Assembly (NCBI GenBank): GCA_002712285.1 | Contig: PATC01000001.1 | Coordinates: 6,662-49,970 of the forward strand | DNA from: Methanobacteriota archaeon | Lineage (GTDB): Archaea > Thermoplasmatota > Poseidoniia > Poseidoniales > Thalassarchaeaceae | Reading direction: 5' to 3' | DNA length: 43,309 nucleotides | In this document: in pieces, positions 1-43,309 of the stretch | How positions within the stretch are numbered: the stretch's first letter is position 1 | How the letters are laid out: each line of letters begins with the position of its first letter | The notes under the pieces: model-generated | The model's input: only the letters and a program-made list of their open reading frames with translations | Databases searched by the model: none | What the model was told of the DNA's origin: nothing | Position numbers and translations under genes: made by a program

Positions 1-638
1 ATGAATACATTAACATCATTACATGAAGAACAATCACATCCCTCCTCCGCGCTCCAGCATCTGCTGCAAGAACGGCAGTTCTCAACATGCATTTCATACC
101 ATGTCTCTCCATCGATTTCAAACACTTGATGTTGACTTTCCGGCCCTTGGTAATTTCCAAAAAGTATCGCAGTACCTCCAACAGCAAAGCCTAGGTCACC
201 TTCAACCACAATATCCCAACTATTACCTGGATATTCTTCTTCAAATCCACTTCCGAGATGATATTCACGCACAGAATAGGTCTCATTTTGGATAGTAATA
301 TTCGGTTCTCTTGTCCATCCATCGTGCGAAAAATATTCCTGACCTGAACTGTGAGATACCTCAATTAGGATAGAACTGACTGTTCCAGAAAAAAGCGGAA
401 GGACAAGCAATCCCGACAAGAAGAGTGCCCATGAAGGAAGATTTCTTTTTTCTATACCTGTAAACGGATTCAATTGTGCACCAGTTGCTGAATCCGAAGA
501 AACCTTTCCACCGAACACGATCTGGCTATCTAAATTTTCATCCACAGTGTCAGAGGGTTTTTGTTTTGATTCTGCATTATTTTGAGCCTGAAGGAGCGCT
601 TTTTGAAACACTTCAATCGCATCTTGATTAGAATCCAC
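1..638 (-). CDS. Partial single-pass membrane protein with cytoplasmic N-terminus, one TM and Cys-rich extracellular segment (C-terminus beyond the window)
   Basis: Own reading of minus strand: GTG start at 638, in-frame TAA upstream, open to position 1. VDSNQDAIEVFQKALLQAQNN...WALFLSGLLVLPLFSGTVSSILIEV...ENCRSCSRCWSAEEGCDCSSCNDVNVF. Absent from the ORF track because it is truncated. Confidence 0.7.
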   Translation of the reverse strand, partial: MDSNQDAIEVFQKALLQAQNNAESKQKPSDTVDENLDSQIVFGGKVSSDSATGAQLNPFTGIEKRNLPSWALFLSGLLVLPLFSGTVSSILIEVSHSSGQEYFSHDGWTREPNITIQNETYSVREYHLGSGFEEEYPGNSWDIVVEGDLGFAVGGTAILFGNYQGPESQHQVFEIDGETWYEMHVENCRSCSRCWSAEEGCDCSSCNDVNVF

Positions 639-684
639 ATGACGTTTTTATTGAGCCTGTATTTCCAAATACCCCCGTATTGAA

Positions 685-2238
685 TTAGAAATGTAAATTC
701 TGAACCCATTTCCCATTTTCTCTTCGAATTCGACCTGCCGCCTCATGTGAGGACAGGTGAGAAAGTGTCTGGTCAACCTTGAGCATTGGATGCGCATCTG
801 GAGTATCAGAATATGCGTGGTTTGCAATTTCTTCGATAGAGCATAGACCAGAGGTAACCGCTTCTAGAACACGTTCATGGCGACCACTTCGGTGTTTGAT
901 GTATCGATCCAGTAATTTCTCGGGGCGATGGGTGAAGGGGCCATGAGCTGGAAATAATATCTCTGGATTGAGTGCACGCATTCTCTCCAAGCTATCGATG
1001 TAAGCATCCATGTCGCCGTCTGAACTTGGAATGAGAATTGTCCCGACCATCACGGCTAGATCTCCAGAAACAAGGTAGCGATCGGATGCTAGGCAGATAT
1101 GTCCTGGGCAGTGACCTGGTGTGACATACACCGTCCACTCCATAACTCCACTCGGACCATTGAGTGAGATGATGTCTCCTTCTTCCAATACTCGATTTTC
1201 CTTAGAGTCAGGGAGTGCTAACAGTGTCTCTAGAGTGGCCCAGATTGGTGCAGTATACATTTCTGCAATTTTGGATAGATCACCGATGTGGTCCTGGTGG
1301 CGATGAGTGAATATAGTCGCGATGATGTTTCCTCCATCTTCTTCGATTCCTTGTATTCGTCGTTGGAGATATGCGAGTTCTTCAGGGGTTCTCGCAGCGG
1401 GGTCGATGATGAGTCGATCACCACCTTGCTCGCCTAGAATGAAGCAGTTTGTGTGAGTTGCAGGAGGAAGAGTTGCAGTCCGTAAAGGAACACACTCAAT
1501 TTTAGGTGCGAGTTCGATACGGTGTTCTCCTGATTTAGGTTCAGATGCCATTGATGTCATAGCCGCGTGTATATCGTCGTCATTTACTTCTAGTGCATGA
1601 GCAACATCCCGAAGTAATGTGACTATAGGAGGTGCAGTGAGCATATTTCCTGATTTCCAAACCTTCACAGCATCCGCTGGATGCATCCAGAGAAGTTCAT
1701 CAAATTCGCTACCTATGTCAAGTAGTTCGGGATCAGGTGCTCCATCATTGAGGTGAACATGCATGAATCGATTCTTGAATCTCAGAGGAGCGAAAGGCGG
1801 TGTTGTCCTTGTTCCGATGTGAGTAATCCCTCTTGGAGAAGCGGGTATCACACCGTTTTCAACAGCCTCAATCCAAGCATTCGAGTCTTCGATTATAGCA
1901 TGACGTAATGCCATTGGAACACGTTCTATTTTCCCGTCATCGATAGCTAGGCCAACCTCCTCAGCAGTCTCGCGGAGAATTGCTGCATATACTGCGGGCC
2001 AATCGTCCTCAATTTGTTCAAGTCCTTTGATAGATGCAGCAGCTTCAGTGTCATGGCCTCGGATTCCTCCTCCTGGTAGTGCCCAGAAGTCGGCGAAGGC
2101 TCGAAGAGTAGGGATACGGTGAGCGAGAAGGACTTCTGGACCCTTAGATCCGTTACGTGTAATGAGAATAGACGTAGAATCTCGTGGTTTTGCAACCCTT
2201 GCCACAGGCATTGCCACACCCTTGGGAACTTCGTCCAT
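685..2238 (-). CDS. Nudix hydrolase (NUDT19-like, with insertion) fused to metallo-beta-lactamase-fold hydrolase (LACTB2-like)
   Basis: Nudix-like box GGGIRGHD...AAILRETAEEVGL; MBL motif THRHQDHIGD, later TPGHCPGH and PAHGP motifs; C-terminal helical region. Confidence 0.88.
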   Translation of the reverse strand: MDEVPKGVAMPVARVAKPRDSTSILITRNGSKGPEVLLAHRIPTLRAFADFWALPGGGIRGHDTEAAASIKGLEQIEDDWPAVYAAILRETAEEVGLAIDDGKIERVPMALRHAIIEDSNAWIEAVENGVIPASPRGITHIGTRTTPPFAPLRFKNRFMHVHLNDGAPDPELLDIGSEFDELLWMHPADAVKVWKSGNMLTAPPIVTLLRDVAHALEVNDDDIHAAMTSMASEPKSGEHRIELAPKIECVPLRTATLPPATHTNCFILGEQGGDRLIIDPAARTPEELAYLQRRIQGIEEDGGNIIATIFTHRHQDHIGDLSKIAEMYTAPIWATLETLLALPDSKENRVLEEGDIISLNGPSGVMEWTVYVTPGHCPGHICLASDRYLVSGDLAVMVGTILIPSSDGDMDAYIDSLERMRALNPEILFPAHGPFTHRPEKLLDRYIKHRSGRHERVLEAVTSGLCSIEEIANHAYSDTPDAHPMLKVDQTLSHLSSHEAAGRIRRENGKWVQNLHF

Positions 2239-2273
2239 GGTACTGTTCAGAGTATTGGGGCTATGAAGATGGG

Positions 2274-2525
2274 TTATTCATCGTAATCTGATTTGAAGAA
2301 ATTCCATGAAATCTTTCCTTCTTTAATCATCTTTAGGAAAATGCCCATCTGTATCCGACTCCATTCCTCAAAACAATCGCATTCAGCATAATCTTTGCAT
2401 TCCTGATTACTACATTTTTGACAACAACTTGTTTTGAATCCAACACTCTTGTCTCGGGATATATCGACTTCCTCAGAAAATGTCTTTCTGTTTCCACAAT
2501 TCTGACATTCATAGACGTAAGTCAT
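2274..2525 (-). CDS. Small Cys-rich zinc-ribbon-like protein
   Basis: 83 aa with CQNCGNRKTF...CCQKCSNQECKDYAECDC. Confidence 0.6.
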   Translation of the reverse strand: MTYVYECQNCGNRKTFSEEVDISRDKSVGFKTSCCQKCSNQECKDYAECDCFEEWSRIQMGIFLKMIKEGKISWNFFKSDYDE

Positions 2526-2577
2526 GTCTAGGTAAGGACATGACTCGATTTAAACACTCCAATATCGATGTGGGTGT

Positions 2578-3891
2578 TTAATCCTGTGATTGCACGATTC
2601 CCCATTGGATTAGGACACCGAATACAGCGATGAGTCCCGCAATTCGGAAAACTGTGTGGTAGGAAAACAATCCAGTACCATCAACTGTTGCAGCCCAAAT
2701 GAAGGCGGCTAGTATAGGTCCAATAATCCGTGATAGTGCTCCATAGCCCTCCTGAGCACCCATTACTCGCCCGAGGTCAAGATTATTGAATTTGGTTTCA
2801 GTTGTTATTAGCGTGGATTGGGTGGGTTGGAATAATCCGTTACCTGCGGCAATGAAAGTCATCGCCAATAAAACAACTACTAGTGGTTCGGGTTCTAGAT
2901 ATGGTATCCATCCAAGGCCAAATGCAGTAATAACAATACCAACAACCATGAGTTTCCTAACATCAAAGTGTTTTGATAGTGGTCGAATTAAACCTCCCTG
3001 GACGATTACGCCGACTAAGCCAACAAATGCGAATATGTATCCATTCATTCTTTCATCGTAACCCAATCCTCCGTTTTCGATTGGCAATGCCGTAAACAGG
3101 ATGAACGTCGTATGCATCATTGTAAATGCTAGAAGGAAAGATGCGTTGACGAAGATTAAGCGGCGAACATTTGGGGAAAGGTCTCTAACGCCAACAAGAT
3201 TTCTTAATACCACTTTGAATCCTGCTATTTCTCCATCATTGTGGCTTCTCTTTTCTTTCGGTAGGCTCTCAGGTAGCATGCGGATTGCAAAAACGAAGGA
3301 TATTGCAGAAAGCAGGCCTGCGGTGAGACAAGGCAGGAAGTATGGATGCGCTTCCCACCAATCGGTCGCAAATGGTCCACCAAAGGTGTTTGATGGATCT
3401 GTTAGGATGCCTCCAACAAATGGACCAATCATGAATCCGAGACCAAATGAAGCACCAATGATCCCCATCCTCGCTGGAAGTTGTTCTCTCGTACTGATAT
3501 CTCCTATGTAGGCGCGAGTAACAGCAATATTGCCATTACCCGCTCCGGCAAGGAAGCGGACAGCAATGGCCATCCAAAGCGTAGAGGCAAGCCCGAAGGA
3601 AATGAAGAAGATAGTGTTGCATAATAGGCCAAACATCACTATTGGACGCCGCCCAATTCGGTCGGAGAGAGATCCGAGTATGGGTGTGAAAAGAAATTGT
3701 CCTAATGTGTAGGATGCAAGGACTATACCCACCCACCAATCCCTAGACCCCATATCAATGAAGCCATCCGCCTCAGCAAGGTCTTGAACGAAATATGTTA
3801 GGAAAGGTATCACGAGTGTAAAACCAATCATATCGATTAGGACTACTAGGAAAAGAATCAACAGCGGGGAGCGCTGATTTTCTACTTCCAT
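2578..3891 (-). CDS. MFS transporter (TetA/MdtG-like)
   Basis: Multiple hydrophobic helices; motif A-like GSLSDRIGRRPIVMFGLL; GASFGLGFMIGPFVGG. Confidence 0.88.
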   Translation of the reverse strand: MEVENQRSPLLILFLVVLIDMIGFTLVIPFLTYFVQDLAEADGFIDMGSRDWWVGIVLASYTLGQFLFTPILGSLSDRIGRRPIVMFGLLCNTIFFISFGLASTLWMAIAVRFLAGAGNGNIAVTRAYIGDISTREQLPARMGIIGASFGLGFMIGPFVGGILTDPSNTFGGPFATDWWEAHPYFLPCLTAGLLSAISFVFAIRMLPESLPKEKRSHNDGEIAGFKVVLRNLVGVRDLSPNVRRLIFVNASFLLAFTMMHTTFILFTALPIENGGLGYDERMNGYIFAFVGLVGVIVQGGLIRPLSKHFDVRKLMVVGIVITAFGLGWIPYLEPEPLVVVLLAMTFIAAGNGLFQPTQSTLITTETKFNNLDLGRVMGAQEGYGALSRIIGPILAAFIWAATVDGTGLFSYHTVFRIAGLIAVFGVLIQWGIVQSQD

Positions 3892-3930
3892 GACTCTACT
3901 CCGGAGAACTTTTCTTTTCAGGGGTCCGCA

Positions 3931-5010
3931 TCATAATGTATTCAGGACACGATTGCCGGAGCCGCCCGGCCCTATCCAATCACTGGGTCGATTGTCGAGG
4001 ATTTCTTCAATCGCTTCCAGATGTTTCTCAGTCATTTGGAGTGCAACTGAAACACAGCCCAAGTTTTCTTCCAATTGCTCTGAATTTGTCGCTCCAAGGA
4101 GAATGGTGGATACATTTGGATTTTTCAAACACCAAGCAAGTGCTAATTGCGCCATAGTGCAGTTGAGTTCTTCTATAGCATATGAGGTAAGAGCGCGTAT
4201 ACGATCGATATGTCCATCCTTGCGTGCTTGAGTGAGTTTATCATCCATCCAGGAATATAATTCGATAGTAGCTCTAGAACCTTCGGGAATTCCATCATTA
4301 TATTTGCCCGTCAAAAGACCAGAATTTAGGGGACTCCAAATTGTTGTGCCAATGTTGTATGGGGATCTAAACATTGGAAAATACTCATTCTCAAATCTGT
4401 CACGATGTAACATATTGTATTGCGGTTGTTCATATTGTGGTGGTTCAAGTCCCTCATTTTTTGCTATCCAGAAGGCTTCTGTGATTTGCTGCGCAGACCA
4501 TTCACTTGTCCCCCACGAGGTGGCCATTCCATTTCGGATCACATCAGTCATTGCTCGCACAACTGTCGAAGTCGGAGTGAACGGGTCTGGTCTGTGGCAA
4601 AAAACCATGTCGACGTAATCTAATTGTAGCCTTTCAAGTGATTTAGACAAGCCTTCCAGAATGTGTTTTCTAGACAAACCTGATTCATTCACACCTTCTC
4701 CTCCCCAGAATACCTTTGTTGTGATTACAAGTTCGCTGCGCCTCCAAAGATTAGAATCTTCATTCTGTAGTTTTTTCAGTGCAATGCCAAAAATTCGTTC
4801 TGCTTCCCCATTGGGTAAGCCGTATGCTTCAGCATGGTCGAAACAATTAATCCCAGCTAGTCGACATTTTCTCAGGAGTTCAGTCGCCCTCTCAATTCCA
4901 TCATCTCCGGAGAGTTTCTCTTTGACCCCATAGGTAGCCCAAAACCCATAGCTTAGAACCGATACTTGTATCCCAGTGTTGCCCATCATCCGGTATCTCA
5001 TTTTATTCAT
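3931..5010 (-). CDS. Aldo/keto reductase (Kv-beta/YghZ-like)
   Basis: MRYRMMGNTGIQVSVLSYGFW; FDHAEAYGLPNGEAERIFG; LQLDYVDMVFCHRPDP; AQLALAWCLKNPNVSTILLGA. Confidence 0.9.
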   Translation of the reverse strand: MNKMRYRMMGNTGIQVSVLSYGFWATYGVKEKLSGDDGIERATELLRKCRLAGINCFDHAEAYGLPNGEAERIFGIALKKLQNEDSNLWRRSELVITTKVFWGGEGVNESGLSRKHILEGLSKSLERLQLDYVDMVFCHRPDPFTPTSTVVRAMTDVIRNGMATSWGTSEWSAQQITEAFWIAKNEGLEPPQYEQPQYNMLHRDRFENEYFPMFRSPYNIGTTIWSPLNSGLLTGKYNDGIPEGSRATIELYSWMDDKLTQARKDGHIDRIRALTSYAIEELNCTMAQLALAWCLKNPNVSTILLGATNSEQLEENLGCVSVALQMTEKHLEAIEEILDNRPSDWIGPGGSGNRVLNTL

Positions 5011-5128
5011 GAATCAAATTCAATACACCAGTACTCAATAGTTTGTGAATAAGCAAGATAATCTGAGAGATTGACAATTCATTGACTCTAACTCACCCTT
5101 ATGGAGGGGATGTTACACCAGTTACCCT

Positions 5129-6487
5129 ATGGCCGGTACCACCGGGTGGTCAGGATCGGTGGGGAACCAAGTCAGTGACGCGAAAAGCATAGTATCACTA
5201 GGCTTGAAAATCTCCGTCGATTCCCACGACGATATCCTAAAGCTCTCTAGCGAAGGGATGACTGAAGTCGAGCGTGAAAACAAAATCACCAGTATCGCAG
5301 AGATTTGTAAGTGTGATATTTTTGAATTCTCGACATGTAACAGAGTTCTGTTTGTGGGATTCAATACATCCTTGGAGAAACTTGAGAACGCTATACGAAA
5401 ACTCCACCCTACTGTCAAGAGTAAAATGATTTCACATGAAGGAATTGAAGCTTGGTCTAATTTAGTTACTATCGCAAGTGGCTTGGATTCTTTGGTTTTA
5501 GGAGAATTACAAGTCATGGGTCAATTCAGGAAAGCCATCAACTGGCATCGTTCGAGAAATTTAATCGGGCAATCAACGTCTGAAGAACTAGACACAGTAA
5601 TTAGCGCAAACAGGCGAGTAAGAAGAATCTTGAATTTAAATCACACTACACGATCAATGTTTACACTAGCATTAGACGAAGTTAATCGATTCGTAGAATC
5701 TCAGGGGAACAAGGATATCAAAATTGTAGTTCTAGGGTGTGGAGAAATGGGGTCTCAAGCGATATTCAGTCTACTTGACTTGGGTCTAGAAAATATATTG
5801 GTAGCGAATCGTTCAGTATCTAAAGCGAAAGAACGGTTAGGCAGTCGATTCCAAGAAGTAACTGCAGTATCAATGGAGGATTGGTTGGCGGGAACCCCAG
5901 TTGAAGTCGATCTAATAATCTCCATACTTAGACGCTCAAAACCGCTCTTCGACAGCGATTATCCACTGATAACCTCGACTCCATGCACCATATTGGATTT
6001 CTCTTGGCCTCCTTCAGTTGACCCTTCGGCAATTAACTCCTCACAGAATTTGTTGGGCATGAAGCATTGGATTAAAGCAGCCCATGGGTATAGTTCTGAT
6101 AAAAAACTCGATGAAATAAAGAAACAATCAATCTCGGTTATAGAGGAAGTTGTAGATGGTCACAAACGTCTGATTCGCCTTCGTTCGAGTTCAGAATGGA
6201 GGCGACAATTACACATGCAAATGAGGGATATAGTGGAACATTGGGATGCAGAATCTACAGGTGTCAGTCATGAACATGTTGAGAGAATTGTCAAAAATAT
6301 AGCCCACAAAATAGGAAAAACCCAACAAACCAGAATCGATGATGAAATCATAAGAAGTTGGATTACGGAAGACAGTAAAGGGATTCCAGAAACCTCATTG
6401 AGCCAACTACTAGGAATAGTGCAATCAATCGAATCAGTAGTCGAATTAGGAGCTAAAGGAAATGAGGATAAGAATCGGCACTCGTAA
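5129..6487 (+). CDS. hemA: Glutamyl-tRNA reductase
   Basis: Catalytic-Cys motif FSTCNR, LVLGELQVMGQFRKA, NAD-binding VVLGCGEMGSQAI; first gene of the heme cluster. Confidence 0.9.
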   Translation: MAGTTGWSGSVGNQVSDAKSIVSLGLKISVDSHDDILKLSSEGMTEVERENKITSIAEICKCDIFEFSTCNRVLFVGFNTSLEKLENAIRKLHPTVKSKMISHEGIEAWSNLVTIASGLDSLVLGELQVMGQFRKAINWHRSRNLIGQSTSEELDTVISANRRVRRILNLNHTTRSMFTLALDEVNRFVESQGNKDIKIVVLGCGEMGSQAIFSLLDLGLENILVANRSVSKAKERLGSRFQEVTAVSMEDWLAGTPVEVDLIISILRRSKPLFDSDYPLITSTPCTILDFSWPPSVDPSAINSSQNLLGMKHWIKAAHGYSSDKKLDEIKKQSISVIEEVVDGHKRLIRLRSSSEWRRQLHMQMRDIVEHWDAESTGVSHEHVERIVKNIAHKIGKTQQTRIDDEIIRSWITEDSKGIPETSLSQLLGIVQSIESVVELGAKGNEDKNRHS

Positions 6488-8159
6488 GTCCCGCTTGGCC
6501 ATGCATCAAGCAGAGAAAGTTGCCGATAAATTACGTAATGCCGGCATCTCATCCACGATTATTGGAATGGAGTCTAGTGGCGACCGATCCTTGGGAGGTG
6601 ATTTAGCATCATTTCTAGGCCAGTTCACCCTCGGTATAGATGCAGCCTTGTTATCTGAAGAAGTAGACCTAGCAGTCCACTCTAGCAAAGACGTTCCAAT
6701 TGAGCCGAACGAAGGAGTTGAGACACTAGCATATCTAGAAAGAGCCCCCACAGCAGACATTCTCCTTACCCGTGATAATGATGAAGATACAGTAACATTG
6801 GGCGAAATTCTCAATGGTGACCAATCATTTGACCCACTGTTTGCATTATCCAAACTACCAGATAACGCGCGTGTTGGGTCTGCTTCCAGCCGTAGACAAT
6901 CATTTGCGGTGGGTATACGTCCAGATTTGATCCCTCTAGCGGTTAGGGGAACTGTTGAAACTCGAATCAAGAAATTGGTCTTAGGTTGGGTGGACGCCCT
7001 AATTTTGGCAGAAGCGGGCTTGTCTAGATTAAGCCAAGAAGGTGTATTTTCTAATGAAATATTATCTCTCAATGCTTACAGGTTAGATCGATCTAAATGG
7101 CCATGTGCCCCAGGACAGGGTAGTATTGTTGTTCATTCAAGGAGTTCCAGTGACTTGCAAAATATCCGCGATTTTCTAAACCATCCTCCAACTGAACTTA
7201 GTGTAACCAGCGAGCGCTCGATATTACGTAATTGGGGTGGTGGTTGTACACATCCTGCCGGTATTTGGGACAACGATGGATGGATATCTTCAGTTGTTGC
7301 TGAAGATGATTGGCGACACAATATTGCGAACGGTCTTCCAGTAGTATTACACCGATTTGAGGGGGATCTGAATAGTATTCCTAGTCAACCTCCGGTTTCC
7401 AAATCAGAGGTTAAGAAACCAATAAAAATCGAACATCCTCGTCTGATATCTACGGTGATATCCCCGCGATTTACAAAAGGGATCGCGGCATCCGGAACGT
7501 CAGTTTTACATTATCCAGTCATCGAAATTGCCTCTAATTCTAATTCATGGCCAAGAGACATAGGTTTAGACCAGAAACCCCGAAGTGAATGGCCATGGCT
7601 AGTGCTAACCTCACCTTCAGCAGCTCGTTGTGCAGTAGAATCAATACAATCCATTCCATATATAGGGCGTATCCCATGGCTTGCATTGGGTGAGGGCACT
7701 GCTATGGAGTGCTTTCAACTCGGCATGGCTGCTTCTGCATGTCCAATGGCGGCGGACGGTCAAGAAATGGTTGTGTGGATGGAAGAATGGTTTCCACAAC
7801 GACCAAACATTATCTTACCACGTTCCAATTTAGGTTCTACTGATTTGGCAGAACGCCTTTCTGAAATAGGATTTCAAGTAGAGACGTTTGTCGCTTATGA
7901 TAATCGTCCAAGAAAGTTGAGTACGGTTCCAGAGATGTATCCTAGTGATGTTCTACTTCTTGGTTCGGGATCAAGTGCTGAGACATGGATGAATGCTAAT
8001 CTCCCAATACCGGACAATGTTCTTTGTATTGGACAACGGACACTTGCAGTGGCGCAAGAATTGGGTTTTCAGCAACTTACAGCTCTTGCTGTGTTAGAAC
8101 TACCCACCGGTGATGCTATGATGGAATGGTGGAAGCACCACATAGAGGCGAGTTCATGA
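6462..8159 (+). CDS. hemCD: Porphobilinogen deaminase / uroporphyrinogen-III synthase fusion
   Basis: HemC: MRIRIGTRKSRLAMHQAEKV, DLAVHSSKDVP, AVRGTVETR, CAPGQGS, cofactor-Cys GGGCTHPAG; C-terminal ~240 aa HemD-like (WLVLTSPSAARCAVE, LLLGSGSSAETW). Confidence 0.92.
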   Translation: MRIRIGTRKSRLAMHQAEKVADKLRNAGISSTIIGMESSGDRSLGGDLASFLGQFTLGIDAALLSEEVDLAVHSSKDVPIEPNEGVETLAYLERAPTADILLTRDNDEDTVTLGEILNGDQSFDPLFALSKLPDNARVGSASSRRQSFAVGIRPDLIPLAVRGTVETRIKKLVLGWVDALILAEAGLSRLSQEGVFSNEILSLNAYRLDRSKWPCAPGQGSIVVHSRSSSDLQNIRDFLNHPPTELSVTSERSILRNWGGGCTHPAGIWDNDGWISSVVAEDDWRHNIANGLPVVLHRFEGDLNSIPSQPPVSKSEVKKPIKIEHPRLISTVISPRFTKGIAASGTSVLHYPVIEIASNSNSWPRDIGLDQKPRSEWPWLVLTSPSAARCAVESIQSIPYIGRIPWLALGEGTAMECFQLGMAASACPMAADGQEMVVWMEEWFPQRPNIILPRSNLGSTDLAERLSEIGFQVETFVAYDNRPRKLSTVPEMYPSDVLLLGSGSSAETWMNANLPIPDNVLCIGQRTLAVAQELGFQQLTALAVLELPTGDAMMEWWKHHIEASS

Positions 8160-9127
8160 TTAGACCACGGATTAATCGTGCAACCTCCGGAAGGAGGCGA
8201 TTGATGAATGGGTCTCAATGGGCAGACCACCTAATTCAGCCACATTTTGTCGTATCAGGAAACGGAGTGGATGAACCCATTGATAGTTTAGTGGGGATTA
8301 ATCGACAATCTGTCGATGTTCTGATGGAAACCGTGGCTTCTGATATGGCTCTGGGTATATCTGCAGTGATGTTGTTTCCAGTAATTGACAAGTCTCACCG
8401 GGACGCAACCGGTACAATGGCATCTACTCCCGATAATCCTCTAATTCAGGCGACTCGTTCTTTGAGGGAAAAACATGGAGAATCACTAGTAATACTTGCA
8501 GATGTATGTCTTTGCACATACACTGATCATGGGAATTGCGGGATAATCGTTAACGGCCACATAGACAATGATTCGACTCTCCCTCACCTGACTCGACAAG
8601 CAATTGCTCTTGCAGACGCAGGAGTAGATTACGTTGCTCTGTCAGATATGATGGATCACCGAGTCGCTCATGTTCGTTCTGGTCTTGAGAAAGAAGGACA
8701 TACAACAACCGGCATACTCGCTTATTCGGCAAAATATGCCTCCTCATTTTATGGTCCATTCCAAGAAGCAGCGCATAGTGCTCCATCAAAATGGGGTCGC
8801 TCAAGTCACCAAATGGACTTCAGATCAACTGTTCGAGAAGCCCTGTTGGAGGTTGATATGGACATAGAAGAGGGTGCAGACATAGTCATGATCAAGCCCG
8901 CACTTCCCTACTTGGACATTATCAGTGCTGTTGCTGACAGATCTCTTAGACCTGTGGCTGCCTATCACGTAAGCGGAGAATATGCAATGCTGAATTCGGT
9001 AGCAAAAGACGATGACCATCTCGGCCGCATGGTGAACGAAACCCTTCACTCTATTCGTCGATCTGGTGCCGAACTAATTGTCACATACCATGCTCGCCGT
9101 GCGCTAGAACAGGGTTGGCTAACATGA
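8156..9127 (+). CDS. hemB: Delta-aminolevulinic acid dehydratase (porphobilinogen synthase)
   Basis: DVCLCTYTDHGNCG Zn-type Cys site, YSAKYASSFYGPFQEAAHSAP, MIKPALPYLDII; ATGA overlap with the upstream stop favours start 8156 (ORF track start 8126). Confidence 0.94.
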   Translation: MIRPRINRATSGRRRLMNGSQWADHLIQPHFVVSGNGVDEPIDSLVGINRQSVDVLMETVASDMALGISAVMLFPVIDKSHRDATGTMASTPDNPLIQATRSLREKHGESLVILADVCLCTYTDHGNCGIIVNGHIDNDSTLPHLTRQAIALADAGVDYVALSDMMDHRVAHVRSGLEKEGHTTTGILAYSAKYASSFYGPFQEAAHSAPSKWGRSSHQMDFRSTVREALLEVDMDIEEGADIVMIKPALPYLDIISAVADRSLRPVAAYHVSGEYAMLNSVAKDDDHLGRMVNETLHSIRRSGAELIVTYHARRALEQGWLT

Positions 9128-10431
9128 AAGAGAGCCACCCCAGACCCCGTTCTTTTTCCCTACATGAGAAAGCCTGCAAACATCTCGTTGGCGGAGTCAA
9201 TTCTCCAGTTCGTGCATTCAAATCAGTCCACGGCTCTCCTGTCTATTTTGCTCAAGCAAAAGGTGCTTGTGTAACAGACGAAGATGGAAACGAGTATGTC
9301 GATTACATCCAATCATGGGGTCCGATGATTCATGGGCATGCGCCTGAAAATGTGTTAGATGCAATTCGTGAAACTATGGAGAAAGGTACATCATTTGGCG
9401 CTCCACATGTAGGTGAAATCGAGATGGCATTACGAATCAAAGCCCGCTTCCCAAATATTGACAAGGTTCGATTTGTAAGTTCTGGAACTGAGGCCGTGAT
9501 GTCTGCGGTCCGCTTAGCACGAGGGGTAACTGGTCGAGATGGGATTCTAAAATTTGAAGGATGTTACCATGGCCATGTCGACTCACTCTTAGCAAAGGCT
9601 GGGAGCGGAATTGCGACACTCGGAATCGCAGGTAGTCCAGGTATCCCCCAAGGCACGGTAGGTGATACACTAATTCTACAACTCAATGATGAAGAAATGT
9701 TAGAACATGCGTTTAGCATGCATGGCAAAACTCTTGCTTGTGTAATCATTGAACCCTTGCCAGCAAACAATGGGCTGTTACCACAGCGTCCAGAATTCCT
9801 GCAAAGAATTCGAGATTTATGTGATGAGCACCAAGTTCTACTTATCTTCGATGAAGTAATCACAGGTTTTCGTTTCCAACAAGGTGGCGTCTCGTCAGTC
9901 CTTGACATACAGCCAGATATTACCACTCTAGGGAAAGCAATCGGGGGAGGGTTACCTGTGGGTGCATATGGTGCGAGAGATGAAATCATGTCCCAGCTAG
10001 CACCAGAAGGTCCAGTATACCAAGCTGGCACATTATCAGGAAATCCACTCGCAATGGCAGCTGGAAGTGCCGCGATCGATTTGTTAGACAACTCATGTTA
10101 TGACAAACTCGAGGCTCTTGGAATTTATTTGGAAGATAGCATAAATCAAATTCTATCAAAACATAATTTTCCCTTTAATCTCGTTCGAGTCGGGAGCATG
10201 TTCTGGATGTCTCCTCCTTCAGATGATTTGATCCGTAGCGCTGCAGATATCCCTTCAGAATCGGGGTCTCGCTATGCAGACCTACATTATGGTCTACTAG
10301 CTCGTGGACATATGCTGGCTCCGTCCGCCTACGAGATTGGATTCCTATCTACAGCCCACACGAGAGAAAATATCGATGATTTGTGTAGGGCTCTCGATTC
10401 GACTTTGATTGAAATTGAGGTAAAGACATGA
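9124..10431 (+). CDS. hemL: Glutamate-1-semialdehyde 2,1-aminomutase
   Basis: LVGGVNSPVRAFKSV, FVSSGTEAVMSAVRLARG, FEGCYHGHVD, LIFDEVITGFR, TLGKAIGGGLPVGAYG; ATGA overlap start at 9124. Confidence 0.95.
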   Translation: MKESHPRPRSFSLHEKACKHLVGGVNSPVRAFKSVHGSPVYFAQAKGACVTDEDGNEYVDYIQSWGPMIHGHAPENVLDAIRETMEKGTSFGAPHVGEIEMALRIKARFPNIDKVRFVSSGTEAVMSAVRLARGVTGRDGILKFEGCYHGHVDSLLAKAGSGIATLGIAGSPGIPQGTVGDTLILQLNDEEMLEHAFSMHGKTLACVIIEPLPANNGLLPQRPEFLQRIRDLCDEHQVLLIFDEVITGFRFQQGGVSSVLDIQPDITTLGKAIGGGLPVGAYGARDEIMSQLAPEGPVYQAGTLSGNPLAMAAGSAAIDLLDNSCYDKLEALGIYLEDSINQILSKHNFPFNLVRVGSMFWMSPPSDDLIRSAADIPSESGSRYADLHYGLLARGHMLAPSAYEIGFLSTAHTRENIDDLCRALDSTLIEIEVKT

Positions 10432-11462
10432 ACGGAAAAGATCGGATAAAATCTGCTCTTAGGCGGGAACCGGTAGACCGGCCTCCAGTTTGGTTCATGA
10501 GGCAGGCTGGTCGCCACCTTCCAGAGTATCGAGCAATTTCCAAAGAAACGTCCTTCATGGAGAGATGTATGGACTTAGATCTTTGTCTCGAAGTAACTAC
10601 GCAACCTCTAACTCGTTATCCGCAAATTGATGCTGCGATTGTGTTTAGCGATATTCTTACCCCTCTACCCGGACTTGGTTACGAAGTAGAGTTTGGTGGT
10701 GGAATTCGGATAGACGCTTTCGAATGGGACGACTTAGACAACTGGGGGAGTTTCAATTCCCGCGCTCATGCACCTTGGGCCGCAAACGCTCTTCGCGCCT
10801 TGGAAGATCACGTTGAACGGGATGTTGCTCGCTTGGGTTTCGTGGGCTGTCCTTGGACTGTGGCAATGTATCTCATCGCGGGTGGAACGGGAGACAAGGA
10901 TTTCCATCAAACAAGGGCGTTAATCCATTCAAACCCCAAATCAGCAAAGGAACTCTTGGATAAACTTGCAGTTGTTGTGGGTGATTTATTGGCAGATCAG
11001 GCCAATCACGGTAAAGCAGATGCAGTGCAAATGTTCGATACATGGGCTGGTATGTTGAGCAATCAAGATTACCGAGATATCGTTTTACCAGCAACCAAGA
11101 AAGCAATTGATGTATTTCGGAAGAAGTGCGATAAATTTGTTCCATTAATTCATTACGCTCGAGGTTCAGGCCATCTTCACAATGAAATGCGTACGCTTGA
11201 CATTCAGGCTATGTCTCTAGATTGGAGAGATAACCTTGCAGAAAATCGTCGTCTTTACGGGGAAAAATTTTGCTTTCAAGGGAATTTAGACCCTGCTAGG
11301 ATGCATGGTTCTGTTGAAGCGGCAAAGTCCGCCGCACGTCGTGTGCTCGCTGAGGCTGGAGATTCTCCGGGCCATATCTTCAATCTCGGCCATGGATTCG
11401 CCCCAGGGGCAAAAATCGACTGTGTCGAGGCAGTTCTACGGGTCGTGGAGGGCAAGCGATGA
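10428..11462 (+). CDS. hemE: Uroporphyrinogen decarboxylase
   Basis: RPPVWFMRQAGRHLPEYR, FSDILTPLPGLGYEVEF, FNLGHGFAPGA; ATGA overlap with hemL. Confidence 0.96.
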   Translation: MNGKDRIKSALRREPVDRPPVWFMRQAGRHLPEYRAISKETSFMERCMDLDLCLEVTTQPLTRYPQIDAAIVFSDILTPLPGLGYEVEFGGGIRIDAFEWDDLDNWGSFNSRAHAPWAANALRALEDHVERDVARLGFVGCPWTVAMYLIAGGTGDKDFHQTRALIHSNPKSAKELLDKLAVVVGDLLADQANHGKADAVQMFDTWAGMLSNQDYRDIVLPATKKAIDVFRKKCDKFVPLIHYARGSGHLHNEMRTLDIQAMSLDWRDNLAENRRLYGEKFCFQGNLDPARMHGSVEAAKSAARRVLAEAGDSPGHIFNLGHGFAPGAKIDCVEAVLRVVEGKR

Positions 11463-12364
11463 AGAAGCGCATTGCTGACTTCATGCATCGTATGCAGGAT
11501 GACATTACCAATACGCTGCATGCCTTGGATCAGGGTGAAATCAGAGAAGACATCTGGACTCGCAAAGAGGGTGGTGGTGGACGTAGTCGTGTTCTAACAG
11601 GAGGCCGTCTCTTCGAAAAAGCTGGTGTAAATGTCAGCGTGGTCCATGGGGAATTAAGCCCAGAAGCGGCCAAAAACATGGGTGGTGGACAAACACTCGG
11701 GGCCGAAGATCTTGAGTTCTACGCTACAGGACTTAGCCTTGTTCTCCATCCGCACAATCCGATGGCCCCTACTGTTCATGCTAATTATCGATATTTTGAA
11801 CGTGGAGATGGAGTAAAAGATGGAGCATGGTGGTTCGGGGGAGGTTCTGACCTAACTCCATCATACTTGTTTGAAGATGATGTAATTCACTTCCACCAGG
11901 TTCTTCGAGATGTGTGTGACGAGCATGCAATTGGAGATTATTCAAGATTCAAACAATGGTGTGACGAGTATTTCCATATTCACCATAGAAATGAGGCACG
12001 TGGCGTCGGGGGTGTATTTTTCGATGATTTACGTGATGAGAACAAAGAATCATGTTTTAGTTTCGTTAAGGACATGGCAGCAGCATTTTTACCATCCTAT
12101 CTTCCAATATTACAACGCCGTTCCAACTTACCTTATGATGAGAATAACAAACGTTGGCAGGGTATACGGCGGGGCCGCTACGTCGAATTCAACTTAGTTC
12201 ATGACCGGGGCACAACTTTCGGATTACGTACTGGGGGTCGGATTGAGAGTATCTTGATGTCCTTACCTGAAACAGCTCGCTGGGAATACTGTCATGAGGT
12301 AGTGAAGGGATCAAAAGAGGAAGAGATGTTGAATATTCTTCGTAGGCCGCGTGAATGGGTTTGA
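11459..12364 (+). CDS. hemF: Oxygen-dependent coproporphyrinogen III oxidase
   Basis: GGGGRSRVLTGGRLFEKAGVNVSVVHGEL, HPHNPMAPTVHANYRYFE, WWFGGGSDLTPSYLFEDD, RGRYVEFNLVHDRGTTFGLRTGGRIESILMSLP. Confidence 0.96.
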   Translation: MKKRIADFMHRMQDDITNTLHALDQGEIREDIWTRKEGGGGRSRVLTGGRLFEKAGVNVSVVHGELSPEAAKNMGGGQTLGAEDLEFYATGLSLVLHPHNPMAPTVHANYRYFERGDGVKDGAWWFGGGSDLTPSYLFEDDVIHFHQVLRDVCDEHAIGDYSRFKQWCDEYFHIHHRNEARGVGGVFFDDLRDENKESCFSFVKDMAAAFLPSYLPILQRRSNLPYDENNKRWQGIRRGRYVEFNLVHDRGTTFGLRTGGRIESILMSLPETARWEYCHEVVKGSKEEEMLNILRRPREWV

Positions 12365-12370
12365 AGAGAA

Positions 12371-13651
12371 ATGGCGCATTCAATTGACTCCTGGGTTCGC
12401 CATGGCGTGGAAATGAGAAAGCCTCTGTTAATTCATCCAAATCTTTCGGATGCACAACGTATTATTGTCATTGGAGGGGGATTATCTGGACTTACATTCG
12501 CGCTTCGTTGTGCTGAAAAATTCCCTGAAAGAACGATTGATCTTGTTGAATCGAGTCCTCGGTTAGGAGGTGTAATTGAGACTTGGTCAGAGGATGAATG
12601 GAGATGTGATGTGTCTGTAAATGCATCAAGGCCTCATCCGGCTGTTTGGCGTCTAATACATGATTTGGGGTTGGATGATGAATGGCACGTCACCAACGAT
12701 TATGCCAGTAATCGATGGGTTCATTTCAACGGACAGCGGGTCAAAGTTGGACCTGCATTGGCAATGAAAATAGGTATATTTCGAACAATTCGTGGAGTCC
12801 GTAATGCACGAAAGGGCGGCCGTCCTGTTTCAGAATTAATACCTAATACCTCTATCGCAGATGCGTTAACGCTTGGAATAGTGAATGACATATCAATCAA
12901 CGTTGATGCTGATACCCTTTTTCCGGGATTGACACGCTTTGGACATGAGCCTCCAGTCAGTCGTTCTAAACTCCGCCGTCTGGTCAACGATTCATATCCA
13001 TCCAAAGCACCTCCCCGTCGTTCGATGGCTTCACTAGACGGTGGTATGGAACAACTGATCGATTCCATAGTTGCTCGTTTAGAGGAATCTCCCAAAGTGA
13101 AAATCCATCTTAATTCAAGGATGCGTAATCCAGAAGAGGCCGCCAGCAATTTCCAAGTTCCAATCCATAGTGTTGTATGGGCCACGCCAAACTTTCCAGA
13201 TTTGGGTTTCAAAAAAGAGAGAACTAAGATTCGAATATTTGCATGGGGTGAGCTAGCAAAGTCATCAATAGCCCCAATAGGATATGGTATGCTAATCCCC
13301 ACCGGTGGGCCTGTAAGTGGCATTCTCCATGAATCTGACATTCATCATGGTAGCAGAGCCCCGGAGGGTCAACGACTCTTCCGTATTATGGTTCCAGAAA
13401 ACCGCTGGAATGGTGAATTAAATCAAATTCATGCTCATATGAATGACCTTCATGGTCAAAAGAATCCCACGATATTCAAGGAGATTGCAGAAAGAGAAAT
13501 CCCTCGGTATCTTCCCGGCCATCTTCAAAAATTAAATGATCTCCAAGTTCCATGCACATGGATTGGTTGGGGTGCTTCTGGACCATCGATAACCCATGTG
13601 GTGGACGAGGTAGAGAGAATTGTTGAACGAATGGCAGATTATCGAATTTAA
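12371..13651 (+). CDS. hemY: Protoporphyrinogen oxidase (FAD-dependent, HemG/HemY/PPO type)
   Basis: FAD motif IIVIGGGLSGLTFALRCAEKFPERTIDLVESSPRLGGVIET; C-terminal GWGASGPSITHVVDEVERI; operon position after hemF. Confidence 0.85.
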   Translation: MAHSIDSWVRHGVEMRKPLLIHPNLSDAQRIIVIGGGLSGLTFALRCAEKFPERTIDLVESSPRLGGVIETWSEDEWRCDVSVNASRPHPAVWRLIHDLGLDDEWHVTNDYASNRWVHFNGQRVKVGPALAMKIGIFRTIRGVRNARKGGRPVSELIPNTSIADALTLGIVNDISINVDADTLFPGLTRFGHEPPVSRSKLRRLVNDSYPSKAPPRRSMASLDGGMEQLIDSIVARLEESPKVKIHLNSRMRNPEEAASNFQVPIHSVVWATPNFPDLGFKKERTKIRIFAWGELAKSSIAPIGYGMLIPTGGPVSGILHESDIHHGSRAPEGQRLFRIMVPENRWNGELNQIHAHMNDLHGQKNPTIFKEIAEREIPRYLPGHLQKLNDLQVPCTWIGWGASGPSITHVVDEVERIVERMADYRI

Positions 13652-14739
13652 TTTTTGATATCCAAATCAAACGCCTGTAGAATAATTCTCTCTAGGCCCT
13701 TAATCCAATCTTCTCTGTCATTCAAACAAGGGACGACCTTCACATTATGACCACCTGCTGCCACAAATTCTTCTTTAACCTCAATCTCTAATTCTTCGAG
13801 TGTTTCAAGCCCATCTGCAACAAAAGCTGGTGATACTATAACTAAATCCTTAATTCCTTTTTCTGCGAGTTCTTCCACTGTTCTGCTTGTGGCAGGGCTT
13901 AGCCACTTAGCCGGTCCAAGACGACTTTGGTAACTATGCGACCATCGTGATTCTGGAAGCTTCAGAGACCCTGCCACCGCCATCGACGTCATCATACATT
14001 GATGAGCATAACATTTCTTATTTGCAAGATCTTTAACTTTGCAGCATCCATCATTTAGACAATGTGATCCGGTTTTGTCGATTCGACGGATGTGCGAAAG
14101 CGGAAGACCATGGTATGAAAATAAAAGATGATTTGACTCATTTATATGTGGGCGTATCGAGTCAACTAATGGCTCAATGAACCCTGGGTCGATAGGAAAA
14201 TCTCCCAATTCCAGTATCCGAGGGCTCCAATTTATTTTCTTCAGGTCACGATATGTTTGTTTTAATGCCGTTTCTGTAGTAGCTTGGGCATGATGAGGAA
14301 ATAGAGGAGCAATCAACAGGTCAGTAACACCTCTATCTCTTAACCGCTCAAGAGCTCCACGAATTGTCGGATTTCCATATCTCATACCAACTTCAAATTC
14401 GATTTGAGAATCTTGGTGCAGAGCCTCACAAATTCGTTGGGTATAAACTCGAAGTGGGGCTCCTTCATTCATCCATATTGAAGCGTATTTAGGAGCGACT
14501 TTCCTTGGTCTTGTGTTGAGAATAATACCTCTTACTAACAAGTGACGGATTGGAGCCGGAATATCAATTACATCCGGATCTAGGAGGAACTCTTTCAGAT
14601 ATCGACGCACTGCAGGCGTTGTAGGCTCATCTGGTGTGCCGACATTTATCAGAACAACCCCCCGAGTCATGCCACCCCGAAAATAACTCAACCTATGAGT
14701 GTCTGCTTCTATCTTATCATCCAAACTCTTGATACACAT
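13648..14739 (-). CDS. hemH: Ferrochelatase (true start may be near 14670)
   Basis: GVVLINVGTPDEPTTPAVRRYLKEFLLDPDVIDIP, LFSYHGLPLSHIRRIDKTGSHC, four-Cys motif CCKVKDLANKKCYAHQC, SPAFVADGLETLEELEIE. Confidence 0.93.
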   Translation of the reverse strand: MCIKSLDDKIEADTHRLSYFRGGMTRGVVLINVGTPDEPTTPAVRRYLKEFLLDPDVIDIPAPIRHLLVRGIILNTRPRKVAPKYASIWMNEGAPLRVYTQRICEALHQDSQIEFEVGMRYGNPTIRGALERLRDRGVTDLLIAPLFPHHAQATTETALKQTYRDLKKINWSPRILELGDFPIDPGFIEPLVDSIRPHINESNHLLFSYHGLPLSHIRRIDKTGSHCLNDGCCKVKDLANKKCYAHQCMMTSMAVAGSLKLPESRWSHSYQSRLGPAKWLSPATSRTVEELAEKGIKDLVIVSPAFVADGLETLEELEIEVKEEFVAAGGHNVKVVPCLNDREDWIKGLERIILQAFDLDIKN

Positions 14740-14757
14740 TCCCCTGAATAGCGCTCT

Positions 14758-14943
14758 GTGCCATTCAGAGAACCTGAGACAATCGAGGAAGATCTCGCAT
14801 TAGTAGCACTGGCTATGGAGATGGGCATTGATCCATTCCCGCCCAAGCGTGAGAAGAAGCGCTGGGGCCGTATGGCACTTGGTTCGTTCATGATTGTCTT
14901 GATGGTATCTTGGACGTCGCAATTCTTGATGCGATTTCTTTGA
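14758..14943 (+). CDS. Possible small single-TM protein
   Basis: 61-aa ORF MPFREPETIEEDLALVALAMEMGIDPFPPKREKKRWGRMALGSFMIVLMVSWTSQFLMRFL; charged N-terminus plus one hydrophobic segment; intergenic. Confidence 0.4.
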   Translation: MPFREPETIEEDLALVALAMEMGIDPFPPKREKKRWGRMALGSFMIVLMVSWTSQFLMRFL

Positions 14944-14972
14944 GTTAGCATATGCAAATTTTGCTTCATGAG

Positions 14973-15048
14973 TGGTAGCCCCTCCCGGATTCGAACCAGG
15001 GTCACGAGATCCAGAGTCTCGTATGATGGACCACTACACTAAGGGGCT
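14973..15048 (-). tRNA. tRNA-Gln (anticodon CUG), CCA encoded
   Basis: Reverse complement AGCCCCT-TA-GTGTAGTGGTCCATCATAC-GAGACTCTGGATCTC-GTGACCCTGGTTCGAATCCGGG-AGGGGCT-ACCA; cloverleaf arms pair; anticodon loop CTCTGGA. Confidence 0.93.
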
Positions 15049-15089
15049 GTGTGAATCATGCCAGATTTCTCATGTATATCATAGCAACG

Positions 15090-16136
15090 TCAAGAGAGAA
15101 ATTCTGAATTTAGGGCATCTAATGATTCCTTACTAGGTCTCATTTCAGAGTCCTCTAAATCAAGCAATGGCTTATCGACTAAATCCAAATCTTCTGCAAG
15201 TGAAGGTTTTGATGGATCAAAATATAGTAGTCCAGTCACATGTTTAGCCTCGGTATCTGCCTCATGTAAAGCAGTCAACGCGGCTACTGCATTCGAAGGA
15301 TCGTGCTCTTCAGAAATTGTTTCTAGACGAATGGTAGATCCATCATGAAGTTCAATATCACGATAATGTCCCTCTGGCACATCAACCTCCTCAACGGGGT
15401 TGAAATGAGGGATATAATCCGCCATATGCAGAGTGACTTCATTCTCCTTCACATAACTAAATGACTTCATTGATTCACTATTGTTGTTGAATGTCACACA
15501 GGGTGAAATCACGTCCAGAAACGCAAATCCTTTGTGAGACATTGCAGCGCGTAATAACGACGTCAATTGTTTTCTAGAACCTGAGAATGATCGTGCAACA
15601 AAGGTGCAACCTAGGTTAATCGCTAGTGCGCACAAATCAATTGGTTGAAGTTCATTCGAGGGTCCTTTTCGCTTTCTTGAACCGACATCCGCTGTTGCAG
15701 AATATTGGCCCTTTGTCAAGCCATATACTCCGTTATTTTCGACGATATATACCATGTCCATATTTCTTCTAATTGCATGAATCAATTGACCGATTCCTAT
15801 CGAAGCAGAATCACCATCTCCTGAAACTCCCAGATATAGAAGATCCTTGTTGATTGCATATGCACCAGTAGTGACTGATGGCATTCGTCCGTGGACGGTA
15901 TTGAAGCCGTGCGATTGTCCAAGGTAATATGCAGGCGTTTTGGATGAGCAACCTATGCCTGACATTTTTGCGATTCGATGAGGTTCAACACCATTCTCCC
16001 AAGCTGCATTGATGATCATACCAGATATCAGATCATGGCCGCAACCTGGGCATAATGAGGATGGGCCTCCTGAATAACTGTCCTTTGGCTCATTGATTAC
16101 ATTCAGTTTCACAGCGCGTTCTCGACGCATACTCAT
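15090..16136 (-). CDS. 2-oxoacid:ferredoxin oxidoreductase, beta subunit (TPP-binding)
   Basis: SLCPGCGHDLISGMI, GIGCSSKTPAYYLG, HGRMPSVTTGAYAIN, GVSGDGDSASIGIGQLIHAIRRN. Confidence 0.92.
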   Translation of the reverse strand: MSMRRERAVKLNVINEPKDSYSGGPSSLCPGCGHDLISGMIINAAWENGVEPHRIAKMSGIGCSSKTPAYYLGQSHGFNTVHGRMPSVTTGAYAINKDLLYLGVSGDGDSASIGIGQLIHAIRRNMDMVYIVENNGVYGLTKGQYSATADVGSRKRKGPSNELQPIDLCALAINLGCTFVARSFSGSRKQLTSLLRAAMSHKGFAFLDVISPCVTFNNNSESMKSFSYVKENEVTLHMADYIPHFNPVEEVDVPEGHYRDIELHDGSTIRLETISEEHDPSNAVAALTALHEADTEAKHVTGLLYFDPSKPSLAEDLDLVDKPLLDLEDSEMRPSKESLDALNSEFLS

Positions 16137-17923
16137 TGCATCACCTCCTTCAATTTCTTATCGATTAATGTGGCATAAATCCTAGCACGTGGAGGTAATC
16201 CATCGCTGTAAGCAACAGAGTGTACTCTAGTTATTATGTCATCAGGTAGTTCCTTTCTTAGAATTCCATGGAGTTGACCGTCGCGATTTATTTCTAGCAC
16301 AATAGTCACTTTATGTCGTCGAATAAAATTCTCTACTTCAGGATGATATGGCAATGCTCTGATTCTACACTGGTGTACGTTGTGTCCGAAATCGAGGAGA
16401 ATATCATCGATTTCTTGTATTGAATTCTCCATGCTTCCCAGATACAATATTCCGATTTCAGCATCTTCTCCTTCCCTGAGTATCGGTGGTGGTAACTGAT
16501 CTCTTGCATTGTCGATTTTCCGTCTCAATCGATTCATCAAATCGTGGTAATCATGGGGTTTCTCGGAGTAAACTCCCATTGGATTGTGCCCAGTTCCTCT
16601 GTAGAGTATTGGATCCATACCTGAGCCTGGTAGTGTCCTGTAGGGGATTCCATCCCCATCCACATCTAGATATCTCCCGAAATTTTCGAATGCCTCAAAG
16701 ACATCTTTTTCACGGACAACTTTTCCCCTATCCATGTCAACAGAGGGATAATCAAAACCTGCACATGCCCATTTGTTCATTCCTAGATCTAAATCACTGA
16801 GTCCGAACACTGGGGTCTGGAATCGTTCAGTACAATCGAATGCATACCAACCAAATTCAAAACACTCTTCGATGGTTCCTGGAATCAACACGATGTGTTG
16901 GGTATCCCCATGACTTCCTTCGTATAGCATCGATATATCCGATTGTTGTGTCCGAGTAGGAAGGCCAGTGGATGGACCAACTCGGTTTACATCCCAGAAA
17001 ACGGATGGTATCTCTGCGAAGTAAGCGAGCCCAATGAATTCCTGCATCAGAGATATCCCTGGTCCAGAGGTTGCAGTCATGCCCCTTCCTCCAGCCCAAC
17101 CAGCGCCCAATACCATACCTGCAGCAGCGAGTTCGTCTTCAGCTTGTATCACTGCAAGATTGGCTTTTCCGTCTTCATCGGTTCTAAGTTTTGGAATATA
17201 TGCAATGATACCTTCTGCAATTGATGAGGAAGGTGTGATGGGATACCATGACAACATCTGGCAACCCCCATAGATGCAGCCCAAAGCAACTGCCTCATTC
17301 CCTTCAATGAAGAATTTAGATTGAGTAATTTCACGCTTGGCTACGACATACGGGTCACATTTTTCCAAGTTTTCTCGAAAATATTCCCTGCCTGATTTTA
17401 TTGCCTGGATATTGAGTTCAATTGCACTTTCTTTACCTTTGAATTGTTTTGTTACTGCAAGATTAAGACACTCTTGGTCTATCCCCAATAGTTCTGCAAG
17501 GGCGCCAACATAAATGATGTTTGTAACCAATTTCGATAGTTTCGGATTGATGCCTTTTGCCAGCTTTGTCATTGGTAATGGATATGAAAAAACATCTTCT
17601 CTTTCCACAGTTTTGTTTTTTGTATTACTATTCCATATAACTACAGAACCTGATTCTAAAGATTCTAAGTCATCGTCCCATGTATCTGGATTTACTAGAA
17701 TTTGGATATGGGTCCTGTCTCCTGGAGCCTGATACCCCTTTTCAGAAAGCCTGAGGATATACCATGTGGGTAGTCCCGAAATATTGGATGGAAATAGATT
17801 CTTACCACTGACAGGAACTCCCATATCGAATAGTGATTCGAGAAGAATTAGATTAGCAGATTGGGAACCAGTACCATTGGCTGTGGCGATATTTATCGTG
17901 AAATCATTGATGATTTTCTCCAT
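16133..17923 (-). CDS. 2-oxoacid:ferredoxin oxidoreductase, fused gamma-alpha subunit
   Basis: N-terminal gamma-type domain (ATANGTGSQSANLILLESLF) followed by alpha domain (EGNEAVALGCIYGGCQMLSWYPITPSSSIAEGI, TATSGPGISLMQEFIG, RVGPSTGLPTRTQQSDI). Confidence 0.92.
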   Translation of the reverse strand: MEKIINDFTINIATANGTGSQSANLILLESLFDMGVPVSGKNLFPSNISGLPTWYILRLSEKGYQAPGDRTHIQILVNPDTWDDDLESLESGSVVIWNSNTKNKTVEREDVFSYPLPMTKLAKGINPKLSKLVTNIIYVGALAELLGIDQECLNLAVTKQFKGKESAIELNIQAIKSGREYFRENLEKCDPYVVAKREITQSKFFIEGNEAVALGCIYGGCQMLSWYPITPSSSIAEGIIAYIPKLRTDEDGKANLAVIQAEDELAAAGMVLGAGWAGGRGMTATSGPGISLMQEFIGLAYFAEIPSVFWDVNRVGPSTGLPTRTQQSDISMLYEGSHGDTQHIVLIPGTIEECFEFGWYAFDCTERFQTPVFGLSDLDLGMNKWACAGFDYPSVDMDRGKVVREKDVFEAFENFGRYLDVDGDGIPYRTLPGSGMDPILYRGTGHNPMGVYSEKPHDYHDLMNRLRRKIDNARDQLPPPILREGEDAEIGILYLGSMENSIQEIDDILLDFGHNVHQCRIRALPYHPEVENFIRRHKVTIVLEINRDGQLHGILRKELPDDIITRVHSVAYSDGLPPRARIYATLIDKKLKEVMQ

Positions 17924-18104
17924 TAACGCCCCTCCCTTTGTCGTCGGCCGATTAAAATCGATTGCTCATGACCACCGCGCAACATCTCGCGCGAATGAGG
18001 CGTATGCCTTAGGTTTTCGGACAGAAGATTCGTATTTCTTAGCCCTGAAGAATTTGTACCGTCAGCCGTTGCCGTTTTGAATGACTTGTTCATCGGAAGG
18101 GGTG

Positions 18105-19148
18105 ATGCCCACACCAAAAGCGCTCAAGGATGCATGGGAGCAGGCCCGGTCTCTCACTGAGGATGGTGACCCTGAAGAAGCCATCAAGATGATGCGAACT
18201 GTATGGGATGAACATGGAAAAAATGCTGATGATCACCGTACTTGGACAATCGTAGCGAATGCAGAGGCCAAGATTGCCGGTGAGTCGACCCGTCCTAGTG
18301 ATTATCGCAAATCGATCAAACATTACGAGAAGGCTTTGGATAAAGGTGCAGGAAAAGAAGTCCGTCGCCAGATGAATAAGGTCCGCGCAGAAATGGACGA
18401 GAGAGGAATTGGAATGGGTACATTCCGATTCGTTGATGATGGATCTCCCACTGTTTACGGTGTATTCGCGCTTTTTGTAGTCGGCATGCTCCTACTTGTT
18501 TCGCTTCGCTACGTCGACGGAGGCCTCGATCTCAGTAGTATTTTTGCTACAGATGAAGATGATTCAAATCCTTCACCGTCTGGAGACGTTGCTCAATTGA
18601 GTATTTCCTATGTTCCAGCAGGACTGTCTGAGTCGGATCGAGTGACAGTTGCAGTTATGATTGGCTTACACGCTGATGCTGCCCCTGTTCATGTAGATAA
18701 TTTCGTCAAGTTAGCACAGAATGGAGATTATGATAACACGATTTTCCATAGAATCATTGACAACTTCATGATTCAGGGAGGTGATTTTACGAATATGGAT
18801 GGAACCGGTGGCCATGCTGCTGAATTTTATGGGTACTGCAACGGGCAACCGAGTGCAACAGCTTGTTCTTCGGCTGATGCATATACGATTCCTGATGAAG
18901 CAAATAACGGCCTAGTTCACGACCCATGCACTCTCTCCATGGCGAAGACATCTAGCCCTAATACAGGAGGAAGCCAGTTCTTTGTGATTCCAGAGGATAG
19001 TAATCCGACTCATCTCGATGGAGTGCATACGGTTTTCGGGACTGTTACCTCAGGTTGTTCCTTTGTTACGGCGATTTCAGGGGTTGACACCGGCAGTAAC
19101 GATCGTCCAGTCTATGATGTTCGTCTTGAATCGGTAACCATCTCGTGA
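18105..19148 (+). CDS. Membrane-anchored cyclophilin-type peptidyl-prolyl cis-trans isomerase
   Basis: HVDNFVKLAQNGDYDNTIFHRIIDNFMIQGGDF, LSMAKTSSPNTGGSQFFVIPEDSNPTHLDGVHTVFGTV; N-terminal helical region and TM (VFALFVVGMLLLVSL). Confidence 0.9.
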   Translation: MPTPKALKDAWEQARSLTEDGDPEEAIKMMRTVWDEHGKNADDHRTWTIVANAEAKIAGESTRPSDYRKSIKHYEKALDKGAGKEVRRQMNKVRAEMDERGIGMGTFRFVDDGSPTVYGVFALFVVGMLLLVSLRYVDGGLDLSSIFATDEDDSNPSPSGDVAQLSISYVPAGLSESDRVTVAVMIGLHADAAPVHVDNFVKLAQNGDYDNTIFHRIIDNFMIQGGDFTNMDGTGGHAAEFYGYCNGQPSATACSSADAYTIPDEANNGLVHDPCTLSMAKTSSPNTGGSQFFVIPEDSNPTHLDGVHTVFGTVTSGCSFVTAISGVDTGSNDRPVYDVRLESVTIS

Positions 19149-19207
19149 TTACTTCAACATGATTCGATGGGTCAGATTGATGGACGACTGTTTGGTGCAT
19201 TGTAACA

Positions 19208-21916
19208 GTGAAGCCCATGTCAGACGAACATCCCTTCAAGTCATTACGGGATTTTGAGACGTCTTCAGGGTCATCAGCAACCTACGCCGCCCTTTCTTCT
19301 TTGGAGGAATTAGGACTTGTCGAAAATATTGGGAATCTCCCTTACAGTATTCGAATTCTACTCGAAGCCGCCCTTCGAAAGTGTGATGGATTTCTAGTTA
19401 CTGAGGGAGATGTCAAGCGAATTGCAGGGTGGTCTCCTACACAGACGCCAGCTGAGATTCCGTTTATGCCCAGCCGTGTAATTTTACAGGATTTCACGGG
19501 CGTACCTGCCGTTGTGGATATCGCAGCTTTGCGTGACGCCATGGTTGAACTTGGAGGTGACCCTGTGAAGGTTAATCCTCAGGTCCCAGTTGATTTGGTG
19601 ATTGATCATAGTGTCCAAGTCGATGTCTCAGGTTTGTTTCCTGATGCTCGTGAACGTAATCTTGAGATTGAATATCAACGCAATATGGAGCGATATCAGT
19701 TCTTGAAATGGGGGCAACAATCACTGGATAATTTCCGTGCTGTTCCTCCTGGTCGCGGTATCGTCCATCAGGTGAATCTCGAATGGATTGCAAATGTTGC
19801 ACGTGAAGAGGGAGGAATCTGGTTGATGGATTCTCTCGTTGGAACTGATAGTCATACTACGATGATCAATGGTCTTGGTGTTCTTGGTTGGGGAGTGGGA
19901 GGTATCGAGGCTGAAGCCGTGATGTTAGGTCAACCGATTTACATGCTCTTGCCAGAGGTTGTTGGTTTTGAGCTGACAGGAACTCTCCGCCCAGGAGTTA
20001 CTGCTACTGATATGACGCTACGCATCGTTGAGATGTTACGTGAACATGGTGTTGTTGGCAAGTTCGTAGAATTCCATGGATTGGGTCTATCTAACCTATC
20101 GTTGCCGGACCGTGCTACGATTGCCAACATGGCTCCAGAATATGGTGCAACTTGTGGCTTCTTCCCTGTTGATGAGGTTACTCTCGATTACATGCGGCTG
20201 AGTGGTCGTGATGAGTCTCATATCGAAGATGTCAAGCGTTACATGGTTGCGCAAGGTATGTTCTGGACCCCCGAGGCATCCACTCCTGCCTACACTTCTT
20301 CGATTGCTCTCAATTTAGAGGATGTTGAACCTGCACTTGCTGGTCCTAAACGCCCTCAAGATCGAGTAGATCTTTCAGCGATGAAAGCACATTGGCGAGA
20401 GAGTCTCAATGCGCCCCTTGGACACCAAGGTCATGGAGTTGATAAATCGCAGAATCAGAATATAGTGGATGTATCCGCTCCATCTGGAGAATCTTTTGAT
20501 TTAGGTCATGGAGATGTCGTGATTGCGGCGATTACCTCATGCACGAATACTTCGAATCCTAGCGTAATGTTAGCCGCAGGTCTTCTCGCACGAAATGCGC
20601 GTGCTCGTGGATTAGAGATCAAGCCATGGGTTAAGCCCAGTCTAGCACCTGGGAGTCGTGTTGTAACAGAATACTACGATGCAGCAGGTCTGACAGATGA
20701 TCTTGCCGCACTTGGATTCAATGTTGTTGGATATGGTTGTACTACCTGTATCGGAAATTCAGGACCTTTGGATGCCCATATCGAGAATGGAATTGATGAA
20801 GGCGGCCTTATCGTCGGTTCAGTCATATCTGGAAATCGAAATTTTGAAGGCAGAGTTCACCAGAAGGTGAAAGCAAACTATCTCGCATCTCCTCCACTTG
20901 TTGTAGCGTACGCACTCGCTGGGACTCTTGATGTTGATTTTGAGGTTGACGCAATTGGTACCGATTCATCTGGCAAGCCAGTCATGCTTGCCGATATTTG
21001 GCCTTCTGACATGGAGATTCAGCAGGTTGTCGCGTCTTCTATCTCTCCTGAAATGTTTCGTGAACGGTATGCTGATGTCATGCAGGAGCCTCGCTGGGAT
21101 TCCATTGAGAGTCAGCCTTCTCCACTTTATCCTTGGGCAGATGAGTCAACTTACGTCCGCTTACCTTCATTCTTTGAAGGTATTGAGCCGAGTCCCGCTC
21201 CAATTAAGCCGATTCAAGGCGCCCATGTTTTGCTAAAACTCGGCGATTCGGTAACTACTGATCACATCAGTCCTGCGGGCGCCTTTCCTCATACTGGGCC
21301 TGCAGGCCAGTACCTTGTATCGAAAGGTGTCGAACCTCGCGATTTCAACTCCTTTGGTAGTCGCCGAGGTAACCATGAGGTTATGATGCGAGGTACCTTC
21401 GCAAACGTTCGAATCCGTAACCAAATTGCTCCTGATACTGAGGGAGGATATACCACTCATTTCCCATCTGGTGAAGTTACTTCGGTCTTTGATGCGAGTA
21501 TGAAGTATCAGGATGAAGGCATACCTCTAGTTGTTCTTGCAGGTTCCCAATATGGAACCGGTAGTAGCCGAGACTGGGCGGCAAAAGGCACACTTCTCCT
21601 CGGAGTGAAGGCCGTGATTGCGACTTCTTTTGAGAGGATTCATCGGAGTAATCTCGTGGGCATGGGTGTTCTTCCACTTACCTTCATAGATGGTGAGAAT
21701 GCGGCGAGTCTCGGTCTCGATGGAACGGAGACCTTCGACATCCCAGCAAGCGCAGACCTCATACCTTTGAGTAAGATTAGTGTCACTGCCCATCGCGCTG
21801 ATGGATCGACTGTAGAATTCGATACGATTGTTCGTCTCGACACTCCTGTCGAGGTGGAATATTACCGTAATGGTGGAATTCTTCAGACCGTTCTCCGAAA
21901 TCTCGCATTGACTTGA
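19208..21916 (+). CDS. acnA: Aconitate hydratase (AcnA/IRP-type)
   Basis: MPSRVILQDFTGVPAVVD, SLVGTDSHTTMINGLGVLGWGVGGIEAEAVMLGQP, ITSCTNTSNPSVM, GYGCTTCIGNSGPL, GSQYGTGSSRDWAAKGT. Confidence 0.96.
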   Translation: MKPMSDEHPFKSLRDFETSSGSSATYAALSSLEELGLVENIGNLPYSIRILLEAALRKCDGFLVTEGDVKRIAGWSPTQTPAEIPFMPSRVILQDFTGVPAVVDIAALRDAMVELGGDPVKVNPQVPVDLVIDHSVQVDVSGLFPDARERNLEIEYQRNMERYQFLKWGQQSLDNFRAVPPGRGIVHQVNLEWIANVAREEGGIWLMDSLVGTDSHTTMINGLGVLGWGVGGIEAEAVMLGQPIYMLLPEVVGFELTGTLRPGVTATDMTLRIVEMLREHGVVGKFVEFHGLGLSNLSLPDRATIANMAPEYGATCGFFPVDEVTLDYMRLSGRDESHIEDVKRYMVAQGMFWTPEASTPAYTSSIALNLEDVEPALAGPKRPQDRVDLSAMKAHWRESLNAPLGHQGHGVDKSQNQNIVDVSAPSGESFDLGHGDVVIAAITSCTNTSNPSVMLAAGLLARNARARGLEIKPWVKPSLAPGSRVVTEYYDAAGLTDDLAALGFNVVGYGCTTCIGNSGPLDAHIENGIDEGGLIVGSVISGNRNFEGRVHQKVKANYLASPPLVVAYALAGTLDVDFEVDAIGTDSSGKPVMLADIWPSDMEIQQVVASSISPEMFRERYADVMQEPRWDSIESQPSPLYPWADESTYVRLPSFFEGIEPSPAPIKPIQGAHVLLKLGDSVTTDHISPAGAFPHTGPAGQYLVSKGVEPRDFNSFGSRRGNHEVMMRGTFANVRIRNQIAPDTEGGYTTHFPSGEVTSVFDASMKYQDEGIPLVVLAGSQYGTGSSRDWAAKGTLLLGVKAVIATSFERIHRSNLVGMGVLPLTFIDGENAASLGLDGTETFDIPASADLIPLSKISVTAHRADGSTVEFDTIVRLDTPVEVEYYRNGGILQTVLRNLALT

Positions 21917-21921
21917 TTTAT

Positions 21922-22470
21922 TCAATCGATTTGATTCCAATATTCCTGAATCAGAGCAAGGGTGCTCTCATCACCTGCAGGTCCGAAGGAGCCCTCATGT
22001 CTCTGAATTTCTTCACCAACTGAATTGACGAAGATTACAGTTCCCGGTGCAAAGACATCCATCTGCTCTGCAAAATCGTCTCCCTCAATTACACGAGTGA
22101 ACGTGTACTCAAGTGTTTGACCAATGTTGTCGCCATCATCATCGAACTCATTTACAATATCGATCCACTCGACCATACTCACTCCCTGTGGTGCATAATC
22201 ATACTCGGTGGAGACAACAAGAACCTCGATTCCGGGGACTGAAGTGTTGAGGTTGTGCATATTATTGTGACAAGGCGTTCCGCACCATTGCGCACTGAAG
22301 ATGATAACATATGATGCTCCGAGGTAATCCTCTTTTTCGACGGTAGAGTTGGTGTGGTCAAGTAGGTTGTATTCAGGAAGTGGAATTACTTCTTCCGATT
22401 CCGATGTGCAGCCAGTTAGAGGAGCGAGCGCAATTAGTATGGTCAACAACAAGGTGACTACTCGGGACAT
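21922..22470 (-). CDS. Thioredoxin-fold lipoprotein with CxxxC (CGTPC) motif
   Basis: Signal with lipobox LAPLTGC; FSAQWCGTPCHNNM; cis-Pro-like FAPGTVIFVN. Confidence 0.75.
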   Translation of the reverse strand: MSRVVTLLLTILIALAPLTGCTSESEEVIPLPEYNLLDHTNSTVEKEDYLGASYVIIFSAQWCGTPCHNNMHNLNTSVPGIEVLVVSTEYDYAPQGVSMVEWIDIVNEFDDDGDNIGQTLEYTFTRVIEGDDFAEQMDVFAPGTVIFVNSVGEEIQRHEGSFGPAGDESTLALIQEYWNQID

Positions 22471-22560
22471 GTAGATTTGGTGAATATGATTGATTATGAA
22501 TGATTGGAAGAAATATGACTTTGCCGTTCATTTCAAAATCAACGAAGAGATGGGCTATGC

Positions 22561-23571
22561 ATGCGGTCCACTTTGAATCATATAGTTCCGCTGATTATAA
22601 TCCTCTTACTAATCCCGGTTGCTTCTTCCGAGGTTGGAGATCTGGATGAAGATGGCGTGCCCGATGAGCAGGACGCTTGTCCAGAAACTTTCGGTAATTC
22701 TACACTAGACCGTTTAGGGTGTATGGATACTGATGATGATGGCTGGTCCAACCCGGATGAAAATTGGACAGCTGCTTTTGGGGCAGATGCCTTCCCTGAG
22801 CGTGAAGATGCCTGGTCGGATACCGATGGTGATGGCTTTCCTAATCAGGCGTCGTTGTCAGACTCTGATGACTGTCCTTTCAAAAGTGGGACTTCAAGGG
22901 TCATTTTGAAGGGATGTTCCGATATTGACAGAGACCATGTTCCGGACCTGTATGATGATGATGCTGATGGAGATGGGATACGGAATGAGATGGAACGTGC
23001 AGCATCTACTGGGCGGTTCCTTTTCGATCCATTCGATGCGTCTTCAACTCCGGAGGACCGTGATTTCGACACAATTCCCGACGTCTTAGATGATGACAAC
23101 GACAACGATGGTTGGCCTGATGAAATTGAAATCGATCGAGGGAGCGATCATGAGAATCGAGACATGACTCCTCTAAACCAATACTTTGGGATTCAAACGG
23201 GTTTCATCTACCATGGCGGGTTATCATTCGGTGACGAATATGATGAAGGAGAACTCGAAATTTCACTGAGTTGGTTCATTTCTGTCTTGACAGGCGAGTT
23301 GGTTATTCCTATTGCATTGATCCCAATCTATGTGTTCCTCTTTGTTGTGCGGCGACGGAAGTATAACACAATCCTTACCATGATTGAGATTGAGAACGAT
23401 TTAGAGCGTTTGTTTGACCTTGAAATGGAGGTGAATGAACTCGTCCGTGCTCGTAGTATCAAGGTCTACCATGGACTTGTATTAAGGAACGCATTAGAAG
23501 AGAGAGAGAATATACTGTCTGATAGAGCTGCTCAAATTAAGGGTAGACATGGTGACTTTGAATCAGAATGA
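22561..23571 (+). CDS. Surface protein with thrombospondin type-3-like DxDxDG repeats, one TM and cytoplasmic helical tail
   Basis: Signal peptide; DLDEDGVPDEQDACPETFGNS, DTDGDGFPN, DDDNDNDGWPDE; TM ELVIPIALIPIYVFLFVV followed by RRRK and a charged helix. Confidence 0.8.
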   Translation: MRSTLNHIVPLIIILLLIPVASSEVGDLDEDGVPDEQDACPETFGNSTLDRLGCMDTDDDGWSNPDENWTAAFGADAFPEREDAWSDTDGDGFPNQASLSDSDDCPFKSGTSRVILKGCSDIDRDHVPDLYDDDADGDGIRNEMERAASTGRFLFDPFDASSTPEDRDFDTIPDVLDDDNDNDGWPDEIEIDRGSDHENRDMTPLNQYFGIQTGFIYHGGLSFGDEYDEGELEISLSWFISVLTGELVIPIALIPIYVFLFVVRRRKYNTILTMIEIENDLERLFDLEMEVNELVRARSIKVYHGLVLRNALEERENILSDRAAQIKGRHGDFESE

Positions 23572-23576
23572 CACAA

Positions 23577-25004
23577 TCACACTTGATCAACTTCAATTAG
23601 ATTCTCAAGAAAACGAGTGACTGCCTCTTTATCCACGGATGGTTGTGCTGCAGCGAAACGAATCACAAGGCGTCCATCTAATCGTGCATCGATGACCATC
23701 GCAGTCCCATCTCGTTCAAGTTGGTCTCTTGCCTTCCTTACCCGCATATCGCCCTCTTCTATTGTTTCGTTTTCTTTGGGTGTGAATCGGATACATACGT
23801 TGGTGAATTGATGTGATATTAGCTCCACCTCCTCCCTTTTTTCTACGAGTTTCGCTAAGTGATCTGCAACGTCCATGCATGAATCAACAATCTTGCCGAA
23901 TCCGTCGCTACCTGTGTCCAACCAAGTCAGCCAGAGTTTGAGGGCATCTGCACGCCTTCCACATTGTGGGGAGATGCGCCCGAGGCTCTGGCTACTCACG
24001 GGGTCGTCGAATAGATAGTCTCCCTTTTCTGTGTGAGCCATTGCATTTTCAAGGACACGACCATCACGAAGTAGGAACATAGAGCAAACCATGGAAGCCC
24101 CAAGCATCTTGTGCGCATCGAAAGTCACTGAATCGGCTCTTTCTATTCCATTCAGCATGGTACGATATCGCTCAGAAAAGAGAACCGAACCGCCCCATGC
24201 TGCATCTACATGGTGCCAAATACCGTGATTTTCCGCAATGTCTGCAATTGCATTGAGGTCTTCGAATGCCCCTCGTACGGTGCTACCTGCAGTCGAAACG
24301 ATGGCCATCGGCTCCATGCCATCTTCTTTCACATCGTGAATCGCTTTGATTAAATCAGAAGGTTGCATGATTCCATAATTTGTTGGGACGCGTATGATGG
24401 AATCCATACCAATGCCCATCCTGTTCATAGCCGAATCTACAGAGTAATGCGCTTCGTCTGAAGTCAGTACACACAACCTATGCCCCTGAATTCCAGTCCT
24501 ATGGGATCCTGGGATCAAGTTCTCACGAGCACATATGAGCCCGAGTTCATTGCTGTTTGAACCGCCTGTAGTAAATATCCCATTAGCATTGAAGCCTATT
24601 CGTTCTGCAATTCCCCGAATCATCTCTCGTTCGATGATAGTTGCAGCAGGAGATACTGCGAAGGAATGCATAGTGGTGTTTCGTATATCTGCCAGAAGGG
24701 ATCCGATTACGGATGCGGGTTGTGACGCTCCCCAGAATGCTCGCATAAATTCGGGTAAATCGGTCCTTACTGCGGATTGTAAGTAGGCGTCGATTGCACT
24801 CTTCACTCTTTCAGGGCCACCTGCAGTTTCACTCGTAAAAGGTCCGAGTAATTGTTGGATTTCTTTCGGGTCCATTCCGTTGTGGAGTTGCGCTTGAGCT
24901 TCTGCTTCCGACGTTAGGATGTGCTGGATGAGCTTATCCCTGTCGTGCGTGTTCATAGCATCCACGAGTCGGCTACAGGTTTTGAGGCTGTGTGGCATAG
25001 CCAC
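23577..25004 (-). CDS. PLP-dependent group II decarboxylase (Glu/aromatic amino-acid/sulfinoalanine decarboxylase-like)
   Basis: GIFTTGGSNSNELGL, WHHVDAAWGGSVLFS, TFDAHKMLGASMVCSMFLLRD (PLP lysine), SLGRISPQCGRRADALKLWLTW. Confidence 0.88.
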   Translation of the reverse strand: MAMPHSLKTCSRLVDAMNTHDRDKLIQHILTSEAEAQAQLHNGMDPKEIQQLLGPFTSETAGGPERVKSAIDAYLQSAVRTDLPEFMRAFWGASQPASVIGSLLADIRNTTMHSFAVSPAATIIEREMIRGIAERIGFNANGIFTTGGSNSNELGLICARENLIPGSHRTGIQGHRLCVLTSDEAHYSVDSAMNRMGIGMDSIIRVPTNYGIMQPSDLIKAIHDVKEDGMEPMAIVSTAGSTVRGAFEDLNAIADIAENHGIWHHVDAAWGGSVLFSERYRTMLNGIERADSVTFDAHKMLGASMVCSMFLLRDGRVLENAMAHTEKGDYLFDDPVSSQSLGRISPQCGRRADALKLWLTWLDTGSDGFGKIVDSCMDVADHLAKLVEKREEVELISHQFTNVCIRFTPKENETIEEGDMRVRKARDQLERDGTAMVIDARLDGRLVIRFAAAQPSVDKEAVTRFLENLIEVDQV

Positions 25005-25079
25005 TCTCTAATCTACAGACAAACGCTCCTCCATTCGATTGATTGAAAGACCGGGGCTCAAGCAGATAGTTCCATGGCC

Positions 25080-25733
25080 ATGTCAGGTCCCGTCCGATTC
25101 AGATACCGGAATCAGGAGGAGGACATCGATGTTCTCATTCAAGGGGATGCAGATTGGGTAGAACAAATCCGAGACGAACTCGGTCTTTCAGGAAATGGTC
25201 CAGGATTCCTATCTCCTGTATTTGATTCTGCAGGTCCTCGGCCATCGTCTCGTTCCTCCATTCGATCATCATCTAGAACAGCTGAGTCCGATGATTCCAT
25301 CTCTATTCGTCCAGGTCCAGAACCAGATCCAAGTAAAATTCCGGCTTCAATTCGAGAGATTGGCGCCCTAGATATCCATCAGGAGTTTGTAGGAATGAAT
25401 TTGACTCCAGCATCTGAAATAGATTTCAATGCTATTCAGAAAGAATTCGACGCTTTAGGTCCCTTTGAACCACTCGAAGATGCCGGGACTGAGCGTGCAC
25501 TCGAAGAGAAAACTCTTCAGGTTTTAATGAGCCAATTAGTTCAGGTTCACGGTATGATTGCGATTCCAGAAACGATGCTCCACAGTATTCTTGGAGAACG
25601 CTTTAGCATGAGTTTAGAAGAGTTTGGAAAATGGTTACGTCGTTTGTGGAGAATGGGTCGTCTTGAACGAATGTTCGGTTCAGATGGCTCTGATTCTTAC
25701 GTTCCCTTTCCTTATTGGCTTGAACGCGAATAA
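25080..25733 (+). CDS. Hypothetical protein (acidic/Ser-rich linker, C-terminal wHTH-like helical region)
   Basis: 219-aa ORF in track (start 25074 or 25080); no family recognised. Confidence 0.55.
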   Translation: MSGPVRFRYRNQEEDIDVLIQGDADWVEQIRDELGLSGNGPGFLSPVFDSAGPRPSSRSSIRSSSRTAESDDSISIRPGPEPDPSKIPASIREIGALDIHQEFVGMNLTPASEIDFNAIQKEFDALGPFEPLEDAGTERALEEKTLQVLMSQLVQVHGMIAIPETMLHSILGERFSMSLEEFGKWLRRLWRMGRLERMFGSDGSDSYVPFPYWLERE

Positions 25734-25827
25734 ATATCGATATGTTACCTCTGTCTTCGCTTTTCAGAAACAGAGTTTGGAGCACGACCCCATAACCCTC
25801 AATAAGAGTCGGTTAACTCAGACGTTC

Positions 25828-28800
25828 ATGATGTCCCTAGCGAATGCCACGAATGATTCCAACAGGAGGCGGCGTCTTTCTTTCTTCTTAACAAGTCTGA
25901 TGCTAACCTCTCTCCTGATTGGGTTGGCCCCAAATGCTGTCGCGTCTCACGAAAAGACGTACCATACGACGAAGAACCCTACGACAATTGCCGCAGGTGA
26001 TCTTGACTGTGACGGAGATAATGATCTTGTGACTGGTTCTGAAATGGGTAACTTCCTTACAATCCTCTACAATGAGAATGGTGATTTTTCAGATCGACAG
26101 GATGTTTGGACGAATAACAATAATTCACGTCGTGCAGGATTCGCTGATATTGCAGATTCTAGTGATGTAGACATAGGTGACATTGATGACGACGGTAGTC
26201 CTGACATCATCTACTTCCAAGGAAATATCCGTACTGTCAGTGGCCCCTCAGTCATGGGTAACATCACAATTCTTTACGGCGATTGTGCTGGCGGTTGGAC
26301 CGCATCTAATCCGATTACTGTATCTCCAAATGCAATCGGAATTGAGGTTGCAGACATAGACGGAGACGGAAATGACGACATTGTTGGATTGTTCATTGAT
26401 GTCACCGTAGTGAACATGCAGTTAGCGATTTTCCGGGGCCCTGATCCAACTCAGGTCAACAATCAGGCTACGACCACAATGCCGCTTGGTGGCACCTCAG
26501 GTGCATATTACTATGATTTCGCACTGGGGTCATATGGCGAGACTGTTGCTGGAGGTGGGATTGGAACACCTGTTGGAGATTGTGAAGATCTAGATGCCTG
26601 GTTGATGACATCTCCTCCTTACAACGGTCCTCAATCAGGATTCGATCCTGGAAATTGGGATAACGTGACAATCATCGAATACGATTGCACTACGAACCAG
26701 TTTTACAATCCAAATACTGCTCCAAACAATGTTCACAAGTTCGCAATGGGAACAGACAATGATGGTAAAATCGACGTTGCAGATACTGATGGCGATACAG
26801 TCGTTGATATGGTTGCAATGAATGATGGCTGGGACCAGAACGTTACCTATGCCACTGGTGGTGGAACGACTTGGACCACTGGTAATCTTGCCTTCATCGG
26901 TGATTTTGTAGGTTCAGATGTCAGTATTGAAGACATCAATCAAGATGGTCACATGGACTTGGTCGTACCGAGCATGTTGACAGTTACTACCGTTACTTCT
27001 ACCGCATTGGGTAACAGTACTATCCTCTCTACAGACAATCTTCAGGACCAGAATACAGTTCAGATTATCTTATCCGATGGTTCGGGAGGTTGGGAGAGTC
27101 CTCAGTCCTTCGATGTCGGTCGTCGTCCAACTATGGCAATTGTTTCACAATTAACTGGTGGCTCTAGCAGTGCTCTTGACATCGCTGTTGGTCAGCGTGA
27201 CTATACATTCAGTTTCGTTGATGGTTCCTTATGGATTGATTCCAAGGGTTGGGGTGGAAGTGTAGATTCTGTTACGATTGTGCAACTGGATAACCAAGAT
27301 CTCGGTGTGACTGGCCTATCGGTCTCACCAGCAGCCTTCAATCCGTTTACTCAGAGTGCACAACTTGGTGCAGGAACTCGGAATGTGAATGTAACAGTTC
27401 GAAACACTGGTCTTGAAACAGTTAGTGGTTCAGCTGACGTCGAAGTTAAGGTTCGTGACATCCTCTCTGGTACTGACACAATTGTCTATGCCAATGATTT
27501 TGATGGCAATGTCGATTCCTCTAACTGTGCTGGATGTAATTTGGATGCAGTTTCTTACTCTGGTGAATGGGGCTCTGGAAGTTCATGGCACGTTGAGCAG
27601 GCATCAAATACATCCAACAAAGCAGATACACGCTTCGAAGCTCATGACAATCCTACTGGTTTCATGTGGGCCGGCCTAAGAGCTGCGAATTCTTCTGATG
27701 GAGGATCCCTAGAGACTGGATATTACAACAATATGGATGAAGCGTTCATTGTTGAGAACATCGATCTCAGGAATTCTGATACCGCAGCGATGGATATCGA
27801 CATGCTTTGTGCGGTTGGTTACTCGATGGTTTACTACAGCAGTACAGGTATTGCTAACCGTGTTCTTTACGATGATTCCTGCACAATTGATGTATGGTCT
27901 GAAGCAGATGGATGGGAGAGCGTTAGTTACTTCGGTGGTCACGACAATGATCGTGTGTTGTATATTCAAAATGGGTATGCTCCTGAGCGTGCAGTGAACA
28001 ACAACTTGTACTATCAAGGTACTATCTACAACTGGTTAAATCTAACAGGTGAAAATGCGATTGACCTAACAGAATGGGCTGGCGAAGTGGTCGATATCCG
28101 CTTCCGCTTCCGCACTGGTTTCGATGGTTCTGTAGGAACAGATGATGAAACAAACCAGACACAATGGGATGGTTTCGCTTTCGATAATCTCTCGATTCGA
28201 AAGACTGTTTCCTCATTCGGTGCTAGTCCTCAAGTTTCGTCACAAACCTTGACACTGAACAACTTCGCTCCAGGTGATGAGGAAATTGTAACACTCTCAG
28301 CGAATTTCGTTAACGGTACGACTTACTTGATTGAGACTTCAATTTCTTCCACAAGTGGAATAACTAATGGTGACGCTACGAATGACGATGCGAAGTTCAG
28401 CACTCTCGTTGAGAATCTGTATGATCCAGCGACTAGTGATATCACTTCACTCGAGAAGGGCGCACTGTACGCAGCAGATACCTACCCCATTGATGTGGAG
28501 GTCGTAAACCGTGGAAATACAGTTACTGACTTTGAGGTTGTAGCTAATGTCTACACTGCCCAGAGTTCAGAGCTCCTTTCCGAGGACTTTGAAGCCGGTT
28601 CAGGGGGCTTCCAGTTTGGTGATGATGGCGATAACTTTGGAGTAGTAATCGACGATACAGCTGCCAATGTCCAGAACTCACTTGTCCCTCAGAATCGCCC
28701 AGTATTCGAAGGTGCAGCTTACTGGTTTGGCGGTCCTGATGATGGATACGGTCAGGACTGGAATGAGACAATGAATCTAGCCACTATCGATCTCACGAAT

Positions 28801-31800
28801 ATGCAGGGCGACTTTGCATACCTAAACTTCGATTACTTTGCCGAGATGGAAGTCCTTGAAGACTCCAACGGAAACGTCGTTGGATGGACAGCTGAGACTG
28901 GACTTGAAACATCTTGGCGCTCTGGAAGTACTACCTACAATGGTGTCGTTTACGGTTCTTGGAACGATATTAACGAGAACGGTGTTCTAAACAATCAAAC
29001 CTGTGAGGATATCGATGATGATGGTTATCTCGATGAGGTTGAGACTTTCGGTGACCGCCCAGACGATGGTAACTATCGTGTTTGGTTCGACTCAGAGGGT
29101 CTCAAGAAGTCGGTAACTCTGGATCTCACTCACGTCTATCTGTTGAATACAACTAACACAAATTCGAATTTGTGGAGGACTGAGTGTTTGTCCTTTAGTG
29201 GTTTCGAGGTTGACTTTACGTGGCGATTCCAGTCCGATTCAAACGGTGCGACAGGTGCGAACGGTCTCGCAGGATTTGGATTGGATAATATCAGTGTAAC
29301 AGAGTTTACCTTCGTGCCTGATCAGACATACTCCACTACAGTAACAGGTCTTGATTCTCAAGAAGATCGCGTTGTAACTGTAGGTAATCACCCGTTTACC
29401 CAAGGTATCTACAGGATTGATGCAATCAGTGTGTTCGATAATACGACACAAGGAACTGATTGGTATGGTGCTCAAGAGCTCCTACTATCGAATAATCTCA
29501 CTCGTATTGTATTCGACGTGGCTTCAGTTGATGTCCTCCTTCGGCCACCCGATGTGCTATCTTGCGTTGAGGAGATTATCCCCTGCAGTTATCCAATTGA
29601 CGACGCTAAGAATCACGACTTCAGTCTCAGCCTCGATAATGGTGTCCTTGCAGGTGATTACAACATCATGATGTCAGTTGTCGATACCTCAACGAATACA
29701 GCAGTCGTAGGTTCCCCATTCAACTCAGAATCCGGATTGATTAGCCTAACTCCACACGAGAGAACGAATGTATCTTGGATTGCTGCATTCGATGGTTGGG
29801 CGGATGGAAAGGTGTACAATATCTCGTTCTATGCAGAACTTGCTGACGGAACACCTTCTGGAAATATGCATTACTTCAACATCCTCTTTGAGGATAATAT
29901 CGATGTTGCAATACTTTCCGCTCCTACCGATCAGGACCGTTTGAAGACGGTTCGTGAAGACCTTGAGGCTATGGGGATGACATATACTCAGTTTAAGCCA
30001 GACGACTGGGCTACTTATGTGAACTCAGACTGGATTGACCCGTTGAAGTACAACAAGGTCTTGCTTCCATGGCAGACTGAAAACAACGTTCTGAACGGGA
30101 ACTACTACAGTCGTCTTGCACTGGGCATTGGTGGCAATCCGTCGCCAACCATGGTCTTGACCAGTTACATGAATGGTGGTGGTACTGTGCAGATGCATCT
30201 TGGTCCGTATGCGGATTCTCCGCACAATGCTTACCTTAACAACAAGTTACCTTTCGGTATTGAGATTCAAGATCGCGACACAACGACTAACCCACAAGTA
30301 ACATACCAGGACATGACGATTCTAGATCCATATCACAATATGATGGAGGATATTGTTCCATCTTCATTTGTTGGTGTTAACAGCGGAAATTATGTCTCTA
30401 ACGCTGTAATCAATACTGGACAAACGGGTAACGATCAGATGCCATACATTTGTGGAGGTCCGATTACGAATCCACGAACTGGTTTTGATACATCTTTCCA
30501 CAACATAATTCAGGGACCTGAGTCATCTATGTCCCTCTTGGCAACTTGTGGATATGGATCAGGAGGTCTGATTGTTACTACTATTGATGTCGAGAATGAG
30601 GCAGTTACCAACAAGTATGGTGATACCACTTTCCCAATCCTGAGTAATTTGCTTTCATACCAAATGAACCCTTACCCATCTGGGTTTGGAATTGCTGGCG
30701 GAGATGACTGGAATTTGCTAATCAATGGCGAAGCGCCTGATTGGGATACAGTCAACGGAAACTATCAGCGAATGTATCTGAAGTCATCAGCAGAGCTTGA
30801 CTTCTCCTTTGAATCGACCGTATCTGGTCTTGATGCGAACTGGGAGATTCGTTCAGGTGATGCTTTCGATGTAACAAAGTGGGATGGTGGAGTACTACCT
30901 GCTGGCCAGTTTGATCATACTCCTGACGATTCACATACTGCATCTTTCTGCGTTCTTGATACTTCCTCATCGACGAACTGCAAGACAGATGCATCATGGA
31001 TTGTAACAATCTTCCTCCATGATTCGGCAGGTCATGTGCGCAAGGCGAGTATTGAGTTAGTCACTAATGATATTCAGGCTGATGAGGACCGTCCTATTGC
31101 TCACTTCTCAGTTGTGGATCGACTAGATACTTCTGGATACATCACTTCTCTCGATACATACGAAGTCAATGGAGAACAGTGGATGTTCTTCGAGATTCGT
31201 TGCCCTGGTGACGAGACAGATCCTTGTGAGCGACGTGTATATTTCGATGCAAGTGAGAGTTCTGACAATGATTCCACAGATGGAACCAGCGGTATCACTG
31301 AGTATGAGTGGAGAGTATACTCTGACCGCTACTACAACCAACTTCCAGGCTCTCCTTACCACGAGTATATCCGTGGAACGGATTCCTTCTCCTATGCGTT
31401 CAGAAATGTGACTGTTAATCCAAGTGGTATGAATAACGGTACTCCAATCCGAATTGATTTGACAGTTCAGGACCGAGCGAACAAGGACTCAGAGAAGTAC
31501 CGAATGTTCTTCCAAGTTGTCCCCGATAGTTTCGGTGATGCTGAAGCACAAGTTTCTATCACTAATCCATCAGCTGGAGATACACAATCCGGCGCCTTTG
31601 TATGGATTAACGGTAGTGTAACTAGCGGTGTCGAAGAGAACGATTTGTCAATCTATGTAGCACTCTCTGGTAGCGATTTGAATCTGACACCTACCCAACA
31701 ATTCGCAAGGGCCCAAGCGATGAAGTTCAACTCTTCAAGTAACCTCGCGAATGGTGAAGAATTCAGCCTAACTCTCAGTATTGAAGACCTCTACTTAGAG

Positions 31801-32229
31801 GGTCAAGGTGTATCTCAGACCGTTTACATCAAGATTCAGGAAGGTAACGATGGTGACCCTATCTATCAACAGATTCAGATTAATTTGATCCCATTGACAA
31901 ATGAAGATCCTTGTATAACGGATCCAAATGCTGAAGGTTGTGAAAACACAACAGATGGTGAGAATACCGAATCAGGTGGCGAATCAAGTCTCATGTTGAT
32001 TATCGCTATCATCGCTGTTGTTCTCTTGGGTATTGTGTTTGGAACAGTCCTACTTGTTCGTGGACGCGGTAAATCAGATGTTGATGTTGGAATGGGCGAG
32101 GTTACCTTTGGTGGTGTCGAAACCATGGATCCAAAGGAGGCATATGTCCAGCAGTTGATTGCTCAAGGCTATCCAGAGGAAACGGCTAGAGCATATGCTG
32201 AACAGTATGCGTCACATTTCCAACAGTGA
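25828..32229 (+). CDS. Giant secreted/surface protein with VCBS/FG-GAP repeats, repeated adhesin-like modules, a GATase-like segment, PKD-like domain, C-terminal TM and cytoplasmic tail
   Basis: Signal peptide RRRLSFFLTSLMLTSLLIGLAPNAVA; DLDCDGDNDLVTGSEMGN, DIGDIDDDGSPDIIYFQGN, DINQDGHMDLVVPS; YFDASESSDNDSTDGTSGITEYEWRVYSD; TM SLMLIIAIIAVVLLGIVFGTVLLV; start chosen at the signal peptide rather than the ORF-track 25624. Confidence 0.85.
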   Translation: MMSLANATNDSNRRRRLSFFLTSLMLTSLLIGLAPNAVASHEKTYHTTKNPTTIAAGDLDCDGDNDLVTGSEMGNFLTILYNENGDFSDRQDVWTNNNNSRRAGFADIADSSDVDIGDIDDDGSPDIIYFQGNIRTVSGPSVMGNITILYGDCAGGWTASNPITVSPNAIGIEVADIDGDGNDDIVGLFIDVTVVNMQLAIFRGPDPTQVNNQATTTMPLGGTSGAYYYDFALGSYGETVAGGGIGTPVGDCEDLDAWLMTSPPYNGPQSGFDPGNWDNVTIIEYDCTTNQFYNPNTAPNNVHKFAMGTDNDGKIDVADTDGDTVVDMVAMNDGWDQNVTYATGGGTTWTTGNLAFIGDFVGSDVSIEDINQDGHMDLVVPSMLTVTTVTSTALGNSTILSTDNLQDQNTVQIILSDGSGGWESPQSFDVGRRPTMAIVSQLTGGSSSALDIAVGQRDYTFSFVDGSLWIDSKGWGGSVDSVTIVQLDNQDLGVTGLSVSPAAFNPFTQSAQLGAGTRNVNVTVRNTGLETVSGSADVEVKVRDILSGTDTIVYANDFDGNVDSSNCAGCNLDAVSYSGEWGSGSSWHVEQASNTSNKADTRFEAHDNPTGFMWAGLRAANSSDGGSLETGYYNNMDEAFIVENIDLRNSDTAAMDIDMLCAVGYSMVYYSSTGIANRVLYDDSCTIDVWSEADGWESVSYFGGHDNDRVLYIQNGYAPERAVNNNLYYQGTIYNWLNLTGENAIDLTEWAGEVVDIRFRFRTGFDGSVGTDDETNQTQWDGFAFDNLSIRKTVSSFGASPQVSSQTLTLNNFAPGDEEIVTLSANFVNGTTYLIETSISSTSGITNGDATNDDAKFSTLVENLYDPATSDITSLEKGALYAADTYPIDVEVVNRGNTVTDFEVVANVYTAQSSELLSEDFEAGSGGFQFGDDGDNFGVVIDDTAANVQNSLVPQNRPVFEGAAYWFGGPDDGYGQDWNETMNLATIDLTNMQGDFAYLNFDYFAEMEVLEDSNGNVVGWTAETGLETSWRSGSTTYNGVVYGSWNDINENGVLNNQTCEDIDDDGYLDEVETFGDRPDDGNYRVWFDSEGLKKSVTLDLTHVYLLNTTNTNSNLWRTECLSFSGFEVDFTWRFQSDSNGATGANGLAGFGLDNISVTEFTFVPDQTYSTTVTGLDSQEDRVVTVGNHPFTQGIYRIDAISVFDNTTQGTDWYGAQELLLSNNLTRIVFDVASVDVLLRPPDVLSCVEEIIPCSYPIDDAKNHDFSLSLDNGVLAGDYNIMMSVVDTSTNTAVVGSPFNSESGLISLTPHERTNVSWIAAFDGWADGKVYNISFYAELADGTPSGNMHYFNILFEDNIDVAILSAPTDQDRLKTVREDLEAMGMTYTQFKPDDWATYVNSDWIDPLKYNKVLLPWQTENNVLNGNYYSRLALGIGGNPSPTMVLTSYMNGGGTVQMHLGPYADSPHNAYLNNKLPFGIEIQDRDTTTNPQVTYQDMTILDPYHNMMEDIVPSSFVGVNSGNYVSNAVINTGQTGNDQMPYICGGPITNPRTGFDTSFHNIIQGPESSMSLLATCGYGSGGLIVTTIDVENEAVTNKYGDTTFPILSNLLSYQMNPYPSGFGIAGGDDWNLLINGEAPDWDTVNGNYQRMYLKSSAELDFSFESTVSGLDANWEIRSGDAFDVTKWDGGVLPAGQFDHTPDDSHTASFCVLDTSSSTNCKTDASWIVTIFLHDSAGHVRKASIELVTNDIQADEDRPIAHFSVVDRLDTSGYITSLDTYEVNGEQWMFFEIRCPGDETDPCERRVYFDASESSDNDSTDGTSGITEYEWRVYSDRYYNQLPGSPYHEYIRGTDSFSYAFRNVTVNPSGMNNGTPIRIDLTVQDRANKDSEKYRMFFQVVPDSFGDAEAQVSITNPSAGDTQSGAFVWINGSVTSGVEENDLSIYVALSGSDLNLTPTQQFARAQAMKFNSSSNLANGEEFSLTLSIEDLYLEGQGVSQTVYIKIQEGNDGDPIYQQIQINLIPLTNEDPCITDPNAEGCENTTDGENTESGGESSLMLIIAIIAVVLLGIVFGTVLLVRGRGKSDVDVGMGEVTFGGVETMDPKEAYVQQLIAQGYPEETARAYAEQYASHFQQ

Positions 32230-32245
32230 CGAACTTAGACTAGTA

Positions 32246-32271
32246 ACCCCCATTTGGGGGTAATTCCCCCC
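32246..32271 (+). promoter_or_regulatory. C-tract/G-tract/C-tract element able to form two mutually exclusive hairpins
   Basis: ACCCCC-ATTT-GGGGGT-AATT-CCCCCC between the giant-protein stop and the SAH hydrolase start. Confidence 0.5.
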
Positions 32272-32330
32272 GGCCGAGAGGCTCATGGTGCTGACGGAGG
32301 ACTAATGAACGAGAGTTTGGAGGCTCCAAC

Positions 32331-33596
32331 ATGGACAGAAGTGACTTGTATACCGTTGCTGATCTCTCTCTAGCTGATTCCGGAGCCAAGCGTGTTGATT
32401 GGGCTCGGACTAGGATGCCAGTTCTTCGCCTCTTACGCGAGCGTGCAGAACAGGAGAAACCTCTCGAAGGAATGCGTGTAGCCGGTTGTCTTCATGTTAC
32501 TAAGGAAACTGCTGTCCTTATCGAGACGATTGCTGCAGCTGGAGCTGAAGTTTCGTGGTCGGGATGTAATCCCCTCAGTACCCAGGATGATGTCGCAGCC
32601 TGGCTAGCATCTGAAGGATACAGTATCCATGCTTGGCACGGCCAATCCGTAGAGGACTTTTACCATTGTATCGACCGAACTCTTGAGTTCGCTCCAACAT
32701 TGACTCTTGATGATGGTGCGGATCTAATTTTCCGTGTTCATGATGCACGTAAGGATGTCCTCCCCTCGATTATTGGTGGAACTGAGGAGACGACTACAGG
32801 AGTCCATCGACTACGAGCGATGGCCGATCAAGGTGCACTTCTATACCCTGTGATTGCGGTAAATGATGCTAAGACTAAGTGGGACTTCGATAATGTCCAT
32901 GGTACTGGACAATCAACCTTGGATGGTATTTTGAGAGCGACTAGTGTTCTATTGGCTGGGAAAACTGTTGTTGTTGCAGGATATGGCCACTGTGGCCGCG
33001 GAGTCGCTCAACGTGCTCGAGGCATGGGTTCGAACGTCGTTGTAACTGAAGTTGATCCATTAGCTGCACTCCGAGCACATATGGATGGATTCCGTGTGAT
33101 GACCATGGATGAAGCTGCAGAGATTGGAGATCTCTTCTGTACTGCTACAGGTATGAAGGATATCATTTCTAGATCACAGTTCTCGAAGATGAAAGATGGT
33201 GCAATTGTCTGTAACACTGGTCATTATGACTGTGAAATCGTGATTGAAGATCTTGAAGATTTATCGACATCTGTTCGGACTATCCGTGATGATAATGAGG
33301 AATTCACACTTCCTGATGGTCGTCGGATATTCCTTCTCGCACGAGGCCGTCTGGTTAACCTAGCCGCTGCAGAAGGGCACCCTTCTGAAGTCATGGACAT
33401 GTCTTTTGCGAACCAGTTCCTGTCTTTGTGTCGTCTAGCAGCAGATGCATATACGATGGATGTAGCTGTTCATGATATCTCAATGGCTCAGGATTTGGAA
33501 CTTGCACAAACGAAATTGTTGGCTGAGGGTATTCAAATTGATTCACTCAGCTCGGATCAAATTGCCTACCGTGATTCCTACAACGAAGGGACTTGA
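32331..33596 (+). CDS. ahcY: Adenosylhomocysteinase
   Basis: MRVAGCLHVTKETAVLIETIAAAGAEVSWSGCNPLSTQDDVAA, NDAKTKWDFDNVHGTGQSTLDGI, VVVAGYGHCGRGVAQRARGMG, CNTGHYDCEI. Confidence 0.95.
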   Translation: MDRSDLYTVADLSLADSGAKRVDWARTRMPVLRLLRERAEQEKPLEGMRVAGCLHVTKETAVLIETIAAAGAEVSWSGCNPLSTQDDVAAWLASEGYSIHAWHGQSVEDFYHCIDRTLEFAPTLTLDDGADLIFRVHDARKDVLPSIIGGTEETTTGVHRLRAMADQGALLYPVIAVNDAKTKWDFDNVHGTGQSTLDGILRATSVLLAGKTVVVAGYGHCGRGVAQRARGMGSNVVVTEVDPLAALRAHMDGFRVMTMDEAAEIGDLFCTATGMKDIISRSQFSKMKDGAIVCNTGHYDCEIVIEDLEDLSTSVRTIRDDNEEFTLPDGRRIFLLARGRLVNLAAAEGHPSEVMDMSFANQFLSLCRLAADAYTMDVAVHDISMAQDLELAQTKLLAEGIQIDSLSSDQIAYRDSYNEGT

Positions 33597-33603
33597 GATT
33601 GAT

Positions 33604-34644
33604 TCATTCCTCTTCGGAAATTGTAAGAATCTCAGCCCATATTGGTAGCGTAAAAGTCCATTTCCGGCTCATGCGTTCCCCGTTTTCTATGATGCGATCA
33701 AGCCGTTCCATTGACGAGATTGATCTTTTATCTCGAAGTGCCCGATATAGGCGACTTTCCCGATATTCATTGGGTATGCAAAGTAAACCGCTAGAAAGCT
33801 CAGCATTGATTGCACGAGTCAATTCGTGAGCAGGGCGATTTAATCGGTGGACATGGCGCTTAACCCATCGACTTCCATAGAGAAAGGATGCAAAGATGAT
33901 TAAGAATCCAAGAACCATCGTCGAAAATCCGCCTGATAGGATTCCGTTGGTTTGTAACCATTGAAATCCAATAGCTTCAATCCACACAAGTGGCATCAAA
34001 AAGGTGAGTAACCAGAATGTTTCGGTCGTAGGCTTCCTACCTGAGAATGCTTTGATTCGAATCCACCCCTCATCGCTTGGATTGTTTGGACGAAAGAAAT
34101 CGGTACTATTTGCTGCAGCCATTTTGATCTGCTCGCTCATAGTTCTGAGGCGCATCATACTCTTTGGATCAGGCTGTTCCATGTTCTCTCCGAAAATCAG
34201 GTCAATTCGGTCAGCAGCCTCTGCATATTCGCCAAACTCGGCAAGAATAGCAACCTGTTCAACTAAAGGTACCACTGCTTTGGGATCAAAGGTTCTGCGT
34301 GAATCCCACCACTGTAGGGCGTCCTCAAACATTCCTAACTCATCAACCAACAACCGGCCTCCAATTGCCCACGCTTCCTCGTTTTCTGGGTTCTCTGCAA
34401 TAACAATTCGACACTTATGCAAACCTTTTGCAGCATCTTGTAGGCTCATTTTTGTGGGGCGGTCTCCTCTTGGCCCTGTACGACTGAAGAGTTCTCGAAT
34501 TTCTGACATTAGGGCATCTTCATGATGCGGATTAATCTCGAGTGCCTTGGCGCGTAATTCAACGAAATTATCGCGGTCTGCTAGATCTCTTGCTTCCATG
34601 GCATCCAACCAGACATCGTCAGCGCTGCGACTTTCATCCCCCAT
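33604..34644 (-). CDS. TPR-like membrane protein of unknown function (two TM segments)
   Basis: N-terminal helical-repeat-like region; hydrophobic segments TFWLLTFLMPLVWIEAI and FSTMVLGFLIIFASFLYG. Confidence 0.65.
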   Translation of the reverse strand: MGDESRSADDVWLDAMEARDLADRDNFVELRAKALEINPHHEDALMSEIRELFSRTGPRGDRPTKMSLQDAAKGLHKCRIVIAENPENEEAWAIGGRLLVDELGMFEDALQWWDSRRTFDPKAVVPLVEQVAILAEFGEYAEAADRIDLIFGENMEQPDPKSMMRLRTMSEQIKMAAANSTDFFRPNNPSDEGWIRIKAFSGRKPTTETFWLLTFLMPLVWIEAIGFQWLQTNGILSGGFSTMVLGFLIIFASFLYGSRWVKRHVHRLNRPAHELTRAINAELSSGLLCIPNEYRESRLYRALRDKRSISSMERLDRIIENGERMSRKWTFTLPIWAEILTISEEE

Positions 34645-34701
34645 CTATATGCCTCCGTTACTCCGACACTGAGGATACGATTCATCACCTTATGCGTTGA
34701 A

Positions 34702-35748
34702 TCAACTACGGCGCCTATCTCTGAATGATCCATTGGAACCCCCACTTCGGTGATTCCTTCTACCTCGATTTCCAGAGAAGCGTTTACTGTCTCGTCGGTC
34801 ACCTAATCGGCGAACTCCTTCTGAGTTGCCTCTTCGAGGTGTCTTATTGGCTGAATCATTACCTCCTGAACCGTCTTTGTTTCGTCCACATCGATTACAT
34901 TCAGTCCTGAAGGCGAAGTTACTGTTACCGCACTGCTTGCAGGTCCAATCGCCTTCCCGCGCCTCGCTCTGATTACTATCTTTGCGATCTCCACCTCTAC
35001 GGTCACCCCATGATGAACGTCGTTGGTCTCTACGATCTCCACCCCTACGGTCTCCGCCTCTACGGTCTCCGCCTCTACGGTCTCCGCCTCTACGGTCTCC
35101 GCCTCTACGGTCTCCGCCTCTACGGTCTCCACCTCTACGGTCTCCACCTCTACGGTCACCCCATGATGAGCGTCCTTGGCTTCTACGATCGCCTCCACTT
35201 GGTTTTGGTTCATCGCAATTTGATCGATTACATACGTTCTTACTTGCGAAATTGTGATTGTTGCACTTTGGACACATCCAGTCACCTGGCTTCATCCTTG
35301 AATTCTGGTCGTCTATGCGGCGATCACCCCATGAACGATTACGTTCGCCACGTTCGCCACCTCTGCGGTCACCACCTCTACGGTCGCCCCATGACGAGCG
35401 TCTTCTGTCTCTACGGTCGCCACCCCTGCGATCGTTACGTCGATCAAATTGTCTATCGCCCCGATTATCACGTGAAAATCGAGAACGTCCGTTGTCTCGT
35501 CGCTCACGGCGTTCCCGCGGGGCTAGTTCTAGAGTTGAACCAATGAGGGTTTCAGCTTCGAGATGAGGGTCTAGGATTACGAGATTAACCACTGGATCAT
35601 CAATAGGACCAATCACACTATCAACGCGACCAACCGTAGTTCCAGTACTATCTCGGAGTCGCTGGCCTAAACGGGGTACGCCTCCATCGAAACTCGCCAG
35701 AACGGACCCTTCGTGGGTCACACGCAGAACCGTGGCTGTGTAGGACAT
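34702..35748 (-). CDS. gar1: Gar1-like H/ACA RNP protein with RGG/GGDRR repeats and two RanBP2-type zinc fingers
   Basis: N-terminus VLRVTHEGSVLASFDGGVPRLGQRLRDSTGTTVGRVDSVIGPIDDPVVNLVIL (Gar1 signature); GDWMCPKCNNHNFASKNVCNRSNC and GDWTCKQCGNSNFAFRTECNRCG; tandem GGDRR. Confidence 0.82.
   Translation of the reverse strand: MSYTATVLRVTHEGSVLASFDGGVPRLGQRLRDSTGTTVGRVDSVIGPIDDPVVNLVILDPHLEAETLIGSTLELAPRERRERRDNGRSRFSRDNRGDRQFDRRNDRRGGDRRDRRRSSWGDRRGGDRRGGERGERNRSWGDRRIDDQNSRMKPGDWMCPKCNNHNFASKNVCNRSNCDEPKPSGGDRRSQGRSSWGDRRGGDRRGGDRRGGDRRGGDRRGGDRRGGDRRGGDRRGGDRRDQRRSSWGDRRGGDRKDSNQSEAREGDWTCKQCGNSNFAFRTECNRCGRNKDGSGGNDSANKTPRRGNSEGVRRLGDRRDSKRFSGNRGRRNHRSGGSNGSFRDRRRS
35026..35160 (-). repeat. 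15-bp tandem coding repeat (GGDRR units)
   Basis: About nine 15-nt units of the form tctacggtctccgcc (forward), several identical, inside the Gar1-like CDS. Confidence 0.92.
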
Positions 35749-35751
35749 GAC

Positions 35752-37821
35752 TCAATCGCGCCGTCCGGCGTACATGAGCGCTCCGATGACTGCAACCACG
35801 ATGAAGGCGATTCCAGGTGCAGGCAAAGAACCGGAATCCTCCGGTTCAGCGACGATGGCAGGTGGTTCGATTATGTTCCCTGTATTGAATAAGAATGAGT
35901 TGTCAACTGTTTGCGTAATTGTTGTGCAGACATTCGATTCATCACATGCTGTGATAGTAACAACATGTTCTCCTTCGCTAAATATGTCGAAGTTAATTTG
36001 CTGACTACTCCAAGTATTCCCACTTGTTGAAATCTCACCACCAGCGGCTCCATCAATTTCGATAGTGAATGTTACAGCTTCCCCATCTGGGTCACTGAAA
36101 ACACCGGTGACTTGCCACATACTACCATCGAATTCAGCACTGGAGATACTGATAGTGGGTGGCTGACTTGATTTCATCAGAATAGTGTCGAAAGTGTAGT
36201 GGAAATCAGACATTCCTTCGCCAGTAGCATGAACACGTAACTGGATTTCTCCTGGGCTGAGAGATCCAGTATCCACAACAATTGCGTCACCGGGGATTGT
36301 TCCGGTGGATGATGCTGTGCCGCCTTCCTGGAATAGGGTAACTGTAACTTCCATTACAGGTTCAGCATCTTGTGTGTCAATTGTGAAAGTATGTGATGCC
36401 TGTATGTCAGTGTTGAACATTACAGAAAACGGAACGAAAAGATCGAACACACGATGGTCTCCTGCACGTGCTGATCCATTGTCGTCGATATCGTAAGGAG
36501 TACATTCAACTGAACTTGCTTGTTGACCATTTGTTGTAACTTGCCAAGCCCCATCAGCGGCTTCAGCAATGGTCCAATCTCCAGATAGTCGCACACAATT
36601 CAGGTCTATGGCAGAGAAACCAGCTTCGTCAGTTAGCCAAAGGCCTTGGTTCACTACGGAGATGAAGTCTACAGTAACACCTGATGGAACAGGGATTTTG
36701 TCATCATGCGCAGGTGCCGCTGCAGTCCATTGAGGGGGGTCGTTTGGTGGCGGTGGTTGGTTCGTGAAGTCGGCAAACATGTCCTGCCCTGCAGGCCATG
36801 TGTTCAAGTCGAAGTCAGTGTGAACTTGCACAGTTAGAGAACCATCCGAATTCTCAGTCACGGTTTCAGTGATGGTTCCATCACCAATACAGCCGCCGAC
36901 TGGAGGTGTAGATCCTTGGTGCATCTCATGTTGGACGATTCGTCCATCGCATTCCTCAAACAAAGCAACACGTAATGGATCCCCATCGTTAGAATCTTTT
37001 TCTGGGAAATTCATTATTAGTTCAGCGTTTGTCATGTTAGTAGTGTTCATGGCAATGGTGAAGTAATCAGAATTAGCCAAATCTGCTGCCCAAGTCATGG
37101 TTCCATTAAGCCAGACAATTATCTGACATTCATCGGGTGCTGTTGCATCTGTGGTGTCACAGTTGCGTGTTGTTGCAGCATCTGTAGGTCTAACTGGAAC
37201 TTCATAGCATTCGCCGGTTGCTGAGAGTCGGCTTTGAGGTGGACAACTTCTGTTGTCGGGATGATGAGGTGGAAACAGATTCCAGTATTCTAACTGAAGC
37301 GGATTTGCTTCGTCATTTATCCAAGATGCATTTTTCCAATCAACACCCTCTCCCCCGCGATGAGGTTCACCGGTGCGGAATCCGAATCGGGGATTTGTTT
37401 CAACGATACAATCGTCAGTTATGTCGAGAATCATATTTTCCTCTTGATTAGAGAGGTATCCATTTGCTCCTCCCGGAGCCCCAACAGTGCCTATCAAGTC
37501 GTCTAAATCGAAGCGCACTTGATCGGACAAGCTGTTGTTGATATACGCAACAGCAGAAACCTGTGCACTGGCATAATCCGCGTTAATATCCACTGAGAAG
37601 CGCGCATAGGAGTATACGAACATGTCTTCAAAGGTCAAACCCTCGCAAGCGGCACCAATTAGTTCCTCTCCGGATTGCCGAGATTCGGTATTTTGGGGAT
37701 TGACAGGCTCCCTTAGTAAGTCATCAGAGGGCGTCAATATCCCCAATGTCGTTGCTCCAATCATGAGGAGAATCATTGCGTTCGCGAGTAATTGTCGAGT
37801 GTTCACCATGGTGGTCACCAA
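35752..37821 (-). CDS. Secreted surface protein with C-terminal PGF-CTERM-like sorting signal
   Basis: Signal peptide LLANAMILLMIGATTLGIL; C-terminus EPEDSGSLPAPGIAFIVVAVIGALMYAGRRD (PG-hydrophobic-basic tripartite). Confidence 0.78.
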   Translation of the reverse strand: MVTTMVNTRQLLANAMILLMIGATTLGILTPSDDLLREPVNPQNTESRQSGEELIGAACEGLTFEDMFVYSYARFSVDINADYASAQVSAVAYINNSLSDQVRFDLDDLIGTVGAPGGANGYLSNQEENMILDITDDCIVETNPRFGFRTGEPHRGGEGVDWKNASWINDEANPLQLEYWNLFPPHHPDNRSCPPQSRLSATGECYEVPVRPTDAATTRNCDTTDATAPDECQIIVWLNGTMTWAADLANSDYFTIAMNTTNMTNAELIMNFPEKDSNDGDPLRVALFEECDGRIVQHEMHQGSTPPVGGCIGDGTITETVTENSDGSLTVQVHTDFDLNTWPAGQDMFADFTNQPPPPNDPPQWTAAAPAHDDKIPVPSGVTVDFISVVNQGLWLTDEAGFSAIDLNCVRLSGDWTIAEAADGAWQVTTNGQQASSVECTPYDIDDNGSARAGDHRVFDLFVPFSVMFNTDIQASHTFTIDTQDAEPVMEVTVTLFQEGGTASSTGTIPGDAIVVDTGSLSPGEIQLRVHATGEGMSDFHYTFDTILMKSSQPPTISISSAEFDGSMWQVTGVFSDPDGEAVTFTIEIDGAAGGEISTSGNTWSSQQINFDIFSEGEHVVTITACDESNVCTTITQTVDNSFLFNTGNIIEPPAIVAEPEDSGSLPAPGIAFIVVAVIGALMYAGRRD

Positions 37822-37837
37822 CCTCCGTTGAACTATG

Positions 37838-37852
37838 AGGGTAAAATACCCT
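37838..37852 (-). promoter_or_regulatory. Perfect 6-bp inverted repeat between a TATA-like element and the surface-protein start
   Basis: AGGGTA-AAA-TACCCT; on the minus strand preceded by GGTATAGTG and followed by GGAGG then ATG. Confidence 0.4.
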
Positions 37853-37885
37853 GTCCTACACTATACCTCATTGGATGTAGTTCGA

Positions 37886-38719
37886 TTAAGGCTTCAATTG
37901 GCGGAAACGGCGAAGATAGAACCCAGCAGGGAGAAACGTCCAACCTATTGTTGACATGACCAAGAATGCAGGATGAACTGTAGGTTGAGCAGTTTCTGGT
38001 AATCGGCTTTGTAGAAGGAGTTGATAGATACCATTAGGCGAGAATAAATCTGCGCGTTCTTGGAAGCGGATGAATTCAATATTTGATGTATCTGTAGCAT
38101 CCACGCCAAGGAGTGTAGCGATTACTACCGTCACGAGAAGCCATAGTAGTGTGAAGAAAAGCCAAGTAGCAACGCCGAAGGTTACGGAGGATCCTAGGTC
38201 TTGAGCAATTGAAGATGCAATTAACTGTAAACTTGCATACCAGAATAGAAGCAGTGCAGTACTGACAATCCAGATTCCAGCATCGAGGGGTTCAGGAACA
38301 ATGTCCATCTGTCGATAGATTAGGCCTAATGAGAGAAATTGTAGGATTGCTACAGGTATCGCAACCGTACCCCACACACCGAATAGATGCCCCATAGCAA
38401 GATCGCGTCTATCGATGGGTTGAGCAAGATCGATTGCAAGTTCTCCTGTCATCCTTGGTCGGCTGATTGCATCGAAACCCACAAGCACGACTCCGAGTGT
38501 CGCGGAAAGAAGTACGAAGAGACTTGAGAGAAACATTACGGTAGCTGCTCCATCGACAGCAATTTGGCCCGGGAGAGTAGTATTAGGGTCAGCGAACCCC
38601 CATACTGATCCGGGTATAAACAGAATCAGTAGTGGGCCAAGGATTACCATCCGTTGAGAGCGTATACGAATACGGAGTTCATGTAGGCTCAGTCTGATGA
38701 TAGTAGTCATAGAACTCAT
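37886..38719 (-). CDS. ABC-2 type transporter permease
   Basis: Six hydrophobic segments; VLVGFDAISRPRMTGELAIDLAQPIDRRDLAMGH; adjacent overlapping ATPase gene. Confidence 0.83.
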   Translation of the reverse strand: MSSMTTIIRLSLHELRIRIRSQRMVILGPLLILFIPGSVWGFADPNTTLPGQIAVDGAATVMFLSSLFVLLSATLGVVLVGFDAISRPRMTGELAIDLAQPIDRRDLAMGHLFGVWGTVAIPVAILQFLSLGLIYRQMDIVPEPLDAGIWIVSTALLLFWYASLQLIASSIAQDLGSSVTFGVATWLFFTLLWLLVTVVIATLLGVDATDTSNIEFIRFQERADLFSPNGIYQLLLQSRLPETAQPTVHPAFLVMSTIGWTFLPAGFYLRRFRQLKP

Positions 38720-39729
38720 TCCGATTCCTCCTGGAGAGCCAAATCACGCTCTAACCCAGTGGCTGCGGCAAGAATTTCCTCCAGATTAGGAGGTACAATT
38801 TCCATTAGAGTCAGTCGTGTGTTTCCTTTGCAAATTTTCTCAACGATTCCTGCACGGAGATCCGCGGACCATGATTGGTCATGTCGGATTAGCCGCAGAG
38901 TCCAATCGGGTTCACCATCAATTTCCTCTATCTCGATTAATGGGTCATCTTTGATACGGAGTTTAGGTGATTTCCCCAGCCCAGAGACGAGGAGCCGATG
39001 CCCAACTCCTAGGTCGTGTTCAACTGATGAGAACGAACCCCTGGTCACAATTTTTCCTTGATTCATAATCGCAACATGATTCACAATTCGTTCTAATTCA
39101 TTCAGTCGATGACTGCTAATCACTACCGCCGCTCCTTGGTCTGCTTTTTGCTGAATCATGTCTCTAAAAGCACCTTGTGCTACAGGGTCTAATCCATTCA
39201 TGGGTTCATCAAGAAGAAGGATTTCAGGGTCACCCATCAGGGCTACAGCCAATGAGAGCCTTTGTCGCATTCCTTGACTTAGGCTTGACAAACGGTCGTT
39301 TGTTCTAGAACGAAGACCCACTGTTTCAAGCAAATTTATTGTCATCTCGGGATTCAACCCTCGGACCACGCAAAGACGTTGGAGAACTTCCTTTGGAGTC
39401 CCAGGTCCGGACCATCCAACTCGTTCAGGCATGAAGCCCACGCGCTGACGATGATTGAGCTGATCCGCATTCTGTTCTATTGGCTTCCCATTCAGACGAA
39501 TTGTACCCTTCTGAGGTGAGAGTATGCCAGCAAGCACGCACATCAATGTGCTTTTCCCAGCACCATTTGGACCTACTAAGCCCAAAATTTTCCCTTTCTC
39601 TAAGCGAAGGTCTGCTTCTATCAATCCTCGTCTTGGTGGAGTGACGCTTCTAGCACGTGCGGATGCTTTTGTAGCTCGATTATTGGGATAAATATGGCGT
39701 ACTTCGTTTAATTCAAGGATAGTATTCAT
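38716..39729 (-). CDS. ABC transporter ATP-binding protein
   Basis: Walker A GLVGPNGAGKSTLM; signature LSSLSQGMRQRLSLAVALMGDPEILLLDEPMNGLDP. Confidence 0.95.
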   Translation of the reverse strand: MNTILELNEVRHIYPNNRATKASARARSVTPPRRGLIEADLRLEKGKILGLVGPNGAGKSTLMCVLAGILSPQKGTIRLNGKPIEQNADQLNHRQRVGFMPERVGWSGPGTPKEVLQRLCVVRGLNPEMTINLLETVGLRSRTNDRLSSLSQGMRQRLSLAVALMGDPEILLLDEPMNGLDPVAQGAFRDMIQQKADQGAAVVISSHRLNELERIVNHVAIMNQGKIVTRGSFSSVEHDLGVGHRLLVSGLGKSPKLRIKDDPLIEIEEIDGEPDWTLRLIRHDQSWSADLRAGIVEKICKGNTRLTLMEIVPPNLEEILAAATGLERDLALQEESE

Positions 39730-39829
39730 GCCGGCTCATCCTCTATATTGTAGTACTCTTACCCGGTATTGTCTAATCTTCATAATTCAATGTGATTGAT
39801 TATTACATCCTATCTTTTCGGTAGGTTCA

Positions 39830-40777
39830 ATGGGGCGACTAAAGAACACGTCAATTGATGTGGTAGTTCCACTGTACAATGATCAAGAAGTTGTTCGCCC
39901 GCTTTGCTCAGCAGTCTTCTCTGAACTCGAATTTAGATTCAAATCCGTACACTTGATTCTTGTTGATGATGGTTCTTCAGATTCAACATTCCAGATTGCT
40001 GAAGAAATCGCGAAACAAGAAAATAGAATCCGATTGGTTCGCCTTGCAGGGAATTTCGGACAACACCAAGCAATATCTGCAGGTTTAACCTTCACAGATT
40101 CAGATATAGTTGCAGTTATGGATTCAGATCTTCAAGATCGACCTGAAGATATTATTCGGATAACTGAGCAGATGTTTGAACAGGATGTCCCCATAGCCAT
40201 TGCTAGGAGTCGAGTTCGCTCTTCCAATATCATCAAAAGGTTCTCTAGTCGTCTATTTTCCATTGTTTCTAACCTATTAGTTCCATTCAAAGTAGATCCA
40301 GGATTAGGTGCGTTCAGGGTCATGGACCGTAGCATTGTGAATCAACTAAATTCAGTAAAGGAAAGCACTGGAACTCCTTTTTCCCTCCTTTATTCTCTTA
40401 AGATTCCATTTGCTATGGTAGATGTGGAACGAAGTAATAGAGTCGCTGGAATGACTGGCTATACTTTCTTCAAATCGTTGAAATTGGCGATGAATAGAAT
40501 ATTGACTTATTCATTTACGCCTCTTCGTTTGTCAATCACTATAGGAGTATTTTCAGGATTATTCTCCCTAGGAATTGGACTCTACACTATTCTAAATTTC
40601 GTAATTGTAGATGAGGTAGCACCAGGTTGGACATCAATTGCTTTCCTAACCAGTTTCTTCGCTGGCCTAAATCTCTTGTTCCTCGGAATCATTGGAGAGT
40701 ATATTGGCCGAATTTACCTCGAATCGAGAGGTGTTCCGAGGTACGTAATCCGATCATCTTCTGATGAAACGGAATAA
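39830..40777 (+). CDS. Family 2 glycosyltransferase (DPM/GtrB-like) with two C-terminal TMs
   Basis: DVVVPLYNDQEVV, LILVDDGSSDSTF, NFGQHQAISAGL, VMDSDLQDRPEDI; C-terminal TMs. Confidence 0.93.
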   Translation: MGRLKNTSIDVVVPLYNDQEVVRPLCSAVFSELEFRFKSVHLILVDDGSSDSTFQIAEEIAKQENRIRLVRLAGNFGQHQAISAGLTFTDSDIVAVMDSDLQDRPEDIIRITEQMFEQDVPIAIARSRVRSSNIIKRFSSRLFSIVSNLLVPFKVDPGLGAFRVMDRSIVNQLNSVKESTGTPFSLLYSLKIPFAMVDVERSNRVAGMTGYTFFKSLKLAMNRILTYSFTPLRLSITIGVFSGLFSLGIGLYTILNFVIVDEVAPGWTSIAFLTSFFAGLNLLFLGIIGEYIGRIYLESRGVPRYVIRSSSDETE

Positions 40778-41447
40778 CATTGGTCGTATCTAATGCACTT
40801 TCTCCGAGCATTATCATTGTGTCGATAATTGACATTTCATCGCCGGATTCAGGCCCTATCTGTGCATACTTTGGAAACGGCCCATATTCCATCCACAACA
40901 TTTCGATTCCACTATCATTGAACTCATCGCCAATGTAATTCATTGCAGCAGGCCCTGAAAGATATTCATCCGCTCCGATCGATTTACAGATGCCTATTAA
41001 TCTCTCAACTCGACCACCTTCGATTCCAAGTTTTGATGATTGAATGAATCGAGTATTTATGCCCAGGAATGAACATATGTCTTGGATTAAACCCTGATTG
41101 AATTCAGAGAGAGTATTAATCTCTTTATTTTTGAACCATGGTTCAATTATGTTCATCACGGCCTCAAAATGTGGTTGTTTGGAGTAAACTCGCCGAATTG
41201 TTTCAAGATGATTTGTTCTCCATTCTCCTTCGGGCAATAGAACCTCTTCGATAGTGCGATTACGATTTTTCCCGACAGGTATTGTCAACCAAATTGGTCC
41301 CTGGGGGGTCATAATTCGGTTCCTACTTCTCCAATCTCTCTTCGTGTATTGCACATCGTCATAGAAAACGAAAACATCAACCTCTGAAATCAATTGAAAA
41401 TAACCTCTCCATGGAATGTAGTTTGATTGTGATATCGCACACCTCAT
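40689..41447 (-). CDS. WbqC-family protein (ATG start 41447; ORF track uses TTG 41459)
   Basis: MRCAISQSNYIPWRGYFQLISEVDVFVFYDDVQYTKRDWRSRNRI...WLTIPV; EYLSGPAAMNYI. Confidence 0.88.
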   Translation of the reverse strand: MRCAISQSNYIPWRGYFQLISEVDVFVFYDDVQYTKRDWRSRNRIMTPQGPIWLTIPVGKNRNRTIEEVLLPEGEWRTNHLETIRRVYSKQPHFEAVMNIIEPWFKNKEINTLSEFNQGLIQDICSFLGINTRFIQSSKLGIEGGRVERLIGICKSIGADEYLSGPAAMNYIGDEFNDSGIEMLWMEYGPFPKYAQIGPESGDEMSIIDTMIMLGESALDTTNVIPFHQKMIGLRTSEHLSIRGKFGQYTLQ

Positions 41448-41463
41448 GGAATTACACAACCAG

Positions 41464-41479
41464 TTTAGGCTTGCCTAAA
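41464..41479. promoter_or_regulatory. DtxR/IdeR-like palindromic operator candidate (site 1)
   Basis: TTTAGGC-TT-GCCTAAA, perfect inverted repeat containing TTAGG-N4-CCTAA, just upstream of the WbqC gene. Confidence 0.6.
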
Positions 41480-41517
41480 ACGTCCGAAATGACAGCCGTA
41501 TATGATACTTATTCCCC

Positions 41518-41533
41518 TTTAGGCGTGCCCAAA
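41518..41533. promoter_or_regulatory. DtxR/IdeR-like operator candidate (site 2)
   Basis: TTTAGGCGTGCCCAAA, 14/16 identical to site 1; 54 bp centre to centre with a TATATGATA element between. Confidence 0.5.
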
Positions 41534-41554
41534 AAAAACGGCTGGATATTCTAC

Positions 41555-41935
41555 CTATTCCGATTCTTCATCCGTTTTAATTTCTTGAAAAAACACCTGA
41601 ATTAACAAGAAAACAAAGATTCCTGCAAATGGAGCACTAGTGTAAGTTATCCAACCCGCATCAATCGAATCCAATACACTGGTTTGATCTCCAAAGAGCC
41701 ACCCCTGAGTGGAAGTAATTGCGGTGAATCTCAACCCAATGAACACTCCGAAAACAGTACTGAGATTCGAAAATCTCGAATCTTGATAGATATTTTGGTA
41801 AATAACAATCGAAATACCAATTGCTAACAAGTGCCAAATTCCGATGTTAGAAAGGAGGCCGTCTAGGATATTGTTAGCGATTATCGCTGAAGTTAGAATC
41901 AAAATGAATGAATGAATCATCTCTTTCATTCTCAT
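41555..41935 (-). CDS. Small multi-pass membrane protein of unknown function
   Basis: 126-aa ORF with 3-4 hydrophobic segments, divergent from the acidic surface protein. Confidence 0.6.
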   Translation of the reverse strand: MRMKEMIHSFILILTSAIIANNILDGLLSNIGIWHLLAIGISIVIYQNIYQDSRFSNLSTVFGVFIGLRFTAITSTQGWLFGDQTSVLDSIDAGWITYTSAPFAGIFVFLLIQVFFQEIKTDEESE

Positions 41936-42002
41936 GTAACTGCCCTCTTTGAACTCGAGTTTCTCAGGTATTCGGCATTCTTTTCTTGTTATTGAACTTG
42001 GT

Positions 42003-42016
42003 TTAGGTAATCCTAA
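42003..42016. promoter_or_regulatory. DtxR/IdeR-like operator candidate (site 3)
   Basis: TTAGG-TAAT-CCTAA, perfect half-site inverted repeat with the same N4 spacing, 27 bp before the ATG at 42043. Confidence 0.5.
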
Positions 42017-42042
42017 TCTATTGGTGTATCTCGGAGATAATC

Positions 42043-43309
42043 ATGGGGAATCCAGTGAGGATCAGTTCGGCTGCTGTTGTTCTAATCCTACTGATGCCGT
42101 TTATGTTCTCCTTTGGTGGAGAAATTCTCTACGAGGCCAATCTTTCCCAGAATACTAGTGGTCGCGACCATTGCGAAGACATAGGAGACGAAGCTAGTTG
42201 CAACTCTGACAACCGATGCGAATGGGATGAGGAGGACGACCCCTCCGATTCAGATTACCCTGGTGAATGTGAAGACACAGATTCGCATGAAGATGAAAAC
42301 TCCAGTGATTCAAGCTCGAGTGATTCAAGTTCGAGTGATTCAAGTTCGAGTGATTCAAGTTCCAGCGATTCTAGTTCCTCAAGTGGTAGTGGGAATGGAA
42401 ATGGCAACTCTGGTTCAGGCAATGGTGGAAGTGGACAGGCTCCAACGGATACCGATGGGGATGGCATAGACGATGCAGCGGATGATGATGATGATGGAGA
42501 TGGGGTAAAGGATATCGATGATGATTGCCCACTTGATTCGAATGAAACAGTCGACACTGATGGAGATGGACTTTGTAATAATTCAGATTTTGATGATGAT
42601 GGTGATGGTGTAAATGATGATCAAGATGCCTTCCCCCTTGATCCTTCAGAGCAATCGAATTTTGATGGTGATGCGCGAGGAGATAATCTCGACGAAGATG
42701 ATGACAATGATGGTGTTCCCGACACAATGGATGATTTCCCATTGAATGCTTCTGAGCAATTTGATACTGATTCAGATGGTATTGGTGATAACACAGATGA
42801 TGACGATGATAACGATGGCGTGAAGGATGACCAAGATGCATTCCGATACGATCCTTGTGCTGATACTGATTCTGATATGGATGGTAAGCCAGATGTAATC
42901 CGAGCCGGATGCTCAACTAATTTGGTTGAAGACATGGATGACGATAATGACGGCATATCTGATGCCTCAGACGATCAGCTCGATATTGATCAAAATGCGG
43001 CACCTGATTTTGATCGCGATGGTATTCCCGATATCGAGGATGATGATGATGATAACGATGGGACACCTGACGTATCCGATGCTTTCCCCTTTAATCAGTC
43101 AGAAAGAAGTAATTTTGATGGAGATTTCATGGGTGACTTCTACGATCCAGATGACGATAATGATGGCATAAACGATGTTGACGACATGTTCCCATTCGAC
43201 GCTAGTGAATGGAAGGACAGCGATCGCGATGGAATTGGCGACAACGCCGACTTGGATGATGATAACGACATGATTCCTGATGATGAGGATGATTTCCCCT
43301 TAGATTCTG
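42043..43309 (+). CDS. Partial thrombospondin type-3-like, extremely acidic Ca-binding surface protein (C-terminus beyond the window)
   Basis: Own translation, open to window end: MGNPVRISSAAVVLILLMPFMFSFGGEILYEANLS...HCEDIGDEASCNSDNRCEWDEED...(SDSSS)n...DTDGDGIDDAADDDDDGDGVKDIDDDCPLDSNE... Absent from ORF track owing to truncation. Confidence 0.88.
   Translation, partial: MGNPVRISSAAVVLILLMPFMFSFGGEILYEANLSQNTSGRDHCEDIGDEASCNSDNRCEWDEEDDPSDSDYPGECEDTDSHEDENSSDSSSSDSSSSDSSSSDSSSSDSSSSSGSGNGNGNSGSGNGGSGQAPTDTDGDGIDDAADDDDDGDGVKDIDDDCPLDSNETVDTDGDGLCNNSDFDDDGDGVNDDQDAFPLDPSEQSNFDGDARGDNLDEDDDNDGVPDTMDDFPLNASEQFDTDSDGIGDNTDDDDDNDGVKDDQDAFRYDPCADTDSDMDGKPDVIRAGCSTNLVEDMDDDNDGISDASDDQLDIDQNAAPDFDRDGIPDIEDDDDDNDGTPDVSDAFPFNQSERSNFDGDFMGDFYDPDDDNDGINDVDDMFPFDASEWKDSDRDGIGDNADLDDDNDMIPDDEDDFPLDS
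42304..42378 (+). repeat. 15-bp tandem repeat encoding SDSSS linker
   Basis: Five units AGTGATTCAAG(C/T)TC(G/C), the last diverged. Confidence 0.9.

Follow-up and report, generated by a model that had tools for sequence, protein, structure and literature searches.

The window analysed here is a 43,309 nt stretch of the genome of a Marine Group II archaeon (Poseidoniales, Thalassarchaeaceae). On its minus strand, an ORF running exactly from an ATG start at 35748 to position 34702 (34702..35748) encodes a 348 aa protein that joins a Gar1 domain to an RG-rich tail with two RanBP2-type zinc fingers. Orthologues of this fusion protein occur across the order and the surrounding gene order is kept. 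The upstream neighbour (35752..37821, minus strand), which lies 3 nt before the Gar1 start, encodes a secreted or membrane-anchored protein of about 690 aa, and the same neighbour is present in the loci of both Poseidoniales families. The downstream neighbour (33604..34644, minus strand) encodes a helical-repeat plus membrane protein of about 346 aa and recurs in loci L192, L208, L214, L256 and L268. The loci of both families keep one arrangement: a gene for a secreted protein of about 670 aa, then Gar1, then the helical-repeat membrane protein.

Because the same N-terminal domain is found in about 118 genomes with conserved gene order, the ORF is not a chance one. Readings of the locus as a pseudogene, a chance ORF or a wrong frame were discarded, as the orthologues share the Gar1 frame and the other frames merely echo a 15 nt repeat. 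The overlapping ORFs at 34803-35285 (minus strand), 35010-35546 (plus strand) and 35258-35566 (plus strand) are mirror readings of this GGDRR-coding repeat and not genes; they read as VEAETVEAET, LYGLRLYGL and RSPPLRSPP repeats. Eukaryotic contamination was likewise discarded, given that archaeal gene order is kept in both families and that the single-contig genome G024 carries the gene.

An AlphaFold model of the whole protein, for which ten family members were supplied, predicted three ordered islands at residues 1-82, about 151-184 and 263-292, together with one short helix just before the first finger. These islands correspond to a Gar1 beta-barrel domain (35503..35748, minus strand, as are all features of the protein) and the two fingers (35197..35298 and 34873..34962). 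They are separated and followed by sequence that is predicted to be disordered: an Arg/Gly/Asp-rich linker of residues 83-150 (35299..35502; pLDDT <50 at residues 83-144), a GGDRR/RGG-rich linker of residues 185-262 (34963..35196; pLDDT <50 at residues 187-261), and a basic C-terminal tail of residues 293-348 (34705..34872; pLDDT <50 at residues 295-303 and 305-348).

Taken as a lone sequence, the window protein left its Gar1 identity in doubt. Its match to Pfam PF04410 (Gar1) had an E-value of 0.05 and 13.8 bits against a cut-off of 29.3, the NCBIfam Gar1 match (E 0.001) fell below the curated cut-off, and a phmmer search of the PDB matched Pyrococcus Gar1 2hvy_B only weakly (E 0.09). Since these scores were sub-threshold, we built a family profile from 17 aligned orthologous N-terminal domains of relatives. 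PF04410 was the sole recurrent family among these domains, with 16 of the 17 matching; their E-values against NCBIfam Gar1 reached 9e-7, and the family profile ranked Pyrococcus Gar1 first in the PDB (E 5e-4). An AlphaFold model of the Gar1 domain from 54 sequences (pLDDT 90, pTM 0.77) gave Pyrococcus Gar1 2ey4/2hvy as its best three Foldseek matches (E 2e-4, TM 0.79/0.87), followed by yeast Gar1 and then by insect and human Gar1. Naf1 shares the Gar1-type beta-barrel but is the weaker structural match (Foldseek E about 5e-2 vs 2e-4 for Gar1), and a Naf1 identity was discarded; NAF1 is reported to be seemingly absent in archaea (PMC10123114). The motifs P-x-L and G-x-V-x-x-V-x-G form a conserved core common to canonical archaeal Gar1 and the window family. 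Profile, AlphaFold and Foldseek together settle the domain as Gar1, as the original prediction had read it, and the predicted fold and sequence matches lend good support both to the architecture of the 348 aa protein and to its identity as Gar1, a component of the H/ACA pseudouridylation RNP.

The predicted pair of RanBP2 fingers was recovered by Pfam PF00641 with an E-value of 3.9e-13 and 48.9 bits, above the cut-off of 27, and both the pattern W-x-C-x2-4-C-x3-N-x6-C-x2-4-C and the curated score were found. Finger 1 (residues 151-184; pLDDT about 90) matched the family finger profile at E 3e-17 (G000:C1:41855-41956). Its second cysteine pair is C-x4-C, and it has S/K where ZRANB2 has R81/R82. 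Finger 2 (residues 263-292; GDWTCKQCGNSNFAFRTECNRCG) is FUS-like; it was detected by Pfam, by the finger profile (G000:C1:41534-41623) and by phmmer, in which it matched ZRANB2 F1 (1n0z, E 6e-7) and also ZRANB2 F2. It keeps the contact residues D, N, F, R and N, and has F at the R81 position, where FUS has W.

Searched against the PDB, the finger profile ranked ZRANB2 F1, FUS, ZRANB2 F2, TAF15 and RBM10 above the nucleoporin fingers. We then mapped the RNA-contact positions onto the ZRANB2 numbering of a published study (PMC6384913), the mapping being our own (D68, N76, 79, R81/R82, N86). In 141 fingers the aspartate was present in 141, N76 in 139, an aromatic residue at position 79 in 141, R/K at position 82 in 141 and N86 in 138; the motif used to collect the fingers fixed the W, the cysteines and N78, which are not independent evidence, and left the listed contact positions free or nearly free. 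Among 94 distinct fingers, 65 keep the D, N, aromatic, R82 and N together. The R81 position is usually F. In ZRANB2 the contact residues read GGU, and the W that replaces the corresponding arginine in FUS and EWS leaves specificity intact, whereas ZRANB1-B, with K/S at the arginine pair, does not bind RNA (PMC6384913). By these residues and by the profile ranking, the fingers match the single-stranded RNA-binding FUS/ZRANB2 subgroup of GGU type. RNA binding may be weaker in finger 1 than in finger 2, because S/K replaces the guanine-reading R/R of ZRANB2. The predicted FUS/ZRANB2 resemblance thus stands for the class and for finger 2, and only in part for finger 1 (S81, K82).

Outside the fingers, the tail of the window protein consists of 31% R, 22% G and 14% D, with 12 RGG and 16 RG motifs. 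This composition and the low pLDDT values bear out the predicted Arg/Gly/Asp-rich low-complexity region. The long G/R-rich stretch with several RG/RGG motifs is that of a GAR/RGG domain, with an Asp content unlike that of nucleolar GAR domains. The net charge of the tail per residue is +0.16 in the window protein, with group means of +0.20 and +0.32, and aromatic residues make up about 4% of the window tail. Within the second linker lies a tandem array of 8.7 copies of the 15 nt GGDRR-coding unit (35028..35157, minus strand; 95% match), seen by TRF and in the codon listing. As the units are nearly identical, the length of the GGDRR repeat in the window is probably the result of recent slippage. 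The R/G-rich composition is kept well outside the array, and also in species that have none.

A profile of the N-terminal domain matched 118 of 128 sampled Poseidoniales genomes, with one copy in each except the MAG G038, which has two. The absences are probably assembly gaps, because in many loci the contig stops partway through the tail. The RG/finger repeats are a frequent site of assembly breaks, as seen at L020, L024, L026, L028, L032, L036, L040, L041, L044, L045 and others; the tailed Gar1 gene is therefore often fragmented in MAGs and likely to be under-annotated. Two contigs titled Gammaproteobacteria and Rhodobacteraceae (L239, PBUF01000091.1; L250, PARX01000028.1) carry a Poseidoniales Gar1 and appear to be MAG contigs that were mis-binned or mislabelled. 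A search for a second Gar1 found none in the window's own genome (a MAG, 74% complete) or in the single-contig relative G024, where only the tailed form is present; the additional canonical Gar1 that might have spoken against the original prediction did not appear in either. Cbf5 and Nop10 were found in all 18 genomes examined, the window's own included.

Of 244 genomes of the class, 148 contain fingers that score above the Pfam cut-off. The named loci yield 60 complete proteins, nearly all of them from Thalassarchaeaceae; 39 have one to three fingers and 21 have a basic R/G-rich tail only. Up to four fingers are found in the other Poseidoniales family, and the number differs between genera. 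Several Thalassarchaeaceae lineages have no fingers, which implies that the fingers are dispensable. In genus g10 (L124-L127), a shortened finger variant, WVCSACRSMNSRTSKCSKCG, is mostly missed by Pfam and is possibly an intermediate of finger loss. The Gar1 domains in the order are often only 32-48% identical to that of the window, and tail length spans about 65 to more than 400 residues. The fusion of Gar1 with an RG tail and fingers is real in its architecture; surveying orthologues showed that it is not an isolated case but a trait of the whole order.

All Poseidoniales fall on one branch of the Gar1 tree (100/99), with fingers in both families, although the 83 columns give little resolution; on these sequences, the simplest reading would be ancestral fingers with later losses. 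In MGIII, of the same class, Gar1 lies in open frames of 75-89 aa. Most Gar1 proteins in other Thermoplasmatota have 75-130 aa, and a few of them end in a short basic tail. Two such proteins (L142 and L160, family f11) have basic tails of 45-65 residues with one or two RG motifs, possible patchy precursors of the long tails. The finger profile found no match in 58 genomes of MGIII and other Thermoplasmatota; as a positive control, it matched 17 of 19 Poseidoniales genomes, with every match but one marginal case inside the Gar1 ORF or in a fragment of it at a contig edge. The independent origin that had been proposed for the fusion is supported within Thermoplasmatota, where the sister MGIII and the other orders have a short Gar1 and no such finger. 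A search of viral contigs found no relative.

The protein resembles several known systems in part. It shares with canonical archaeal Gar1 (Pyrococcus 2ey4/2hvy) the beta-barrel and the single copy alongside Cbf5 and Nop10, but the canonical form lacks a long RG-rich tail and zinc fingers and has at most the short basic tail of L142 and L160; the NCBIfam PRK13149 Gar1 models span 68-97 positions. Eukaryotic Gar1 (yeast, human) likewise combines the core with disordered RG/RGG extensions that are thought to contact RNA. Its GAR domains lie on both flanks and it has no RanBP2 fingers, whereas the Poseidoniales tail is C-terminal only, Asp-rich (GGDRR) and usually finger-bearing. The FUS/EWS/TAF15 proteins and ZRANB2 have the same class of GGU-reading single-stranded RNA fingers amid RG-rich or RS-rich disorder, but no Gar1 domain. 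FET proteins also contain an RRM and a prion-like domain, and ZRANB2 has an RS domain.

We found no report of the Gar1, RG tail and RanBP2 finger architecture in the open-access literature searched. GAR domains have been stated to be absent from archaeal snoRNPs, a basis for speculation on how nucleolar organisation evolved (PMC11528048, 2024), and the RGG domains of Gar1 have been treated as eukaryote-specific (PMC8096250). An order of abundant marine surface archaea contradicts both statements. The Poseidoniales and their relatives also offer a natural comparison of lineages with a bare Gar1, a tail only, or a tail with one to four fingers, so that what these tails contribute to H/ACA catalysis can be tested directly. 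Fingers of the FUS/ZRANB2 single-stranded RNA class are now placed in archaea, on a defined and conserved RNP subunit.

What might the tail do? Archaeal Gar1 governs substrate loading, turnover or product release, and the guide-independent activity of Cbf5 (PMC6138745). In yeast the Gar1 core suffices and the GAR domains increase substrate turnover (PMC10123114), or have effects on catalysis and substrate exchange that depend on the hairpin (PMC8096250). We favour, with moderate confidence, a single-copy Poseidoniales Gar1 extended by an order-specific RNA-tethering arm that aids substrate loading and turnover. The Gar1 domain would dock on Cbf5 as in Pyrococcus and regulate the thumb loop, while the flexible arm would make electrostatic contacts through its RG motifs and, through its fingers, prefer GGU/GGN in single-stranded RNA. 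Pre-rRNA or another substrate could in this way be held near the Cbf5 active site, and the higher local substrate concentration would promote loading and turnover, by analogy with the yeast Gar1 RGG domains. In lineages without fingers, the basic tail alone may do the tethering.

The tail could have a role other than tethering H/ACA substrates. A general RNA chaperone or ribosome-assembly function, in which the tail coats nascent pre-rRNA or mRNA in cold surface seawater and the Gar1 domain serves as an anchor, seems to us rather unlikely, although strongly basic R/G-rich disorder with a variable complement of zero to four fingers does resemble a general single-stranded RNA-binding module, and the finger count shifts freely between genera. 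Across the genomes to which the finger profile was applied, however, the module is fused only to Gar1, suggesting a role linked to the H/ACA RNP. No RG or lysine-rich/GAR extension occurs in those fibrillarin and Cbf5 frames that were readable. Among the RNP proteins compared, an RG tail thus seems to be peculiar to Gar1.

The same frames bear on the idea that the tail brings H/ACA RNPs together in a condensate resembling a nucleolus, by analogy with the GAR-domain proteins of the eukaryotic nucleolus. Multivalency would be supplied by RG/RGG-rich disorder with multiple RNA-binding fingers, and the GAR domains of eukaryotic Gar1 and Nop1 drive droplets (PMC11528048). However, condensation in yeast needed KKE/D domains (PMC11528048), for which the readable Cbf5 and fibrillarin frames offer no counterpart, and aromatic stickers are scarce in the tail (about 3-4%); we regard this idea as improbable. 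In an evolutionary version, which we likewise regard as improbable, Poseidoniales evolved an RG-tailed, finger-bearing Gar1 independently of eukaryotes and use it to draw H/ACA RNPs together with pre-rRNA into a nucleolus-like compartment; if true, the compartment would be a prokaryotic convergence on GAR-domain nucleolar organisation. A tail left over from simple-sequence expansion, almost neutral and with little function, would fit the near-identical array and the wide range of tail lengths. We consider this very improbable: more than 90 distinct fingers retain the RNA-contact residues, short-tailed lineages that have no repeats keep the R/G composition, and the tail is present order-wide despite the divergence of the Gar1 domains.

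Elsewhere in the window, a plus-strand ORF at 42043-43308 runs past the window end; its product is a secreted protein, rich in Asp, that contains thrombospondin-3-like calcium-binding repeats. This protein bears a Ser/Asp 15 nt repeat, with a tandem repeat at 42304-42377, and the His-rich ORF at 42371-42916 on the minus strand is its antisense echo. The translated ORFs between 5129 and 14739 form an apparent haem biosynthesis cluster, from glutamyl-tRNA reductase to ferrochelatase.
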